Shown here piece after piece: positions 1 to 64,000 of a stretch of 64,000 nt of DNA (its first letter is position 1; every line of letters starts with the position of its first letter). Under the pieces are notes generated by a model. It made no database searches. It worked only from the letters and a program-made list of their open reading frames with translations, and had not been told where the DNA came from. Position numbers and translations under genes: made by a program. This stretch comes from Acidobacteria bacterium 13_1_20CM_3_53_8 (lineage in GTDB: Bacteria; Acidobacteriota; Blastocatellia; Pyrinomonadales; Pyrinomonadaceae): the NCBI GenBank assembly GCA_001920415.1, contig MNJR01000028.1, positions 62,001-126,000 of the forward strand, read 5' to 3'.

Positions 1-83
1 TCAGTTCGTAGTTTTCAGTTTTCAGAAGAAGAGCGAGCAGGCTTTTACTTAAAACTGAAAACTGCAAACTAAAAACTGCTCTT
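1..83. repeat. heptamer-arm inverted repeat, AGTTTTC word (copy 1)
   Basis: The left arm (about 2-25) and right arm (about 52-78) are runs of 7-nt units of the AGTTTTC/AGTTTTT type in opposite orientation. The loop between them is purine-rich (aagaagagcgagcaggcttt). The copy begins at or near the window edge, so its left end may be cut. It lies 10 nt beyond the stop codon of the minus-strand gene at 94-642. It belongs with the copies near 4.4, 28.4, 49.8 and 53.1 kb. Confidence 0.85.
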
Positions 84-93
84 ATCGCTGCTC

Positions 94-642
94 TTAAAAG
101 CTTTTCGTAAGCATGTAAGCGTTCTCGCGTGTTAGCTCGACCGTTTGATGTTGGCCTGCGACGTTAACGCGCAAGCGCCATTCTATCTCTTCTTGTTGTG
201 CGCCGCGCATCGTTGCGTAAATCCACCATGTGCCGGGTGCGACCGTGACGGCAGCCTGCCCGTGCTCATCCAGTTTTGCCACGACGGGCGACTGGCCGTT
301 CATGCGCTCGGTCAGAAAGTCGTCAAAGCGCACGCCCACGCGGTGCTCCATAAAATATTCGCGGCGCACGGCTGCTATGTCCACAGGGTAGAGTTTTAGG
401 GGAAGCTCGTTCCCGGCGCGCACATCTTCTGGAGAAGCGCGCAGGGTTATAAGCAGTGCGGTCTGGCTGGGGTTCGCGCGATTGAGATTCGGAAACTCGC
501 CGCCGGGCAGTTTGCTATAAATAGACCAGCCGACAGCGAACAACATCAGAACAAGAGCGACGCGCAAACCTAGTACGGCCAGATGATAGATCGCGCTTTC
601 TCTGTTTTTAGGGGGAATCGTTTTGGGTAGCCTCCCTTGCAT
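94..642 (-). CDS. membrane-anchored hypothetical protein
   Basis: 182 residues that I do not recognise. A basic N-terminus (residues 1-25) is followed by one hydrophobic segment at about 24-43, then a soluble extracytoplasmic region. The segment around residues 60-150 has a beta-rich look, with phrases such as LPLKLYPVDIAAVRREY and VTVAPGTWWIYATM, which could be a small Ig-like or transthyretin-like fold; this is only inference. The start chosen is the first ATG, and no clear Shine-Dalgarno sequence precedes it. The gene diverges from purF and its stop lies just inside the first repeat element. Confidence 0.65.
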   Translation of the reverse strand: MQGRLPKTIPPKNRESAIYHLAVLGLRVALVLMLFAVGWSIYSKLPGGEFPNLNRANPSQTALLITLRASPEDVRAGNELPLKLYPVDIAAVRREYFMEHRVGVRFDDFLTERMNGQSPVVAKLDEHGQAAVTVAPGTWWIYATMRGAQQEEIEWRLRVNVAGQHQTVELTRENAYMLTKSF

Positions 643-700
643 GCTCTAAAAAACTTGGCTCGTTTCGAGAATTGGAGTAAACGAAAACTATCCACGCGCG

Positions 701-756
701 CCACACGAAATCACACGAATGATGAGCCTGATTTTTATTCGTGTGATTTCGTGTGG
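701..756. repeat. perfect 20-bp inverted repeat, CACACGAAATC type
   Basis: Bases 701-720 (ccacacgaaatcacacgaat) are the exact reverse complement of 737-756, with a 16-nt loop. The element sits in the 318-nt divergent gap between the hypothetical gene at 94-642 and purF. The flank tccacgcgcg just before it recurs at a second hairpin near 15.24 kb, so this may be another dispersed palindrome family. No T-tract follows either arm, so a terminator is unlikely. I see no other clear feature in 643-960 beyond the purF ribosome-binding site. Confidence 0.8.
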
Positions 757-960
757 CTGCGTTGATTGCTCTTTCTCTCATCATCTTGCTCTTTCATCAT
801 TTCATACGTCCTGCAACACCTCTTTGAATATTTGCACACATGATAGCGGAAGACCGTCCGTTTATTAAAACGTGCGTGAGAGCGTTTAAGTCATTCGTTG
901 TGACTGTTGTAGAATGTCATAGAGCATCGGAAGCATTGAAAGAATTTCGGAGCAAATCAG

Positions 961-2385
961 TTGGGTATTCTTCAATCTGAAAAATTTCGTGACGAGTGCG
1001 GCGTCTTCGGCATCTACGGCCACGCGGATGCGGCGCGTCTGACTTACCTTGGCCTCTACGCTCTTCAGCATAGAGGGCAGGAGTCGTGCGGCATTGTGAC
1101 TTCCAACGGTCACGAGCTTCGCTCGGAGCGCGCTATGGGTTTAGTGCCGGACGTGTTCGACGAAGCGCGTCTGAATCGTCTGCCCGGCGAGAGCGCCATA
1201 GGCCACGTGAGATATTCTACAGCCGGAGAAGTTTCCATACGCGAGGCGCAGCCTTTTTTAGTCGCATGTCAACACGGACAGGTAGCGGTCTGCCACAACG
1301 GCAACCTCCCGTTCGCAACCGAAGAGAGAAGAAGGCTGGAACGCGCGGGAGCAATCTTTTCGTCAACTTCGGATACGGAAGTCGTGCTGCATGGCATTGC
1401 GCGCTCCAATGCGGATTCAATCACAGAAGCAATCCCTGAAGTCCTGCGCGAGACGGAAGGCGCGTTCTCCATGCTCTTCCTTACGCCCGAATATTTAATA
1501 GCCGTGCGCGACCCGCGCGGTTTTCGTCCGCTTGCACTGGGAAGACTTGGCGACGCATGGGTTATAGCTTCCGAAACATGCGCGTTCGATTTAATCGAAG
1601 CTCGCTACGAACGCGACGTTGAGCCGGGCGAGGTGATTGTGATTGACCGCAACGGGCTTCATTCGTCTCACCCGTTTCCGCCCCAAAAACATTCCTTCTG
1701 CATCTTCGAGCATGTCTACTTTGCGCGTCCCGATTCTTTGATCTTCGCCTCTTCGGTCAACGAATCGCGCCACAAGATGGGCAAGCGGTTGGCGATTGAG
1801 CAGCCTGCGGACGCAGACATAGTTGTGCCCGTGCCGGATTCCGGCGTCGTTGCGAGCGTGGGTTACGCAGCGCAAAGCGGAATCAGTTTTCGTCACGGGT
1901 TGGTTCGCAACCATTATGTTCATCGCACATTCATAGAGCCTAAGCAATCAATCAGAAGTTTCGGCGTGCGGATAAAATTGAATGCCGTGCGCCACCTTAT
2001 GGAAGGTCGCCGCGTTGTGTTGATTGACGATTCAATCGTGCGCGGCACTACGTCACAAAAAATCGTGCGTATGGTGAGAGAGGCTGGCGCGACTGAAATC
2101 CACATGCGCATCAGTTGCCCGCCGACCATAAGCCCTTGCTTCTACGGCGTGGACACTCCGAACAAAGCAGACTTAATCGGCGCGCAGATGAGTGTGGAAG
2201 AGATTTGCAGATTCATAGGCGCGGACTCGCTCGGCTATCTCTCTTTGGAGGGAATGCTCGCCGCGACGGGGATTGATCCGAACTCGTCATGCGCGGCCTG
2301 CTGGACAGGCCACTATCCAACGCGCATCACGCGCGAAGCCGAAACCATGTTCGCACGCGAACACGAGGCCGTGCCGTCTGACTAA
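961..2385 (+). CDS. purF: amidophosphoribosyltransferase PurF
   Basis: 474 residues. PurF catalyses the first committed step of purine synthesis, converting PRPP and glutamine to phosphoribosylamine in the cytoplasm. The N-terminal class II glutamine amidotransferase domain begins DECGVFGIYG. Cys13 is the expected nucleophile, exposed after removal of a short propeptide. LQHRGQES and the GHVRYST stretch are typical. The C-terminal phosphoribosyltransferase domain has the PRPP loop VVLIDDSIVRGTT. The start is TTG at 961: a stop lies only 21 nt upstream in frame, and GGAG at 949-952 gives a well-placed Shine-Dalgarno. CxxC-type cysteines near the C-terminus (SSCAACW) are normal for the family. 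purM and purN follow 2-3 kb downstream. Confidence 0.97.
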   Translation: MGILQSEKFRDECGVFGIYGHADAARLTYLGLYALQHRGQESCGIVTSNGHELRSERAMGLVPDVFDEARLNRLPGESAIGHVRYSTAGEVSIREAQPFLVACQHGQVAVCHNGNLPFATEERRRLERAGAIFSSTSDTEVVLHGIARSNADSITEAIPEVLRETEGAFSMLFLTPEYLIAVRDPRGFRPLALGRLGDAWVIASETCAFDLIEARYERDVEPGEVIVIDRNGLHSSHPFPPQKHSFCIFEHVYFARPDSLIFASSVNESRHKMGKRLAIEQPADADIVVPVPDSGVVASVGYAAQSGISFRHGLVRNHYVHRTFIEPKQSIRSFGVRIKLNAVRHLMEGRRVVLIDDSIVRGTTSQKIVRMVREAGATEIHMRISCPPTISPCFYGVDTPNKADLIGAQMSVEEICRFIGADSLGYLSLEGMLAATGIDPNSSCAACWTGHYPTRITREAETMFAREHEAVPSD

Positions 2386-2408
2386 AAATTTTCTATCTGA
2401 ACGTAAAG

Positions 2409-3251
2409 ATGAAACTTCGTCTTTTTCTATTCGCTCTCTTTTTAAACCTTCTCTTCGCGCTCCCGCTCGCAGCGCAATCGTTCGACGAGGTTTTCGTCAA
2501 TGGCGATAGGCTGACGTATCAAGGCTACGAAGTAACTAGACATTACAATGCGCGCACGCGAGATTCGATTGCAATCATCAAGAAAAACAGCAGACTGCTT
2601 GCCGAGTTAAATTACGGCCAGCACTTTCCAGATTCAACGAAATTTGGATTGTTCTCTCTTCTTGGCGATGGGAGGAAGCAGTTAATCATAGAACAAAATA
2701 CAGGTGGCGGTAATTGCTGCAATTTGTACTGGGTTTACGATCTCTCTCCCACTTTCCGTATGCTCTATTCCGGCATGAGATACGATGCATATAACGGAGT
2801 CTCACCTGAAGATATTGACGGCGATGGCGTTTACGAACTCGTAGCAATAGTAGAGTCATTCATAAATTTCGACCAAATGTCCCATACTAGCTCCCCCATG
2901 CCTGAAGTGGTTTTCAAGTATGACCTAAGGGCGGGAAGGTACAAACCCGCAAGTAGAACCTTTGCTAGTTATCTACTGAAAGGAATTGAGAGCGACATTC
3001 ATAAAGCGCAGGACGCGAACGCTAGACTCACTACGACGAGCAGCGAGAATTATCATGGTAGTTACTTGGGCGCAATACTGACTGTCGTCTTAAAATATAT
3101 CTATGCGGGAAGAGAGGTTGAAGGCTGGGCTTTTTATGACCGAGAGTACAGGTTGGATGATAGAGTAGCGATGAAGGCGAAGATCAAAAAGCAATTAAGG
3201 GAATCCGTGCTCTACAACTCTCTCCACATGAGGGGAAACCATCGTGGCTAA
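2409..3251 (+). CDS. secreted hypothetical protein with FG-GAP-like segment
   Basis: 280 residues. The first 22 or so form a signal peptide (basic MKLR, a Leu/Phe core, ending LAAQ). The mature part has a DIDGDGVYELV stretch around residue 137, reminiscent of the calcium-binding loop of VCBS/FG-GAP propeller repeats. A GGGNCCNLYW segment has two adjacent cysteines. No enzymatic motif is visible. The gene starts 23 nt after purF, and its last 8 nt overlap the GTG start of the next gene, so it is probably translated with the metallo-beta-lactamase gene. Function is unknown. Confidence 0.75.
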   Translation: MKLRLFLFALFLNLLFALPLAAQSFDEVFVNGDRLTYQGYEVTRHYNARTRDSIAIIKKNSRLLAELNYGQHFPDSTKFGLFSLLGDGRKQLIIEQNTGGGNCCNLYWVYDLSPTFRMLYSGMRYDAYNGVSPEDIDGDGVYELVAIVESFINFDQMSHTSSPMPEVVFKYDLRAGRYKPASRTFASYLLKGIESDIHKAQDANARLTTTSSENYHGSYLGAILTVVLKYIYAGREVEGWAFYDREYRLDDRVAMKAKIKKQLRESVLYNSLHMRGNHRG

Positions 3252-4368
3252 AGGCAGGCGCGGGTGCGGGTGCGCGCTCGTTGTGTTTGTACTCTTCATG
3301 GGCGTGCTGGCCGCGCTCGGCTGGAAATTTGTTCTGCCTTGGTGGAAGAAGAAACCTCCGCCAGCTTCCGGCGGCGAGCTTCAGGTTCACGTGCTCGACG
3401 TAGGCCAGGGCGATTCGATTCTTATAATCGCGCCCGACGGCAAGACCGCTCTAGTTGACATGGGCGACGTTGGCAAAGGCAAGACCGTGCTCGCAGCACT
3501 CAAGGCCAATAACGTGCAGCAGATTGATTACCTGATTGCGACTCACTCGCACCCGGATCACATAGGCGGCGCGACTGAAATCTTCAACGGTGGCGTGAAA
3601 GTTCTGACCGTAATTGATAGCGGCATCCCGCCGCCCGACATGCCGGAGGCAGAAGCGGCTGCGAGCAGACGACGCGCGCCGCCGAAGAAGAAGCAACAGG
3701 GCAGCAATGCTGTGCTGCCTTCGACTAAAGCTTATCAGGATTTTCTGAGCGCAGTGCAGCAGAGCGGCGCGCAATATGTGAAGGCAGAACCCGACCAGCA
3801 TTATGACTTGGGCGGAGGCGCACGCCTGACTGTGCTCGCTCCTATGCAGCCAACGTTCACGCGCGAGCAGCTTTTGCGCGCAGGCGGCAACGAGCCGAAT
3901 GCAAATTCAGTCGTGATGCGCCTTGATTACGGCGATTTCTCGATGCTTCTGCCGGGCGATGCTGAATCAGTTACGGAAGATAGACTGTTGAACCATGACG
4001 TTGATGTCACTGCGAAAATCTTGAAGGTTGCGCATCACGGCTCGAAGTACGCAACGAGCGAAAATTTCCTGAACCGTGTGAAGCCGGAAGTGGCTATCAT
4101 CTCGGACGGCGAGTTCAATGTTTACAGTCACCCTGCGCAGGTCGTGCTGGACAGGTTGAAGGCAGCGGGCGTTAAAGTCTATCGCACGGACTTGCAGGGC
4201 GAGATAATCATCACCACGAAAGGCAAGGGCTACGAAATCAAGGCCGCGCACGATGCCAAGTCGGACGTTTTCACAGGGCGCGAGGGTCGCAAAGACGACT
4301 CCACACGCTCCGGCTTCATAGCCTACGGCGAGTTCGGGCCACCACCTAGAAGGCAGACGAGGCGGTGA
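3244..4368 (+). CDS. ComEC/Rec2-like metallo-beta-lactamase-fold hydrolase
   Basis: 374 residues with a GTG start that overlaps the preceding stop. A short basic/Cys N-terminus and a hydrophobic segment (about 10-30) anchor the protein, leaving the catalytic domain outside the cytoplasm. LDVGQGDS (51-58), the metal motif HSHPDH (H101, H103, D105, H106), LPGDAES and VAHHGS match the stand-alone ComEC C-terminal-type MBL family. A low-complexity insertion rich in Ala, Arg and Lys lies around residues 138-155. Members probably act as phosphodiesterases or nucleases on DNA or nucleotides, but the substrate here is unknown. The ComEC channel part is absent, so this is not a full competence protein. 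Confidence 0.88.
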   Translation: MAKGRRGCGCALVVFVLFMGVLAALGWKFVLPWWKKKPPPASGGELQVHVLDVGQGDSILIIAPDGKTALVDMGDVGKGKTVLAALKANNVQQIDYLIATHSHPDHIGGATEIFNGGVKVLTVIDSGIPPPDMPEAEAAASRRRAPPKKKQQGSNAVLPSTKAYQDFLSAVQQSGAQYVKAEPDQHYDLGGGARLTVLAPMQPTFTREQLLRAGGNEPNANSVVMRLDYGDFSMLLPGDAESVTEDRLLNHDVDVTAKILKVAHHGSKYATSENFLNRVKPEVAIISDGEFNVYSHPAQVVLDRLKAAGVKVYRTDLQGEIIITTKGKGYEIKAAHDAKSDVFTGREGRKDDSTRSGFIAYGEFGPPPRRQTRR

Positions 4369-4369
4369 G

Positions 4370-4464
4370 AAGAACAGTTTTCAGTTTTTAGTTTTCAGTT
4401 TTCAGAAAGAAGAGCGAACAGGCTTTTACTGAAAACTGAAAACTAAAAACTGAAAACTGTTCTT
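4370..4464. repeat. heptamer-arm inverted repeat, AGTTTTC word (perfect 34-bp arms)
   Basis: Bases 4372-4405 are the exact reverse complement of 4429-4462. Each arm holds four 7-nt units in the order AGTTTTC, AGTTTTT, AGTTTTC, AGTTTTC, and the order is mirrored in the other arm. The 23-nt loop contains aagaagagcgaacaggcttt. The element starts 2 nt after the stop of the MBL gene and ends about 20 nt before the purM ATG, so it is almost the whole intergenic region. Its left half is nearly identical to the copy at 49.76 kb. Confidence 0.95.
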
Positions 4465-4482
4465 CTCTCTTATCACTTTCTT

Positions 4483-5514
4483 ATGAAACCAATTGCTTAC
4501 CGCGACGCTGGCGTTTCGATTGACGCGGCGAACGTTGCTACGGCGAAGATAAAGGAGTTGGCGCGCTCTACTTTTAATGCGCGTACGCTTTCTGAGATAG
4601 GAAGTTTTGGGGGGATGTTCGACGCTGCGTTTCCCGACTGCGCCTCGCCTGTGCTGGTCGCGTCGGCTGACGGCGTAGGCACGAAGCTCAAGATTGCTTT
4701 CTTGACGAACACGCACAATACAATCGGGCGTGACCTTGTCAATCACTGCGTCAACGACATTCTGGTTCAAGGTGCGCGCCCGCTCTTCTTTCTTGATTAC
4801 ATAGCAATGGGGAAACTCGCGCCTGACGTTGTTGCGTCAATCGTCGAAGGCATAGCGCGAGGGTGTCTTGAGAACAACTGCGTTCTGCTGGGCGGCGAGA
4901 CAGCCGAGATGCCCGGCTTTTACGCAGAAGGCGAGTATGACGTAGCAGGCTTCATCGTCGGCATTGTTGATAAAGGAAAAATAGTTGATGGGAAGAAGAT
5001 TAAAGCGGGCGATGCTGTGCTAGCTCTGCCTTCTGTCGGGCTGCATACGAACGGCTATTCGCTTGCGCGAAAACTCTTTTTTGAAATCGCTGGCTACGAC
5101 GCGAACACAGAGTTGGACGCACTCAATTCCACAGTTGGGGCAGCGCTTCTTCAACCGCACGTGAGTTATCTGTCAAAGCTCGAAGGCTTGTTGGATTCGG
5201 GCGTAATCAAAGGGTTGGCGCACATCACTGGCGGCGGACTTCTTGAAAACATCCCGCGCATACTGCCCGAAGAGACTAGCGTAATAATCGCGCGCGACAC
5301 TTGGCCTGTACTGCCCGTCTTCCGACTGATGCAGGAGATAGGCCAAGTCTCAGACGCAGAGATGTACCGCACCTTCAACATGGGCGTAGGCATGGTCATC
5401 GTCTGCGCCGAAGAAGATAAAGAGAGAATCAAATCTCATTTACAAGAGCGAGGCTGTGCCTGTTATGAGATTGGCCGAGTCGTAGAGGGCAACCGCGAAG
5501 TTTCAATCAATTAA
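4483..5514 (+). CDS. purM: phosphoribosylformylglycinamidine cyclo-ligase (AIR synthetase) PurM
   Basis: 343 residues, the usual length. PurM closes the imidazole ring of AIR from FGAM using ATP. Family marks are YRDAGVSIDAAN at the N-terminus, SADGVGTKLKIAF, DLVNHCVNDI and GGETAEMPGFY, then the C-terminal AIRS_C domain with LAHITGGGLLENIPR. The ATG at 4483 is the family start, but no Shine-Dalgarno is visible in the 20 nt that separate it from the repeat element. It is followed by a hairpin, a second repeat and purN. Confidence 0.97.
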   Translation: MKPIAYRDAGVSIDAANVATAKIKELARSTFNARTLSEIGSFGGMFDAAFPDCASPVLVASADGVGTKLKIAFLTNTHNTIGRDLVNHCVNDILVQGARPLFFLDYIAMGKLAPDVVASIVEGIARGCLENNCVLLGGETAEMPGFYAEGEYDVAGFIVGIVDKGKIVDGKKIKAGDAVLALPSVGLHTNGYSLARKLFFEIAGYDANTELDALNSTVGAALLQPHVSYLSKLEGLLDSGVIKGLAHITGGGLLENIPRILPEETSVIIARDTWPVLPVFRLMQEIGQVSDAEMYRTFNMGVGMVIVCAEEDKERIKSHLQERGCACYEIGRVVEGNREVSIN

Positions 5515-5528
5515 GTAGAAGGAAAAAA

Positions 5529-5596
5529 GTTCTTTGACAAGAAGCCATTAAAAGGCCCGTATTTATTGGCGATTTTGATGGCCTCTGTCAAAGAAC
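5529..5596. other. long hairpin after purM
   Basis: gttctttgaca (5529-5539) pairs with tgtcaaagaac (5586-5596). The stem continues inward with agaagccat against atggcctct, giving about 19 bp with one bulge and a loop of about 26 nt. Only a short T-poor tail follows, so a classical intrinsic terminator is doubtful. Its position between purM and the next repeat suggests an mRNA 3'-end or processing structure. Confidence 0.6.
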
Positions 5597-5612
5597 ATAT
5601 TACGACCTACTT

Positions 5613-5680
5613 AGTTTCAGGCTTCAAGTTTCAAGTTCTTCGCTCTTAAACTTGAAACCTGAAACTTGAAACCTGAAACT
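5613..5680. repeat. heptamer-arm inverted repeat, CAAGTTT word
   Basis: Left arm 5613-5635 and right arm 5651-5680 carry units such as aagtttc and aagttc in opposite orientation, separated by a loop containing ttcttcgctcttaaa. Read on the minus strand the loop includes aagagcgaa, which is shared with the AGTTTTC-word elements. The right arm ends 3 nt before the purN ATG. Confidence 0.85.
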
Positions 5681-5683
5681 CTT

Positions 5684-6283
5684 ATGAATCTCGGTATCTT
5701 AATTTCCGGTCGCGGGTCGAACATGGTTGCGCTCGCGGACGCCGTGCGCGCTGGAAGCATTCCCGGCGCTGAAATCAGAGTCGTCATAAGCGACAAGATG
5801 AATGCGGCGGGGCTTCAAGCTGCGGCGGAGCGCGGAATCATCTCGATTGCAATCGAGCGGCGCGGACGCACACGCGAAGAGCACGAACGCGAAATCCTCA
5901 GCGTCTTGAAAGCGCGCGAGGTTAATCTAATCTGCCTGGCAGGTTACATGCGCCTTCTTTCCTGCGACTTCATAGAAGCCTATCGTGGTCGTATCCTGAA
6001 CATTCATCCGAGCCTTCTGCCAGCCTTCCCCGGCATGGACGCGCAACGACAAGCGCTAGAACACGGCGTAAAATTCTCAGGCTGCACCGTACACTTCGTT
6101 GACGAAAATCTGGACGCAGGGCCGATCATAGAACAGCGTATCGTGCCCGTCCACGACGACGACACGGTTGAAACTCTTTCAGCGCGCATTTTAGTCGAAG
6201 AGCACAAAACTTATGCGGAAGCGCTCGCGCTCGTCGTCAGCGGAAAGTATGAAACGGTCGGGCGGCGCGTCATTCGCAAGTGA
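5684..6283 (+). CDS. purN: phosphoribosylglycinamide formyltransferase PurN
   Basis: 199 residues from the ATG at 5684. PurN transfers the formyl group of 10-formyl-THF to GAR. GRGSNM near the N-terminus binds the phosphate of GAR. NIHPSLLPAFPG carries the catalytic Asn and His, and HFVDENLDAGPII carries the catalytic Asp. A longer reading from TTG 5666 would lie inside the repeat and add six residues not expected in the family, so ATG 5684 is preferred. No Shine-Dalgarno is visible because the repeat arm runs up to the start codon. Confidence 0.95.
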   Translation: MNLGILISGRGSNMVALADAVRAGSIPGAEIRVVISDKMNAAGLQAAAERGIISIAIERRGRTREEHEREILSVLKAREVNLICLAGYMRLLSCDFIEAYRGRILNIHPSLLPAFPGMDAQRQALEHGVKFSGCTVHFVDENLDAGPIIEQRIVPVHDDDTVETLSARILVEEHKTYAEALALVVSGKYETVGRRVIRK

Positions 6284-6342
6284 GCGTAAAATCATTTAAG
6301 ATTTCAATTCAAGAATCTAAGATCGGAAAGCTTTAACGGCTT

Positions 6343-7554
6343 ATGACGATTGACGAACAACTTGCATACTTGCGTAAAGGCACGGTCGAGATTATTCGGG
6401 AAGAGGATTTGCGCGCAAAGCTTGAAAGGTCTGTGGTCAAGGACGTGCCGCTTGAGATAAAGCTAGGCGCTGACCCTACTTCGCCGGACATACACCTGGG
6501 TCACACGGTCGTGATTAGAAAGCTTCGCGCGTTTCAGGAGTTGGGACACACGGTCACGTTTTTAATCGGCGACTTCACGGGCATGATTGGAGACCCATCT
6601 GGCAAGAGCGCCACGCGGCCACAACTCGCGCGCGAAGAGATAGAGGCGAACGCCGAAACGTACAAGACGCAAATCTTCAAGCTGCTCGACGCGGAAAAGA
6701 CTGTGATTGATTTCAACTCGCGCTGGATGGAGAAATTGGGCGCGGCTGGGTTTGTAAAACTCGCCTCTCATGTAACGGTGCGACAGATTCTAGAGCGTGA
6801 CGATTTTCAACAACGCATGGCTGAGAATCGTCCGCTTGCGCTGCACGAAGTTCTCTATCCACTCGTGATGGCTTACGATTCCGTTGCGCTTCATTCGGAC
6901 GTTGAGCTTGGCGGCACGGATCAAAAATTCAACCTGCTGATGGGCAGAAATCTTCAGCGCGAGTACGGGCAGGAAGCCCAGGTCGCCGTGATTATGCCGC
7001 TTCTGGAAGGCACGGACGGCGTGCAGAAGATGTCGAAAAGTCTGGGCAACTACATAGGCATCAACGAACCGCCGTCTGAGATTTTCGGCAAAGTGATGTC
7101 AATCTCGGATGAGTTGATGTGGCGATACTACGAACTGCTGACGGACATTTCTATAGAAGAGATTGCGCGAATGCGACGCGCGGCTGAAACGGGAGAGCGC
7201 AACCCGCGCGACGTGAAAGCCGAATTGGCTAAACTCATCATCACAGATTTTCATTCCGAAGAAGCGGCGCGCGCCGCAGAAGAAGAGTTCAATCTAATCT
7301 TCAAGCAGAAGCAAGCGCCGGATGATGTAGAAGAACGCGCGGTTGCATCGCAAGCGTGGAAGCTGCCGCGTCTTCTAGTCGAAACAAGCCTTGCTCCTTC
7401 TATGGCCGAAGCGCGTCGTTTGATTGAACAGGGCGGCGTTCACGTTGACGGTGAGCGCCAAACGCGCGTTGACTACGAAGTCACGACGAGCGTGGATAAA
7501 AGTGTGCTGCTGCAAGTCGGCAAGAGAAAGTTTTTGAGAGTTAGAGGAACATAA
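6343..7554 (+). CDS. tyrS: tyrosyl-tRNA synthetase
   Basis: 403 residues, class I aminoacyl-tRNA synthetase that charges tRNA-Tyr. The HIGH-type motif is HLGH (51-54) in [13 protein letters not shown], and KMSKS is at 229-233. The C-terminal 60 residues form an S4 RNA-binding domain ([17 protein letters not shown]). Length and sequence fit the TyrRZ-type branch rather than the E. coli TyrS type. It starts 59 nt after purN; the gap holds a short ATTTAAGATTTC-like stretch but no T-box features that I can see. Confidence 0.96.
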
Positions 7555-7595
7555 AGTGTGAAATACATGTCAGTGTTATCGCTTGGTGGTATCAT

Positions 7596-8447
7596 ATGAA
7601 GATTACACACATAAAGCGCATACTAACAGTGCTGGCTATATTCGCTTTGCTTGTTTTTGTTGGTCGCACTGCTGCTGCGGCTGTCGCTTTTTTTGCTATC
7701 GGTCTGTTCTTAGCTCTTATTCCTGTTACTGTACTGTTTATCCTCACAGCCTTTCTGGCATGGCTAGTCACTCTGTTTTTCAACCATAGCAAATTGATAT
7801 CAACAATCTTCTTTGTATTGCTTATCTGCCAAGCGATGATTCAATTTTCATGGTTTGAAGGCTGGACGGCTGCGAGCGCTTTTGCGAAGCACTCGCATGG
7901 AATCGGACTGACCGTTATTGACCCTCAGCTTGAGAATAAGCTGATGATTATTTTTTGGCTGTTAGCCGCACTCTTAGTTGCCTTCATAATTGAGCACCTA
8001 ATAAATTCCTTTCTTTCAATTGAGACAAACCTATACAACAAAAGTTCTCAGAAGGCTCAAGTTGGTACTCTTCTTTTTGCGGCTTTCTTATTGTTGTCAT
8101 TAAATTCAAACAGTATGAATGATAGGCGGATAACAAGGGACATACATATTCCAGCCAGCATTTCCCCTGATGGAATCAGAGAAGCACAGCTTGTACCGAT
8201 GGATGCGTGGATTGATACGAACGGGATAGTTATAGTGAGGAAGTCACGATCTCTCTTATGGAGGACAGTAGGAGATGTAGGTGATATTTTGACGGATGCA
8301 GATGGCGGTAGATTTGTGTGGTCAAATGATAGCTCAAAGGTCTATCTTCTGCTCAATCTATCCAGGGCAGAAGAATACCCGACACTAGGATTTGATTTTA
8401 AGACGAATCAGCAAATAAGCTCGAAATCTATCGTTGGGCAAAAGTAA
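7596..8447 (+). CDS. polytopic membrane protein of unknown function
   Basis: 283 residues. Four to six hydrophobic segments fill the first 180 residues (for example about 12-62, 65-90, 112-135 and 150-170). A soluble C-terminal part of about 110 residues follows, with a beta-propeller-like phrase (SPDGIREAQL, then FVWSNDSSKVYLLL) that recalls one or two PD40-type blades. I do not recognise the family. It is more AT-rich than its neighbours, which may hint at acquisition. ATG 7596 follows a weak GGTGG ribosome-binding site. Confidence 0.7.
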   Translation: MKITHIKRILTVLAIFALLVFVGRTAAAAVAFFAIGLFLALIPVTVLFILTAFLAWLVTLFFNHSKLISTIFFVLLICQAMIQFSWFEGWTAASAFAKHSHGIGLTVIDPQLENKLMIIFWLLAALLVAFIIEHLINSFLSIETNLYNKSSQKAQVGTLLFAAFLLLSLNSNSMNDRRITRDIHIPASISPDGIREAQLVPMDAWIDTNGIVIVRKSRSLLWRTVGDVGDILTDADGGRFVWSNDSSKVYLLLNLSRAEEYPTLGFDFKTNQQISSKSIVGQK

Positions 8448-8555
8448 AAAATTGATACCGCCGATGTTTTGATAGCGCTTACTTTATCATTATCTCCAAT
8501 AATCAGTTTGCGTGCTCCCCACGTTCGACCTTTCAGCATTACTAAAATTTTTGAG

Positions 8556-9380
8556 ATGGCGGCAAACGTTGCAATAGAGACAGAAGAGATTCTGGTGATT
8601 GAGACGCCGGAGCGCGTGCCGTTGCATTTCGCGCTGGCTTCAATTGGAAACCGATTCCTGGCGTGCGCGGCTGACCACATGCTTCAGATACTGGCTATCA
8701 CCCTGATGATTATTTTCTTCATCTTCGTAGGCAACGTCTCCAGCATGACAAACCTGTCGGACGCGCCGAAATGGGTTGTGGCTATCGCAATCATAGTGCT
8801 CTTTCTTATATGGGATGGTTACTTCGTCTTCTTCGAGTGGATGTGGAACGGGCAGACGCCGGGCAAGCGATGGCTTAAACTCCGCGTCATACGCGAGGAC
8901 GGAAGACCCATAACTTTCTGGGAGGCTGCGGTTCGCAACCTGATACGCATCTTCGACATCATGCCTATGCCGTTCTATTCAATCGGCCTGATTGCCGTTT
9001 TCATCTCGTCGAAAGATCAGCGCACGGGCGACATGATCGCCGGCACCGTTGTGGTGCGCGAGCGCGAAACGGAAGCGCCCACGTTCGCACAGGTTTTCAG
9101 TTCGCCAGTGAGCGACGCAGCCTTGCGCCGCTCGTTCAAGCCCGTCAGGTTCGAGGCGGATTTAAGTCCGATCACAGAAGGTGAGATTGAAGTCGTAGAA
9201 ACTTTCTTGCGCCGTCGCTGGGATTTGGCGGATGTTCCACGCCAGTGGATGGCCTTGCGAGTGGCTATGCCTATTATGGCGAAGCTCAAACCCGCTTACG
9301 ACCCCGCGACATTTTCTTACGAAGGTTTTCTGGAAGAACTCCTGCACCGCTTCCGCGCGCAGCATCGCTTCAAAGATTGA
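8556..9380 (+). CDS. RDD family membrane protein
   Basis: 274 residues from the ATG at 8556; an upstream reading to TTG 8469 adds 29 residues without family support. The RDD signature is visible: IGNRFLACAADHMLQ near the start of the first membrane segment, GQTPGKRWLKLRVI and the AAVRNLIRIFD stretch. Three or four transmembrane helices lie between about residues 25 and 155. They are followed by a cytoplasmic C-terminal region of about 110 residues that is not part of the RDD domain (EVVETFLRRRWDL, then LEELLHRFRAQH). Some RDD proteins act in ion homeostasis or transport, but no substrate can be assigned. The last 11 nt overlap the end of the convergent phosphatase gene. Confidence 0.88.
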   Translation: MAANVAIETEEILVIETPERVPLHFALASIGNRFLACAADHMLQILAITLMIIFFIFVGNVSSMTNLSDAPKWVVAIAIIVLFLIWDGYFVFFEWMWNGQTPGKRWLKLRVIREDGRPITFWEAAVRNLIRIFDIMPMPFYSIGLIAVFISSKDQRTGDMIAGTVVVRERETEAPTFAQVFSSPVSDAALRRSFKPVRFEADLSPITEGEIEVVETFLRRRWDLADVPRQWMALRVAMPIMAKLKPAYDPATFSYEGFLEELLHRFRAQHRFKD

Positions 9381-9993
9381 GCGCCTTCAGCTTTCCCTTT
9401 CGACCGCTCACTTCAATGCTGCCAACCTTCCCCGTCTGCATTTCTATGCGCTTGCGAATTTCTGTAGCGGGTATGTCCATCATCAGACCTACGAGCCAGC
9501 GCAGGAACGTTATGTGAGAGACGATGAGGATGGTCTGTGATTGAGATTGAGCTATTGCGTCTAGCACGTTCTTAATTCTAGGCTCGGCATCCTGTCCGCT
9601 CTCGCCCTGCGGTGGCGCGTTATGATAGGCGTCCTCGTCCCATGCGTCGAAAGCTGCGGGCGTGAGAGAGAGCGCTTCTTCTTTGGTCAGCCCTTCCCAC
9701 TTGCCGAATGAAAGCTCCCGAAGATCTTCAAAAATTTTCCACTCCGCGCCGGGCAGCACAAGTTTAGCAGTCTGCATGGCGCGACGGCGCGGACTCGTCC
9801 ACGCTTCGTCAACCTGCAAAGAGATTTTCGCAATTGCTTCACGCGCCCCCTCGGCCTGCTCTATTCCGTGCTGAGTCAAATCAGGATCGAGTTCGCCGCA
9901 AAAACGGTTGCCGTCTCTTGAGAGCGCAGTCTCGCCGTGACGCATGAAGATGAGGAGCTTGCTTGACTGTTCAGCCGTTTCCATAACATTCAA
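9370..9993 (-). CDS. histidine phosphatase (phosphoglycerate mutase-like) family protein
   Basis: 207 residues. The catalytic RHGE motif is at 18-21 (LIFMRHGETALS), with the second arginine in TSPRRRAMQTA and the second histidine in LIVSHITFLRWL. The fold and length fit the alpha-ribazole phosphatase / broad-specificity phosphatase branch, not the larger glycolytic mutases. The substrate cannot be decided from sequence. It is convergent with the RDD gene, overlapping by 11 nt. Confidence 0.88.
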   Translation of the reverse strand: MNVMETAEQSSKLLIFMRHGETALSRDGNRFCGELDPDLTQHGIEQAEGAREAIAKISLQVDEAWTSPRRRAMQTAKLVLPGAEWKIFEDLRELSFGKWEGLTKEEALSLTPAAFDAWDEDAYHNAPPQGESGQDAEPRIKNVLDAIAQSQSQTILIVSHITFLRWLVGLMMDIPATEIRKRIEMQTGKVGSIEVSGRKGKLKALNL

Positions 9994-10098
9994 ACCATTT
10001 ACAAAAGCTAAGAAATTGACGCTCGGACGAGCGTTTTGTTACTCTCGTCTGTTCGGATAAGAGTAGAATATTTCATTTATTGAAAGGTAGACAAGGAA

Positions 10099-10152
10099 TT
10101 GGTTCATTGATTCATTGGCTCATTGAATAAATGAATCAATGAATCAATCGCC
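10099..10152. repeat. short-unit inverted repeat, ATTGATTC word
   Basis: ggttcattgattcattggct (10101-10120) runs into a right arm atgaatcaatgaatcaatcg from 10131 that is its approximate reverse complement. Here the unit looks 8 nt long (ATTGATTC/ATTGGCTC) rather than 7, and the loop is very short. It lies 24 nt upstream of the thiolase ATG, but unlike other copies a normal Shine-Dalgarno (GGAGGA) separates it from the start. Confidence 0.75.
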
Positions 10153-10175
10153 TAATCCGCAATGGAGGAAAGTAA

Positions 10176-11357
10176 ATGAGTCGTGATGTTTTTATACTGG
10201 GCGGAAAGCGAACCGCTATGGGCCAATATGTCGGCGCGCTCAAAGATATTTCAGCGATTGATCTGGGCGCAGCGGCCTCGCGCGGCGCGCTTGCTACAAC
10301 CGGAGTTGCGCCCGAAGAGATTGACCACACGATTATAGGCAATGCGCTTCAAACATCAGGCGACGCAATCTACGGCGCGCGCCACGTTGCATTGAAAGCT
10401 GGTGTTCCTTTTGATCGTCCTGCGCTCACTGTGAACAGACTGTGCGGGAGCGGTATTCAATCAATCATCTCAGGCGCGCACATGATTCAACTAGGTGAAG
10501 CGCAGACAGCGCTCGTCGGCGGCATGGAATCCATGTCGCAAGCGCCGCATGTAATTCGCGGCGCACGCTCAGGCTTTGCGCTTGGACAGGGCAAGCTAGA
10601 AGATAGTTTGATGGTCGCGCTTCTGGATACATACTGCAACACGCCTATGGCAGGGACGGCTGAGAACCTCGCACGCAAATTTGAGATTTCGCGCGAGGAG
10701 CAGGACAGTTACGCGCTAAGGTCACAGAAAGAGGCCAAGCGTGCGCTAGATGCTGGCTACTTCGCGGAAGAGATAGTGGCGGTTGAAGTCAAAACGCGCA
10801 AAGGCGTGGTTGCTTTCGACACGGACGATCACATGCGCCCGGAAACAACGCTTGAGGGTCTTGCGAAACTCAAGCCAGCTTTCAACAAGGACGGTTTCGT
10901 CACAGCCGGAAACGCATCAGGCATAGTTGACGGCGCGGCTGCTCTAATCATCGCGGGTGAAGATTTCGTAAAGGCGCGCGATGTAAAACCGATGGGTCGT
11001 ATAGTCAGTTGGGCTTACGCAGGAGTCGAACCTGAAATCATGGGCATAGGTCCAGTGCCCGCCACACGCAAGGCGCTTGAGAAGGCCGGACTGAAACTCG
11101 CAGACATTGACCTGATAGAAGTCAACGAAGCTTTCGCAGCACAGTACCTCGCAGTAGAACGTGAGCTTGGGCTTGACCGTTCAAAGACGAACGTCAACGG
11201 CGGCGCTATTGCGCTAGGCCACCCGCTTGCCGCTTCCGGCACACGCCTGGTTCTCACAGTGCTGTTGGAGTTGGGTCGGCGGGGCTTGCGCTACGGCCTC
11301 GCCACAGCCTGCATAGGCGGCGGCCAGGGGATAGCTATCGTTTGCGAAAAACTTTAA
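10176..11357 (+). CDS. acetyl-CoA C-acyltransferase (thiolase)
   Basis: 393 residues, the typical length of type II thiolases. The active-site cysteine is C90 in [11 protein letters not shown]. The second catalytic His is H349 in [15 protein letters not shown], and the second Cys is C379 in CIGGGQGIA. It either condenses two acetyl-CoA to acetoacetyl-CoA or cleaves 3-ketoacyl-CoA; the sequence resembles acetyl-CoA acetyltransferases (AtoB/PhaA type). No other fatty-acid or PHB gene is adjacent, so the direction is undecided. The start is well supported by GGAGGAAAG 6-14 nt upstream. Confidence 0.95.
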
Positions 11358-11360
11358 AGC

Positions 11361-11450
11361 AGTAAAGAGGATAAATAGTAAATGGTCAATGGTAAATAGA
11401 AAGAAGCTTTCATCCATTCACCATTCACCATTTACCATTTACCCTCTTTT
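11361..11450. repeat. heptamer-arm inverted repeat, AATGGTA word
   Basis: Left arm 11361-11399 has units such as aatagta, aatggtc and aatggta. Right arm 11414-11450 is its approximate reverse complement (ccattcaccattcaccattt). The loop is aaagaagctttcat, close to the purine plus AGCTTT pattern of other elements. It begins 3 nt after the thiolase stop codon. The same word occurs in the inner hairpin at 56.26-56.33 kb. Confidence 0.85.
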
Positions 11451-11866
11451 CAGATTTTCATATTAAATCCAAAATCTTGTGCAGACGTGGAGAGGCGTTT
11501 GATTGCGGCTTGCGGGCTAACTGCTCGAATCATTGTCTTTAGATAGCCGATCAGTCGGCATGAATCATCCGGCATACGTTTTGCTGATTTTCGTTAGCTT
11601 TTGCAGACCGTCGAGCGTGATTGAAAACGAGCAGCGAGCGCGGTGAGTTAACTCGAAATTTTCTTTGCGGAAACACTTGCGCAAACCTCGTCTGGCATGA
11701 TAAGAAGCTTGTCGCTGCACTAGAGGGTCACTTGCGTATTCACGCCTTTTCGATTTCAAGTAGTTAAAGACGGTGCTTTTACGTTTTCGCGAAAACACTC
11801 TCTGCGCTTCCCGCGCGGGAAATCAAAAGTCTCAACTTTCATTTGTTTCTGAAGGAGTTCCCCAGC
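11451..11866 (+). other. gene-free leader upstream of the TonB receptor
   Basis: About 415 nt without a credible gene. It holds a small perfect hairpin (gccgatcagtcggc, 11548-11561) and ends in the strong ribosome-binding site GAAGGAG at 11851-11857. The minus-strand frame at 11565-11798 has no family features and no ribosome-binding site, so I treat it as spurious. The receptor promoter presumably lies here, but I cannot place it with confidence. Confidence 0.5.
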
Positions 11867-14800
11867 ATGTCTAAATTTCTGAGATTCGCACTTGTCGCAA
11901 CTTTGATGTTTGCGATGGGCGCGCTGCAAGCCTACGCGCAGTCAACGGTGACGGGCGCAATCGGCGGCGTCGTTACCAATCCGAATAACGAGGTCGTTCC
12001 GAATGCCACCGTGACCGTGCGCAACGTCGAAACGAATAAGGAAGACACGGCGCAATCGGACGGCGAAGGTCGCTTCCGCGTCGTTAACCTTCAACCCGGC
12101 AACTATACCGTGACGATCAACTCTCAGGGCTTCAGCCCGTTTCAGGCTGAGCGGATTGTGGTTGAAGTAGGCCGCGTCACATCAATCGAAGCGAAGCTCT
12201 CAATCACCGGCGTGACCGGCACGGTCGAGGTAACGAGCGACGCTCCCGTCATCAACACGACGCAGCAGGATTTTTCCAGCAACGTCAACCAGGTCTCAAT
12301 CAACAACCTGCCCATTAACGGACAGCGTTGGTCCAATTACGCGCTGCTGACTCCGGCCACTGTGCCCGACGGCAACTTCGGACTTATCAGCTTCCGCGGC
12401 ATCTCCGGCCTTTTGAACAACAACACGATTGACGGCGGCGACAACAACCAGGCGTTCTTCTCCGAAGAGCGCGGGCGCACGCGCTTGAGCTACACCGTCA
12501 GCCAATTCGCCATACGCGAGTTTCAGGTCAACACCTCGAACTATTCCGCAGAGTACGGACGAAGCGCTGGCGGCGTGGTCAACGCCGTGACCAAGAGTGG
12601 CACGAACGAGTTTCACGGCCAGGTCTTCTACTTCCAGCGCAACAACAAGTGGGGCGCGCGCAACCCGCTCGGGTTCATCAATTTATTTGACGCGACGACC
12701 GGCGCGATAACGATTACCCCCTTCAAGCCGGTTGACGTTCGCCACCAGATTGGCGGCAACGTCGGCGGGCCGATTGTGAAGAACAAAGCCTTTTTCTTCT
12801 TCGCCTACGACCGACTGCACCGCAACTTCCCCGGCTTAGGCGTCTTCAGCAGCGCCAGCTATCTAACCACCGTTAACAGGACAACGCTCAAAGGACGAGG
12901 TCTCAACGACACACAGATCAATCAAGGGCTTTCGTTCCTGACGAGCCTGACCGGGCCTGTGCCGCGCACGGGCGACCAGAAAATCTTAATGCCGAAGGTT
13001 GACTGGCACATCAACAACAACAACACTTTCACGGCTACATACAACCGCCTGCGCTGGGCATCGCCCGCTGGCATACAGACGCAGCCGACGAACACGCGCG
13101 GTCGCGCCAGCTTCGGCGACGACTTCGTTAACATTGACTCGATCAACCTACGCCTTGCTTCCACGCTCTCGGCTACGATAGTAAACGAGTTCCGCTACCA
13201 GTGGGGACGCGACAACGAGTTCGAGTTCTCGCAGCCGCCGCTGCCGGGCGAGCCGACCACGTCGCTTAACGGAAGGTCGCCGGACGTTTTTCTTACTAAC
13301 GGAATCGAGTTCGGTGCGCCGACGTTCCTTGAACGCACGGCTTTCCCCGACGAAAGACGCCATCAGTTCGCTGACACTGTCACGATGTCAATTGGCAGTC
13401 ACACCATCAAATTCGGTGGTGACTTCAACCACGTCAACGATCTACAGATCAACCTGCGGAATATGTTCGGCGCGTACTCTTACAGCAACATCAATGACTT
13501 CATCGTTGACTACGTGAACTTTGCTACGGCGGGCGGCACTCCAGCCATTGCGTGCCCGACGCAACCGACCCAGCCTGCTGGCTCTGGTGCCCCGGCACTC
13601 GTGAAGTTCGCCGGAAGATGTTACACCAGCGCTTACAATCAGGGGTTCGGTCCGTTGCGCTTCCAGTTCAATACAGAAGACTACAACCTGTTCGTACAGG
13701 ATGACTGGCGCTTTAACCCCCGTCTGACGCTCAACCTTGGTGTGCGTTACGAGTACGAGGCGCTGCCGAAGCCTTTTCTTGGCAACCCCTTCGCGCTTAA
13801 CCCGCAGCGTCCCGGACTTCTTACTTCGCAGACTCTCTCGCTCCCGAATGACAGAAACAATTTCGGGCCGCGTCTGGGCTTTGCATGGGACATCACCGGC
13901 GATGGCAGGAACTCGCTTCGCGGCGGCTATGGCATTTACTTCGGGCGCATCATCAACTCGACGATCCTGAACAGTCTGACTAACACGGGCGCGCCCGGTG
14001 GGCAGTTCCAGTCTTCTGTCAATCCGACGATTACTCAGGCCGTCGTAGTGGGAGGCAAACCATTCAATATCAACGTGGTAAATCCTATCTCTCCGAACTT
14101 CCCGAACATACTTACGTCAGCGCCAGCCGGAGCCACTGCGATTCAATTCTTCAGGCCCGGCTTCCAGAACCCGCTCATACAGCAGGGCGATCTGGTCTTC
14201 GAGCATGAGGTAGCAAAGAACACGGTTGTATCGGCTTCGCTCCTGCTAAGCCGTGGCAGCCATCTGCCGACTTTCATTGACCAGAACCTTAACCGTCCGA
14301 CAACGACGTTCACCTACTCAATCACTGACGGCCCATTCGCCGGTCAGACGCTTACCGTCCCGTTCTATACCGGGAACAGGCCGAACACGAACTTCGCCGC
14401 GATGACCGAGATTGACGACATCATCTCGTCGAAGTACATAGCGTTTGTGTTGCAGGCTGAGCGACGCTTAACTAATGGCCTTCAATTCTCGGCCAGCTAC
14501 ACGCGCTCGAAATCTACGGATACGGGTCAGGGTTCCGCCACATTTACGGACACCAACGACGTTTACGACCCGTTCAATCCTGGGCTTGACAACGGAAGAT
14601 CGAGCTTTGACATTCCCAACAAGTTCGTTGCCAGCGCTATCTGGAATCCGACGCCGTTCGGCACAGGCAGCAGCAACGCTGCTCGAATGATCTTAAACGG
14701 CTGGACCATAGCGCCCATCTTCTCGTACTATTCGGGCGTTCCACTTAACCCGACGGTCTCGGGAAGTATACCTGGCGGCACTGCGGGTGGTGTTAACGGC

Positions 14801-15118
14801 TCCTGCTCATCTGGCTGCTTCACAGGAGGCAACCGCTTCGCGCTTGTTCCGCGCAACGCTTATCGTCTGCCGAGAATCGTCAATACAGACTTGCGCGTTT
14901 CGCGTCGTTTCCACCTTCGTGAGACGATGAACCTTGAGGTGCTGGGTGAGATGTTCAATATCTTCAACCGCACACAGGTCACAGGCGAGAATGCGGGCAT
15001 CTACAGAGTCTCTGGCTCGACGTTGCTGTTCCAGACGAACTTCCAGCAGATTAATGCAGCGGGTGGTTCGCTCTTCCGCGAGCGCCAGGTTCAATTAGCC
15101 GTACGCTTCGAGTTCTAA
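11867..15118 (+). CDS. Oar-like TonB-dependent receptor with carboxypeptidase-regulatory domain
   Basis: 1083 residues from ATG 11867, preceded by GAAGGAG; a TTG at 11843 would add eight residues in front of the signal peptide. The signal peptide ends at about residue 25 (LQAYAQ/S). Residues 26-110 form a carboxypeptidase-regulatory-like Ig domain (TGAIGGVVTNPNNEVVPNAT). Residues 110-230 form the plug (INNLPINGQRWSNY, then NTSNYSAEYGRSAGGVVNAV). The rest is an outer-membrane beta-barrel ending in aromatic QLAVRFEF. This Oar-like architecture is greatly expanded in Acidobacteriota, where substrates such as glycans or siderophores are assumed but rarely shown. A strong terminator follows the gene. 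Confidence 0.93.
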   Translation: MSKFLRFALVATLMFAMGALQAYAQSTVTGAIGGVVTNPNNEVVPNATVTVRNVETNKEDTAQSDGEGRFRVVNLQPGNYTVTINSQGFSPFQAERIVVEVGRVTSIEAKLSITGVTGTVEVTSDAPVINTTQQDFSSNVNQVSINNLPINGQRWSNYALLTPATVPDGNFGLISFRGISGLLNNNTIDGGDNNQAFFSEERGRTRLSYTVSQFAIREFQVNTSNYSAEYGRSAGGVVNAVTKSGTNEFHGQVFYFQRNNKWGARNPLGFINLFDATTGAITITPFKPVDVRHQIGGNVGGPIVKNKAFFFFAYDRLHRNFPGLGVFSSASYLTTVNRTTLKGRGLNDTQINQGLSFLTSLTGPVPRTGDQKILMPKVDWHINNNNTFTATYNRLRWASPAGIQTQPTNTRGRASFGDDFVNIDSINLRLASTLSATIVNEFRYQWGRDNEFEFSQPPLPGEPTTSLNGRSPDVFLTNGIEFGAPTFLERTAFPDERRHQFADTVTMSIGSHTIKFGGDFNHVNDLQINLRNMFGAYSYSNINDFIVDYVNFATAGGTPAIACPTQPTQPAGSGAPALVKFAGRCYTSAYNQGFGPLRFQFNTEDYNLFVQDDWRFNPRLTLNLGVRYEYEALPKPFLGNPFALNPQRPGLLTSQTLSLPNDRNNFGPRLGFAWDITGDGRNSLRGGYGIYFGRIINSTILNSLTNTGAPGGQFQSSVNPTITQAVVVGGKPFNINVVNPISPNFPNILTSAPAGATAIQFFRPGFQNPLIQQGDLVFEHEVAKNTVVSASLLLSRGSHLPTFIDQNLNRPTTTFTYSITDGPFAGQTLTVPFYTGNRPNTNFAAMTEIDDIISSKYIAFVLQAERRLTNGLQFSASYTRSKSTDTGQGSATFTDTNDVYDPFNPGLDNGRSSFDIPNKFVASAIWNPTPFGTGSSNAARMILNGWTIAPIFSYYSGVPLNPTVSGSIPGGTAGGVNGSCSSGCFTGGNRFALVPRNAYRLPRIVNTDLRVSRRFHLRETMNLEVLGEMFNIFNRTQVTGENAGIYRVSGSTLLFQTNFQQINAAGGSLFRERQVQLAVRFEF

Positions 15119-15144
15119 CGAACCGAAGAAGCAGGCTCTTAACC

Positions 15145-15185
15145 AAAGAGGGGGCGACTCTTAATCGGTCGCCCCCTCTTTTTCT
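15145..15185 (+). terminator. intrinsic terminator after the TonB receptor
   Basis: aaagagggggcgac (15145-15158) pairs with gtcgccccctcttt (15168-15181), a GC-rich 14-bp stem that runs straight into a T-tract. It lies 27 nt after the stop codon of the receptor gene. Confidence 0.93.
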
Positions 15186-15201
15186 GTGCAGTATCCTTAT
15201 A

Positions 15202-15455
15202 CCGGATTGCAGAACAAAATAAGATTCAGCAAAAGCTGTCCACGCGCATCATACGCGCACAACACGAAGTCAGGCACTATGTTTAGTGTCGTGCGCGTGT
15301 GATGCGCGTGGATAATCTGTTCTCCGTATTTTATTGTGCAATCCGATATAAGATTGCGGAATGCGGATTGCGGATTGAGTGATCGGATTTGAAATCTCAA
15401 ATCTGAAATTTCAGATTAAAGAATTTAATCCTTCTCTTCCAATCCGCATTCCCTT
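15202..15455. repeat. stacked nested inverted repeats between convergent genes
   Basis: An inner hairpin pairs tccacgcgcatcatacgcgc (15239-15258) with gtgcgcgtgtgatgcgcgtgga (15291-15312). It is wrapped by a second pair, ccggattgcagaacaaaat (15202-15220) against attttattgtgcaatccg (15328-15345). A heptamer stretch with ATGCGGA/TTGCGGA units (15351-15377) and GATTTGA/AATCTGA units follows, closed by aatccgcattcc near 15440-15451. The whole gap after the terminator is palindromic. The stretch cagattaaagaatt and ccttctctt are shared with the element at 47.33-47.49 kb. Confidence 0.75.
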
Positions 15456-16577
15456 TCACTTGTGGCCGAACACCAGCACGATCATCGTGATAATAAATAA
15501 GAGGAAGAGTATGAACAGAGTGATCTTCCAGAAGCTGTAGGGGCGCTCGCCCTGCACCTCGCCTGTGCGACCGTTGATGACGACCTGATAAACTTTTTCG
15601 TTAAGCCTGTACGCGCCGACATAGACGGGAAGCAGCAGATGCTTGAATGTGATAGCAGAGTATTGCGTAGAGATGCGGCTGACCTGCTGTTCGTCGCCGC
15701 CTATGTCGCGCCGCACATCTACATCAATCACGCCCGCCGCGATTTTTTTCATTACCTCGAAACCTTCCGCCAATCCTACCTGATACTGCTGCGCCTTGAA
15801 GCCTGAAAGAAAAGCAGGCTCGTAAGGTTTCACCTCCGGCAAGTCCCAGGGTTCGAGCGCGCGCAGACGATCCTGTGCGAGAGAGCGAGTGGCAGGGATG
15901 AGCACATCATCGAACCAGCGCGAGACAGTGCCTGACGCTGCGTACCATCGTGTCTTCTGAACCTGCCGCTCTCTGGTCACAGCGTTCCCCTGCTCATCTC
16001 TGTCCGTGTAACTTTCAGTCTCGAAGTAATGCTCGCCGCGCTGCCCTTCGTAGTAACTTGTAGTGTATGCGTCGTAAGTCCAGAAAGGTAGATAGACGCC
16101 GCCAATGCCTTCCTGCGTCGTAAACTTTTTCAAGGCGCTCGGAGCGAACCAGCGCGACGAGAGCCACTGACGGATTGAAGCGGTCGCCTGTTGCTTGGTG
16201 ATGCGAAAGGGGAGCACGCCTTCTGGAGCAATGAGCGGGTCTGCGCTCTTCGGCTGAGCAACTATCTTCGCTCCGCAGAAATCGCATTCTCGGGCAACTT
16301 CCGGCGGCGTGAATGTCACAGTTGCGCCGCAGCTTGAGCATTGAACTTCCAGCGCGTCCTGCGCCAACTTTTGCAACTGCGACGAGCGCGGCTGAAGATA
16401 TTCTTCATAAGAATGCTCTTCAACTTTACCGTCCGCGACCACTATCTGCTCCGTGTGGCCGCAGTAGGGGCAGGTCAAGCAACCGTCTCTAGGCTCGAAG
16501 ACAAGGTCTGCTCCGCAGCCCGGACAATGATAGCGATGAATCTTTTCCTGTACGTTCAGATCGGGGGAAGTCTGCAT
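15456..16577 (-). CDS. TFIIB-type zinc-ribbon membrane protein
   Basis: 373 residues. Two zinc ribbons lie at the N-terminus: CPGCGADLVF with CPYCGHTEQ (about 19-43), and CSSCGATVTF with CDFCGAKIV (about 79-105). A long soluble middle region follows, with FWTYDAYTTSYYEGQRGEHY, and one hydrophobic helix of about 22 residues lies near the C-terminus (ITLFILFLLFIITMIVLVF). Proteins of this layout occur widely in bacteria and are of unknown function; the zinc ribbons would be cytosolic. The N-terminal position of the ribbons and the single tail anchor suggest a scaffold or sensor rather than an enzyme. Confidence 0.82.
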   Translation of the reverse strand: MQTSPDLNVQEKIHRYHCPGCGADLVFEPRDGCLTCPYCGHTEQIVVADGKVEEHSYEEYLQPRSSQLQKLAQDALEVQCSSCGATVTFTPPEVARECDFCGAKIVAQPKSADPLIAPEGVLPFRITKQQATASIRQWLSSRWFAPSALKKFTTQEGIGGVYLPFWTYDAYTTSYYEGQRGEHYFETESYTDRDEQGNAVTRERQVQKTRWYAASGTVSRWFDDVLIPATRSLAQDRLRALEPWDLPEVKPYEPAFLSGFKAQQYQVGLAEGFEVMKKIAAGVIDVDVRRDIGGDEQQVSRISTQYSAITFKHLLLPVYVGAYRLNEKVYQVVINGRTGEVQGERPYSFWKITLFILFLLFIITMIVLVFGHK

Positions 16578-16779
16578 GATCTTTTCTTGAACGAACGCAA
16601 CGTTCTCTCAATTTTTCGTCCACAGCTTTCGGCGTGAGGGCTTGCCAACGATACGCGCCTCTGTACGAGCGCGTCAAGATTTTTCCATGCCAAAAACGAT
16701 TCGGGAATTTTAGGGCTATTAATAGTTTCTTACCATCGTAAAAGAGAAGCTAATCGTTTCCTCCTGTTGCTGTTTAGGA

Positions 16780-16812
16780 GAACCCCCGGGCGCTTTGCCT
16801 GTCCGGGGGTTC
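16780..16812. other. GC-rich hairpin upstream of the DUF5658 gene
   Basis: gaacccccggg (16780-16790) pairs perfectly with cccgggggttc, the strand facing 16802-16812. The 11-nt loop is cgctttgcctg. No T-tract follows, so it is not a typical terminator for the plus strand. It lies 60 nt upstream of the DUF5658 start and could shape its leader RNA. Confidence 0.6.
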
Positions 16813-16871
16813 ACTACTTTAAAGGGAGGAAAGTTAAACAGGGTTAGACGAGAAAGGGGAGACTTCCTCGG

Positions 16872-17240
16872 ATGAGCGCGCTCTCAAAAAGTTTTCTACT
16901 CTTCGTCCTGAACTGGCTGGACGCGCAACTCACAGTGATATGGGTGCGAGCAAATCTCGCTACGGAAGGCAACGGGTTGATGTCGCGTCTATTGAAGCTG
17001 GGCGACGCGCAGTTTCTCGGCACGAAAATTTTAATAGGAGCGTTCGCCGCCTACGTTCTTTATCGTTTCGCGCACTTGCCGCTCGCGCGCCGTGGCATGA
17101 AGCTGGCGCTCGCAGTCTATTTCGCAATCATGTTGGTGCACCTTGCAACGGGAATGTCCGCGCTCGGCTGGCACGCGCCGGAGACTATTGTGGCATCGCT
17201 TAGCCGCCTGCCGGGCGCTCTCGTCGCGCTCCTTTCCTAA
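16872..17240 (+). CDS. DUF5658-like small membrane protein
   Basis: 122 residues with three hydrophobic helices (about 8-25, 50-68 and 78-98). The sequence LNWLDAQLTVIWV, then NGLMSRLLKLGDAQFLGTKI matches the usual look of DUF5658 proteins, where an Asn-x-x-Asp pair opens the first helix. Function is unknown. GGGGAG about 14 nt upstream may serve as ribosome-binding site. The gene ends 24 nt before a bidirectional terminator shared with the convergent small secreted protein. Confidence 0.78.
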   Translation: MSALSKSFLLFVLNWLDAQLTVIWVRANLATEGNGLMSRLLKLGDAQFLGTKILIGAFAAYVLYRFAHLPLARRGMKLALAVYFAIMLVHLATGMSALGWHAPETIVASLSRLPGALVALLS

Positions 17241-17263
17241 ATCTTGCATTCGACAAAGACAAG

Positions 17264-17303
17264 AAGCCCGATGGTCTGCAATCACAGACCATCGGGCTTT
17301 TTC
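17264..17303. terminator. bidirectional intrinsic terminator
   Basis: aagcccgatggtctg (17264-17278) pairs with cagaccatcgggctt (17285-17299) around a 6-nt loop. A T-tract follows on the plus strand and a mixed A/T stretch lies on the other side. It separates the convergent genes at 16872-17240 and 17338-17589. Confidence 0.92.
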
Positions 17304-17337
17304 TCGCCCATCAAAAGAAGATGCAGCCGAATCTGCT

Positions 17338-17589
17338 TTACGGTTGAGGAGCGCTTGCGATGCACTGCTTGTGCGCATCTCTGGCAGCCGTCTCCGCTGC
17401 CTTGCGGTCTGCGCCGTGCTTTGTCTTCGCAGCTTTCATCGCCGCTCTGAAGTCGTCGTTGCACTTCTTGACGGCTGCATTGTGCTCGGCGCTATGTTTC
17501 GGCGTCTTGGTCTTAGCCATAGCGGCGGGCGCGCCCACACCTAGAGCCAGTACGAGCGTCAGTACAGAATGAGTCAGAATACGTTTCAT
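17338..17589 (-). CDS. small secreted Lys/Ala-rich protein
   Basis: 83 residues. A signal peptide of about 25 residues ends AAMAK. The mature protein of about 58 residues is rich in Lys, Ala and His and has two cysteines 32 residues apart (KKCNDDF and HKQCIAS) that could form one disulfide in a helical hairpin. AGGAGC stands just upstream of the ATG. I do not recognise a family; a role in metal or nucleic-acid binding would be guesswork. Confidence 0.75.
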   Translation of the reverse strand: MKRILTHSVLTLVLALGVGAPAAMAKTKTPKHSAEHNAAVKKCNDDFRAAMKAAKTKHGADRKAAETAARDAHKQCIASAPQP

Positions 17590-18050
17590 CTTTTGCTCCT
17601 TCTAAAGGTTTAAGATTAATTTTTGAGGAGTAGTGCTTCGCGTTAAATCGCTTGCGCCCCTAGGCAAGAGCAAAAGATAGGCCACGCCTGCGTCGCTCAG
17701 AGTTGGTTAGACAAAATGGCGCAATTACATCGAAAATCGAGGTGGGCGGGAATTATAAATGTGGAAGCGTGCGTGGCCTCGTCTGTGGCAATCTGGCTGC
17801 GACCGACAATTTAGCCACGCGCAAGCTCGCCAGAGGGCAGGCTCGCTTACAGGCTGGCCGCGAGATTGACAAATTTATAAAACCATTAGTCAATAGGAAA
17901 CGTAAAATTTATTGATAGCAATAGGTACAAGATTTGCCGCCCGGTCTAGACCGGGCACTGCGGTGCAAACGCCATAAACTCCTCTTGCATCTAAACAATT
18001 GGAACGCTTCCTGACGAAGCGTTGAATATAGAGATAGAGAAATTAAAACT
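17590..18050. other. gene-free region with palindromes
   Basis: About 460 nt. It contains the perfect 18-nt palindrome gcccggtctagaccgggc (17939-17956), a hairpin aacgcttcctgacgaagcgtt (about 18002-18022) and a loose inverted pair ggccacgc near 17683 with gcgtggcc near 17782. The 70-codon plus-strand frame at 17703-17915 has no ribosome-binding site or recognisable features and I do not call it. The htrA promoter probably lies in the AT-rich part after 17860. Confidence 0.5.
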
Positions 18051-19208
18051 ATGTACAGACTTTCCGCACGTCAAATACTTCTCATAGCGCTCCTTTCAGG
18101 AGTTTTCGCAGCAGGCACAGTCGCCTGTATAGGCAGTCTCAGCAGCCGATTCTTTCCAAAGACGGCTGCATTTACTGAAACCGCTCCGGCTGGGATAACC
18201 GATCCATCCGTAGCTTCCGACGAACAGAACAACGTAGAAGTTTACAAGGCCATCTCGCCCGGCGTTGTTCTGATTACTTCAACCTCTTACCAGCAGGGCT
18301 TCTTCGGACAGGTGGAAGAAGGCCAGGGTTCTGGTTCTGGTATTGTGATTGACGATCAGGGCGACATACTGACGAACAACCATGTGGTCGAGGGCGCGCA
18401 GCGCTTGACCGTTAGCTTCGGCGGCGAACACACTTACCCAGCGAAGGTCATAGGCCAAGACCCCGACACAGACCTTGCTGTCATAAAGGTTCAAGCGCCG
18501 CGCGAGGAGATGTCAACAATCGTTCCCTTCGGCGACTCGGATCATCTGGTCGTAGGCCAGAAAGTTCTAGCCATAGGCAACCCGTTCGGATTCGAGCGTA
18601 CGCTTACAACGGGCGTCATCAGCGGTCTTCAGCGACCCATTCACGCGCGTAACGGGCGATTGATTGAAGGCGCGATTCAAACGGATGCTTCTATCAACCC
18701 TGGAAACTCAGGCGGGCCGTTACTCGATTCGCACGGTCGCATGATAGGCATCAACTCGCAGATTCTCTCGCCTTCGGGCGCGAGCGCGGGCGTGGGCTTC
18801 GCAGTTCCAATCAACATAGCCAAGCGCATCGTGCCGCAACTGATTCAGTTCGGCGAAGTGCGCAGACCGAAGCTTGGAATCGTCCCGTATAGCGTCAGAG
18901 GTTTGACCGGCCAGATTCACCTGCCGGTCAGCGAAGGCGTTCTTATCTATCAGACCGCGCCGGGCGGGCCTGCCGAGCAGGCTGGCTTGCGTGGGACGAG
19001 TTCAAATGATGCTGGCGATCTAATCCTGGGCGACATCATCGTTGCTATTGACAGCCAGAAAATCTCAAACACGGATGATCTCTTCCGAATACTGGATAGC
19101 CATCAGGTTGGCGATGTAGTTAAGGTCGAAGTCGTGCGCGAGAAGACTCACATGACAGTTCCTGTGAAGCTTGCGCCGCCCGACACGACGCGCCGACCAC
19201 GGCAGTAA
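18051..19208 (+). CDS. HtrA/Deg-like serine protease with PDZ domain
   Basis: 385 residues. A hydrophobic N-terminal segment (about 7-30) directs the protein to the periplasm, probably as a membrane anchor. The trypsin-like domain has the triad H111 (TNNHVVEG), D141 (PDTDLAVI) and S220 (NPGNSGGPL). One PDZ domain spans about residues 280-375 (GGPAEQAGL, then LGDIIVAIDSQKI). With a single PDZ it resembles DegS or the short HtrA forms rather than DegP. It likely degrades or senses misfolded envelope proteins. It is followed by a heptamer element beginning 18 nt after the stop. Confidence 0.94.
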   Translation: MYRLSARQILLIALLSGVFAAGTVACIGSLSSRFFPKTAAFTETAPAGITDPSVASDEQNNVEVYKAISPGVVLITSTSYQQGFFGQVEEGQGSGSGIVIDDQGDILTNNHVVEGAQRLTVSFGGEHTYPAKVIGQDPDTDLAVIKVQAPREEMSTIVPFGDSDHLVVGQKVLAIGNPFGFERTLTTGVISGLQRPIHARNGRLIEGAIQTDASINPGNSGGPLLDSHGRMIGINSQILSPSGASAGVGFAVPINIAKRIVPQLIQFGEVRRPKLGIVPYSVRGLTGQIHLPVSEGVLIYQTAPGGPAEQAGLRGTSSNDAGDLILGDIIVAIDSQKISNTDDLFRILDSHQVGDVVKVEVVREKTHMTVPVKLAPPDTTRRPRQ

Positions 19209-19225
19209 AGCAGATGCTAGTAAAA

Positions 19226-19295
19226 AGTCTGGAGTCTGGAGTCAGAAGAAGAAAAGCTCTTGACTCCAAACTCCAGACTCTAGACTCCAGACTCT
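19226..19295. repeat. heptamer-arm inverted repeat, AGTCTGG word
   Basis: agtctggagtctggagtcag (19226-19245) faces a longer right arm with units gactcca, gactcta and gactcca (19261-19295). The loop is aagaagaaaagctct, again purine-rich and then AGCTCT. It occupies most of the gap between the htrA-like gene and the small zinc-ribbon gene. Confidence 0.88.
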
Positions 19296-19317
19296 CCTAA
19301 CATCTAACCTCTTTCCT

Positions 19318-19554
19318 GTGGAGACTACACACTTCATCAACGCGGGCTACGGCTGGCTCTGCAAGCATTGCAGCGTGCGCGACGACGTTCACATAGACAA
19401 GAACAATCGTCGCGCACGCTTTTTCACAGAAGGCGAAGCGGAAGAGAAAGAGCCGCAACTCTCAACCCTAGCGCTAGCAAAATGGCGCGACCCCGCGCAC
19501 CGCACACTCGTCTGCCCTCGCTGCGGCATAGAAGAGATTGTAAATAAAGCGTAA
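19318..19554 (+). CDS. small zinc-ribbon protein
   Basis: 78 residues with a GTG start. Two CxxC pairs, CKHC (about 15-18) and CPRC (about 67-70), bracket an acidic middle part and would bind one zinc ion. The frame opens with GYGWLCKHC and closes with LVCPRCGIEEIV. No Shine-Dalgarno precedes the GTG, whose upstream region abuts a repeat element. The family is unknown to me; similar small ribbons are often fused to or paired with larger partners. Confidence 0.6.
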   Translation: METTHFINAGYGWLCKHCSVRDDVHIDKNNRRARFFTEGEAEEKEPQLSTLALAKWRDPAHRTLVCPRCGIEEIVNKA

Positions 19555-19640
19555 GAGAAACCAGGCTGTAGCTTCGATGTTGCTGTTGGTATAATTTGTC
19601 TCTAGAGAATATTCACCCTCTTTTCATTAGAGGTGCTGTT

Positions 19641-19920
19641 ATGAGCAACGAAGAGATAGAAAAGATGCTGGAATTTATTGCTAAGCGGCAAGAGAATTTC
19701 TCCGAGAACATGGAGCAGGCTGAAGCGCGCATGAATCGTTTAGAGCGTGCTTTCCTCGGCCTCTTCAATTTAACCAGTGAAAATAGCAAAGCCATCAAAG
19801 AATTGACCGAAGCGCAAAAGCGCACAGATGCGCAATTGGCCGAGACTGACGAGCGGCTGAATATTTTCATCCACTGTCGAGCGCTATATCAGCGAGGGGC
19901 GTAACGGCAAATCGCAATAG
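19641..19920 (+). pseudogene. coiled-coil protein gene with C-terminal frameshift
   Basis: The frame from ATG 19641 (MSNEEIEKMLEFIAKRQENF) encodes an amphipathic helix of about 75 residues ending DERLNIFI. It then reads into an unrelated tail and stops at 19904. In the neighbouring frame, from about 19872, the DNA encodes TVERYISEGRNGKSQ followed by TAG at 19918-19920. That is the kind of C-terminus I would expect for this coiled-coil family, so one base was gained or two were lost near 19870. A related intact gene (MTDEEMRKKMEFIV start) lies at 26520-26867. The function of the family is unknown. Confidence 0.6.
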
Positions 19921-20037
19921 CGAAGCGACATAACAAAGCGACGACTGCTCAATGATTTTCTTTGCTGATTTTATTGTTAGTGTGCTTAATATTTTCAACC
20001 CTCCTGCTTCGATTAGCTGAAATTTATAGCAATCGGC

Positions 20038-20721
20038 TCAAGTCAGCAGCCGTCGCAACTCATCTATCCTCTCTTCCGGCGCGCCGTATCGCGTGCGATA
20101 GTCGCGCTGGCTTCGCGCGATTACATCTAGCGCTTCCGTGCGATCGTAAACGTCCCTTATCTCTACGCGGCGCGGGTTCTCGCCGGGCAGTTGCTTGTAG
20201 GTTAGAAAATAATGTTTCAAGCGGTCAATCAAACCTTCCGGGCAGTCTTTGATCTCTTTGAAATGGCCGTATGCTACATCTGCTTCTAATACAGCTATGA
20301 TCTTGTCGTCGGCCTCTACGCCGTCAATCATGCGAAGGCCACCGATTGGGTGGGCGCGAATGAAAAAGCCGCCGTGCGCGAAATCTTTTTCCGACAGCAC
20401 GCAGATGTCCATAGGATCGCCGTCGCCTTTTATCTCTTCCATGCCGCAGCGCTCCGCGCAGAGCGCTGCCACTTCTTCGCCGCAGAAAGTCTGCGGGATG
20501 AAGCCGTAGGGCATAGGGCAGAGCGACGAGAAACGCTGTGGGCGGTCAACCTTCAGGTGGCCAGAAGATTTATCCAACTCGTATTTGACAGCATCTGTAG
20601 GCACGATTTCGATGTAAGCGTTCAACTTTGCAGGAGCATCAGCGCCAGCCGTGACCCCGTGCCACGGGTGAGCTTGAAAGAGAATCCCCAGCAGTTTATC
20701 CAATGCATCTTTCGTAGACAT
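20038..20721 (-). CDS. ppa: inorganic pyrophosphatase
   Basis: 227 residues from ATG 20721. It hydrolyses pyrophosphate to two phosphates, pulling biosynthetic reactions forward. The signature DGDPMDICVL carries the metal-binding aspartates. YELDKSSGHLKVDR and MPYGFIPQT near the N-terminus are typical of family I enzymes. At 227 residues it is longer than the E. coli enzyme (about 175), with an extended C-terminal segment. The alternative start at 20784 would run into the palindromic upstream region and is not supported. Confidence 0.93.
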   Translation of the reverse strand: MSTKDALDKLLGILFQAHPWHGVTAGADAPAKLNAYIEIVPTDAVKYELDKSSGHLKVDRPQRFSSLCPMPYGFIPQTFCGEEVAALCAERCGMEEIKGDGDPMDICVLSEKDFAHGGFFIRAHPIGGLRMIDGVEADDKIIAVLEADVAYGHFKEIKDCPEGLIDRLKHYFLTYKQLPGENPRRVEIRDVYDRTEALDVIARSQRDYRTRYGAPEERIDELRRLLT

Positions 20722-20765
20722 GAATTTACCTGTAGCAGTTTCAACTGAAGTATAAGGCAAAAAGC

Positions 20766-20894
20766 GATTCGCCACCGCAGGCATAGAGGATATGGAGAAG
20801 AGAATTCAAATACTAAATCTGAAATCTAGATTTTAGATTTGAAATTTAAGATTAAAAATTCTCTGTACCATCTATGCCCTGCGGTGGTGAATCA
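20766..20894. repeat. nested inverted repeat upstream of ppa
   Basis: Outer arms begin gattcgccaccgcaggcata (from 20768) and end tatgccctgcggtggtgaatc (to 20893); pairing continues inward through gagaattc against aattctc. The centre is a second palindrome of 7-nt units (aaatctg, aaatcta, gatttta, gatttga; about 20815-20852). The element fills most of the 5' side of ppa and would form one long hairpin of about 128 nt. The remaining bases to 21077 hold nothing I can name. Confidence 0.82.
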
Positions 20895-21077
20895 AGGTAT
20901 ATCTTACGCTCGACCAAGAATTGAACTGAATTTTCCTACGGCGCTTTGCTCACGCGAATGATATTGGTCTAAAATTCAGGAGCGAGCCTCGCTTCTGAAT
21001 TTTTCCGCGGCGATTATGAGCCGTTCACTGCGAGCGTGTCCACAGAGGCGCGAGCCTTCAAGATTCTATAATTTCCG

Positions 21078-22166
21078 ATGGCAACAAACGCACAAATCAT
21101 CACAGAAAACGTAGAAGCAAGAGCCATATCGTTGCGCTGGATTATTAATGCACGAGATGACATGGTCTGGTTCATTGGCTCTGTAGTCTCAAGCTACTTG
21201 TTGCTGGCGCTCTACGTCGCAGGCATCTTGCCGCTCATACCTATGATAGCGGCCTGGGCTATATTGATTGACGCGCCGCACGTCTTTGGCACATTCTCGC
21301 GCACCTACTTCGATAGAGCGGAGCGGAAGACCAGAAAGCGCCTGCTGCTAGGCTCGCTAGCCTTCTTCGTCGTTGGCCCCTTGATGGTCTTTGCAGGCGC
21401 GGGCGCGCTCTTCTTCTTCTTGGCAGCTCTCTGGGCTTACTACCATCTGGTAAAACAGCACTACGGTTTCATGGTGCTCTACAAGAAGAAGAACAACGAT
21501 CTTGCGCAGATTGACAACGCTTTAGACCGCGTGCTGTTAATCTTCGCTTTCTGGTATCCGTTCGTCCTGTTCATAGCGCGCGACGCAGAAGCTATGGAGC
21601 GCGTGCCCGCTCCGCTTCATGCGGGCGTAAGCTTTATCGCTACAATCCTTCTCATAGGAACAATCGCTACTGCTCTTGCATGGCTCGCACGCCAGATTCA
21701 GCGCGCAATGTTGGGCCAACCGCTAGATGTTCCAAAATATCTTCTGCTCGCGGCGGCAATTCCCATGCACTGGGTGGCACTGTTAACGCCCATGCCTAAC
21801 AAGACGATTGCGCTCGTAGCCATACTGACCGTCTATCACAACCTGCAATATCATCGCTTGATCTGGTTTCACAATCGCAAGTATAAATCGAGCGCAGACT
21901 GCAAAGAACGGTACGGCGCGGCGGAATTAATAAGCCGCAGGCTACTTTTTTACATAGTTTTTGGCGTACTCTTCGGTCTGTGGTATCAGGGGCCGCGACA
22001 GTACGTTCTAGGCTATTTGCTCAACCATCACGAGCGCGAGAATTTCTGGATGCAGATGATGGCCTCGTTCCTCTGGGGCTACGCCTTCATACACTATTAT
22101 CTGGATTCAAAAATCTGGCGGGTGCGCCGAGACCCTTCCGTAGGTCGTGCGCTTCAGATGAATTAG
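21078..22166 (+). CDS. polytopic membrane protein, His-rich
   Basis: 362 residues with about eight to ten hydrophobic helices. Conserved-looking polar residues sit inside or at the ends of helices: DAPHVFGTF, AYYHLVKQHYGF, VYHNLQYHRLIWFHN and FIHYYLD. This His/Tyr pattern resembles membrane di-metal or haem enzymes more than transporters, but I cannot place it in a family. It is followed after 6 nt by a second small membrane protein, so the two are probably co-transcribed. Confidence 0.72.
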   Translation: MATNAQIITENVEARAISLRWIINARDDMVWFIGSVVSSYLLLALYVAGILPLIPMIAAWAILIDAPHVFGTFSRTYFDRAERKTRKRLLLGSLAFFVVGPLMVFAGAGALFFFLAALWAYYHLVKQHYGFMVLYKKKNNDLAQIDNALDRVLLIFAFWYPFVLFIARDAEAMERVPAPLHAGVSFIATILLIGTIATALAWLARQIQRAMLGQPLDVPKYLLLAAAIPMHWVALLTPMPNKTIALVAILTVYHNLQYHRLIWFHNRKYKSSADCKERYGAAELISRRLLFYIVFGVLFGLWYQGPRQYVLGYLLNHHERENFWMQMMASFLWGYAFIHYYLDSKIWRVRRDPSVGRALQMN

Positions 22167-22172
22167 GAACAG

Positions 22173-22430
22173 ATGGGCTTTATTGCTTCCATCATTGTTT
22201 ACATCGCTGGCGTCATAGCCTCGGCTCTTACTTTCAGCATCCTGCGCAAGAGAACGCACGTGGCCTTAGCGGAAGGCTCTGCGATGATGATTCTGCTCGT
22301 TTCGCTCTATCCTCTTGTCGAGTGGATGTCCGAGAGCAGGCAACAGAGTTTCATGAAGTACGCGCTCCTTTGCTTTGCGGGAGCGCTAGCGTCTGCGCTT
22401 ATCCTCTTCATTATGCAAAAGCGAACATAG
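22173..22430 (+). CDS. small three-helix membrane protein
   Basis: 85 residues with three hydrophobic stretches (about 3-22, 33-48 and 58-79) and short polar turns. AGGAAC before the ATG may act as ribosome-binding site. It starts 6 nt after the larger membrane protein and is likely its partner. No family is recognised. Confidence 0.65.
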   Translation: MGFIASIIVYIAGVIASALTFSILRKRTHVALAEGSAMMILLVSLYPLVEWMSESRQQSFMKYALLCFAGALASALILFIMQKRT

Positions 22431-22525
22431 GAGAATTTCAGATGCGCGTCACCGCAGGTGCGCGCGAACACAGATTGCTCGCCTTGCTCGTCCCGCCACT
22501 TTTCAAGCAGGATTCATAGGAGCGA

Positions 22526-23833
22526 TCACTTCACAATCTTCGCAACCGAAATTGTTTCGCATCCGAAGCGTCGAACTTCGCGCGGGCCGCCGCCAACCGC
22601 ATCCACTAATAATTGTATCAACTGTCGCACTAGAGGCAGCCGCATAGTCCATCCGGCGAAGCCCCAGGCAAGATTTATGTGTTCGAGCGAGCGAGCGAAT
22701 GCCGCGACTCCCTCCTCAATAGTTCCATCGCTTGCTTCATACGTCATGCGCCGCAGGTCAAGTGTCGGGTGCTTCTCCGCCGCTATAATCTTCAACGCAA
22801 CGGGGCGACGATGCTTCAACCACGTGCCAACCTCGCTGCACGGCTCACAACCCTCTGCGACGTAAACCCGCGCGTCCTCCGAGTACCAGGGACGCCAGCG
22901 CGGCCACCAGTTGCGAACCATCTGGCGGTAAGCGACCCACGCGCGCCCGTGTCGTCGCCGAAGATCGCCGCCCTCATCCCAGGCCGCAAGCCCCGCGCCG
23001 TAGACGAGACCCATTAGGCTTGCGCCTGCCACCCAGTAGCTAGAAAGAAGCAGTCCCCATACGGCTAGCAGCAGGCATATAGAAAGCTGCATGGGGTTTG
23101 CTATGTAAGCATAGACACCGCTTGTTACTAAACGCCTTGGCGGGTCGTAAGGAATAGGTGTTCCTCTCCCTCGCTCAACAAATTCCTGCAACGCCGTTAA
23201 GCCTAAGGTTGCGGGAATCATTAGCAGTTGCAGGTAAATGCTCTTGAGCCAGAACGAACGATTCCAGAATGTCAGCCAGCTTCCTCCCGTCTGCTCCAAT
23301 ATGACGGCTGGCAGGACTCCTAGCAGCAGCCCGCTAAAGATTAACGCTTGAAGAGAAGCGCGCCATTTCAAACGGCTATCCGTTTTAGTCCAACGCGCTA
23401 AAGCTTGCGCTGGCAGAAGGACTATGGCGAGCGCCATAGCCTCGCCGACCAACCACCTGTTGCCAAGTTGTATGACGGGCGCGCACGCGGGCATCAATAA
23501 AAGATCAACGCCGAGCATGAGCGCAATCAAGAAGAGCAGGCGCATGCGCGGGAACGCCAGAACGGGAATTGCTCCCCAGAGAACAGCCCAGCCTATGTAA
23601 AGGTCTGCGGGAATGCCCAGCAGTAGACCGCCCTGAGCGTAAAAGCGCCACCAGCCGAAATGCGCCGCCAGCAAATTTATAGCGAGTAGCGCCGAAAGAT
23701 TCCATGCGAAGGCGAGCAATATGCCCGCGCGCGTTCTTCTGGATGGCAGACGCCACAGCCACAATGCGCAGGCTGCCAGCAGCGGCAGCAGCAGCCCCAT
23801 CGTGCGTATCAACAGAACCGAGCGCATAAGCAT
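22526..23833 (-). CDS. ICMT/PEMT-like membrane methyltransferase with C-terminal DUF393/thioredoxin-like domain
   Basis: 435 residues. About nine hydrophobic helices are present. The region around residues 230-310 (TSGVYAYIANPMQL, then YGAGLAAWDEGGDLRRRHG) matches the SAM-binding core of isoprenylcysteine/phospholipid methyltransferase-like proteins. Residues 320-425 form a soluble tail with a CEPC motif (C329, C332) and a later WGFAGWTMRLPLV stretch, which resembles DUF393/DCC thiol-disulfide oxidoreductases. Such a joined methyltransferase and redox tail is unusual. It starts 3 nt after the stop of the upstream zinc-ribbon gene, so the two form an operon. Confidence 0.72.
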   Translation of the reverse strand: MLMRSVLLIRTMGLLLPLLAACALWLWRLPSRRTRAGILLAFAWNLSALLAINLLAAHFGWWRFYAQGGLLLGIPADLYIGWAVLWGAIPVLAFPRMRLLFLIALMLGVDLLLMPACAPVIQLGNRWLVGEAMALAIVLLPAQALARWTKTDSRLKWRASLQALIFSGLLLGVLPAVILEQTGGSWLTFWNRSFWLKSIYLQLLMIPATLGLTALQEFVERGRGTPIPYDPPRRLVTSGVYAYIANPMQLSICLLLAVWGLLLSSYWVAGASLMGLVYGAGLAAWDEGGDLRRRHGRAWVAYRQMVRNWWPRWRPWYSEDARVYVAEGCEPCSEVGTWLKHRRPVALKIIAAEKHPTLDLRRMTYEASDGTIEEGVAAFARSLEHINLAWGFAGWTMRLPLVRQLIQLLVDAVGGGPREVRRFGCETISVAKIVK

Positions 23834-23836
23834 TAA

Positions 23837-24874
23837 TTATTTCTGTGCAGGAGTAGCCAGCGTGTCTATCAAATATCCTGCCGCGCGGCCAGTGGCGTAG
23901 CGCTCCCAAGGGCCAAAATACCAGGCGGGGTCAAGCCGCCGTGTATAGCTCAACCTCCAGATAACTTTCGTATGACTGGCATCAACCTGCGTCCAACTGA
24001 CATACGCTTCTCTCCAGTCAAGCCAGTGACTGACGTGGCTGCTGTCGGAAAGCGCACGGAAGCGCACGTGTCCCTGCTCTGCATCTACCACTTCCATCAT
24101 CAAATCTCCGGGATGACCTTCGCCGCCTGCGAAATGTATCGTGCGCCTGTCGCCCGAATGCAAGCCTTCGCCCTCCGTACCAGCTGGTCTGGGGAAACCC
24201 ATGCGCAAGTAGAGCGGCAAGGTCTTGTTGAACTCAGGCCGACGGCTCAGGGCTTCCTCGACTTCAACAGGCGTTGCCATAATGATGCGCTCTGCCGTGA
24301 CTGTCTCCTCGCGTTGGAAAGAGAGCTTGTCATGCACGCCTTCAAAGCTTAGGAGCAGGAGTGGCACCAGCATAATTCCGAAAGTGCGACGGCTATAGCC
24401 GCCCTCTTCTTCACGTTTTCGCCTGTTGTAATCAAATATCAGCCCTACTATCAGGCCGACCAGATAGAAAATCGGCGCGGCCATGACGATGCAGATGAAT
24501 CCTTCACCGAGCAGTGGCCCAGACATCAGTAGCGCAATGGTCATCCCCTTCATCACCATTCCTGTCGCGCTCTTGGCCTTTGGCGTGAGCGCGAGCGCAA
24601 TGGCAAGGAGCGCCGGAAGACCTATGAAAAGAGCTGCGGTCTGTTCAAGATGCCCCATCACTAAAGAATGATACGCGATTGCCCCGACCGCTAATGCGAA
24701 GATGATTCCTACGAGCGCTAGCTGCGCCCTGCTCACTCTTCTACTCAAACGACTCTGCTCTATCTTCTCCGGCTCCTTTACAGCTTGCGCCGCTAAATCT
24801 GCTCCACAGCGCACGCAGGTGGTTACGTCGAGCGGATTGACCAAGCCGCAGTGCAGACATTTGCTCTGACTCAT
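23837..24874 (-). CDS. zinc-ribbon membrane protein with C-terminal SRPBCC-like region
   Basis: 345 residues from ATG 24874, which has an ideal AGGAGG Shine-Dalgarno; the longer reading to 24961 is not needed. The N-terminal zinc ribbon is CLHCG with CVRCGADL (about 6-26). Four or five transmembrane helices follow (about 50-190). The last 130 residues are soluble; MMEVVDAEQGHVRF and the following lines, with THVIW-like strands (TKVIWRLSY), resemble a START/SRPBCC fold. Function is unknown. It is the first gene of a two-gene operon with the methyltransferase fusion. Confidence 0.7.
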   Translation of the reverse strand: MSQSKCLHCGLVNPLDVTTCVRCGADLAAQAVKEPEKIEQSRLSRRVSRAQLALVGIIFALAVGAIAYHSLVMGHLEQTAALFIGLPALLAIALALTPKAKSATGMVMKGMTIALLMSGPLLGEGFICIVMAAPIFYLVGLIVGLIFDYNRRKREEEGGYSRRTFGIMLVPLLLLSFEGVHDKLSFQREETVTAERIIMATPVEVEEALSRRPEFNKTLPLYLRMGFPRPAGTEGEGLHSGDRRTIHFAGGEGHPGDLMMEVVDAEQGHVRFRALSDSSHVSHWLDWREAYVSWTQVDASHTKVIWRLSYTRRLDPAWYFGPWERYATGRAAGYLIDTLATPAQK

Positions 24875-25100
24875 AAGCTCCTCCTGTTTGAGTGTGCCAT
24901 AAGCTCTACGGGAATTTAGTCGCCGGTCAGACGACCTTGCGGCGCTCATCACAAACGCCATGCCGAAGGGAGAATTTTATGAATACGCTGCTCTTCTGAA
25001 CAATTACTTGCAGTGTGAAAGGCAGGCTGCAAGAAGATGGTCTAGATTCTGGCGAAATGCGAAACTGGCGATCAGGATAAATGCCGAATCGAGAGCGCCT

Positions 25101-26507
25101 TTAATCTTCCTCATGCTCCTCGCCGTCGTAGTGCATCACGGTCTGCTCCTCATCAACGATGGTTTCCAGATGCACTGGGCGTCCCCACAAGGTGTAAACG
25201 TGTTCGAGCGCCTTGCGTGCGTAGCGCTGGTCAAGCTCCGCGCCCTCGAATGAGTGCTTGAGGTAAAGCTCGCGGTTGCCGTTGTAGTCGCCATCGGCGA
25301 CCTCTATGAAGGGGAAGCCGAAGTTTGTCATGTTCGAGACGAGTCGGTCGCGCACGCGCTCCCAGCGCTTTTCAGTTATAGTCCATTCCTCCTCGTCAAC
25401 CAACTCGTACACGAACAGGTCAAGTTCTTCACACAACTCTTCCGTCAAATAGTTGCGCAGGAACGAAACGTCCGATTCAAGCTCGCGCACCTCGAAAATC
25501 TTCTCGCGCCCCTCGCCGCCTGACCGTCCGAATTTTTCCCGCTCTTCTGCGGTCGGATTGTCCCAGCGCTTTTCTATGTCCTCGAAAATTTTGTAGCCCA
25601 GATAATAAGGATTCAACTGCCCTTTCTGCGGCGAGACGACGCCCGCGTGAAGCTCTGCGAACTCTATGTGCTCTTTGGCCGGTAGGTCTAATTCACGCAT
25701 GATGCGCGAATGCCAGATGCTTGCCCATCCTTCATTTAGTGCCTTGGTCTGCATCTGCGGCACGAAGTATTCCATCTCTTCGTGAACCATAGCCATAGCG
25801 TCGCGTTGCCAGTCTTTCAATGAGGGCGAGTTGCGCATGATGTAATAGACCAAATCCTTTTCCGGCAGTCGCTCGCCACGGGGACGCTCTTCATCCGTCT
25901 GCTCTTCTTCCTCTTCCTTCATGCCCATATTCCAGAGGTCGTCGTACCGTCCAATCTTTTTCGCAGGCTTACGTTTCTCCGGCACATTCAAATCCTCGCG
26001 CTTGATGAAAAAGTTCGGATCAATGTGCTCTTCAATGGCAAGCACCGCGTCAAGAAATTTTTCGACCGTCTTGCGCCCGTACCTGAATTCATACTCTGTC
26101 ATGCGCTGTGCGTGTGTGGAGACGCTATCAACCATTCGGCGATTTGTTTTTGAGAAGTAAACGTTGTTCTTAAAGAAATCCACGTGACCAAGAACATGCG
26201 CCATAACCATCTTGTTCTGCACGGGGCTGTTGGTTTCGAGCAAGAATCCGTAAGAAGGATTCGTGTTGATTACAACCTCATAGATTTTCGATAGCCCGAA
26301 GTCGTACATGGTCTTCATGCGGTGATAAGCCTTGCCGAAAGTCCAATGCGAGTAGCGACCGGGCAGAGCATACGAGCCTACCTCGTACATAACGGTCGCG
26401 GGCACAATCTCGAATCGCGTCGGAAACGGGTCAAGCCCGAACTTACGCGCCACCTCCCAAATCTGTTCGAGAGCCTTTTCCAGTTCTTTAATTTCCCGGT
26501 CTTCCAT
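25101..26507 (-). CDS. SpoVR family protein
   Basis: 468 residues, close to the usual length of SpoVR/YcgB. Family marks are [30 protein letters not shown], and [15 protein letters not shown] with the [20 protein letters not shown] stretch further on. The biochemical role is unknown, but the gene is co-conserved with prkA (yeaG) and yeaH across bacteria and belongs to the stress-response cluster. Here it is the last gene of that cluster, 12 nt after a coiled-coil gene. Asp and Glu are abundant at both ends. Confidence 0.95.
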
Positions 26508-26519
26508 AATTAAATTTAA

Positions 26520-26867
26520 TCAGAAACCATTGGAGCTACGTTTTTTACGGCGCTCCTCCTGGATTGATTTTATTAACGCATCAAGCTTTCGCCCTGTACG
26601 CTCTTGCGACTCCGCGAGCGCCGCAAGTTTTTCATCAAGCGAAGCAAAACTTTTTTCAGTCTTCTCTGTCGCAGCAGCAGATATGCCTTCTGTAGTAATT
26701 TCGAGTCGTGCCACCACACTTTCAATGCGCGTCAAAGATTCATCAGATACCCTCATGCGAGCTTCGGCTTCAGCATGGCGCTCTTTAAGCTTTTGCATAT
26801 CGGCGCGAAACTTCGCTCCTTGCTTAACAATAAACTCCATCTTCTTTCTCATCTCTTCGTCGGTCAT
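26520..26867 (-). CDS. coiled-coil protein
   Basis: 115 residues. Almost the whole protein is an amphipathic heptad helix (MEFIVKQGAKFRADMQKLKE, then SLDEKLAALAESQERTGRKL). The N-terminus resembles the broken gene at 19641. The C-terminus is basic (RRKKRSSNGF), so membrane or nucleic-acid contact is possible. It sits between yeaH and spoVR in the stress cluster, 4 nt from the small membrane gene. Such proteins occur in many copies in some genomes; their role is unknown. Confidence 0.75.
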   Translation of the reverse strand: MTDEEMRKKMEFIVKQGAKFRADMQKLKERHAEAEARMRVSDESLTRIESVVARLEITTEGISAAATEKTEKSFASLDEKLAALAESQERTGRKLDALIKSIQEERRKKRSSNGF

Positions 26868-26871
26868 ACAA

Positions 26872-27153
26872 TCATTTCCTATTCTTCGACTTCTTTAATT
26901 TCATAGCGACAAGTATAGAAGGAACGATGACAAACATAACTAGAGCTACCAAAAAGGGGCAGAGTTCAGAGTGGCATCCGTGGCAATCTCCGCTAACTTT
27001 CGCAGTCATTACAGGACACAAGGGAACTGCCACAAACAGAAATATTATTCCTGCCATAATAAATCCGCCGACGATAAGCGCCGGTGAAAATAGTATCGCC
27101 AACACAGCCATCGGGATGGCGATTAACTTTCTGACAGGCATATCAGCACTCAT
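26872..27153 (-). CDS. small membrane protein with a cysteine cluster
   Basis: 93 residues. Two hydrophobic segments (about 13-44 and 67-85) flank a loop with four cysteines and a histidine (CPVMTAKVSGDCHGCHSELC). The CxxCH-like arrangement DCHGCHS recalls a haem c site, but with only one motif and no clear signal peptide this is weak; a metal site is equally possible. A basic tail (KLKKSKNRK) would be cytoplasmic. It is positioned inside the prkA-yeaH-spoVR operon. Confidence 0.65.
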   Translation of the reverse strand: MSADMPVRKLIAIPMAVLAILFSPALIVGGFIMAGIIFLFVAVPLCPVMTAKVSGDCHGCHSELCPFLVALVMFVIVPSILVAMKLKKSKNRK

Positions 27154-27194
27154 TCAGCTTGCGTTACCCTAAAACGGACGAATTCAAGATATTG

Positions 27195-28358
27195 CTACGG
27201 AGTTTCAATATTGCGTCTTCCGAAAAATTCTTTGAGCGCAGGATAAACGTCCTCTTTATCATCAATCCTCACGCCAACAAATCGCTCCTTATTCTTAAGC
27301 CGGTCGGTGAAGATTGAAAGAAGCGCACCCGAAGAGCGACGGTAGCTGCTTGCTCCCTCCTCGCCAATCTCGCCGTAACCGAAGAGGTTGCACGTTTCAA
27401 TCATCTGATCCGCCAGCCTAACGGCCTCTTCGTTATCCGAGTAGTAGTTGTCGCCGTCCGAAAAATGAAACGGATAGATGTTCCAATCACGCGGGTTGTA
27501 GCGCTGCCCGATTATGTCCAGAGCAAGCTGGTAAGCGGAAGAGACAACTGTTCCACCGGATTCGCCCTGTGTGAAGAACTGCTCTTCCGAGACTTCGCGC
27601 GCCTCCGTGTGATGCGATATGAAAACTATATCAACGTTGTCGTACTTCGTGCGCAGGAAGCGAACCATCCAGAAGTAGAACGAGCGCGCTATATATTTTT
27701 TGAATTCTCCCATGCTCCCGCTGACGTCCATCATGCTTATGACTACAGCGTTCGATTCGTAGCGCAGACTCTCTTCCCACGTCTTAAACCGTAAATCCTC
27801 CTTCTTTATGTTGCCTATGCGCGCCCTGCCCTCAACGCGCGCGTTGCGCTTGATGTTTTCCAGAATCATGCGCCGCTTGTCCAGGTTCGCCATCACGCCC
27901 GTGCGGCGAATCTCATTAAAGCGCGTAGTCTTTGACTGCACAGCCTTCTTCGCCTTCTCTTCAAGAAATGGAAGCTGCAAGTCTTCAAAAATGAGCGCGG
28001 CAATCTCGTCAATGTTAATCTCTGCCTCGTAGTATTCGCCCCCGCCTTCGTTCCCGGCCTGCTGCCCGCCCTGCCCCTGTCCCGGCTGACTTTCTCTGGC
28101 AATCACGTCGCCCACGCGAGTCTTGCCGTCGCCCTGTCCCACATGCTTACGCTTGCGATAGTCGAAGCGAAACTTGTACTCATCAAGCGAGCGAATAGGA
28201 ACTTTCACCGTGCGCTTGCCGTCCGAAAGTATGATTGCCTCGTTCGACACAATCGAGCCTAGATTCTTCTTAATCGCCTCCTTGACACGCTCTTTATGAC
28301 GCTCCTGGTCAATCACGCCCTTGCGCTGCAATGACCAGTCGTTGCGCTGAATACTCAT
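27195..28358 (-). CDS. YeaH/YhbH family protein (DUF444)
   Basis: 387 residues. A vWA-like core with the MIDAS motif DVSGS (MMDVSGSMGEFKKYIARSFY) and IVFISHHTEAREV follow a basic N-terminal part and a Gly/Gln-rich linker (about residues 92-107). The protein accompanies the PrkA kinase and SpoVR in many bacteria and is linked to starvation or stress response; its exact activity is not known. A heptamer element begins 16 nt upstream of the ATG. Confidence 0.95.
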   Translation of the reverse strand: MSIQRNDWSLQRKGVIDQERHKERVKEAIKKNLGSIVSNEAIILSDGKRTVKVPIRSLDEYKFRFDYRKRKHVGQGDGKTRVGDVIARESQPGQGQGGQQAGNEGGGEYYEAEINIDEIAALIFEDLQLPFLEEKAKKAVQSKTTRFNEIRRTGVMANLDKRRMILENIKRNARVEGRARIGNIKKEDLRFKTWEESLRYESNAVVISMMDVSGSMGEFKKYIARSFYFWMVRFLRTKYDNVDIVFISHHTEAREVSEEQFFTQGESGGTVVSSAYQLALDIIGQRYNPRDWNIYPFHFSDGDNYYSDNEEAVRLADQMIETCNLFGYGEIGEEGASSYRRSSGALLSIFTDRLKNKERFVGVRIDDKEDVYPALKEFFGRRNIETP

Positions 28359-28373
28359 AAGTAAAACCCCATA

Positions 28374-28442
28374 GAACAGTTTTCAGTTTTTAGTTTTCAG
28401 AAGAGGAGCGAAAAGCTTTTAACTGAAAACTGAAAACTGTTC
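28374..28442. repeat. heptamer-arm inverted repeat, AGTTTTC word (copy 3)
   Basis: Left arm 28374-28400 has three units and right arm 28423-28442 has two, so the arms differ by one unit. The loop contains aagaggagcgaaaagctttt. It fills the gap between the yeaH start and the stop codon of the alpha/beta hydrolase, which is 5 nt away, and so lies inside the operon. Confidence 0.92.
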
Positions 28443-28446
28443 CTTA

Positions 28447-29478
28447 TCACTGCCTTTCCGTTGTGACCGCCGCGACCAGTGCAGAGTCTGGCGCGACCTC
28501 TATCTGTTTGCCGCTTACTCGGTCGGAGCAGAAATTTAAGAGCACTTCTGTGAATTCCTGTGGGAACTCTTCTTGCGGCACGTGGCCGCAGTTGCGAAAG
28601 ACTATCAGGCGCGAGTTCGGAATCATTCGATGAAGTTTTCGGGCGTTTTCGAGCGGGATGTCAATGTCGTCCTCGCCCCAGACTAATAGCGTCGGCTGCT
28701 CGATTTTGTGCGCTTCGCTTTCAACGCGAGCGGCGTCCCAGCGGCGCAAAGTTAGAAGAGCCGCGCGCTGCGCAGAAGCCGTGCGCATGATGCGATAGCG
28801 CGACTCGAAGCGGCTGTCGTCATAGGGAAGTTGCTGTCGAGCATAAAATTTCCGCGCGCGGCGCTTGATAATCCACCTGGAGCTTAATATTAAGGGCGTA
28901 GCCAGTTCACCAATCACAGGCGACGCGCCCAGACGTGCCAGAAACTGCTTCTTCGGCTCGTTGTTAGTAACGGCATCAACCAAGACAAGTCTCTCAACTC
29001 TATCTGGAAAATCGAGCGCGCAAAAATCTGCGACCGCGCCGCCGTAAGAACTACCTACAAGTGTCGCGCGATCAATCTGTAATTCGTCCATAAGACGTAT
29101 GACGTTGCGAGCCTGCCACTCGATTGTGTACTCGGCGTCATGTGGCTTTTCGGAAAAGCCGAACCCTATCAAATCCGGCGCGACAACATGAAAGCCCGCA
29201 TCAGCCAGAGGCAATATGACATTGGCCCATACTACGTTCGACGCGCCGAACCCGTGTATGAGCATGAGCGTACGCGCCCCTTTGTCTCCGGCCTCCTGAT
29301 AATGCACACGCGCGCCATCAACTTCTATGAAGCGAGAAAGCTCTGCGTTCTCCAATCCATCTCTGTGCTCTTCAAACGCTGCGTCGCGCGGTCGCATCAA
29401 AATCTTCGCAGCAATGGCCGCGCCCGTCAGTCCAGAAGCACCTGCAATCCAGTATCGTTTCTTCATACTTCTTTTCAT
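28447..29478 (-). CDS. alpha/beta hydrolase
   Basis: 343 residues from ATG 29478; GTG 29496 would add six residues. An N-terminal hydrophobic segment (about 10-27) acts as signal or anchor. The fold shows the oxyanion HGFG, the nucleophile elbow GSSYGG, the acid in WGEDDIDIP and the catalytic His in FRNCGHVPQEEFP. The substrate is not assignable. It lies between prkA and yeaH, an unusual place, and is transcribed in the same direction, so it may serve the stress module. Confidence 0.88.
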   Translation of the reverse strand: MKRSMKKRYWIAGASGLTGAAIAAKILMRPRDAAFEEHRDGLENAELSRFIEVDGARVHYQEAGDKGARTLMLIHGFGASNVVWANVILPLADAGFHVVAPDLIGFGFSEKPHDAEYTIEWQARNVIRLMDELQIDRATLVGSSYGGAVADFCALDFPDRVERLVLVDAVTNNEPKKQFLARLGASPVIGELATPLILSSRWIIKRRARKFYARQQLPYDDSRFESRYRIMRTASAQRAALLTLRRWDAARVESEAHKIEQPTLLVWGEDDIDIPLENARKLHRMIPNSRLIVFRNCGHVPQEEFPQEFTEVLLNFCSDRVSGKQIEVAPDSALVAAVTTERQ

Positions 29479-29573
29479 TGAAAACAATGCCCGCACCTTT
29501 CAGATGAAAAGCGCGGGCGCTCGGCTGTTCTCAGTCTCCTTGCTTTCTTCGACTCGTCTAGCGCCGCCCGCCG

Positions 29574-32500
29574 CTAGCGCGAGAGCAGCGTGCCAACGTA
29601 TGTCAGAAGCTCGTTGGCGCAGACAGGGCAATACCCGTGCTCTTTCACCAGACGGTCAACCACATCGTTGATACGGCGAGTCTGGTCAGGGTCGGGCGTC
29701 TTCGATGAAGTCGTTATCTTCACCACGTCCTTCAAGTCCGCGAAAATCTTCTTCTCAATCGCCTCTTTCAGCCGCTCGTGCGAGTTGTATTCGAACGCTC
29801 TTCCTTTACGAGCATAAGAAGAGATGCGAATTAGAATCTCTTGACGGAAAGTGTTCTTAGCGTTTTCAGAGACTCCAATCTGCTCTTCTATGGAACGCAT
29901 CAGTTGCTCGTCCGGGTCTATCTCCTCTTCCGTGATAGGGTCTTTGATACGCTCCTTGTTGCAGTAAGCTTCTACGTTGTCCAGATAGTTATTGCACATG
30001 GTACGCGCCATCTCCTCGAATGAGTAGACGAATGCGCGCTGGACTTCCACCTTGGCGATCTCGTCAAACTCTTTGCGCGCAGCCGAAATCAGATTCAAGT
30101 AGCGGTCGCGCTGGTCGTGGCTGATGCCTGTGTGCTGCTCGAAACCGTCTTTGATTGCGCGCAGAGCGTCAATCGGATTGATGCAGGTGATGCCGTCGCG
30201 CACCAGAGCACCTGAAAGGCGGTTGATGATGTAGCGCGGGCTGATTCCATCCATCCCTTCGCGCATAGCTATATCAACGTTCGCTCGCTTCGGCTCTTCC
30301 AATCGAGTCATCACGGCGAACATTGCCGCCACTCTTAAAGTGTTCGGCGCTATGTGAACGCTGCGCAAAGCTTCCGATTGTTTCAAGAGCTTGTCGTAGA
30401 TTCTCTCTTCCTGCGAAACGCGCAGATTGTAGGGGACGCGAACCAGTATGATGCGGTCTTGCAGCGCTTCCGATTTACGATTGCCAGCGAAAGAGATGTA
30501 TTCATTCTCATTCGAGTGCGAGACGATCACCTCGTCCGCGTAGATCATTGCGAACCGCCCCGTCTTGATGTTCTGCTCCTGAGAAAGTGTGAGAAGCGAG
30601 TAGAGAAACTTCTCGTCGCAGTTGTGATTGACGAAACCATTGCCGACATAGGTATGCCCTTCAGGAACACAGAAATCCCAGAGGTCGTCGAAACCGTTCG
30701 AGATTTCTGCTACCTCGTCATAGAAGAAGCGCCTGTCCATCGCCTCCCGCAACACGTCCGGCACGGCGATAAACGAACTCGCGGCGTGGACGACCGTCTG
30801 CGCCGAAGTGTAAGACGGAGCGGCGACGCCGCGCGCAAAGCGCCAGAGTTGTTCATAAGAAGCGTCGCCAATCATCTGCCGCACGCCAGCGCGTTCGCGG
30901 TAAGGCGTCGCGCTTTCTGCCATCGCAGCGCCAGCCGCGAGTTGCAGATCGCGTCGCACGCTCAACCAATGCTTTTCAAGATTAGGCAACACATCGCGAT
31001 GATTCGTGCGTTGCTTGCACCCCAGACGCTCGGCAGCTTCGCGCTTGCGCCTGAGACCGAAACCGATTTCGCGGTTGAAGATTTCAACGTTCTCGCTGTC
31101 TATCTGAACTTGATAGTAAGAGCGTTGGTACTTCTCGTTGAAAACAGGCTGCCGCTTCGAGATGATGCCGTAGTTGAGTAGAATCACCTGCAACTGTTCC
31201 GCCAGCTTTTCCGAAGCTGTCGTGCATGAGACATACGATGTCACAGTGCCGTCGCCGTCAAAGTAGGCGCGTAGGAATGCCGAGATAATCTCCTTCGGCG
31301 AGCGGCGAATGATCTGCGGAATGTGCTTTTCGTGAGCGCGCCGTCCGGTCAAGCCGAAGTTATGGAACAACTCGGCTAAAACAGAACTGTTCAAATGCCA
31401 ACGACAACGCCCGCCATCACCTAATTTCATCCCAAGCGAGGACACAATTTGCTGTAAATCCTTTATGACTTCGGCATCTTGATTAGCAATTCCAATGGTT
31501 CTATCAATGCCATTTTTGTCTTTTGCAAACCAACCTTCAGCCACAAAATAGCCAAGCAGCCGGGCAAACTCTTCTGTCATCCGCTCCGGTAGATTAATCT
31601 CAACCCGACCTTTTCGCGCTGGCAAATAGCTTTCAAGTTTTGGCGCTTCATCCACGCCAAAGTAGCCTTGCCGGTTGATACAAACGCGATCAGCAGGCTT
31701 GATGCTCTTTAATTGCCGCCACGTAAACTCTCCATCGGAAGCCAGGACGAGGATGCGATGATCCGGTGAGCCTTCAACCACATATCCCTTGCGAGTGCGA
31801 ACGCGCACGGTCTTCCCCTTGCCGTTATAAATAACGTGCGAAGTGCGCCGGACTCCATCACGTGTTTGCAGGCTGATCTCAAACGGGAAATCCTGATGAT
31901 GCTCAGGGCGCGGTGGAGCGAGTTCACCGATTTGCAACAACCCACGCTCGGTTGGGACATAAGTTGTTGGCCGGACACACTTGAGCATTTCTATAAATTC
32001 CATCAGCCCACGATTGGCTATGTTCAATTCGCCGTCGAAGCGATAGGCGCGCGGGTCTGATTCCACGCCGACCTCGCCAATGGTCGAGAGATCAATCGAA
32101 CCTGTTAGTTCAGTAATGTCTTGTGATTTTGGATCTGAAGGAGAGAATGTGCCTATGCCTATGCGCTCTTTTTCAGAGAAGACGACGCGCTCGACGCGCA
32201 TGTCTTCGTGACGCCCCTGATACTCGTGCTCAAGCGCGTAGCGGCATTGCGGGCAGAGGTCGCCTTCTATGTAGATGCCGTAGTGCTTCTCTATCTCCGA
32301 ACGAAGCTCATGCGGAATCAGGTGCAGCGGCTCCTCGTGCATGGGGCAGCTCTTGATTGAATAGACCGCGCCCTCGTCGCGGCGCGTCCAATTCTCCATG
32401 CCGCGTTTGAGCATCGTCACGATTGTGGATTTTCCGCCGCCGACAGGCCCCATCAGAAGAAGTATGCGCTTGCGAACTTCCAAGCGTTGCGCTGCCGATT

Positions 32501-32792
32501 TGAAATATTCGACGATGCGCGCAATCGGCTCTTCGATTCCGAACAACTCGGAAGCGAAGAAGTTGTAGCGCGCAACTTCATCGCGCGTGCCCTCGTTCAA
32601 TTTCTCAATGCCCGCAGCGTGAATCATGTCATTCATGCGTGCGTGCGAGAGTTGGGCGATGCGCGGATTCTGCGCGACCAACTCGAAGTAATCGCGGAAA
32701 GTGCCCTCCCAGCGCAGCGCTTCCCGTTCGCGGCGAAGTGATTCCAGCCGCTCGCTTATGTTGAATTTATTGCTGCCATCCTGCTCTTGCAT
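29574..32792 (-). CDS. prkA: PrkA/YeaG serine kinase-like AAA+ protein, intein-containing
   Basis: 1072 residues, of which 453 are an intein; the spliced host protein is 619 residues, close to other PrkA proteins. The start is ATG 32792 (MQEQDGSN), with AAAGG upstream; the reading to 32849 is longer than the family needs. Walker A is GPVGGGKS (115-122). The sensor-like LNIANRGLMEF segment ends at residue 271 and resumes as CDEKFLYSL at 725. A zinc-type CPMH/CPQC set lies around residues 160-200, and a C-terminal CPVCANELL follows. PrkA is linked to stress adaptation with YeaH and SpoVR, which lie downstream on the same strand. Confidence 0.95.
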   Translation of the reverse strand: MQEQDGSNKFNISERLESLRREREALRWEGTFRDYFELVAQNPRIAQLSHARMNDMIHAAGIEKLNEGTRDEVARYNFFASELFGIEEPIARIVEYFKSAAQRLEVRKRILLLMGPVGGGKSTIVTMLKRGMENWTRRDEGAVYSIKSCPMHEEPLHLIPHELRSEIEKHYGIYIEGDLCPQCRYALEHEYQGRHEDMRVERVVFSEKERIGIGTFSPSDPKSQDITELTGSIDLSTIGEVGVESDPRAYRFDGELNIANRGLMEFIEMLKCVRPTTYVPTERGLLQIGELAPPRPEHHQDFPFEISLQTRDGVRRTSHVIYNGKGKTVRVRTRKGYVVEGSPDHRILVLASDGEFTWRQLKSIKPADRVCINRQGYFGVDEAPKLESYLPARKGRVEINLPERMTEEFARLLGYFVAEGWFAKDKNGIDRTIGIANQDAEVIKDLQQIVSSLGMKLGDGGRCRWHLNSSVLAELFHNFGLTGRRAHEKHIPQIIRRSPKEIISAFLRAYFDGDGTVTSYVSCTTASEKLAEQLQVILLNYGIISKRQPVFNEKYQRSYYQVQIDSENVEIFNREIGFGLRRKREAAERLGCKQRTNHRDVLPNLEKHWLSVRRDLQLAAGAAMAESATPYRERAGVRQMIGDASYEQLWRFARGVAAPSYTSAQTVVHAASSFIAVPDVLREAMDRRFFYDEVAEISNGFDDLWDFCVPEGHTYVGNGFVNHNCDEKFLYSLLTLSQEQNIKTGRFAMIYADEVIVSHSNENEYISFAGNRKSEALQDRIILVRVPYNLRVSQEERIYDKLLKQSEALRSVHIAPNTLRVAAMFAVMTRLEEPKRANVDIAMREGMDGISPRYIINRLSGALVRDGITCINPIDALRAIKDGFEQHTGISHDQRDRYLNLISAARKEFDEIAKVEVQRAFVYSFEEMARTMCNNYLDNVEAYCNKERIKDPITEEEIDPDEQLMRSIEEQIGVSENAKNTFRQEILIRISSYARKGRAFEYNSHERLKEAIEKKIFADLKDVVKITTSSKTPDPDQTRRINDVVDRLVKEHGYCPVCANELLTYVGTLLSR
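30621..31979 (-). other. intein in PrkA with LAGLIDADG homing endonuclease
   Basis: 453 codons in frame with prkA. The first residue is Cys1 (CVRPTTYVPTERG, block A). Block B is GSPDHRILVL, with S-P-D-H in place of the usual T-x-x-H. The endonuclease has two LAGLIDADG motifs, LLGYFVAEG (intein 141-149) and FLRAYFDGDG (235-244), and both acidic residues are kept (E148, D241). Block F is HTYVGNGFVNHN, ending His-Asn, and the first downstream extein residue is Cys. Removing it rejoins EMLK to CDEKF, the normal PrkA sequence. All splicing residues are present, so it is probably active. Confidence 0.93.
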
Positions 32793-33140
32793 AGCCTTTA
32801 TTAAACCTCTTGGCTCTCGCGCGCTTGGACGGCGTGTGGGAAAAAGCACGCCCGTTATTTACAGAGCAACTCGCGTGCGTCCTGGACTGGTCAGTAGAGC
32901 CTACGCTTCAACGCAAATTACTCGGTCAGGCTCCGAAGCCTCGATATGAACCAAAGGAGTCACGCGCGCGTCAAGCGTGACGGTTCATCTAACGAGACCG
33001 TCTTAAAAGTTCAATTGATTTCAAATCGAGCAAGCTTGGATGGACGCTTTTCAGTTGTTAGCGGCTCGCTCGCCTTTGTTCGGCTCCCGAAACTGCTCTG
33101 ACCTGATTATAGCACAGTGCACAGGAGCCAAAGTCAATGC
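32793..33140 (-). other. prkA upstream region with hairpin
   Basis: About 350 nt between truB and prkA. A strong composite hairpin pairs atgaacc (32946-32952) with ggttcat (32982-32988) and, inside it, gtcacgc (32959-32965) with gcgtgac (32975-32981). On the minus strand TATAAT occurs near 33108-33113, a possible -10 box, but the nearest TTGACT is about 20 nt upstream of it, longer than the normal spacer. The hairpin would lie in the prkA leader RNA. I see no gene. Confidence 0.45.
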
Positions 33141-34079
33141 TTATTTTTCAGGGGAGAGGACTACGCGCGGATGCACGTCGCAGCTAGCGCTTCTGTAGAG
33201 GCCCACGGCAATCAAGTTGCTCTGCCTGTCTCGCATCCTGACCCACTGGCCTTCCGGCCACCTTTCTTCAAGAGCGTGGGGGACGCGAACCGGCAGACCG
33301 TTAAGAGCTTTGCGCGTCTCTTCGTCCGTTAGATGCATGAAAGGCAGTGCGGAGAGCGCCGCGTCCGTAGAGATAAGAATTTTTGAGATTTCATTACGGC
33401 GAGCAATATTTTCAAGCTCTTCAAGGGTTTTAGCTTCGCTAATTTTGAAAGCGCCCGCGCGCGTGCGCCTCAAGCTAGCCAGGTGCGCGCCCACACCCAG
33501 ACGCTCTCCCAGAGATTCCGCAAGCGTGCGAACGTATGTTCCGGCTGAGCAGACCACGCGCACGTTGAGGTCTAGCGTTCCGTCGCTGTTTCGTTTGAGA
33601 AGCGCGCCATCCGTTCGCTTAGCTTCAAATTCATAGACGTGAACGCGCACGGCTTTTCGCTCGACTTCAATTCCCTCACGCGCCATCTCGTAAAGTCTCT
33701 GTCCCTGAATTTTTTTAGCCGAGAACATGGGCGGCACCTGCTCTATCTCGCCGCAAAGCGAGAGGAGCGCCGCTTCTATCTCCTCATCAGCCCAACTTGA
33801 ACTTTTTCTAATCTCTCCTCCAAGCCGCGCGCCCGTCAGGTCGCCCGTGTTCGTCGCGTAGCCCAGACGAATCACAGCCCTGTACTCTTTCTCCGCCCCG
33901 CTCAAAAACTGCGCAAGGCGCGTAGCCCGCCCCACCAGCGCCACCAGCACGCCCGTAGCGAACGGATCGAGCGTGCCCGTGTGCCCGACCTTCGTCTCGC
34001 GCGTGATTCGTCGCACGCGCATCACAGCATCGTGCGAGGTAATCCCGGCAGGCTTATCAACAATTAGAAGACCGTTCAT
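33141..34079 (-). CDS. truB: tRNA pseudouridine(55) synthase TruB
   Basis: 312 residues from ATG 34079. TruB makes the pseudouridine at position 55 of the T-loop in nearly all tRNAs. MNGLLIVDKPAGITSHDAV and KVGHTGTLDPFATGVL contain the catalytic Asp in GTLDP. SAGTYVRTLAESLG follows, and a PUA-like tail may extend from about 250. The start codon directly follows a heptamer repeat with no Shine-Dalgarno; the reading to 34130 would translate the repeat itself and is not credible. Confidence 0.95.
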   Translation of the reverse strand: MNGLLIVDKPAGITSHDAVMRVRRITRETKVGHTGTLDPFATGVLVALVGRATRLAQFLSGAEKEYRAVIRLGYATNTGDLTGARLGGEIRKSSSWADEEIEAALLSLCGEIEQVPPMFSAKKIQGQRLYEMAREGIEVERKAVRVHVYEFEAKRTDGALLKRNSDGTLDLNVRVVCSAGTYVRTLAESLGERLGVGAHLASLRRTRAGAFKISEAKTLEELENIARRNEISKILISTDAALSALPFMHLTDEETRKALNGLPVRVPHALEERWPEGQWVRMRDRQSNLIAVGLYRSASCDVHPRVVLSPEK

Positions 34080-34243
34080 GATTTTAGATTTTCGATTTTT
34101 GATTTTAGATTTGCAATCGCCGTATAGCAATCCAAAATTTTACATCTTTAATTTTGGAACTGAAATTCCAGATTTTAGGCGGAACACTCGACTCAGCATA
34201 AAAACCTCTTCACCCTCAATCGAAAATCTAAAATCCAAAATCG
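34080..34243. repeat. heptamer repeat region, GATTTTA word
   Basis: Units gatttta, gattttc, gattttt and gatttta (34081-34112) face their reverse complement in aatcgaaaatctaaaatcc (34218-34237). The middle, about 100 nt, includes aaattttacatctttaattt. This is a wide-spaced version of the palindromic layout. It occupies the gap between the divergent truB and recX genes and abuts the truB start codon. Confidence 0.75.
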
Positions 34244-34283
34244 TTTTGTCTTGCCGCGCGGCGTTCGTGTTAAAGTTGAAGTG

Positions 34284-34856
34284 ATGCAAAAGCGTGTTTG
34301 GGGAAATAGGCGCGCACGAAAGGTTGAAGGCGAAGAGGCTGAGAAACCTCGTGTGATTGATGCGGATAAAGCGCGCGAGCGAACTATGCAGCGAGCCGTG
34401 AAGCTGCTTGCGGCAAAGCCTCGCTCTGTGGCTGAACTGCGCGAGCGACTTCTGGAAAAACAGTGGACGAATGAAGCCATCGTTGATGGAGTTTTAGAAA
34501 AACTGCGCGAGTACGATTATCTTAATGATGAAAGATTCGCTTTCGGGTTTGCGTCCTATCGTGTGAAACAGAAACCTGTTGGCCGTCGTCGCATGGAGCG
34601 TGATTTAACGATGAAGAAGGTCTCAAAAGAGACTGCGAGCGAAGCGCTCGATCTGGTTTATGAAGAGACGCCCGAAGCTGATTTGATTGACCGCGCGATT
34701 GAGAAGCGCGTTCGCCTTCGAGGAAAGCCAAAGACGCGCGCCGAAGTCAAGAGCCTCTACGACCATCTGCTGCGGCAAGGCTTTTCATACGACATGGTTT
34801 CCGAAAAAGTGCGCGCCGCGTCCGCCGTGAACATTGATGAAGAAGATGCTGAATGA
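34284..34856 (+). CDS. recX: regulatory protein RecX
   Basis: 190 residues from ATG 34284; a TTG start at 34251 is possible but unlikely. RecX inhibits RecA filament extension. The all-helical repeats are visible: AVKLLAAKPRSVAELRERLL, then VLEKLREYDYLNDERFAFGF. The second repeat has ERDLTMKKVSKETASEAL and the third has LYDHLLRQGFSYDMV. A basic N-terminal extension (about 35 residues) precedes the core. recA itself is not in the window; recX stands alone between truB and alaS. Confidence 0.9.
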   Translation: MQKRVWGNRRARKVEGEEAEKPRVIDADKARERTMQRAVKLLAAKPRSVAELRERLLEKQWTNEAIVDGVLEKLREYDYLNDERFAFGFASYRVKQKPVGRRRMERDLTMKKVSKETASEALDLVYEETPEADLIDRAIEKRVRLRGKPKTRAEVKSLYDHLLRQGFSYDMVSEKVRAASAVNIDEEDAE

Positions 34857-34904
34857 ATTTTGGCCGCTTCGACGCGCCCGCTCTCTGCGTGCTACACTTT
34901 AGAT

Positions 34905-34960
34905 AGTAAGCAGTGAGCAGTGAGCAGAAACTTTTTACTGCTTACTGCTCACTGCTCACT
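34905..34960. repeat. heptamer-arm inverted repeat, AGTGAGC word
   Basis: agtaagcagtgagcagtgag and the following agcag (34905-34927) face tactgcttactgctcactgc and tcact (34936-34960). The loop is only aaactttt. The element ends about 17 nt before the alaS ATG and starts about 50 nt after recX. Confidence 0.9.
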
Positions 34961-34977
34961 TCTTATTGGTGTTGCTT

Positions 34978-37686
34978 ATGACTGGAAACGAGATTCGAGA
35001 AATTTTTCTGAAATACTTTGAGGAGCGCGGCCATCGTCGCGTATCGTCAAGCCCTCTTCTGCCTGCTAACGACCCTACGCTTCTGTTTACGAACGCAGGG
35101 ATGAATCAATTCAAAGATGCCTTCCTGGGTTTGGAGAAGCGCGATTACACGCGCGCCTGCTCATCGCAAAAATGCATACGCGCGGGCGGCAAGCACAACG
35201 ATCTTGATGAGGTTGGAAAGACCGCTCGGCATCATACATTCTTCGAGATGCTCGGCAACTTTTCGTTCGGCGATTACTTCAAGCGCGAAGCCATAGAGTA
35301 CGCGTGGGATTTGCTCCTGAACGTTTACGGGCTTCCGCTTGAACGCCTGTGGTTCACCGTTTACACGACTGATGACGACGCCGCTCGTTTCTGGGAAGAG
35401 GTTGGAGTGCCGCGCGAAAGAATTTTGCGCTTTGGCGAGAAAGATAATTTCTGGCAGATGGGCGACACGGGGCCGTGCGGCCCTTGCAGCGAGATTCATT
35501 ACTACATGGGCGAAGACCCCGAAGACCCGTCGAAGAATCGCGCAGAGTTTGTCAACGGCCCCGGCGATACGACTATGGAAATCTGGAATCTAGTCTTCAT
35601 GCAGTACGAGCGAAGTAAGACGGATTCCGGCGAGATAGTGCAAGTTGATTTACCGAAGCCCTCGGTTGACACGGGCGCGGGGCTTGAGCGAGTCGCGGTC
35701 GTACTTCAAGGCGTTAAATCAAACTACGATACAGATTTGGTTCGCCCGATAATTGATTTCACAGCGAAGCTGGCAGACCGTCATTACGAGCCTGAGACAC
35801 AAGAAGGTTTTGCTATGCGTGTCATCGCAGACCACGCTCGCGCGACCGCATTTTCAATCGCTGACGGAATCCTGCCCGGCAACGAAGGGCGCAACTATGT
35901 TCTTCGCAAAATTATGCGTCGCGCTATTTATCAAGGACGCCACGCACTTCAGTTTAATGAAGATTTCTTCTACAAAGTGACGGATTTCGTCGTCGAGCAT
36001 ATGCGCGAAGCTTATCCTGAATTGGAAACGTCGCGCGACTTCATAGAGCGTATGGTCAAGCTTGAGGAAGAACGATTCGGCTCGACTCTGACCGTAGGCT
36101 TGCAGAAGTTGGATGCGCTTTTCTCTTCAATCAAAGACGGCTCGATGCCGGATTACAAAGAGATGGCGCGTCTCTACGACACCTTCGGCACGCCGCGCGA
36201 TCTTGTTCGCGTGAGTCTGGAAGAGCGCGGATTTGTAATCGGCGAAGACGAGTTCAACGAAGCTTTTGATGCTGCGCTGCGCGAGCTTCAGCATACGGGC
36301 GCTGCGGTGCAGGCTCAGGGTCGAGCGAAAGTCAAGCCTGTCTACCAGCAGGTTCTTGATCGCGCCGGACGCAGCGTGTTCAGAGGCTATGAAGAGACGC
36401 ATACTGAGGGCGCGCGCATAGTCGCTCTGATTAAAGGCGAGGCGGAAGTAAACGAACTCAGCGAAGGCGAAGAAGGGGAGATCATTCTGGATCGCACACC
36501 TTTTTACGCCGAGGCAGGCGGTCAAGTGGGTGACACTGGCGTTTTCGCAAACGCCGCCGCTCACGCGAATGTCAACGACACTGTTTCGCCTCTAAGCGGA
36601 CTTATAGTCCATCGCGTTACGGTTGATCGTGGTGCGCTTCGTGTCGGTGATGAAGTGATTGCGCAAGTTGACGTAGAGAAGCGCGATGCGACAAGGCGCA
36701 ATCACACTGCTACGCACTTGATGCACGCGGCGTTGCGCGAAGTTCTGGGAACGCATGTGAAGCAGGCTGGGTCTGTGGTTGCGCCTAACTATTTGCGGTT
36801 TGATTTCACGCACTATCAACCTTTGACGAAGGATGAGATTGCGGAGATTGAGCGGTTGGTCAACTATCACATTCTCAGGAACGAGCGTGTGCAGACGGAC
36901 GTGCTGCCTTTGGAAGAGGCTATGCGTACGGGCGCGATGGCGCTCTTTGGCGAGAAGTACGCTGAGAAGGTGCGTGTGTTGAGTGTGCCGGGCATCGCGG
37001 GCGATGTCTTCTCGAAGGAGCTTTGCGGCGGCACGCATGTGCGCGCGACGGGCGATATTGGTCTCTTCAAAATCACCAGCGATGAATCAATCGCATCGGG
37101 CACGCGACGCATACGCGCAGTCACGGGCATTGATGCGCTCACGCGCTTTCAGGAGACGGAAGCGCTCGTTGATCAGGTGGCGAACAACCTTCGCGCTTCG
37201 CGTCAGGACATTCCGGCGAGCGTTTCTCGTCTTCAGGAAGAGTTGAAACGGGCGCGGCGCGAAGTGGACGATCTTCGTATGAAGATTGCTACGGGCGCAA
37301 TCGGAGCATCGTCGTCGAACGGCGATGAGGCGCGCGAAATCTCTGGCGTGAAGGTGCTTGCGCGCGAGGCTAGCGGTCTGGATGCGGCAGGGATGCGCCA
37401 GCTCTCCGACAAGCTTTTAGCTCAGATTAAATCCGGCGTTGTCGTCCTCGGTCGCAGCAACGACGGCAAGGTCTCGCTCATCGTTCGCACTTCTGATGAT
37501 TTGACGAAACGAGTTCCGGCGGGTCAGATCATTAAAGAACTCGCTCCAATTGTGGGGGGTCGCGGCGGCGGCAAACCCGACATGGCCGAAGGCGGAGGCA
37601 GCCAGCCTGAGAAACTGAATGAAGCATTGCAGGCGAGCTATCAGATTGTCGAGCGCATGTTAGGAACGAGTACGACGGCTGCATAA
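34978..37686 (+). CDS. alaS: alanyl-tRNA synthetase
   Basis: 902 residues from ATG 34978; the TTG at 34966 would add four residues. Class II synthetase that charges and proofreads tRNA-Ala. The catalytic core begins IREIFLKYFEERGHRRV. The editing domain has the zinc motif HTATHLMHAALRE with CGGTHV further on. The C-terminal DHHA1 part has GGRGGGKPDMAEGGG near the end. Length is near the family norm of about 875. No Shine-Dalgarno is visible between the repeat element and the start. Confidence 0.97.
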   Translation: MTGNEIREIFLKYFEERGHRRVSSSPLLPANDPTLLFTNAGMNQFKDAFLGLEKRDYTRACSSQKCIRAGGKHNDLDEVGKTARHHTFFEMLGNFSFGDYFKREAIEYAWDLLLNVYGLPLERLWFTVYTTDDDAARFWEEVGVPRERILRFGEKDNFWQMGDTGPCGPCSEIHYYMGEDPEDPSKNRAEFVNGPGDTTMEIWNLVFMQYERSKTDSGEIVQVDLPKPSVDTGAGLERVAVVLQGVKSNYDTDLVRPIIDFTAKLADRHYEPETQEGFAMRVIADHARATAFSIADGILPGNEGRNYVLRKIMRRAIYQGRHALQFNEDFFYKVTDFVVEHMREAYPELETSRDFIERMVKLEEERFGSTLTVGLQKLDALFSSIKDGSMPDYKEMARLYDTFGTPRDLVRVSLEERGFVIGEDEFNEAFDAALRELQHTGAAVQAQGRAKVKPVYQQVLDRAGRSVFRGYEETHTEGARIVALIKGEAEVNELSEGEEGEIILDRTPFYAEAGGQVGDTGVFANAAAHANVNDTVSPLSGLIVHRVTVDRGALRVGDEVIAQVDVEKRDATRRNHTATHLMHAALREVLGTHVKQAGSVVAPNYLRFDFTHYQPLTKDEIAEIERLVNYHILRNERVQTDVLPLEEAMRTGAMALFGEKYAEKVRVLSVPGIAGDVFSKELCGGTHVRATGDIGLFKITSDESIASGTRRIRAVTGIDALTRFQETEALVDQVANNLRASRQDIPASVSRLQEELKRARREVDDLRMKIATGAIGASSSNGDEAREISGVKVLAREASGLDAAGMRQLSDKLLAQIKSGVVVLGRSNDGKVSLIVRTSDDLTKRVPAGQIIKELAPIVGGRGGGKPDMAEGGGSQPEKLNEALQASYQIVERMLGTSTTAA

Positions 37687-37831
37687 ACAATTGTTAGAGA
37701 GCTTGCTTGTGCTAAAAACAGAGCATTCTCTTTTATAGAGATTATGATAATATCAGCGTCTTGTTACTTTACTAAGCTGTAATTTTCATATCAGCGTTTC
37801 TCAATTCCGTTCATCTTCATAGGAGGCCACC

Positions 37832-38326
37832 ATGAACAAAACATTTTCAAGCCTTACGATTGTTCTGCTAATTGGTATGATAATAGGTTTGTTAATCGGT
37901 AGTGGTAGAGGGGTTGTAATCGGGCAGAGTACCGGTCAAGGAAATGCCCAGTCTTTAGGAAGTCATCATCAGGAGCTAAACTTCAGTCTTGCTCCTAATG
38001 AAACGAAGGAGATTCCTTTTCCTCGAACTAATTTCCCTGTGCATATTGAAGCTAGCACGCCCTCTGTGCACTTTTACGACGGCAGCATCTCGCGACCATT
38101 AGTTGCTAGTACCGCGATTAGTCTTGATCCTGCGACTCATCAAGCTTGGTTACCTTATAATGGAACGCCTTACGGAGATAATGCCGGTGGTAGTGCATCT
38201 CTAGACAATGTTAGTCTAAGAATAGATTTTAATCAGGAACTTGGCGTTATCGTAATATCCACAAGTGCTAACACAGAACCAGCAGTTACTGCCCCAGTTA
38301 ATGTAGCTGTCAGTATGTGGTACTAG
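37832..38326 (+). CDS. exported hypothetical protein
   Basis: 164 residues. The N-terminus has one long hydrophobic stretch (about 8-34, LLIGMIIGLLIG), serving as signal or anchor, followed by a Gly/Ser/Gln-rich linker and a beta-rich domain (HIEASTPSVHFYDGS, then LDNVSLRIDFNQEL). AGGAGGCCACC directly before the ATG is a very strong ribosome-binding site. It is AT-richer than its neighbours. No family is recognised. Confidence 0.72.
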   Translation: MNKTFSSLTIVLLIGMIIGLLIGSGRGVVIGQSTGQGNAQSLGSHHQELNFSLAPNETKEIPFPRTNFPVHIEASTPSVHFYDGSISRPLVASTAISLDPATHQAWLPYNGTPYGDNAGGSASLDNVSLRIDFNQELGVIVISTSANTEPAVTAPVNVAVSMWY

Positions 38327-38442
38327 GCTTACGGATCATTCACCTGTGGAAATCAATAAGACCGGGTAAAATCCTCACATTAGAGTTTCGATAATGCACC
38401 ATCTAACAACTTATTCAATCTTACACCTCCATAGCAATTCTA

Positions 38443-39399
38443 TTATGTAACGACCATCTGCGGCCTACCCGCGATAAACGCTTCGAGGTTGTCAACGAGT
38501 TGATCCGCTAGAATGCGTTGCGCTTCAACGCTGGCCCATGCGACGTGCGGTGTCAGTATGAAATTCGGGAGTTGAAGGTCTAGCAGCACGTTCCCTTCGC
38601 GCGGAGGTTCAGAGGTGAGAACGTCAAAGCCCGCGCCGCCTATCTTTCCGGCTAGAAGAGCTTGAGCCAATGCCGCTTCATCAACCAGCCCGCCGCGAGC
38701 AGTGTTTATGAGAATCGCGTGCGGCTGCATCATCTCTAATTCCGTAGCGCCTATAAGATTACGCGTCTCTTCCGTCAAAGGGCAGTGGAGCGTCACAACG
38801 TCGCAGCTTCGTAAAATCTCTTCAAAGCTGATGCGCCCGTCGCGTACCTTCGGCGCGCCCTTGTGCTCTGAAATCAGGACACGCATCCCAACGGCGCGCG
38901 CCAATCTTTCCACAGCCTTACCCAAAGAGCCGTAGCCTATGATGCCGAGCGTGCTCTGGTTTATATCTTGAATAGCGTGCGTGTGAAGACAGAACTGCGC
39001 CGCCTGCTGCCACATCCCCCGCCGCACATCTTCGCGGTAGCCCACCAATTGACGGCGTAGCGCGAGTATGAGCATCAGTACGTGCTCTGGCAGCGAGTGG
39101 TGCGCGTAGTTGCGTACGTTCGAGACGACTATTCTATGCGCGCGACAATAATTCAGATCAATGTTATCAACGCCCGTCGCCGCCACTGCGATCATTTTAA
39201 GAAGCGGCAGTTGTGCCAGTGCATCAGCGCCTAGCGGCAGTTTGTTGACGATTGCTATCGTCGCATCTCGTAAGCGTTCAACCATCTCGTCCCGCGTAGT
39301 TGGCGCGTAATCCACCCATTCGTGAGGGAAGCGCGGTCGGCGGAATTCGACCGTGAAAGTATTTCGTTCCAGAAAGACGATTCTTTCCACTAGAGACAC
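38443..39399 (-). CDS. D-isomer specific 2-hydroxyacid dehydrogenase
   Basis: 318 residues. The NAD-binding Rossmann motif is GIIGYGSLGKAVERLA. The catalytic Arg lies in NTARGGLVDEAAL, the Glu in the TSEPPREGN region and the His in LTPHVAWAS. The length and LGREN-type layout fit glycerate/hydroxypyruvate dehydrogenases rather than SerA, since no ACT domain is present. It would reduce a 2-keto acid with NAD(P)H. The substrate is not fixed by sequence. Confidence 0.9.
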   Translation of the reverse strand: MSLVERIVFLERNTFTVEFRRPRFPHEWVDYAPTTRDEMVERLRDATIAIVNKLPLGADALAQLPLLKMIAVAATGVDNIDLNYCRAHRIVVSNVRNYAHHSLPEHVLMLILALRRQLVGYREDVRRGMWQQAAQFCLHTHAIQDINQSTLGIIGYGSLGKAVERLARAVGMRVLISEHKGAPKVRDGRISFEEILRSCDVVTLHCPLTEETRNLIGATELEMMQPHAILINTARGGLVDEAALAQALLAGKIGGAGFDVLTSEPPREGNVLLDLQLPNFILTPHVAWASVEAQRILADQLVDNLEAFIAGRPQMVVT

Positions 39400-39448
39400 G
39401 AGCGCGAGCAGTAACGCTTCCTTTCAGAGAAGCAGAGTATAACGTCTT

Positions 39449-39558
39449 TCAGGCAAAAGAAGGCAGAAGGGAAAAGAGGGAAAATAAAAACACGCCTTGC
39501 AGGCGTGAATTATAAATTAAAAATGGCTCTGTCCTAACTTCTGCCTTTGCTTGCCTGC
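39449..39558. repeat. inverted repeat, AAGGCAGA-like arms
   Basis: caggcaaaagaaggcagaag (39449-39468) is closely matched by the reverse complement of cttctgcctttgcttgcctg (39539-39558). A terminator hairpin lies inside (39481-39507). The outer arms are A/G-rich on one strand, similar to but not identical with the other repeat words. Confidence 0.65.
39481..39507 (-). terminator. intrinsic terminator of the GGDEF-EAL gene
   Basis: Read on the minus strand, cacgcctgcaaggcgtg is a hairpin directly followed by TTTTTATTTT. It lies 56 nt after the stop codon of the gene at 39563-42124. Confidence 0.9.
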
Positions 39559-39562
39559 GGAG

Positions 39563-42124
39563 TTACATGATGCCTTGCAGTTCAATATCTTCCTGACTGG
39601 CTCCCGAATAAGAAGGTAGCGCGGCTGCTGCGCCCGTGAAGTAAAGCCGCTCAATCGTTTCGGCATCAACGGGGCGCGAGAAGAGATAGCCCTGCGCGTA
39701 CTTGCATTTCAGATTCTTTAGCCGCATGTGCTGCTCTTTGGTTTCAACTCCTTCGGCCACGACTTCCATGCTGAGGTTGTGCGCGAGCGTCAGTATGGTG
39801 CGCACAATCTCTGCGTTCTCGTTGCCTTCGCTCATGCGGCTGACGAATGAGCGGTCAATCTTGAGGACGTTGACGGGGAAACGGTGCAGGTAGCTTAATG
39901 AAGAATAGCCCGTGCCGAAATCGTCAATGCTCAGGTTCACATCCAGCGAGCGCAACTGACGTAGCATGGCCGTTGCCATCTCGGCGTTCTCCATGACCAC
40001 GCTTTCTGTTATCTCCAACCTCAGCAAGCTTGGGTCAAGCCCGGTTGATTGAAGCGTCTGCTTCACCTGATCAACCAGACTCATCTGACGAAGTTGTTTT
40101 CCAGAAAGATTGATGCTCATGGAAAGGTTGGCTGCCGCAGGCGCGCGCTTCTGCCATTCGCGCATCTGGTGGCACGCTTCGCCAAGCAGCCACTCGCCTA
40201 TGGGGATGATTAACTCCGTCTCTTCCGCGACGGGGATGAACTCTGCGGGCGAGATCAGGCCGCGTTCAGGGTGCTGCCAGCGAATGAGCGCCTCGAATCC
40301 GGCAAGCTCGTTAGTTTCCAGATTGATGATCGGCTGGTAGTGAAGCAGAAACTCCTGCCGCTCGATTGCGCGCCGCAGGTCATTCTCCAATTGAAGAAGA
40401 GAGAGAGCGCGAGCGTGCATCAACTTGTCGAATACTTCGTAGCGTCCTTTGCCCTCTGCTTTCGCACGGTACATAGCAGTGTCTGCGTCGCGCAGAAGGT
40501 CTTCCGCTTTCACGTAAGTCAGAGTTGAGAGCGCTATGCCTATGCTCGCAGAGGTGAAGACTTCGTGGCCGCCCAGGTGAACGGGCTGCATCAATTCGCG
40601 CTGCACGCGCTCTGCCACGTGAATTGATTCGCTCGAATGCTGTATGCCGTTTAGAAGAATTGCGAACTCGTCGCCGCCAAAGCGTGCCACAATGTCCTGC
40701 GGTCGCACGCAACTCTGCAACCGCCGCGCAATCGTTGCCAGCAGGTCGTCGCCTAGCGCGTGACCCAGACTGTCGTTGATGTTCTTGAAGCGGTCAACGT
40801 CCAGAAAGAGAACCGCGAACATGTGGTCTTCGTGCGTCTGTGCGCGCTGTATGGCTAGCTGAAGGTGATCTGTGAAGAGCAGCCTGTTCGGCAGCCCGGT
40901 CATGGGGTCGTGGAATGCAACGTGGTGCAGTTTGTCTTCGGCCAGCTTGCGTTCCGTTATGTCTTGCACCTGCGTGATGAAATGTAGGGGTCGCCCTTGC
41001 GCGTCGCGCACAACCGAAGCGCTCAGCGTGACCCAGACAGTGTGACCGCGTTTGTGTACGTAACGCTTCTCCATAGTGCTGGTCACGCTCTCGCCGCCCA
41101 GCATGCGATAGACCTCTGCGAAATTGTGATTCAGGTCATCCGGGTGCGTTATCTCCTGAAAGCGCATACTCAAAAGGTCTTCTTCCGAATAGCCCACTAT
41201 CTCGCAGAGCGATTTATTGACCTGAAGCCAGCGCCCGTCCGTAGCCACTAGCGCCATGCCAATGGCCGCATAGTCGAATGCGCTACGGAAATGCTCGAAC
41301 GCATTTCGATAGTGCTCCTCGCTCTCTTGAAGCGCGCCTCGTATGCGCTCCTGCTCGGCTATGTGCTGGTTCAATTCAACTACGTGGCGCTCGGCCTGCT
41401 CTGCCTGTGCCGTAGTCGCTTCTATGTTCTTGCGATATGTCCTGTAGGTGAAGTAGATGATCGAAATCGTTGGGATGACTACTATCAGCGCGTAGAAGCC
41501 GCCCAGATCAATCAGCTTGGCCGTGATGCCTGCGGCTGTCGCGCCAGCGTAGTAGGTTATAGAAGACCATAGGTAATAGTGAGTCCACGTGGGCCAGAAG
41601 GGTTCGTTTCTCCTGAAGGATTCGCGCAATGCTGCCAGGCCGGAGTTTCCGCAGTATTGCACAGAGGCCAGCACGAAGATTGCAGTGATGAAGCTGCCCG
41701 AAAACCGTCCCTGCGGCAGCGCCGTCAGCGACCCGAAGAAGCAGCGTGCCACCCACACGGTCGCATAGGTAGAGACGGCCAGCATCGCCGAGTTGAAAAA
41801 TATTGTCGAAGCCTTCTTGCTAAAACGCAGCGATGAGCAGAGCGAATCAGCCGCAGCGAGCAGCACGGCAAGCTCTCCGCCGTAGAGCAGCATCGTTAGG
41901 AAGATGAACGTGTCCGAGACGGTTATCTGCACACGCACGCGCGTGATTTCTATGCCAACGCGCGAGCCGAAGCCGATGGTTATGACAGCCAGCATCAGAA
42001 AGCGCAGATCAACGTGCGCCAGCGGCATGCGGTAAAAGGCTTCCGCGCAGACTAATGCTCCGCAGAAGATAATCAGCCACATGCAAGGCTTGTCGTAGCG
42101 CTCTCTGTTTAAGGCTTTAGACAC
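39563..42124 (-). CDS. membrane-bound GGDEF-EAL protein with PAS domain
   Basis: 853 residues. Seven to eight hydrophobic helices at the N-terminus (about 15-228) form a MASE-like sensor, followed by a coiled coil (230-270). A PAS domain spans about 275-392 (SEEHYRNAFEHF, then ITEYSEED-like GYSEEDLLSM). The diguanylate cyclase domain has GGDEF at 483-487 with the complete sequence RFGGDEFAIL. The phosphodiesterase domain has EAL at 611-613 in FEALIRW. Both active sites look complete, so it may make or degrade c-di-GMP in response to a membrane or redox signal. It is well terminated downstream. Confidence 0.93.
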   Translation of the reverse strand: MSKALNRERYDKPCMWLIIFCGALVCAEAFYRMPLAHVDLRFLMLAVITIGFGSRVGIEITRVRVQITVSDTFIFLTMLLYGGELAVLLAAADSLCSSLRFSKKASTIFFNSAMLAVSTYATVWVARCFFGSLTALPQGRFSGSFITAIFVLASVQYCGNSGLAALRESFRRNEPFWPTWTHYYLWSSITYYAGATAAGITAKLIDLGGFYALIVVIPTISIIYFTYRTYRKNIEATTAQAEQAERHVVELNQHIAEQERIRGALQESEEHYRNAFEHFRSAFDYAAIGMALVATDGRWLQVNKSLCEIVGYSEEDLLSMRFQEITHPDDLNHNFAEVYRMLGGESVTSTMEKRYVHKRGHTVWVTLSASVVRDAQGRPLHFITQVQDITERKLAEDKLHHVAFHDPMTGLPNRLLFTDHLQLAIQRAQTHEDHMFAVLFLDVDRFKNINDSLGHALGDDLLATIARRLQSCVRPQDIVARFGGDEFAILLNGIQHSSESIHVAERVQRELMQPVHLGGHEVFTSASIGIALSTLTYVKAEDLLRDADTAMYRAKAEGKGRYEVFDKLMHARALSLLQLENDLRRAIERQEFLLHYQPIINLETNELAGFEALIRWQHPERGLISPAEFIPVAEETELIIPIGEWLLGEACHQMREWQKRAPAAANLSMSINLSGKQLRQMSLVDQVKQTLQSTGLDPSLLRLEITESVVMENAEMATAMLRQLRSLDVNLSIDDFGTGYSSLSYLHRFPVNVLKIDRSFVSRMSEGNENAEIVRTILTLAHNLSMEVVAEGVETKEQHMRLKNLKCKYAQGYLFSRPVDAETIERLYFTGAAAALPSYSGASQEDIELQGIM

Positions 42125-42395
42125 AGTACAGGCTCTTGAAACTGTTGTTATTAAAAGTCTTTTCAGGTCGTGTTTCTTCGGTGAGGCTGGCTGCCTTGTT
42201 GGCAGTTGAGATTCGGGGACAAGAGGCGAGCCGTATAGGTACGCTCGCCCTCATCCAGCATACAAAATCTGGAGCTTTATGACAACAAAATAGTTTTAAG
42301 CTTACTCCAGACCTCATCTTTACGGCTGTAAAGCCGATTTTGAGTAGCAGGTCATTTTCAATATTGAAGAAAATATTTATGAGCAAACATTCAAC

Positions 42396-42520
42396 TCTTT
42401 GCGAGCTTTGCTCTTTTCTTTGCGCCTTTGCGTGAACCTGCAACCCTCATTAATCTTGAGTGTTAAGAGAATTGAGGGTTCACGCAAAGGCGCAAAGGGA
42501 AATGCTTAAGCTCGCTAAGC
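42396..42520. repeat. CGCAAAGGCGCAAAG inverted repeat (copy 1)
   Basis: ctttgcgcctttgcgtgaac plus c (42418-42438) is the exact reverse complement of 42477-42497. Inner bases aaccctca and tgagggtt extend the stem. An outer pair, gcgagctt and aagctcgc (about 42401 and 42508), adds a third layer. The 3' flank gggaaatgcttaagc is shared with the copy at 59.5 kb. It stands in the divergent 510-nt gap between the GGDEF-EAL and subtilase genes. Short translated frames here come from the repeat and are not genes. Confidence 0.9.
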
Positions 42521-42634
42521 GGGTTTTCTATTGCTCTATTGATGAAAATGTCACTCTACCCGATTTTGCTCGCTGTATTCCTCTCATAAAAGAATCTTCT
42601 CTTTGCGGCAACTACAGTCTTGTAGTGCTGCGGT
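42521..42634. other. gap between repeat and subtilase 3' end
   Basis: The rest of the intergenic region to the subtilase stop codon contains no gene or clear terminator. The 42125-42395 part upstream of the GGDEF-EAL start likewise holds only one modest hairpin (gcgagcgtacctatacggct with cgc, about 42220-42242). Confidence 0.4.
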
Positions 42635-44587
42635 CTATCTCATGCAGGCCGTGTTGTCGCCGTTTGCGAGTACGGTCTGTGCGTTCACAAGAGTATCTGT
42701 GACCAGAATGCCATCCGTAATCAGAATGCCGTCCGTGACCAGGATGCCGTCGCCGAACATGCTGTTGTCGGTCACAAGGATTCCATCGCCGAGTAATATG
42801 TTCGTGCTCTGGAAAACGCTGCCTCCGCCCATCTTGCTGCCGTTGCTCGTCATGATATTGCTGCCGAGTCCGACGCCGCCTGTCATCATCTTCGAATTTA
42901 TGCTCTGCGAGCTTGAGGTCTCGGTCACGCCGTCGCCTAGCAGACGCCCTTCGGCGTAAACCAGTTGATACTTGGTAATCAGGGCGTCACCATTTGCGGT
43001 CGTATGGTTGAGGACTACACCCTGCGCCCAGGGGAAAGTCCAACCCGCGATAGTGCTCTGTGGTGAAGGCGCGCACGAGGTCAACAAGGAACTTCCCAGA
43101 GTAGGCGGCAACAGGGTGTCTAAAAGGTTCGAGCGCACAAGCTTTGCTATATCAATCGCGCCCGCAGCATTCAATTCGCCCGCACCCTGCTCCAGTGTGT
43201 TGTAGCCCGCGAGCGGTTGCGCCGTGTACGTCAAGATCATCTTGATGACGTTCGGCGTCAGATTCGAGTTGGCTTGCAGCATCAGAGCCACAGTGCCCGT
43301 GACCATAGGCGTTGACATCGAAGTGCCGCTCAAATACATCAGCTTCATGTTGGTCGTACTGTATTTGTTTGTCTCAAGCGTAGGAAAAGTCCTCACCAGA
43401 TAATTGTTCGCGGCTTCAGCCGAGATAATCTTGTTGCCGGGCGCGACCAAATCCGGCTTCATCAAGTTGTCGTAATGATGGATGCCGTTTGCGTCCGTCG
43501 AATAGCTGCGTGTAGGCCCGCGCGAACTGTAGGTAGTAACCGCGTCGTCGCTGCGCGCGTCCGTGCCGAAAGTATTCGACGCGCCAACGGTGATCGCCGA
43601 AGGCTCGTTGCCGGGCGAGTGAATGCCGCCGTACTGTTTTTGTCCCAAAACATTCTTTCCGTTGTTCCCGGCAGCCGCGACGACGACCAGCCCTGCGTTA
43701 ACAAGCTTGCGCACGGCCTGACACAGCGGGTCGTTCTTGTATGAATTGACGGCAGGCGTGCCCAGACTCATGTTGACGACGCGAATGTTGTAGAGCGAAT
43801 GATTGGACAGAATCCAGTCTAGAGCCTTGAGCACATTAGATTTCAATCCCAAGCCCATAGAGTTGAGCACACGCAAATTTATGATTGTTGCTCCCGGCGC
43901 AACGCCTTCGTACGCTCCTTGGGTTGGCGAGCCTGCGCCCGCCGCAATCGCAGCTACGTGCGTGCCGTGTCCGTATGGATCATCCACGCGTCCCTCGCCC
44001 GTAAAATCCTGACTGAAGGTTATGCGCGCAGGGCTGCCTGAGAAAGATTTGTGTGTAAGGTCTATGCCGGAATCCAGAAAGGCTATGCCTACGCCGCTGC
44101 CATCGTAAGTTGTACTCAACAGGCCGAGCAGCGCGCTCTGCGTTCGCTCCTGCTGCGTGCCTGTGGTTGTAGTGACGTGGCCTAGCACGCTCATCTGGTT
44201 GTCCAGCGAGACGTAAGAGATTTCCTGGTTAGAGGCCAGAGCTTGCGCGGCGCTCGCAGGCATCTCTACCACACGAGCATTAAAATTCTGGAAGCTGCGA
44301 CGAACACGCGCGCCCACATTCCGCAAAAGATCATCATGACGGCTTCCCCAGTTGCCGTTCGGCTGGACTATGACGCGCACATGATCGCCAGCGTGCGACC
44401 CGTTCATCATATCGCGCAAATCCGAAGAGACTTTGTCTTCGTCATCACGTCTGGAGTTTTCACTGTCCTGGCCGCGTTGCTGTTGCGCCTGCGTCATGTT
44501 AGTGACGAACATGCCTGTCGAGAGGCACAACAGTAATGCGACCGCCGTCAGTCGCGCTAGCCTGGGGAATTTCATCATAAAATTCAT
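42635..44587 (-). CDS. secreted S8 (subtilisin-type) serine protease with repeat tail
   Basis: 650 residues with AGGAG 6 nt before the ATG. A signal peptide ends at about residue 34 (MTQAQ). A propeptide of about 100 residues precedes the catalytic domain, whose triad is D172 (FLDSGIDL), H207 (GHGTHVAA) and S423 (GTSMSTP), with the oxyanion Asn N308. The last 75 residues depart from the fold: units such as GDGILVTD, DGILITD and DGILVTD repeat, framed by NSMF and LVNAQ. The protein is presumably exported. A leader with an intrinsic terminator precedes the gene. Confidence 0.93.
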   Translation of the reverse strand: MNFMMKFPRLARLTAVALLLCLSTGMFVTNMTQAQQQRGQDSENSRRDDEDKVSSDLRDMMNGSHAGDHVRVIVQPNGNWGSRHDDLLRNVGARVRRSFQNFNARVVEMPASAAQALASNQEISYVSLDNQMSVLGHVTTTTGTQQERTQSALLGLLSTTYDGSGVGIAFLDSGIDLTHKSFSGSPARITFSQDFTGEGRVDDPYGHGTHVAAIAAGAGSPTQGAYEGVAPGATIINLRVLNSMGLGLKSNVLKALDWILSNHSLYNIRVVNMSLGTPAVNSYKNDPLCQAVRKLVNAGLVVVAAAGNNGKNVLGQKQYGGIHSPGNEPSAITVGASNTFGTDARSDDAVTTYSSRGPTRSYSTDANGIHHYDNLMKPDLVAPGNKIISAEAANNYLVRTFPTLETNKYSTTNMKLMYLSGTSMSTPMVTGTVALMLQANSNLTPNVIKMILTYTAQPLAGYNTLEQGAGELNAAGAIDIAKLVRSNLLDTLLPPTLGSSLLTSCAPSPQSTIAGWTFPWAQGVVLNHTTANGDALITKYQLVYAEGRLLGDGVTETSSSQSINSKMMTGGVGLGSNIMTSNGSKMGGGSVFQSTNILLGDGILVTDNSMFGDGILVTDGILITDGILVTDTLVNAQTVLANGDNTACMR

Positions 44588-44599
44588 CTCATTCTCCTA

Positions 44600-44880
44600 T
44601 GATTGCGAGGCCTCGAAGGAGCCGTTCGCTTCGTATCATTCTGAAAATTGCAGATCGTAATAAAAGAAAAGGCCGAACTCCTCATCTAGCTTTTAAATCA
44701 GAAGAGTCGGCCACAAGTACACATTACAGAAGGAACACACACAGCTTTCACGGTCTACTTGCGGCGTCCTTCGGGAACTCCCACTACCATATTCCTCTTC
44801 TCGAAGAGAAACTTAGGCTGGTAAGCACATGCCGCCTCGGGCTTTCGCCTCAGAGTTAGCCTTTATATCGGTGACGATTG
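44600..44880 (-). promoter_or_regulatory. structured leader with attenuator upstream of the subtilase
   Basis: On the minus strand the about 290 nt before the subtilase ATG fold into several hairpins: GGCTAACTC with a GAAA-capped stem and AGCCTAAG near 44830, a hairpin ttctcttcgagaa near 44800, then an intrinsic terminator (44667-44713). Terminator and start codon are 80 nt apart. The arrangement is that of a cis-regulatory leader, but I cannot assign it to a known riboswitch class, though the AUAAAGGC phrase faintly recalls c-di-GMP-I elements. Confidence 0.5.
44667..44713 (-). terminator. terminator/attenuator within the subtilase leader
   Basis: On the minus strand ggccgactcttct pairs with aggagttcggcc and is followed by TTTTCTTTTATT. 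It stands 80 nt upstream of the subtilase start codon, so transcription would end before the gene unless the hairpin is disrupted. Confidence 0.8.
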
Positions 44881-45064
44881 CTTTGAAAGATCGCAGGTGC
44901 TAACAGATGCGCACGCACGCCTCTTTTAGCGAGCGCTGTGCCAGCGCGATTAAGAATGGAATAGGGCAAAAAGCCCCAGAAACCGAGGATTCGAGAAATT
45001 TACTGTGTGGTCAGACTGACGAATCTTATCAGAATGAATGAAGCTTGAGCGGTCAAAAAGAATT

Positions 45065-45142
45065 GCGGAATGCGGATTTCGGAATGCGGATTGAAAGACA
45101 GCGAGCTTCTTATCAATCCGCATTCCGAAATCCGCATTCCGC
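45065..45142. repeat. heptamer-arm inverted repeat, GCGGAAT word (perfect 30-bp arms)
   Basis: Bases 45065-45094 are the exact reverse complement of 45113-45142. The four units in the left arm are gcggaat, gcggatt, tcggaat and gcggatt, mirrored in the right arm. The 18-nt loop aagacagcgagcttctta is purine-rich and then AGCTTCTT. It lies near the 3' end of the DUF4214 gene. Confidence 0.95.
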
Positions 45143-45146
45143 TATC

Positions 45147-45174
45147 GGTACGCCGCAGGCGGTACTGACCCGGC
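45147..45174. repeat. GTCAGTACCGCCTGCGG palindrome element (copy 2)
   Basis: ccgcaggcggtactgac (45153-45169) is the reverse complement of the 17-nt sequence that opens the palindrome inserted at 49.85 kb. It sits immediately after the perfect GCGGAAT element and before the stop codon of the DUF4214 gene, and is partly self-complementary (ggtac with gtacc). Confidence 0.7.
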
Positions 45175-45181
45175 TTCATGC

Positions 45182-47314
45182 TCACGAGCCGCAGTCAACG
45201 TTTGTGCGCGCGAGTTGTTGCCCGAACCGCTCCTGATACTCTCTGGAAGTCAGGAACGCGCAGACCATAGCGCGATATCCGCTCGCGTCCTGCGGCAGTT
45301 TTGAACTGAGTATGTTTAGCCAGAATTGGTAGCCGCCCGCGTCCGCATCACGCCTTAGATAACCGAAGTATTGCATCAAGACGAAACTGGGGTTGTATTC
45401 TCTCTGCTTGAATTCTGCAAACTCTATCACCTCGCGCATAACTTGCGAGCGCGTCGCGCCCGACTGCATCTCTTGAATCAAGTGTTGGCGCTCGGTCGTG
45501 TATGGCTTCAGGTTCGCAGTGTCCATCAGCTTGTTTACGAAATCACTGGGCGTCATTGTTGACGGGTAAGCTTGCTTGAACTCCGTGCGTGTTATCCACT
45601 CGTCGGCGAAAGACTGCTTGCTGGCCTCAAGGTTCGAGCCAGCCACAACCTTGCTTCTGTCCGAACTGAACTCCGCGAACGAGGGCTTGCGCCCCAAACT
45701 CGCTTTGTACATTCGATAGACGAAGTAGCCTGTGTCCTGAAATTCCAGTTCTATGAAGTAAGCGGCAGAGACTCCAACTCTTCTTGAGTTAATACAGTTG
45801 CGATCCGTGCCGCATTGCGTTATCTGCGAAGTCCAGTAAGAGAGACCGCCAGCGTCAGGCTCGCGTCCCAGAAAATCTCTGTAGTGTTGCGCGACGAAGA
45901 ACTGCGCGTCATTTATAGGATTAGGCGCGAGCGCGCCGAAGGCTAAGCCGCTCATAGCTTGCTGGCCTCTGCCGTCAGCAAATGCGAAGACCGCGCCGTC
46001 CTGAAGGAAGCCTGTCATGTTCGGATCAGGGAAGACATCAACCTGCGGCGCGCCGCCGTTGCCGCCCGTCGAAGTGGAATCAGCCGCGCCCGAAGCGTCT
46101 TCGATGATATAAACATTTCCCACACGATCAACCGTCATCCCGTGAAAGAAGAGATTGTTGTCTAAGGAGAGTCCGACCACAACAACTTCATCATGGTCAG
46201 CATAGCCGTCCCAGTTATCATCATAGAGCGCAAGCATCACCGCGTCGTTACCGAAGGAGTGCGAGAAGACCACGCCGCGCGAGTTCGCAGCGATGTCTAA
46301 AGGCGCATCGTTCGAGAAGCGATATGAATAGTAGGGCTTAGCATCCAGCGTGTCTGGAATGCCGTCGCCGTCTCTATCGCGCACGATGTGAATTTCGTCC
46401 AGGTCGAAATCAGCTATGAGCAGATCGTTGTTCGGGAGAAGCGCGAGCGCGTTCGCATTGTAAATCAGGTTGCTCCCGACTTTGACAAGTTCGCGCGAGC
46501 GCGTAGTGTCAAACCCGCCCGTCGTGTCGTCGCGCACAAGAAGCACCACGCCCGCCGTAGGCTCGTTGTTCGGATCGTTTCGGTCATTGTAGTTGTAGTA
46601 GCCGCTCGACGAAACGATGACAAATTCGCGCCCCTGCTTAGAGACGCCCGTTACGACCGAAGCGGCGGAAGGAAGATTGAAATCGCGGCGCAGATTGTAG
46701 GTTTGAGAGAAACCATTGTCGCGCACGAAGTCGCCGTTCGTATCGAGCGCAGTGACAAGTACGCCTATCAATTCATCATCTGTGGTTGTCGCAGTCCCTT
46801 TATTATCAACCGCCGAATAGACTTCGTAGCGCGCGCCCGAACGACCCACAGCAATATCGAACGAGCCACCAAGTGAATCGAAAGTCGTGCGCTCGTCAGC
46901 AACCATGTCGTTGTTGCGATCAACGTACTGCTCGTCCGTGCCCGCAGTTGAAGTGATGCTCAGTTGCGATGTGTGCAGCACGCGCATGAGCGGCGTGCCC
47001 GCGCCAATCAACGCTTCAGTGCTGTTCCCGTAAGAGTAAAGCTCGCGCGCAGGTGGGCGCACAGTCCTGCGCGCTTCGTCTGAATTAACGGCGCGTTCGC
47101 GCAAATCTTCGGTGCGAACGGGCGCGGTTGAATTCGGGCGTGTGCGATTTGGGCCGAAGCTTCCTTGCGCTGATACAGCACGTCGCGTGTCAGGCGTGAA
47201 CTCTTGCCCGGAAATGTTCTGCGCGTGGCTCACACTGGTGAAAGTGTTTGCGCCGAGCGCAAGGCAGATGAATGCGAGAGCGATAAGATAAATGCTAAGC
47301 CTTATGGAAAACAT
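45182..47314 (-). CDS. secreted DUF4214 domain protein with propeller-like N-terminal region
   Basis: 710 residues from ATG 47314, preceded by AAAGGAG; an upstream frame to 47437 would translate a repeat element. A signal peptide ends at about residue 34 (VSHAQ). The middle part has DRDGDGIPDTLD and other loops like those of calcium-binding propeller repeats. Three DUF4214-type segments follow near the C-terminus (HYRDFLGREPDAGGLSYWTS, then FGYLRRDADAGGYQFWLNIL and one more degenerate). DUF4214 proteins are thought to be associated with the cell surface or with glycans. Function is unknown. Confidence 0.85.
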   Translation of the reverse strand: MFSIRLSIYLIALAFICLALGANTFTSVSHAQNISGQEFTPDTRRAVSAQGSFGPNRTRPNSTAPVRTEDLRERAVNSDEARRTVRPPARELYSYGNSTEALIGAGTPLMRVLHTSQLSITSTAGTDEQYVDRNNDMVADERTTFDSLGGSFDIAVGRSGARYEVYSAVDNKGTATTTDDELIGVLVTALDTNGDFVRDNGFSQTYNLRRDFNLPSAASVVTGVSKQGREFVIVSSSGYYNYNDRNDPNNEPTAGVVLLVRDDTTGGFDTTRSRELVKVGSNLIYNANALALLPNNDLLIADFDLDEIHIVRDRDGDGIPDTLDAKPYYSYRFSNDAPLDIAANSRGVVFSHSFGNDAVMLALYDDNWDGYADHDEVVVVGLSLDNNLFFHGMTVDRVGNVYIIEDASGAADSTSTGGNGGAPQVDVFPDPNMTGFLQDGAVFAFADGRGQQAMSGLAFGALAPNPINDAQFFVAQHYRDFLGREPDAGGLSYWTSQITQCGTDRNCINSRRVGVSAAYFIELEFQDTGYFVYRMYKASLGRKPSFAEFSSDRSKVVAGSNLEASKQSFADEWITRTEFKQAYPSTMTPSDFVNKLMDTANLKPYTTERQHLIQEMQSGATRSQVMREVIEFAEFKQREYNPSFVLMQYFGYLRRDADAGGYQFWLNILSSKLPQDASGYRAMVCAFLTSREYQERFGQQLARTNVDCGS

Positions 47315-47330
47315 TTGAAGAACTCCTTTC

Positions 47331-47485
47331 GGAATTGCGGAATGCGGAATTCGGATTGCGGATTGAAAGCTCGGATTTGAGATTTGAAATTTCAAATTTG
47401 AAATTTCAGATTTGAAATCCCAGATTAAAGAATTCAATCCTTCTCTTAAATCCGCAATCCGAAATCCGCATTCCGCAATTTCTCC
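47331..47485. repeat. heptamer-arm inverted repeat, GCGGAAT outer with GATTTGA inner
   Basis: The outer left arm 47331-47364 is made of gcggaat/tcggatt units and the outer right arm 47448-47485 is their reverse complement. The inner part is itself palindromic, with units gatttga, aatttca and aatttga. It contains cagattaaagaattc and ccttctctt, shared with the element at 15.36-15.45 kb. It lies between the DUF4214 and FecR genes, 16 nt from the ATG of the former. Confidence 0.88.
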
Positions 47486-49588
47486 TTAACGCCTGCCGTC
47501 TCGTTGCTCCCTGTTTTCAGGGGAGCGCGCTGGCGGATGAGCAGGCTGCTGTCGCTCTTCGCGCTGCTCGTGCTGCGGAGCGGGATGAGATTCGGGCTGC
47601 TCGTGTCGCTGCGGCGGAGGCTCTTGATGCTGCGGCTCAGGTCGCTGCGGTGGCGGCTCTTCGCGTCGCGGCTCTGTGTGCGTCGGCGGTTCGGACGTTC
47701 GCGCCGGAGGCTCATGCCGTTCGGGAGGAGCGGCTGGCCTTTCGGGTCGCTCAGGCCGCTCGTAGTGCGGTGACTCCTCGCCAGGCGAGACGGGGCGCGG
47801 TCGCTCCGCAGGCGCAGTTCTTCTCTCACGCGGTCGCTCATTCTCGTCCGAAGGCGTCGCAGGACGCTCTGGCGTATAAGATGGCCGCTCCGGTCTTATG
47901 ACACGCGAAGGCGCGCCCTCGTTCCCGCCAGCGTTTCTTTCACCGCCGCGTTCAGCAGGAGGACGAGCAATGGTGCGCGTGGGACGCTCGACCGCTCCAG
48001 TCGGTCTATACGCTCCTGCGCCCACAGGTCTGTCCGTTCCCGCTTCAGCGCCGCCCGAAGCGTTTCCGATTCTGGGAGCGACGCGCGGCTCGCGCCCTTG
48101 AAATAGACGCTCGCGCCGCAGGCCTTCGTCGAGCGCTCGGCCAGGCGCGCGCGCTGCCGCACCTGTTGCGCGCTCCGGCAGAGTCTGAACGATTGATGGT
48201 GCTGGACGTGTCGGCAAATTGCGCGCGGGTCTGGCTGCGCCAGCGGAAGAGTTTGCATCGCCTTCAACCGGCGAGACAGGAAGGCGTCCGCGCACAGGTT
48301 CGCTCGTAATCGCGCGCCTTGCTATGTCGGCTGTAGCCGGTTGAACTCGCGCGGCCTCTGTTCCGAACTCGCGCGCGGGCGCTGTCGTCACTGCGCGAAG
48401 ATAAGCAGGATTGGTGCGCTGCAAGCCTGCTATCTCGCCAGAGCGCAAAGGCGTCAGACGATCAGGCGCGCGACGTTGAAAGTTTCGCGCGTAAGGATCG
48501 TGCTGGTTGTACGAGAGCGGATACCACGCTATGTGATTTCCGTGAGAAGTCCCTACGTTGACGAACACTACGAGCGCAGGACGCCAGAAGCTTCTATGCG
48601 AGTAGTAATGGTGATAACTGTGCGGCGTCCAGCACCAGTAATTGTTGTAGTAAACCCAGCGACCGTAGTGATAAGGCGCCCAGCCCCAAGGCTCGTCTCC
48701 AACCCAAGTCCATCCGTAAGGCGGACACCACGTCCAGCGACCATAGCGGTACGGTGCCCAATCGTAATAGTTGTTGATAACCGTCACGTGCGGGCGCCAA
48801 ATCCATCCGTAGTCGTTCACGTAAACCCAGTTGCCGTAGGCGTCCAAATCTTCTGCGCCCCAGATGTAATCATCATAGTAGCGATTGTCGTATCGCAGAC
48901 GTTGCGAAAGATAGTGCTCGCGTTCCCTGACCCAATCGTCCCAGTAATCTAATGAAGGCGCGCTAGTGATGTCCCAATCGCCGTCCGAATTAACGTAAGC
49001 TAAGAACTCCGCGCGCCGACCGTCGCGCAGGGTGAAACCGGAAGTTTCGGAATAGATTCGAGCGCGCCCGCCATCTCGCGTAGTTACGCTCACGCGACCT
49101 TCGTGCGTTACGTCTAGACGATAAAGCCCCTGCGTCTCTGCTGCTATGGTCGTGCCGGGCGCATCAACTTCAAAATATTCATGCTCGCGGTCAAAGCGCG
49201 CTAAACGTATGCTCGCCGTTCCTTCTGGAAGACTTAAAGCGAGGCCTTCATCGCGCAAGGTCACTATGCGAAGAACTGAATCCTCGCCCACGCGCACGAA
49301 GTTTTTTGAATCAATCTGAATCTCCACGCGCGCGTCATGAGCGGTTGCGAGCGCATCGCCTTCGACCATTGGATAATTCAGAGTCGCGCGCTCCCAGTTC
49401 TGGCCGCCCGCGCGCTTTAATTGAACGTCGCCGCGAATAAGGCTTATACGCACGACACGCGCGTGCACGTCATACTCGTCGGCGTAGTCTTCATCATTAT
49501 TGTTCATCGCGGCGAACGTCAGATTGCTTGAAAGCAGAACTATCAGGAGAGAGAGAAGAGCAATGGACAAGAGTTTGGTGTAACGCAT
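47486..49588 (-). CDS. exported FecR-like / DUF6600 protein with Pro/Arg-rich tail
   Basis: 700 residues. A signal peptide spans about residues 1-27 (MRYTKLL start, ending FAA). Residues 45-150 resemble FecR (RVVRISLIRGDVQLKRAGG), including a typical EGDAL turn. A Trp/Tyr-rich repeat region follows (about 215-340, with GWIWRPHV, then YDWAPYRYGRWTWCPPYGW), the DUF6600 pattern. The last 300 residues are Pro/Arg/Glu-rich and probably unstructured. Such proteins are common in Acidobacteriota and thought to face the outside; the role is unknown. Confidence 0.85.
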   Translation of the reverse strand: MRYTKLLSIALLSLLIVLLSSNLTFAAMNNNDEDYADEYDVHARVVRISLIRGDVQLKRAGGQNWERATLNYPMVEGDALATAHDARVEIQIDSKNFVRVGEDSVLRIVTLRDEGLALSLPEGTASIRLARFDREHEYFEVDAPGTTIAAETQGLYRLDVTHEGRVSVTTRDGGRARIYSETSGFTLRDGRRAEFLAYVNSDGDWDITSAPSLDYWDDWVREREHYLSQRLRYDNRYYDDYIWGAEDLDAYGNWVYVNDYGWIWRPHVTVINNYYDWAPYRYGRWTWCPPYGWTWVGDEPWGWAPYHYGRWVYYNNYWCWTPHSYHHYYSHRSFWRPALVVFVNVGTSHGNHIAWYPLSYNQHDPYARNFQRRAPDRLTPLRSGEIAGLQRTNPAYLRAVTTAPAREFGTEAARVQPATADIARRAITSEPVRGRLPVSPVEGDANSSAGAARPARNLPTRPAPSIVQTLPERATGAAARAPGRALDEGLRRERLFQGREPRVAPRIGNASGGAEAGTDRPVGAGAYRPTGAVERPTRTIARPPAERGGERNAGGNEGAPSRVIRPERPSYTPERPATPSDENERPRERRTAPAERPRPVSPGEESPHYERPERPERPAAPPERHEPPARTSEPPTHTEPRREEPPPQRPEPQHQEPPPQRHEQPESHPAPQHEQREERQQPAHPPARSPENREQRDGRR

Positions 49589-49666
49589 GATGCGTGCTCC
49601 TTTTTTGAGAATCTAACAAGGGGATGTGGATCGCCCAATTCGGAAGACGCGCCGAAGAGAACAAGT

Positions 49667-49706
49667 GTTAACGCGGCCTCCGTCAAGAGTCTTCAGAGGC
49701 GTTAAC
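49667..49706. other. hairpin upstream of the FecR gene
   Basis: gttaacgcggcctc (49667-49680) pairs with gaggcgttaac (49696-49706), with a two-base bulge and a 15-nt loop. It lies 80 nt upstream of the gene's ATG on the minus strand and could be part of its leader. The rest of 49589-49762 holds nothing further. Confidence 0.5.
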
Positions 49707-49762
49707 GAGCGAGGGGTCGTTGAAGCTCTTCGCTCAGGCGCGAGAGCAAAGCGTGTGCCTGT

Positions 49763-49931
49763 AAGAACAGTTTTCAGTTTTTAGTTTTCAGTTTTCAGAA
49801 AGAAGAGCGAACAGGCTTTTATAGCGGTTCTCACTTGAATGCGACTCATGTCAGTACCGCCTGCGGTAGCGGGCGGGTCGTAGCCGCACCGATACCCGCC
49901 CGCTACCGCAGGCAACTGAAAACTGTTTTTA
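49763..49931. repeat. heptamer element disrupted by a second palindrome
   Basis: The left part (49763-49822) is nearly identical (one base indel over 60 nt) to the left part of the 4.37-kb element. Where the right arm should start, 92 nt of other DNA follow. That DNA contains a perfect 20-bp stem, 49860-49879 against 49895-49914, with a 15-nt loop. Only aactgaaaactgttttt (49915-49931) remains of the right arm. The palindrome is headed by gtcagtaccgcctgcgg, also found at 45.15 kb. A second element has therefore replaced or entered the first. Confidence 0.85.
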
Positions 49932-50003
49932 CGCGAGATGGTGCAGGCGCGGCACTATATCGTGCGCGGCGGGCGAGAAATCATGTTGGGAATTTTTCGT
50001 AAC

Positions 50004-53000
50004 TTATCTTGAATCACTGATGAGAACAGCGTCTCGTATGACGGTGCCGCGCGTGCAGGCTAACGTGTGTCCGTCGCGCGAATAGTTGAATGTGTTCATC
50101 AGGTATTCGGTAAAATTGGTCAACTGTTTTGGCGCGCTTCCGTCTAGCGGCTGGCTCCAGATGTTCGTCACGTTATTTTTAGTAGCGGTGTAGAGCAGCG
50201 AGCGCCCGTCCTGCGACCAGCGCAGAGTGACCCCTATGGCAGCGCTCGGCGGTATCTCGAAAGTTTTGATGGGTGCGCCGCCATCGAATGATATGACTGC
50301 GATCTTATTCGGCGGCGCGTTGATCGTCGCCTGAATGTTGGCGCGTTCTGGATACAGGTAGGCTATGAATTTGCCGTCGGGCGAGACTACGGGCGCTGCG
50401 GCATGGCTGTCCGAGACTTGGACAGGGTCGCCGCCTTCGACAGCCACTTTCCAGAGCGTGAGCTTGCCGGAGGAGTGGAGCGAGGAGTAAAGCACCCACT
50501 GGCTATCTGGGGAAAAGCTGGGCAGCAAGTCCACGAAGCCGCTCGTCAAATGTTTCGGGTTGCTCCCGTCCGAGTTGATGCGCCAGAGATTGCGCTTACT
50601 CTCTCTTACGGAAGAGAAGACTATGTAGCGCCCGTCGGGTGAAACCACAGGGGCGCGCGCGTCAGCGCCCCTAGTCAACTGCTTACGGTTGTTCCCGTCG
50701 GCATCTATTATCCAGAGGTCGGCCACGCCATTCGTGTTCGCGTCAAAGACTATGCGCCCGTCGGGCGTCCAGGATGTGCTGTCGTCTCCGCTGCCCACGT
50801 AGGCCACACCCGTCGGAAGCTTGACGGCGCGTGCGGCGTCGCCTTCGGGTGCGACCCAAACATCCGATAGCAGGCTTAGCTGTATAGTGACGAACTTGCT
50901 GTAGTCAGCCGTGAAGCTGAGCGAACGGTAGATGTTCAGGTCATTGGTTATCTGGCGCTCGCGCCCTTCCGGGTAGGAGAGAAACCAGACCTGTGCGTCC
51001 GGCATTTCAGGGCTGCGCGCTATCAAGACAAGCCCGCTCATGTCAGGCATCCATTCGACGCGGCCAATGTGAGGCCAGGTGTGTGGCGAAAGTTCCTGCT
51101 CCGTTCTATCCGCAACGCGCACCGCTATTATGCTGTCGCTTGCTATAGACTTAACCAAGGCGCACGCGACAATCTGGCCGTCAGGCGACCAGGACGGGCC
51201 TGTGAATGAATTAGGAAAGAAGAATTCGGGCGGCTTGCGCGCGGCTAGCTCCTGCTCGTTTGTGCCGTCAACGTTAGCTATAAAAAGTCCGCTCTCTCCC
51301 GGATTAGGAAAGTCTCCACGTATGAAAGCAAGGCGTTTTCCGTCGGGCGAAAAACTGACGGGGCTGTCTATCTTTTCGAGCACCTTAAGAGGTGTGCCGC
51401 CGAGCACAGGTATGCGATAGAGCACGCCTATGTCTGCGCCGCTATTACCCCTGGTTATGTAGTAAAGGTCGTTGCCGTCGCGCGAGAACGTCACTCCGTA
51501 GTAAGCGACCTGCGCCGGAGGAATTATCTGCGTGTCGTTTGTGGCGCTCACCTGTCTTATCCATAGGCTCTGCTTTCCGGCATCGCTCAGGATGTAGACC
51601 AAATATTTTCCGTCCGGCGAGATGGCCGCATGAATCGCTTTGCCCGTATTGGTGAGCCTTGTTATCTTCATCGTCTGAAAATAGGCGACCCGCCCTGTTC
51701 GATTCATAAACTTGTAGAGGCCGAACGAGGCTGCGGCCACCGCGACGCCGAGCGCAACTAGGACAAGAACGACTCCCGTCTTATGGCGACGAAACTCAAG
51801 GCTTAGGGCAGCACTGAGCGCGTTTGTAGTCCCCTTAATCTCGTCGGTTGTCGCTGCTGCTTCGTCCGCAGTAACGCTTTGAGGAAGATTCGTACGGTTT
51901 GCGGTCTCGCTGCGTACGTTCGGCGTGACTGAATGCTCCAGCTTAGCTTCAAAGTCCCGCTCTTCTTTCAAGCTCTTCAAATCTAGCAGCAAGTCTTTAA
52001 CGACTTGATAGCGCTTCTCACGATCTTTCCGAAGAGCTTTAGTTACTATGCGCGCCAACTCTGCCGGGACTTCGGGCGACACTTGCGAAAGAGGCTGTGG
52101 CTCTATCTTTAATATAGAAGCGATTAGATCGCTAGGCGTCTCGCCCTCGAAAGGCTGATGACCCGCCAGCATCTCATAAATCACAACGCCAAGACTGAAG
52201 ATGTCTGTGCGAGCATCAATCGCCTGGCCTCTGGCCTGCTCAGGCGACATGTACGCGGCAGTTCCCATGACAAGCCCCGAAGCCGTGTTGACCTTCATGC
52301 GCGTGAGCGCTTCTCCGTCCAACGTGGCGCGCGGCGTTTCCATCAGCTTTGCCAGACCGAAATCTAAAATCTTAACGATGTGGTCGCGCCGACGGAGCAT
52401 TATGTTCTCAGGTTTGATGTCGCGATGAATTATTCCAGCCTCGTGCGCAGCCGCCAGAGCATCAGCGACCTGAATAGATATGTTCAGGACATCGTCAATG
52501 CTGAGCGGCGAGCGCGCGGCGCGCTGTCGAAGTGTCTCGCCTTCTACGTACTCGGTCGCAATGAATCTGGTCGAGTCAACTTCGCCGATCTCGTAGATTG
52601 TAAGAATGTTCGGATGGTTAAGAGCAGAGGCCGAGCGCGCTTCTTGCTCGAATCTTCTCAGGCGATTCATATCTTTTGAGAAGGACGACGGCAGAAGTTT
52701 CAGCGCAACCTTGCGCCCCAATTTTTTATCCTGTGCCAGATAGACTTCGCCCATTCCGCCACGCCCAAGCGTGGACAAGACTTCATAAGAACCGATCTCT
52801 TGACCGGCTTTCAAATCCGCTTGCTGCTCCACTATCAACTCTGCCGCAACTTCGTAAGCAGGAGAGTCAATGAAACTCCCCATCTGCTCATGAGAGCGTA
52901 TGAGCGATTCCACCTCGCTGCGCAGTGCAACGTTTCCGCGACAAGCTTCGTCAAGAAAAGCTGCGCGCTTCAGCGGCTCGCGCTCAATCGCCGAGTGAAA

Positions 53001-53036
53001 AATCTCTTTGACCTTTTGCCAACGCTCAGGGGTCAT
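50004..53036 (-). CDS. Ser/Thr protein kinase with TolB/PD40 propeller (1 of 3)
   Basis: 1010 residues. Residues 1-70 ([15 protein letters not shown], then [11 protein letters not shown]) are a conserved N-terminal segment also present in the other two copies. The kinase domain spans about 84-345: VAIK-type K113, HRD at 204-206 and DFG at 225-227, all present. One transmembrane helix follows (about 424-444). The extracytoplasmic part is a PD40/WD40-like propeller with SPDGK-type loops. The kinase is probably active and would signal from an envelope stimulus to a cytoplasmic target. The ATG directly abuts a heptamer element. Ends in a different tail from copies 2 and 3. Confidence 0.93.
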
Positions 53037-53037
53037 A

Positions 53038-53139
53038 AAACAGTTTTTAGTTTTCAGTTTTTAGTTTTCAGTTGGTATGTAATCAGCAAAGCTCTTCGCT
53101 TTTTCTGAAAACTGAAAACCAAAAACTGAAAACTGTTCT
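53038..53139. repeat. heptamer-arm inverted repeat, AGTTTTC word (copy 5)
   Basis: Left arm 53041-53073 and right arm 53105-53135 each hold four units. The arms match imperfectly, as the order of unit variants differs. The loop contains aatcagcaaagctcttcgct. It fills the gap between kinase 1 and the stop codon of kinase 2: it starts 1-2 nt from the start codon of the former and ends 6 nt from the stop of the latter. Confidence 0.9.
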
Positions 53140-53144
53140 CATCC

Positions 53145-56100
53145 TTATCTCAAATCCAACATCCAGATATTGCCCGTGGCCTCCGAGTACTCGTAGGCTA
53201 TCTGATTTCCCAGAGGCGACCAATCAGGATAGCGAACGAATTCGTTGAGCTTAGTGTAATTGGTCAACTGCTTCTGTTGTTTGGTTGTGCGCGACACCCA
53301 ATAGACGTTCCAAACGCCGTCACGCTCGCCTGCAAAGAGGACTCTATCTCCATCCGGCGAAAAACTGTACGGCCAGCTTCGGCCATGCTCGAAAGTCAGT
53401 TGAGTGGATTCGCCTCCATCGCTAGGCATAATCATCAAGTATGCATCATCGCCGCGCTTCATCTGATAGGCCAACCATTTTCCGTCGGGCGACCACGCAG
53501 GGAATCCAGCCAATTCCTGATCGAATGTCAACTGTCGGGGCTGTCCGCCGGAAACCGGAACTGTCCAGAGGTTAATGACTCCCCTTTCATCAACCATATT
53601 GAAAGCTATCTGTTGCCCATCGGGTGACACCCGCGCGTACTGTATGTCTCGCCCAGCGTCGTAGAGGATATGCTCTCTGCCCGTTTGCAGGGAGGTAACC
53701 CACACGCTCCAATGATTATCGCGGGCAGAAGTAAATGCGATTCTGTCTCCGTCTGGAAACCAGCTCGGAATATTTCCGTAGGAAGGAGTCGGCGTAGGAT
53801 TGTTGCCATCAGCATCCGCAACCCAGAGGCTCACGCGCCCGCCTTGCAGAAACTGTATGAACGCAAGCTTTCGCCCGTCTGCGGAAAAAGCTGGCTGAGA
53901 GTTTCGCGCGCCCGTTTGATTCGTAAGCTGCTTCGGAGTCCCCACTGCCAGACTGTTTGGCGATACGGAAAGAGACCAGATGTTACTCGCAAGCGTCTGC
54001 GCGCTATAGGCTATTCTCTTTCCGTCTGCTGAGAGCGTCAGACCGGTGATCACTGAAACGCCGCTGTCCGTAACTCTCACTGGCTCATCCGTAGGTTCGT
54101 CATCAGTAGGCGAAATGGGCAGCATCCACACTGCCGTGCCGACCACGAAGTAGATACTGCGGCCATCAGGAGAGTACAGAGGATAGCTTGCGCGCCCCTC
54201 AAGCGGATCTCTCCAACTAACAGACTGTCCGGCTCGCGCACTTGGCCTATGCGACAACTGTTTCAAACCATCGCCGGTAATGGAAACAGACCAAATCTGC
54301 TGAGTTGTGTAATTAAGATCGACAAAGGCTATACGCTGATTATTGGGAGACCATGATGGTAAGAGATGCCCGCCCGGCGGGTTGCCTACCTTTGTAATCT
54401 GCTTCGGTGTGCCGCCTTCTGACGGAACAACCCAGATAGTTGACGAGCCTACTGAGCCTGCGCCTATAGTGGAAGTAGCGTCCGATTGAAATGCGATCAT
54501 AGCGCCGTCATGCGACCAGGCGGGAGAAGCGCCGAACTCTGTCAACTGTCGCGGCGAGCCGCCAAAAGTTGGCACAACCCAAATGCCGCCACGCTTCTTT
54601 GAGAAGTAAGCTATGCGCTGGCCGTCGGGCGACCAGGCGGGTTGGAAATTCTCCTGCCCGTCGGAAGTCACCTGTATTTCACGCCCCCCCGGCGTGAGTT
54701 GCTTAATATAGACCTCGAAACTTCCCTGATGGTTGGAGCTGTAAGCAACTGAGTGTCCGTCAGGCGAAAGCGTTGGTTGAGCGTCTAGTCCAGACCAAGC
54801 CGTTATGCGTGTGATGCTTGCAACGGCGGGCGCTTCCGCCGTGCTGTTATGGTTGGAAGAAGCTGTGGATTGATGTCTGCCAAGAAATTTGTAAAGCCCG
54901 AATGCGGCAGCGATGATTGCGACACCGAACGCCGCTAGAATTATCGCCGTCCCGGTCTTGTGGCGCTTAATCTCTTCCGTCAAAAAGCCACTAAAATGTG
55001 TTGCGCGTGCTTCTTTAATCTCATCGGTTGGAGCTTTCGTCTCATCGCGCGCAAAAGTCTGAGCAGTTGTCACGCTTGCGGCTTCGACACTCCTTTTCGG
55101 CGCGACCGCATATTCTAGCCTGGCCTGAAACTCCAACTCTTCTTTCAAGCTCTTCAGATCAAGCAGCATGTCCTTGACGACTTGATAACGCTCCTCTCTA
55201 TTTTTGCGAAGAGCTTTCGTTACGATGCGTACAATCTCATTCGGAGTATCGGGCGCGAGGCTGGCGAGAGGCAGCGGCTCGGTTTTTAAGATAGAAGCGA
55301 TCAGATCGCTAGGTGTGTCGCCCTCGAACGGAGCTTGACCCGTTATCATCTCGTAGATGACAACGCCCAGACTCCATATGTCCGTGCGCTCGTCAACCGT
55401 GAGACCGCGCGCCTGCTCCGGCGACATGTAGGCCGCAGTGCCTATGACCAGACCCGGAGCCGTTCTCACCATAGCTCTTGTCGGCGCTTCGTCGTCAGAG
55501 GCCACTGCCTGCTTCTCAGCCAATTTTGCAAGCCCGAAGTCCAGAACTTTCACATAGCCGTCAGGACGAAGCATTATGTTTTCGGGCTTTATGTCGCGGT
55601 GGACTATCCCTGCCTTGTGCGCGGCGGTGAGCGCGTCCGCAGCTTGAATGGCTATTGAGAGCGCTTCGTCAAGAATTAAAGGCGCTTGCCTCATACGACG
55701 ACGCAACGTTTCGCCTTCAACGTATTCGGTCGTGATGAAGTTTGAGCCTTTGTCCGCGCCGATTTCGTGAATAGTGATAATGTTCGGATGGTTGAGCGCG
55801 GAGGCAGCGCGAGCTTCCTGCTCGAATCTGCGCAGACGATCTTTATCTTTCGTAAACGATTTGGGCAGAAGTTTCAGCGCGACCTTTCGCCCCAATCGCC
55901 TGTCTTCGGCTAGATAAACTTCGCCCATACCGCCCGTGCCCAGAGGCGAAACGATTTCGTAATTGGCAATCTTTTGCCCGGCTTTTAACTCTATCTGATC
56001 TTCCAAGATCATCCCTGCGGCGACCTCATAAGCTGGCGAATCAATGAAGCTGCCTTCCCTTTCATGCGAAGCGATTAAGGATTCGACCTCGCGGCGCAAC

Positions 56101-56210
56101 GCAACGTTTCCGCGACAAGCTTCGTCAAGAAACGCTGCGCGCTTATGCGGCTCGCGCTCAATCGCCGAGTTGAATATAGCCTTCACCTGTTGCCATTGTT
56201 CGGGCGTCAT
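53145..56210 (-). CDS. Ser/Thr protein kinase with TolB/PD40 propeller (2 of 3)
   Basis: 1021 residues. Domain layout is the same as in copy 1: conserved N-terminus, kinase core with K113, HRD 204-206 and DFG 224-226, a transmembrane helix at about 425-445, then a PD40-type propeller with many SPDG motifs. The first 200 residues align with copy 1 without gaps, as do the stretches around HRD. The propeller is longer and closer to that of copy 3, with WVVPSEGGTPKQIT. The start codon lies 6 nt from a heptamer element, and no Shine-Dalgarno is visible. Confidence 0.93.
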   Translation of the reverse strand: MTPEQWQQVKAIFNSAIEREPHKRAAFLDEACRGNVALRREVESLIASHEREGSFIDSPAYEVAAGMILEDQIELKAGQKIANYEIVSPLGTGGMGEVYLAEDRRLGRKVALKLLPKSFTKDKDRLRRFEQEARAASALNHPNIITIHEIGADKGSNFITTEYVEGETLRRRMRQAPLILDEALSIAIQAADALTAAHKAGIVHRDIKPENIMLRPDGYVKVLDFGLAKLAEKQAVASDDEAPTRAMVRTAPGLVIGTAAYMSPEQARGLTVDERTDIWSLGVVIYEMITGQAPFEGDTPSDLIASILKTEPLPLASLAPDTPNEIVRIVTKALRKNREERYQVVKDMLLDLKSLKEELEFQARLEYAVAPKRSVEAASVTTAQTFARDETKAPTDEIKEARATHFSGFLTEEIKRHKTGTAIILAAFGVAIIAAAFGLYKFLGRHQSTASSNHNSTAEAPAVASITRITAWSGLDAQPTLSPDGHSVAYSSNHQGSFEVYIKQLTPGGREIQVTSDGQENFQPAWSPDGQRIAYFSKKRGGIWVVPTFGGSPRQLTEFGASPAWSHDGAMIAFQSDATSTIGAGSVGSSTIWVVPSEGGTPKQITKVGNPPGGHLLPSWSPNNQRIAFVDLNYTTQQIWSVSITGDGLKQLSHRPSARAGQSVSWRDPLEGRASYPLYSPDGRSIYFVVGTAVWMLPISPTDDEPTDEPVRVTDSGVSVITGLTLSADGKRIAYSAQTLASNIWSLSVSPNSLAVGTPKQLTNQTGARNSQPAFSADGRKLAFIQFLQGGRVSLWVADADGNNPTPTPSYGNIPSWFPDGDRIAFTSARDNHWSVWVTSLQTGREHILYDAGRDIQYARVSPDGQQIAFNMVDERGVINLWTVPVSGGQPRQLTFDQELAGFPAWSPDGKWLAYQMKRGDDAYLMIMPSDGGESTQLTFEHGRSWPYSFSPDGDRVLFAGERDGVWNVYWVSRTTKQQKQLTNYTKLNEFVRYPDWSPLGNQIAYEYSEATGNIWMLDLR

Positions 56211-56215
56211 AAAAT

Positions 56216-56364
56216 CAGTGATGAGTGATAAGTGATGAGTGATGAGATAAGAGAAGCGGTGAAAGGTAAATGGTCAATGATAAATAGAAGATAGCTCTTA
56301 TCCATTTACCATTTACTATTCTCCATTCACCTTCTTATCACTTATCACTCATCACTTATCACTG
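56216..56364. repeat. nested heptamer inverted repeat, GTGATGA outer and AATGGTA inner
   Basis: The outer left arm (56216-56256) holds gtgatga/gtgataa units and the outer right arm (56331-56364) their reverse complement. Inside it sits a second hairpin, left about 56259-56288 with aatggtc/aatggta-type units and right 56302-56330, around the loop aagatagctcttat. The inner word is the one used in the 11.4-kb element. The element lies between kinase 2 and kinase 3. Confidence 0.92.
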
Positions 56365-56372
56365 CCTTGTCC

Positions 56373-59300
56373 TTATCTCAATTCCATAAGCCAGATGTTG
56401 CCCGTCGTCTCAGCATATTCGTAAACAATCTGATTTCCCATAGGTGCCCACGCGGGGTAGCGTACGTATGCGTTGAGCTTTGAGTAATTCGTCAACTGCT
56501 TCTGTTGTTTAGTTGTGCGCGAGACCCAGTAGATATTCCAGAGGCCGTTTCGGTAACCTGCGAAAGCTATACGGTCTCCGTCCGGTGCCCAATCGTGCGG
56601 CCAACTGTGACCGTGATCAAAAGTCAACTGTGTGATTGCGCCGCCGCCCGATGGCATCACAGCAAGATACGAGTCGTCCCCGCGCTTCATTTCGAAGGCG
56701 AGGAACTGCCCGTCGGGCGACCAGCAGGGGAAGCCCGCCAACTCGTTGTCAAAGGTTAGCTGCACAGGACTCCCGCCCTCCAGAGCTACAGTCCATACGT
56801 TGATAGTTCCGCTCTTTTTGGAGTTGAACGCGACCTGCCTTCCATCGGGCGAGAGATTAGCAAACTCAACCCCGTCTCCCAGGTCTAGAAGAGGTTTGTT
56901 GTCACCGCCCGCGAGCGTGGTTGACCACAGCACCTGACGATCGTTATTGCGATCGGAGAGAAATGCGATCCTGTTGCCGTCAGGAAACCAACTCGGCATG
57001 TTTTCGATGGCTGGGTCGGCTGTCAGTTGAGTCAGATTATTGCCGTCCGCATCCGCCACCCAAATATCGGCGCTAGTTCCTGAGCGCCACTTATTAAATG
57101 CGATCTTTCGCCCGTCGGGTGAAAAGCGCGCAAGATTATTTCGTGCGCTTGTATCGTGCGTAAACGGCGCTGGCGGCCCCGTAGCCTCGCGCGAATTCGG
57201 CGATAGGGGAACTGACCAAAGATTGCTCGAAAGCGCTAACGCGCCATAAGCCATCCTCTTCCCGTTGGCGGAGATTGTCAGATGCCTGATGTTCGTAGGC
57301 CCCCCACCCATGACTTGCACGGGTTCGCCCACTTGCTCACCGGTCTTCTGTGAAACGCCAACCCTCCACAGACCACCCCGCGCCGTGTAGAAAACAGTTC
57401 CCCCATCGGGCGAGTAGATAGCGTCGTCAACGTTCTCCGAAGTGATTTTCTTCAATTCGCTTCCTTCGACAGAGATAGACCATATAAACCCGGACGTAAA
57501 ATCGCTGGCGGTGAACACTATACGTTTTCCATCTGGAGACCAGGATGGTGCGCCGTGTCCGCCCGCCGGATTTCCCTTCTGTGTGATCTGTTTCGCCGTC
57601 CCGCCCTGGGATGAGATTACCCAGATGGTCGAAGGCGGCATGGCGTTTCGTTCGTGCGCGCCGATGGAAAGCGGCGCGTTAGATTGAAACGCTATCATAG
57701 AGCCGTCGTGCGACCACGCGGGGTGTGAGCCGAACTCTGTCAGTTGTTTCGAGACGCCGCCCAGCGCTGGCACTATAGAGATGTCTCCGCGCTTCATAGA
57801 GTAATAAGCTATGTGCTGTCCATCAGGCGACCACGCTGGCTCCAGGTTCTGCTGTCCGTCCGAAGTTAATTGAATCTCTCGCCCGCCTGCCGTGAGTTGT
57901 TTGACGTAGATTTCAAAGCTCCCGCTGTGATCAGAACTATAGGCGATGGAATTCCCGTCTGGAGAAAGCGACGGAAAATCGTCTAGACCCGGCGAGTAAG
58001 TGATCTGTGTATTTCGCAGCACGCTCACAGATTCAGACGGTGCGGTTTCTGTTTGCGAGACGGTTGCAGACCGTTTTATAAAGAACTTGTAAAGCCCGAA
58101 GCTCAAACCAACAAAGACGAGCGCCGCTAGAGCAAGGACTATCGAGCGCCTGCCACCTTTCATCAAACTTAGCGCAGGCTTAATGCTTGCGGTAACGTTT
58201 GCGTCGCTTATTTCGCCCGTGCGCTTTGACGACTCAGCCGTTATCATCTGGCTCGTCTGTTGACTGGCTGTTGCGGCTTCTCCCGCATCACTCGCTTCGG
58301 GCGCGACCGCTTGTCCGAGTTTAATCTGAAACTCCAACTCTTCTTTCAAACTCTTCAAATCGAGCAGCATATCCCTGACATCTTGATACCGCTCGTCCAT
58401 GTCTTTGCGAAGAGCCTTCGTAATGATGCGCGCAAGCTCCGACGGAACTCCGGGCGAGAGATGGGAAAGAGGCGTCTGCTCTGTCTTCAAAATGGAAGCG
58501 ATAACATCGCTGGGCGTTTCACCCTCGAACGGCACACGCCCGGCGATCATCTCGTAGAGAACTGCGCCGAGCGAGAAAATATCCGTTCGCTCGTCAACCT
58601 CAAGCCCACGCGCCTGCTCAGGCGACATGTAATTGGCCGTACCCATAATCATGCCGGGCGCTGTGTTGATCTGCATGCGCGTGGGCGTTTCCGGCCCGGA
58701 GGTGATTGCTAGCCGCTCTGCCAGCTTCGCCAGTCCGAAATCCAAGACCTTCACCAACCCGTCCTCGCGCAGCATCACGTTCTCTGGCTTTATATCGCGG
58801 TGAATTATTCCTGCCTTGTGCGCAGCCGCGAGAGCAGATGCGATCTGAACCGCCACATCAATCGCCTCAATAATTTCTACACCCTCTCGCTGCACACGCT
58901 GGCGCAAGGTCTCGCCATCAATGAATTCCGTTGCGATGAAATGGCTTGCGCCCGCTCGCCCGATTTCGTAGATGGTGAGAATGTTCGGGTGGTTAAGGGC
59001 GGATGCTGCGCGCGCCTCCTGCTCGAATCTTCTGAGGCGATTCACATCTTTCGTAAACTCTCTCGGCAATAGCTTCATTGCAACACGGCGTCCGAGCCGC
59101 ATGTCTTCCGCAAGATAGACTTCGCCCATTCCGCCCTTGCCGAGCAGACCGACTATTTTGTAGGGACCTACGAGTTCACCTATTAACGAGTGCGCAGTGT
59201 CATCCATTAAAAACTCAGCCGCAACCTCATACGCGGGCGAATCAATGAAACTTCCAGCCTCTTCATGAGAGCGTATGAGCGATTCTACCTCTACGCGCAG

Positions 59301-59411
59301 CGAGTCCCGCCCGGCGCAGGCTTCGTCCAAAAACACGGCGCGGCGTTCCGGCGCTATATCAAGCGCGGAATGAAATATCTCTTTCACCTGCTGCCACTGC
59401 TCCGGGGTCAT
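56373..59411 (-). CDS. Ser/Thr protein kinase with TolB/PD40 propeller (3 of 3)
   Basis: 1012 residues from ATG 59411, chosen because the MTPEQWQQVK start equals that of the other two kinases; the reading to 59438 adds nine residues. Kinase residues are K113, HRD 204-206 and DFG 224-226. A transmembrane helix follows at about 422-440, then the propeller with SPDGNSIAYSSDHSG. The three genes are tandem duplicates with diverged sensor parts, probably responding to different signals. It is the copy closest to the ECF sigma factor, which is 274 nt upstream. Confidence 0.92.
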   Translation of the reverse strand: MTPEQWQQVKEIFHSALDIAPERRAVFLDEACAGRDSLRVEVESLIRSHEEAGSFIDSPAYEVAAEFLMDDTAHSLIGELVGPYKIVGLLGKGGMGEVYLAEDMRLGRRVAMKLLPREFTKDVNRLRRFEQEARAASALNHPNILTIYEIGRAGASHFIATEFIDGETLRQRVQREGVEIIEAIDVAVQIASALAAAHKAGIIHRDIKPENVMLREDGLVKVLDFGLAKLAERLAITSGPETPTRMQINTAPGMIMGTANYMSPEQARGLEVDERTDIFSLGAVLYEMIAGRVPFEGETPSDVIASILKTEQTPLSHLSPGVPSELARIITKALRKDMDERYQDVRDMLLDLKSLKEELEFQIKLGQAVAPEASDAGEAATASQQTSQMITAESSKRTGEISDANVTASIKPALSLMKGGRRSIVLALAALVFVGLSFGLYKFFIKRSATVSQTETAPSESVSVLRNTQITYSPGLDDFPSLSPDGNSIAYSSDHSGSFEIYVKQLTAGGREIQLTSDGQQNLEPAWSPDGQHIAYYSMKRGDISIVPALGGVSKQLTEFGSHPAWSHDGSMIAFQSNAPLSIGAHERNAMPPSTIWVISSQGGTAKQITQKGNPAGGHGAPSWSPDGKRIVFTASDFTSGFIWSISVEGSELKKITSENVDDAIYSPDGGTVFYTARGGLWRVGVSQKTGEQVGEPVQVMGGGPTNIRHLTISANGKRMAYGALALSSNLWSVPLSPNSREATGPPAPFTHDTSARNNLARFSPDGRKIAFNKWRSGTSADIWVADADGNNLTQLTADPAIENMPSWFPDGNRIAFLSDRNNDRQVLWSTTLAGGDNKPLLDLGDGVEFANLSPDGRQVAFNSKKSGTINVWTVALEGGSPVQLTFDNELAGFPCWSPDGQFLAFEMKRGDDSYLAVMPSGGGAITQLTFDHGHSWPHDWAPDGDRIAFAGYRNGLWNIYWVSRTTKQQKQLTNYSKLNAYVRYPAWAPMGNQIVYEYAETTGNIWLMELR

Positions 59412-59456
59412 GGCGGTTTTCTGCTCCGAAATTAACACTTAGAACTCATTTCAAAC

Positions 59457-59590
59457 CCGCTTTGCGATCTTATCTCTTATCTTTGCGCCTTTGCGAGAAC
59501 ATGCAATTCACATGATTCTTAAGAGTTAAGATAATTGCTGTTTCACGCAAAGGCGCAAAGGGAAATGCTTAAGCCCGCAAAGGGGTTGAG
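59457..59590. repeat. CGCAAAGGCGCAAAG inverted repeat (copy 2)
   Basis: ctttgcgcctttgcgagaac (59481-59500) faces gtttcacgcaaaggcgcaaa (59540-59559), differing at two positions from perfect pairing. The 3' flank gggaaatgcttaagc and a following ccgc are shared with copy 1 at 42.4 kb. It lies between kinase 3 and the ECF sigma factor. Confidence 0.88.
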
Positions 59591-59684
59591 CTATTTCTAT
59601 TAAGGTTTGAAACGCGCTCTTAGTTTCTCTCCTATTTATTAATGCGAAGGTTAACCTGCGAATCCCTCAAAAGAAGCGGGAAAT

Positions 59685-60245
59685 TTATGAGAGTTCGCGG
59701 CGAAGCCACGCGCGCGCTAGTTTCCAGTCGCGCTCTATGGTGGCGTGCGAGATGTTCATCACTTCAGCCGTCTCTTCAATCGTCAGCCCGCCGAAGAATT
59801 TCAGTTCAACTATGCGCGCCTGTTGCGAATCCATCTGGGCCAACTCCTCCAGAGCCTCGTTGAGCGCCAGAAGATCAATTTCGGGCTGCTCGATTATCCG
59901 CTCAGCGTGTGTTAAGGAGAGCTTGTGCTGGTCTGCGCCGCCGCGCTTTTCGGCATTATGCTGGCGCGCATGGTCAACAAGAATCTGGCGCATAAGGTTG
60001 GCTGCGATGCCGAAGAACTGCGCGCGGTTCTGCCAGCGCACGTTTGCCTGATCAATAAGTCGCAGGTAGGCTTCATTGACTAATGCTGTGGGTTGCAGCG
60101 TGTGGTCGGCGCGCTCGCGTCGCAGGTACGAGCTTGCCAGCCTGCGCAGTTCGTCATAAACGAGCGGCATCAGTTGATTGAGCGCTGCCTTATCGCCCGC
60201 GTTCCAGTCGAGCAGCAGTTTTGTGACCGACTCTGGCTGCCCCAT
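59685..60245 (-). CDS. ECF-family sigma factor (TIGR02999-like)
   Basis: 186 residues. Region 2 is visible (VYDELRRLASSYLRRER, then LVNEAYLRLID) and region 4 follows (ELKFFGGLTIEETAEVMNIS with the helix ATIERDWKLARAWLRREL). It resembles the sigma-70 family TIGR02999 that in Acidobacteriota and Planctomycetes often stands beside Ser/Thr kinase genes with N-terminal segments like those here. It probably directs RNA polymerase to a small regulon, perhaps under kinase control. No anti-sigma gene is adjacent. Confidence 0.93.
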   Translation of the reverse strand: MGQPESVTKLLLDWNAGDKAALNQLMPLVYDELRRLASSYLRRERADHTLQPTALVNEAYLRLIDQANVRWQNRAQFFGIAANLMRQILVDHARQHNAEKRGGADQHKLSLTHAERIIEQPEIDLLALNEALEELAQMDSQQARIVELKFFGGLTIEETAEVMNISHATIERDWKLARAWLRRELS

Positions 60246-60493
60246 CTCGAAAATTTCTCCCGTTCTATTTCAGAAAGCTAAATCGTTGGCCGAAGGCAGG
60301 TTTCGGTTTACCAGGGCCGTGCTTGAAGGGTAATTCTACATCAAAAATTTTCGCGTGCGTGAGGGAATTTCTGCGCGCGTTGCGCATGTGAGAGTAGGAG
60401 GGATTGAAAAAGGCGACAATCCCCGGAAAAAATCCGAAATTTTTGAAAAAGAAGGCAGCCCCCAAGAGGCCGCACATGAAAGAAGGAGACACA

Positions 60494-60934
60494 ATGAAAA
60501 GCGCAATGAGAATCATCACCACGTTGAGCCTGTTCGTTCTGATAGCAGTGAGCGCGCACGCTCAGACCAGCAACTACCAGATGCGTGCAAGCATCCCTTT
60601 CAAGTTCACCGTTGGACAGAAGACGCTCCCCGCAGGCGATTACACAATAAGCTTTGTCAACCGAGCTTCCGACGCCACTATGATGTTGATAAAGAGCACG
60701 GACGGCCACGTGAGCAAGATAATGCAGATGCTCCCCGTCCAGGCGCGCGAGATTCAAGAGAGCGGCAAGCTGGTGTTCAACCGCTACGGCCAGCAGTATT
60801 TTCTATCGCAAATCTGGTCGCCAGCAGATCAGACTGGCCTACAGCTTCCAGCATCCAGCACCGAGCGAGCACTGGAGCGCGAGCTAGCACAGAATGAAAG
60901 AGAGCGCGTGACCGTAGCCCTCGCACGACGCTAG
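60494..60934 (+). CDS. small exported protein, acidobacterial type
   Basis: 146 residues from ATG 60494, with AAGGAG upstream; the track of translation could be extended to 60404 but that adds only a basic, unlikely segment. A signal peptide ends at about residue 24 (SAHAQ). The mature part has FKFTVGQKTLPAGDYTISFV, a phrase that recurs in small secreted proteins of this phylum, and a basic C-terminus. Function is unknown. A strong terminator follows 70 nt after the stop. Confidence 0.82.
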   Translation: MKSAMRIITTLSLFVLIAVSAHAQTSNYQMRASIPFKFTVGQKTLPAGDYTISFVNRASDATMMLIKSTDGHVSKIMQMLPVQAREIQESGKLVFNRYGQQYFLSQIWSPADQTGLQLPASSTERALERELAQNERERVTVALARR

Positions 60935-61004
60935 AGAAATTCCGAAGTTTCTGGAAAAGCCCTTCCGTCGCAAGTGACCCAAATGAAAGTTGAGACGGAA
61001 AAAG

Positions 61005-61045
61005 GCAGAGGCCGCAAGCACCCAAGCTTGCGGCCTCTGTCTTTT
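61005..61045 (+). terminator. intrinsic terminator
   Basis: gcagaggccgcaag (61005-61018) pairs with cttgcggcctctgt (61026-61039) and is followed by a T-tract. It terminates the small exported protein gene at 60494-60934 and stands 21 nt before the 3' end of the convergent HNH gene. Confidence 0.93.
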
Positions 61046-61065
61046 TGAAAATTTTATAGCCCAAG

Positions 61066-61437
61066 CTAAATCCAGCCCGCTCTTTTTGCTGTGCGTAGCC
61101 GATGACAGTTGGCACATACGACCTCGCACTTAGCAATCTCGTCTAAAAGAGCTTGCATCGAACCGCTCGCCATAATACGAGATACTTTTTTAATCTTGTT
61201 CCCGCGCACATGGTCAAACTCCATCACGAACCAAGGATACTGATGATTACAATCCGTGCATGGAGCGCTCTTTACTTCCTGCACTACCTTCCACTTTTGT
61301 TGGTAGCGCCACTTCGAGCTAGAACGTCCAATTCCCTTGTCGGCCTCGTATCGCTCCCGGTCATATTCGCGCCGACAATCAGGACAGAAGCCGTCTCTAC
61401 GAGCTTCGACAGACTTACAGCGGGAACAAGTTCTCAT
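61066..61437 (-). CDS. HNH-type endonuclease-like protein
   Basis: 123 residues. Four CxxC-type pairs are present: CSRC, CPDC, CTDC and CANC. The HNH-like core is the stretch MEFDHVRGNK with VVCANCHRL, in which the His, the Asp and the second His could be catalytic. Such small HNH proteins occur in phages and mobile DNA, but also as stand-alone genes. It lies 36 nt from tRNA-Glu and on the same strand, so it may be a cargo gene of a former insertion at the tRNA, though no integrase is present. Confidence 0.82.
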   Translation of the reverse strand: MRTCSRCKSVEARRDGFCPDCRREYDRERYEADKGIGRSSSKWRYQQKWKVVQEVKSAPCTDCNHQYPWFVMEFDHVRGNKIKKVSRIMASGSMQALLDEIAKCEVVCANCHRLRTAKRAGWI

Positions 61438-61473
61438 GCTTTGAAATTAGTAAGAAATTCTTAGGAGGGTGAA

Positions 61474-61547
<74 letters not shown>

Positions 61548-61631
61548 TTAAGCGATAAAAATTATAAAGGCTCGCATGTATCTTGGCAAGTTGGCATCTC
61601 TCTGCCGATAGTGGGTAAATTGTATGTATAG

Positions 61632-61904
61632 CTAGCGGCGAGTCCGTTTCGGCAATTTCTCTGGCAAGTCCATCTCATCATCAATCAAAACATCCGTACT
61701 GACACCAGCCACGCGCGCATATTTCAAGACAATGATTAGCGGTGGCTCGCGCCTGCCTAATTCGTAACTTGAAATCTGCGTGTACCAAATATCATCCTCA
61801 AACCCTAAACGCCTGAGCATCTCAGTTTGAGAAAGCCCAAGCGCATCACGAATCTGCCTTAGCTTTTCGCCAAGACGCTTTGACCTGAGACGTGCGCCGC
61901 CCAT
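61632..61904 (-). CDS. XRE-family helix-turn-helix regulator
   Basis: 90 residues. The HTH_3 domain covers most of the protein: GEKLRQIRDALGLSQTEMLR, then ISSYELGRREPPLIIVLKYA. LARVAGVSTDVL-like helices follow. A basic C-terminal tail (KLPKRTRR) is present. As a small XRE protein it may act as an antitoxin or phage-type repressor, but no toxin or prophage gene is adjacent. TATAGT lies on the other strand upstream of its ATG, where a divergent promoter might sit. Confidence 0.85.
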   Translation of the reverse strand: MGGARLRSKRLGEKLRQIRDALGLSQTEMLRRLGFEDDIWYTQISSYELGRREPPLIIVLKYARVAGVSTDVLIDDEMDLPEKLPKRTRR

Positions 61905-63186
61905 CAGGAGTTACCTCCCGACAGGACAGAAGTTGCGCGCAACGGCTTGCAACTATAATCAATTGAATATAGTATGCTCTCGCTCAAGCGAGTCGCCGTG
62001 AGAATGAACCTTTCATTCAGAACGGCGATGCTCATTACTCACTTTGAGGCTTTGAGGCGTCGCATTAGCCGTCACTTGTTTTCAAAGACTAGAACGTGCG
62101 CGCTAGTTTACCAAAGAGCACGTTTACTTCATATCACTTTATGGCAGGAATTTATCTTTAAGAGAATCGGTTCGGGAGCGCGTTCTTTGAGGGTAGGCCG
62201 CGCTCCCGATGCTTGCACGCCCGTTAAGTGTGGGTTCGGGTTTGTGCAGAAGAGGCCGCCGTGACGTATGACCTCCCACGTCAGACACGGTGGCCTTGCT
62301 TTTAGGCCGTGAGCAAATCTTTCAACTCCCAAACGCTCTTTGTAATCCCGGCCTCTATAGCGGGCGTGCATTTGATTATAGAATGAATCCTGCAAAAGTT
62401 GTAATAGGCGAAGTAAAAAGCTCCTGTCACGCAGTTGAAATGTTTAAAAGAAAGCGACAACGAGTCTGCGCTAGCAGACGATTAGAGTAAAGCCCCTGAC
62501 GAAGCCGCAGGCGGAGTCTGGGGTTACAGGTTGAGAAGATAGATGGAGTCTGCGTTAGCAGACGGTAGAGGCAAAGATGAAAGCATAAACATCTGCCGTC
62601 TGCTGTCGCAGACTCTAACCGCTTTTCAATCCTTTACCCCAGACTACGCCTTCGGCTTCGTCAGGGGCTACATTCTGGTCGCCTGCTGTCGCAGGCTCGT
62701 TGAGCGACTTCGACAAAGTTACTGATGCGTAACATCAGTAAAAAGCTAAAGCCGCTTATGAAGTCCGCTCATCGGCAACACAGATTTACCCCACTACCTC
62801 TCCGCCAACTTTGCGTGCTTTGCTCTTGCCGGAAGCGAAATAATACGCAGGCGTTGGGCTAAATTTTTCTGTGGACTTTATGCGAAGCGCTAGAGGTGCG
62901 CACATTTCGCGTGGGCACAAAGCTTGCAGCGCAATGGGACTCGGCGGCCATCTTTGAGCGCCGTTCGTGGCTGGTGTTATACTTCGTGATGCGTCGGCTC
63001 GGTGACATCTTCGATTCAAGAAGCGCGAAGAGATGAGATCAGGTCTCCCTCAAATTCAAGACAGGTTGAGAACTCGCCGTTAATTATGCCTCGAACTTTT
63101 TTGAACCAATGCGCAAGAGAGATGGGTAAGCGCGGTCACTCCTTTTCTAAAATCCAATTCAAGCATCTGTATCGAAGGAGACGTGG
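61905..63186. other. 1.28-kb gene-free region rich in stem-loops
   Basis: No credible coding frame. From left to right it holds ctcgctcaagcgag (about 61980), a perfect 10-bp hairpin cgggagcgcg/cgcgctcccg (62173-62208), a hairpin aggccgccgtg/cacggtggcct extended by gacgt/acgtc (62253-62296), and the long nested hairpin at 62458-62702. After about 62750 I see only AT/GC-mixed sequence up to the pntA ribosome-binding site. A structured RNA or a decayed element are both possible. Confidence 0.6.
62458..62702. repeat. 245-nt nested inverted repeat
   Basis: Three pairs of arms are stacked. Outer: 62458-62481 against 62679-62702, a few mismatches. Middle: 62491-62526 against 62635-62669, about 33 of 35 matching, with core cccctgacgaagccg. 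Inner: 62546-62565 against 62596-62615, 18 of 20 matching. The outer and inner arms are each themselves small hairpins (gtctgc around 4 nt with gcagac; gcctgc with gcaggc). The sequence repeats the phrase GTCTGCxxxxGCAGAC four times, with the internal bases varying. Confidence 0.92.
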
Positions 63187-64000
63187 ATGAAGATTGTTGT
63201 GCTCAGAGAAACGCTGCCGAATGAAGCGCGTGTGGCGCTCGTGCCTGAATCCGTGCGAAAGCTCGCAGGGTTGAAGGCAGAGGTCTTTGTGGAAAGCGGC
63301 GCAGGACTTCAGGCTGGCGCGACAGATGCGGATTATCAAAATGCTGGCGCTGAAATTTCAGACGACCGCGCCGCGCTGCTCTCTTCCGCAGATGTGCTGG
63401 TAGTAGTCAATCGTCCTGAGCCGGAAGATTTCAGGCGCATGAAGCAGGGCGCAGTCGTGCTGGGGTTTCTTAAACCTCTGGACGAGCCTGCGGCGCTAGA
63501 ACCCGCAGCCGAAAATCGTCTGACGACCTTTTCGATGGAGCTTGTTCCGCGCATCACCAGAGCGCAGGCTATGGACGCGCTCTCTTCAATGGCTACGGTC
63601 GCCGGATACAAAGCTGTAATCATCGCCGCAGCGCAGATACCGCGCATGTTTCCTCTGTTGATGACCGCAGCCGGGACAGTGCCGCCCGCGCGCGTTCTAA
63701 TCCTAGGTGCTGGCGTCGCCGGGCTTCAGGCGATTGCTACGGCGCGTCGTTTGGGCGCTGTGGTCGAAGCCTATGATGTGCGCAAGGCTGCGGGCGAGCA
63801 GGTGCGTTCGCTTGGCGCAAATTTTTTGGAAGTTGATCTGGGCGGAATTAAGACCGAGGACGCTGGCGGTTACGCAGTTGAGTTAACGGAAGAGGCTATG
63901 CAGCGTGGCCGCGATCTAATCGCAGAGCGAGCCAAAACAGCGGACGTAATCATCACTACGGCGCAAGTCCCCGGAAGACGCGCGCCGCTTCTTCTGACGG
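63187..64000 (+). CDS. pntA: NAD(P) transhydrogenase subunit alpha, N-terminal part (partial)
   Basis: 271 codons to the window edge. The ATG has AAGGAGACGTGG upstream. MKIVVLRETLPNEARVALVP opens the alanine dehydrogenase/PNT-type domain. RITRAQAMDALSSMATVAGYK and the NAD-binding VLILGAGVAGLQAIATARR are marks of the PntA type rather than of alanine dehydrogenase. The gene continues past 64000. The full enzyme couples hydride transfer between NADH and NADP to proton movement, with PntB likely downstream. Confidence 0.9.
   Translation, partial: MKIVVLRETLPNEARVALVPESVRKLAGLKAEVFVESGAGLQAGATDADYQNAGAEISDDRAALLSSADVLVVVNRPEPEDFRRMKQGAVVLGFLKPLDEPAALEPAAENRLTTFSMELVPRITRAQAMDALSSMATVAGYKAVIIAAAQIPRMFPLLMTAAGTVPPARVLILGAGVAGLQAIATARRLGAVVEAYDVRKAAGEQVRSLGANFLEVDLGGIKTEDAGGYAVELTEEAMQRGRDLIAERAKTADVIITTAQVPGRRAPLLLT

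What the first reader, a model, noticed from the sequence alone, without database searches (positions are those of the whole stretch)
4370..4464. Fold-back elements built from 7-nt units, with variant order mirrored in both arms
Seen in sequence: at least ten intergenic elements share one design: two arms of degenerate 7-nt repeats in inverted orientation around a loop. At 4372-4405/4429-4462 the arms are a perfect 34-bp match although the units within an arm differ, and the order C,T,C,C of the variable base is mirrored. At 45065-45142 a different word gives a perfect 30-bp match. Independent slippage in two arms would not keep the order mirrored, so the second arm is likely copied from the first by fold-back or conversion. 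Heptameric short tandem repeats are known in cyanobacteria; I know of no fold-back family described in Acidobacteriota.
Basis: partly seen in the sequence, partly recalled or inferred. Interest (0 to 1): 0.85.

Follow-up and report, generated by a model that had tools for sequence, protein, structure and literature searches.

The report
Mobile-looking hairpins built from 7-nucleotide words
This soil-bacterium genome carries an estimated 1,200 short hairpins whose stems are made of repeated 7-letter words; they look like very small mobile elements that settle between genes, often right after a stop codon, and the same word is multi-copy in bacteria of several other phyla.

Summary
The arms at 4367-4405/4429-4467 match perfectly over 39 bp. 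The window holds 12 hairpins with 7-nt-periodic arms; 1.65 Mb of the same genome holds 329 (about 1,200 extrapolated). 619 of 684 7-nt arrays have an inverted same-word partner within 220 nt (control 69 of 828). Near-identical copies lie in unrelated flanks. Orthologous gaps in another genus are often empty, including stop and start codons that abut directly, or filled by a different 7-nt word. The hairpins hug upstream stop codons. They do not track RAYT transposases (one rich genome has none), and no RVT_1 reverse transcriptase was found in this genome. Best explanation: non-autonomous, MITE-like fold-back elements moved by an unidentified enzyme. The same word is multi-copy in Alloalcanivorax, Bacteroidales, Planctomycetota and Chloroflexi. 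Inverted heptamer pairs were described before in Xanthomonas and Geobacter, but in the papers I could read not as a mobile class.

The parts
4367..4467 (.). The element reported: 39-bp perfect arms 4367-4405/4429-4467, units CAGTTTT x4 + CAG, loop AAAGAAGAGCGAACAGGCTTTTA; follows the TGA stop (4366-4368) of the metallo-beta-lactamase-fold ORF and ends 15 nt before the ATG (4483) of purM
   Evidence: the orthologous gap in genome G006 is TAG-AAA-ATG
2..78 (.). AGTTTTC-word hairpin (loop AAGAAGAGCGAGCAGGCTTTTACT)
5613..5680 (.). AGTTTCA-word hairpin between purM and purN; the same word lies in that gap in three other genera
11364..11449 (.). GGTAAAT-word hairpin, 6 nt after a stop codon
19226..19279 (.). 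AGTCTGG-word hairpin
28374..28442 (.). AGTTTTC-word hairpin, 4 nt from a stop codon
34080..34235 (.). GATTTTA-word arms with a long loop
34907..34965 (.). AGCAGTG-word hairpin directly abutting the predicted start codon at 34966
45065..45142 (.).
47333..47480 (.). GGATTGC-word hairpin with a second (GATTTGA) palindrome in its loop
49768..49798 (+). AGTTTTC left arm and loop start without a right arm (half element)
53049..53134 (.). AGTTTTC-word hairpin (whole arms 53039-53137)
56224..56363 (.). AGTGATA-word hairpin whose loop holds GGTAAAT-type sequence

Best explanation
These are dispersed, non-autonomous fold-back elements of about 70-130 bp, in works MITE-like. Each has two arms of about 3-5 degenerate 7-nt units in inverted orientation around an apical loop; in several word families the loop carries a shared core (AAAAGC...GCTTCTT). 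They spread as whole units (arms plus loop) into gaps between genes, mostly just after a stop codon, and then decay by independent mutation of the two arms. New words displace old ones between genera, so one gap can hold different words in different relatives. SHOWN: architecture, copy number, inverted pairing, near-identical copies in unrelated flanks, empty and differently filled orthologous gaps, stop-codon placement, independent decay of the arms. INFERRED: that copying is by transposition; that an enzyme acting in trans does it (probably recognising hairpin or loop rather than the arm word); that placement reflects target choice plus survival of harmless insertions. The enzyme was not identified.
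For: Copies with unrelated flanks: e.g. C62:66946 and C9:49624, 97% over 98 bp; the composite C44:40004 and C53:63600, 95% over 114 bp. Orthologous gaps G000/G006, n=45: both occupied 5, G000 only 20, G006 only 3, neither 17, i.e. occupancy not associated (odds ratio 1.4); clean empty sites include TGA directly followed by ATG in G006 where G000 has an 85-bp hairpin. Co-occupied gaps carry different words: GGCAAAAG against CAGTTTT, GATTTTG against AGTTTCA, AGTCTGG against CAGAATT; ten different words upstream of purM across the family. Length of co-directional gaps after removing the hairpin is 64 against 53 nt for empty gaps, as insertion predicts. 619 of 684 7-nt arrays have an inverted partner (control 69 of 828). 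Loop core present in 0.35-0.86 of loops in eight groups of elements (seven named word families plus the unassigned words) against 0.02-0.05 in shuffled loops; absent in GGGATGA. Arms vary independently. Full-length relatives of the 4367-4467 element lie at non-orthologous places in G006 and G012.
Against: No target-site duplication could be defined: relatives are too diverged (median ortholog identity about 60%) and the palindromic ends blur the boundary. No autonomous parent was found: few ORFs lie between partnerless inverted same-word arrays, and none was identified as a recombinase. No polymorphism within a species was available. The strong stop-codon placement could also reflect function.
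Confidence: 0.62

Rival explanations
1. Local fold-back generation: slippage makes a heptad array and the nascent strand snaps back and copies it, so that arm two is a local copy of arm one, renewed by conversion.
For: Explains mirrored order and word-independence. A few elements carry unusual, perfectly mirrored junctions between an outer AGTCTGG and an inner GATTTT word (CCTACT/AGTAGG at L052:811, CCGATG/CATCGG at L049:7122).
Against: Mirrored deviations equal chance (5 against 5.5); arms of different elements share the same order; loops and composite junctions are shared by dispersed copies; other composites have unlike junctions on the two sides (L066:5566, L083:13115).
Confidence: 0.12
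2. Selected structural elements: intercistronic hairpins (termination, mRNA processing or stability, keeping stop and start codons close for coupled translation) kept at their position while the sequence turns over.
For: Stop-hugging: 115 of 213 co-directional elements lie within -10 to +10 nt of the upstream stop, whereas non-heptad hairpins mostly sit 15-100 nt away. 74 of 109 downstream ATGs lie within 15 nt of the arm and only 7% of those have a Shine-Dalgarno-like motif, against about 34% in empty gaps. The same placement recurs in some other phyla, and Rehm et al. report it for Xanthomonas and Nostoc heptamers (PMC4692102).
Against: Density per gap is the same in co-directional and convergent gaps (0.247 and 0.257; 0.188 divergent), not terminator-like. 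Arm pairing is no better where the element fills the stop-start gap than elsewhere (mismatch 0.064 against 0.058-0.062, p = 0.61). No compensatory changes. Occupancy of orthologous gaps is not conserved. No Rfam match in the window apart from a tRNA. The low motif rate is partly by construction, since the arm occupies that place.
Confidence: 0.15
3. REPINs mobilised by RAYT (Y1_Tnp) transposases.
For: Hairpins of similar size in intergenic space; the genome has four Y1_Tnp genes.
Against: All four genes are flanked by GC-rich non-heptad palindromes, each by its own family. G006 is rich in heptad hairpins yet has no Y1_Tnp match, while G005, G009 and G002 have 9-15 and almost no AGTTTTC elements. 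Placement relative to stops differs from that of the non-heptad (REP-like) set.
Confidence: 0.05
4. Ordinary short tandem repeats expanded by polymerase slippage, paired by accident.
For: 7-nt unit period and variable unit number; heptameric repeats are over-represented in several bacterial groups (PMC4692102).
Against: 90% of arrays have an inverted same-word partner against 8% in the control; unit number is tightly set (48 of 85 AGTTTTC elements have 4+4); dispersed copies share loops.
Confidence: 0.03

Closest known systems
GGGNATC heptameric repeats of Xanthomonas and GGGGA(C/T)T of Nostoc (Rehm et al. 2015, PMC4692102)
   Same: 7-nt units, most often four; intergenic; 70 (Xcc) and 75 (Xac) cases in convergent orientation that could form stem-loops; [quoted passage not shown]
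   Different: Studied there as G-quadruplex tandem repeats, one word type, inverted pairs a minority (few in Nostoc), not associated with mobile elements and not treated as one. Here more than ten words, 90% paired, shared loop core, empty sites
Paired heptanucleotide/octanucleotide repeat 'global regulator binding sites' of Geobacter metallireducens (PMC2700814)
   Same: 4-5 tandem 7- or 8-nt units in pairs on opposite strands with variable spacing, dispersed in one genome (48 class 1, 16 class 3 sites)
   Different: Interpreted as regulator binding sites; few copies; mobility not considered
P6b stem-loop of the Nostoc trnL intron (PMC4476775)
   Same: Hairpin whose stem is built on one of two interchangeable 7-nt motifs (TDNGATT or NNTGAGT), so word replacement with structure kept
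   Different: One locus inside a group I intron
TAACTGA repeats of Beggiatoaceae, cyanobacteria and Bacteroidetes (PMC4679880)
   Same: Intergenic heptamer arrays near start codons, patchy across phyla
   Different: Almost only direct repeats (169 sets direct, 1 indirect)
Small dispersed repeats (SDR) of Nostoc (Elhai et al. 2008; full text not held, cited in PMC3116915 and PMC4390886)
   Same: From memory: 21-27 nt elements, some of common fold despite unlike sequence, often within heptamer arrays, nested. The conserved loop core here resembles that arrangement
   Different: Not tested; from memory, the surrounding heptamers are described as tandem repeats
REPIN/RAYT (PMC3116915, PMC2817692)
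   Same: Short non-autonomous hairpins in intergenic space, genome-wide populations
   Different: No RAYT association, no conserved GC-rich palindrome, arms of 7-nt units

Membership tests
REPIN / RAYT system | REP sequences flank the RAYT gene | tested here: not met
   Four Y1_Tnp genes are flanked by four non-heptad palindrome families; none next to a heptad element
REPIN / RAYT system | Presence of elements tracks presence of the transposase | tested here: not met
   G006 rich in elements with 0 Y1_Tnp matches (89% complete); G005, G009, G002 with 9-15 matches and about none of these elements
MITE | Short, non-coding, inverted repeats, many dispersed near-identical copies in unrelated flanks | tested here: met
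MITE | Empty orthologous sites | tested here: met
   20 of 45 orthologous gaps occupied only in G000; several directly abutting stop-start in G006; genus-level, not strain-level, comparison
MITE | Target-site duplication of fixed length | tested here: inconclusive
   Ends carry TAARAR on both sides, but it is part of the inverted ends and not conserved enough to call a duplication
MITE | Termini shared with a full-length transposon that encodes the transposase | tested here: inconclusive
   Search for ORFs between partnerless inverted same-word arrays in 2.3 Mb gave no convincing candidate; ORFs found were not identified
Intrinsic terminator | Enriched in convergent gaps, depleted inside operon-like gaps | tested here: not met
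   0.247, 0.257 and 0.188 per gap for co-directional, convergent and divergent
Heptameric tandem repeats (STRR-like, Xanthomonas GGGNATC) | Tandem 7-nt units in intergenic DNA | tested here: met
Heptameric tandem repeats (STRR-like, Xanthomonas GGGNATC) | Repeats mainly unpaired direct arrays | tested here: not met
   90% have an inverted same-word partner
Reverse-transcriptase-made elements (retron, DGR, group II intron, DRT) | An RVT_1 reverse transcriptase in the genome | tested here: not met
   No PF00078 match in G000; G000 is 96% complete, so absence is likely, not certain
Known Rfam structured RNA | Covariance-model match | tested here: not met
   Only a tRNA in the window
Nostoc SDR elements | Membership in one of the SDR sequence families | not tested
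   Paper and sequences not held in the library

The most novel reading that the evidence does not exclude
A class of very small fold-back mobile elements, found across several bacterial phyla, whose arms are defined by a 7-nt (sometimes 8-nt) period and by pairing rather than by sequence. The enzyme would read the hairpin or loop, so arm words are free to change, spread horizontally and replace one another, producing genus-specific vocabularies in the same gaps. The insertions survive because they sit between stop and start codons and fold out of the way.
Probability: 0.3. Interest if true: 0.85.

Novelty: new variant of a known kind. Interest (0 to 1): 0.62.

Why it matters
Bacterial intergenic DNA is short and is usually read for promoters and terminators. 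Here an estimated 2,150 inverted repeats (3.6% of the sequenced bases; 1,200 of the heptad kind) fill many gaps between genes and turn over between genera, and the same 7-nt word is abundant in an isolate of Alloalcanivorax and in MAGs of Bacteroidales, Planctomycetota and Chloroflexi. If they are mobile, scattered 'heptamer repeats' reported as G-quadruplexes, regulator sites or slippage products in Xanthomonas, Geobacter and cyanobacteria may be one phenomenon, with an unknown enzyme behind it. The long-standing question why bacteria favour 7-nt repeats becomes testable: paired-arm elements with empty sites can be followed in strains.

Tried and rejected
Local arm copying: rejected for the AGTTTTC family by the covariation test. 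RAYT mobilisation: rejected by gene neighbourhood and by presence/absence. Reverse-transcriptase origin: no RVT_1 in the genome. Terminator role: gap-type densities do not fit. Hypothesis that elements filling a stop-start gap must keep better-paired arms: no difference. Search for a parent transposon as ORFs between inverted same-word arrays: nothing convincing; the long-spacer cases turned out to be REPINs sitting in the apical loops of heptad hairpins. Loop orientation relative to genes: no clear bias. Target-site duplication: not resolvable. Plasmid collection: no match to the element. Literal search for arm words in papers gave only unrelated primer-like hits among those listed.

Full report
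WHAT IS THERE. The window lies in a 6.10-Mb, 155-contig draft genome; its relatives in the public collection are Pyrinomonadaceae (Acidobacteriota) MAGs. The element at 4367-4467 is a near-perfect hairpin: GAGAAGAA, then CAGTTTT CAGTTTT TAGTTTT CAGTTTT CAG, a 23-nt loop, and the exact reverse complement (39-bp perfect arms). It starts at the TGA of a metallo-beta-lactamase-fold ORF and ends 15 nt before the ATG of purM (AIR synthase domains). The window holds 12 inverted repeats with 7-nt-periodic arms, with the words AGTTTTC, AGTTTCA, GGTAAAT, AGTCTGG, GATTTTA, AGCAGTG, GGATTGC and AGTGATA.

SCALE. The AGTTTTC word pattern matches about 1,053 times in the genome (up to 3 mismatches) against 6 for the reversed pattern. 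In 1.65 Mb taken from the genome there are 581 inverted repeats (arms of at least 16 nt, score at least 15), 329 with 7-nt and 65 with 8-nt periodic arms, 3.6% of all bases, and 487 lie mostly outside ORFs although 85% of the sequence is coding. Extrapolated: about 1,200 heptad hairpins and about 2,150 hairpins of all kinds. Of 684 7-nt arrays, 619 (90%) have an inverted partner of the same word within 220 nt; testing arrays against the neighbourhood of other arrays gives 69 of 828. The pairing is therefore the rule, not an accident of abundant repeats.

ANATOMY. Most AGTTTTC elements have 4 units plus CAG in each arm (48 of 85 have 4+4), outer ends TAARAR on both sides, and a loop of about 20-25 nt. 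Loops of AGTTTTC, AGTCTGG, AGTGATA, GGTAAAT, GATTTTN, GGCAAAAGT and AGTTTCA elements, and of elements with unassigned words, share the core AAAAGC or AGAAGC (either strand) in 35-86% of cases against 2-5% in shuffled loops; GGGATGA loops lack it. The 5-prime arm is G-skewed in 98% of 329 elements. Elements nest: AGTCTGG outer arms around GATTTT inner arms (26 cases), GGTAAAT inside AGTGATA, and REPINs in the apical loops of AGTTTCA and GGCAAAAG hairpins.

In register from the outside, units of the two arms of one element are identical in 67% of cases, units of arms taken from different elements in 59%, off register 38%, and units within one arm 32%. So arm-to-arm identity does exceed unit identity, but most of that is a shared family order. 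The sharper test counts deviations from the consensus CAGTTTTCAGTTTTTAGTTTTCAGTTTTCAG in 48 elements with 4+4 units: 47 deviations left, 55 right, 5 mirrored, 5.5 expected if independent (p = 0.65). Perfect-arm elements are more frequent than expected (16 against 7.4), but 12 of the 16 are just the consensus, which is what a mixture of young and old copies gives. There is no sign of continuing arm-to-arm copying or of selection that restores pairing in this family.

SPREAD AS UNITS. Near-identical elements, loop included, occur in unrelated flanks. The element's full length is found at 80-89% identity at non-orthologous places in two other genera. Comparison of adjacent ortholog pairs between G000 and G006 (n = 45) gives 5 gaps occupied in both, 20 in G000 only, 3 in G006 only, 17 in neither; occupancy is not associated (small numbers, and the detection threshold misses some imperfect G006 hairpins). 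Empty gaps can be exact: G006 has TGA immediately followed by ATG where G000 has an 85-bp AGTGATA hairpin, and TAG-AAA-ATG where the window has the element under study. Gaps filled in both genera carry different words. Around purM, about ten words occur in the family at the same position, while AGTTTCA between purM and purN is shared by four genera. After subtracting hairpins, occupied co-directional gaps are as long as empty ones (64 against 53 nt).

PLACEMENT. In co-directional gaps 115 of 213 single heptad elements lie within 10 nt of the upstream stop, and 37 of 42 in convergent gaps lie no more than 6 nt beyond a stop or overlap an ORF end; non-heptad hairpins mostly sit 15-100 nt away. 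With at least 40 nt of free gap, half of the elements lie in the first fifth next to the stop (20% expected). In 74 of 109 cases the next ATG is within 15 nt of the arm, and only 7% of these have a Shine-Dalgarno-like motif against about 34% in empty gaps; start positions agree with orthologs in the cases seen. The hairpins may bring stop and start together when folded, but arms in such tight places are not better paired than elsewhere, so I leave this as inference. Densities per gap type do not fit terminators.

WHAT MOVES THEM. Not RAYT: the genome's four Y1_Tnp genes each sit between copies of their own GC-rich palindrome, and G006 has many heptad hairpins and no Y1_Tnp match, while Y1-rich genomes have almost none of the AGTTTTC elements (poor genomes may hold other words). 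Not an RVT_1 reverse transcriptase of this genome. No parent transposon was found. The enzyme remains unknown, and a replication-based origin of founders is possible.

BREADTH. Counts of the word in the genomes behind those loci (forward plus reverse, control in brackets): Alloalcanivorax mobilis isolate 185 (0), Bacteroidales 361 (0), 142 (0) and 181 (11), Planctomycetia 166 (0), Phycisphaerae 132 (2), Chloroflexi 239 (0); Flavobacterium tructae 7 (7) is background. Loops differ between phyla. Stop-hugging recurs outside Acidobacteriota in 9 of 16 stop ends.

KNOWN OR NEW. Heptamer arrays in inverted pairs are on record: GGGNATC in Xanthomonas, with the same position and polarity relative to stop and start codons, and paired hepta- and octanucleotide sites in Geobacter metallireducens. 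Word-interchangeable heptamer stems are known from the Nostoc trnL intron. TAACTGA arrays are direct repeats. What I did not find in the papers available is recognition of these as one dispersed fold-back class with empty sites, word turnover and cross-phylum distribution. Subscription papers are mostly missing, and Elhai et al. 2008 on small dispersed repeats could not be read. I therefore call it a new variant of a known kind.

LIMITS. The genomes are draft MAGs; ORFs were called by length only; comparisons are between genera; the word families were defined by hand-made patterns; only the AGTTTTC family had enough elements for the covariation test.

Noticed in passing
G000 C57:10349-10690, C142:155260-155598, C130:22582-22926, C23:2085-2327 (L091-L094): Four Y1 (RAYT-type) transposase genes, each flanked on both sides by its own GC-rich palindrome family (TTTAGCCCGGC, AGTCTGCG...GACGAAGC, GCCCGCG...CCCAGTGCG, GTCAGTACCGCCTGCGGTAGCGGGCGGGT): four RAYT/REP systems in one Acidobacteriota genome.
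   Followed up: partly
window 62458-62702 and 49859-49913: Copies of two of these RAYT-associated palindromes: the AGTCTGCG family (a large doublet) and the GTCAGTACCGCC family.
   Followed up: no
G000 C24:151770-152100, C62:51600-51980, C53:71480-71880, C60:32240-32700: REPINs sit inside the apical loops of AGTTTCA or GGCAAAAG heptad hairpins; several are flanked by TTACGCA...TGCGTAAC, suggesting hairpin loops as insertion targets for REPINs.
   Followed up: partly
window 42418-42497 and 59481-59560; many in G000: Hairpin families with other or 8-nt periods (CTTTGCGC, GACGCGGA, CACACGAA); similar words (CACAGAG, CTTTGCG, CCACGAAG) fill the purM gaps of other genera.
   Followed up: partly
all heptad elements in 1.65 Mb of G000: The 5-prime arm is G-skewed in 98% of 329 elements across more than ten words (mean GC skew 0.56); the CAGCCAT word of G004 and G006 is an exception.
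   Followed up: partly
L272:1438-1501 and 6996-7050 (Chloroflexi MAG), L260:263-370 (Planctomycetia MAG): Further heptad or similar fold-backs with other words (GCGTATT; GCAGATTAC) beside the AGTTTTC hairpin in other phyla.
   Followed up: no
L274-L277 (IMG/VR contigs): Four viral-collection contigs carry the AGTTTTC hairpin; possible carriers or host contamination.
   Followed up: no
window 5509-5616: A separate non-heptad inverted repeat (AAGTAGAAGG...TTCTTTGACA / TGTCAAAGAAC...CCTACTTA) right after the purM stop, before the AGTTTCA hairpin.
   Followed up: no
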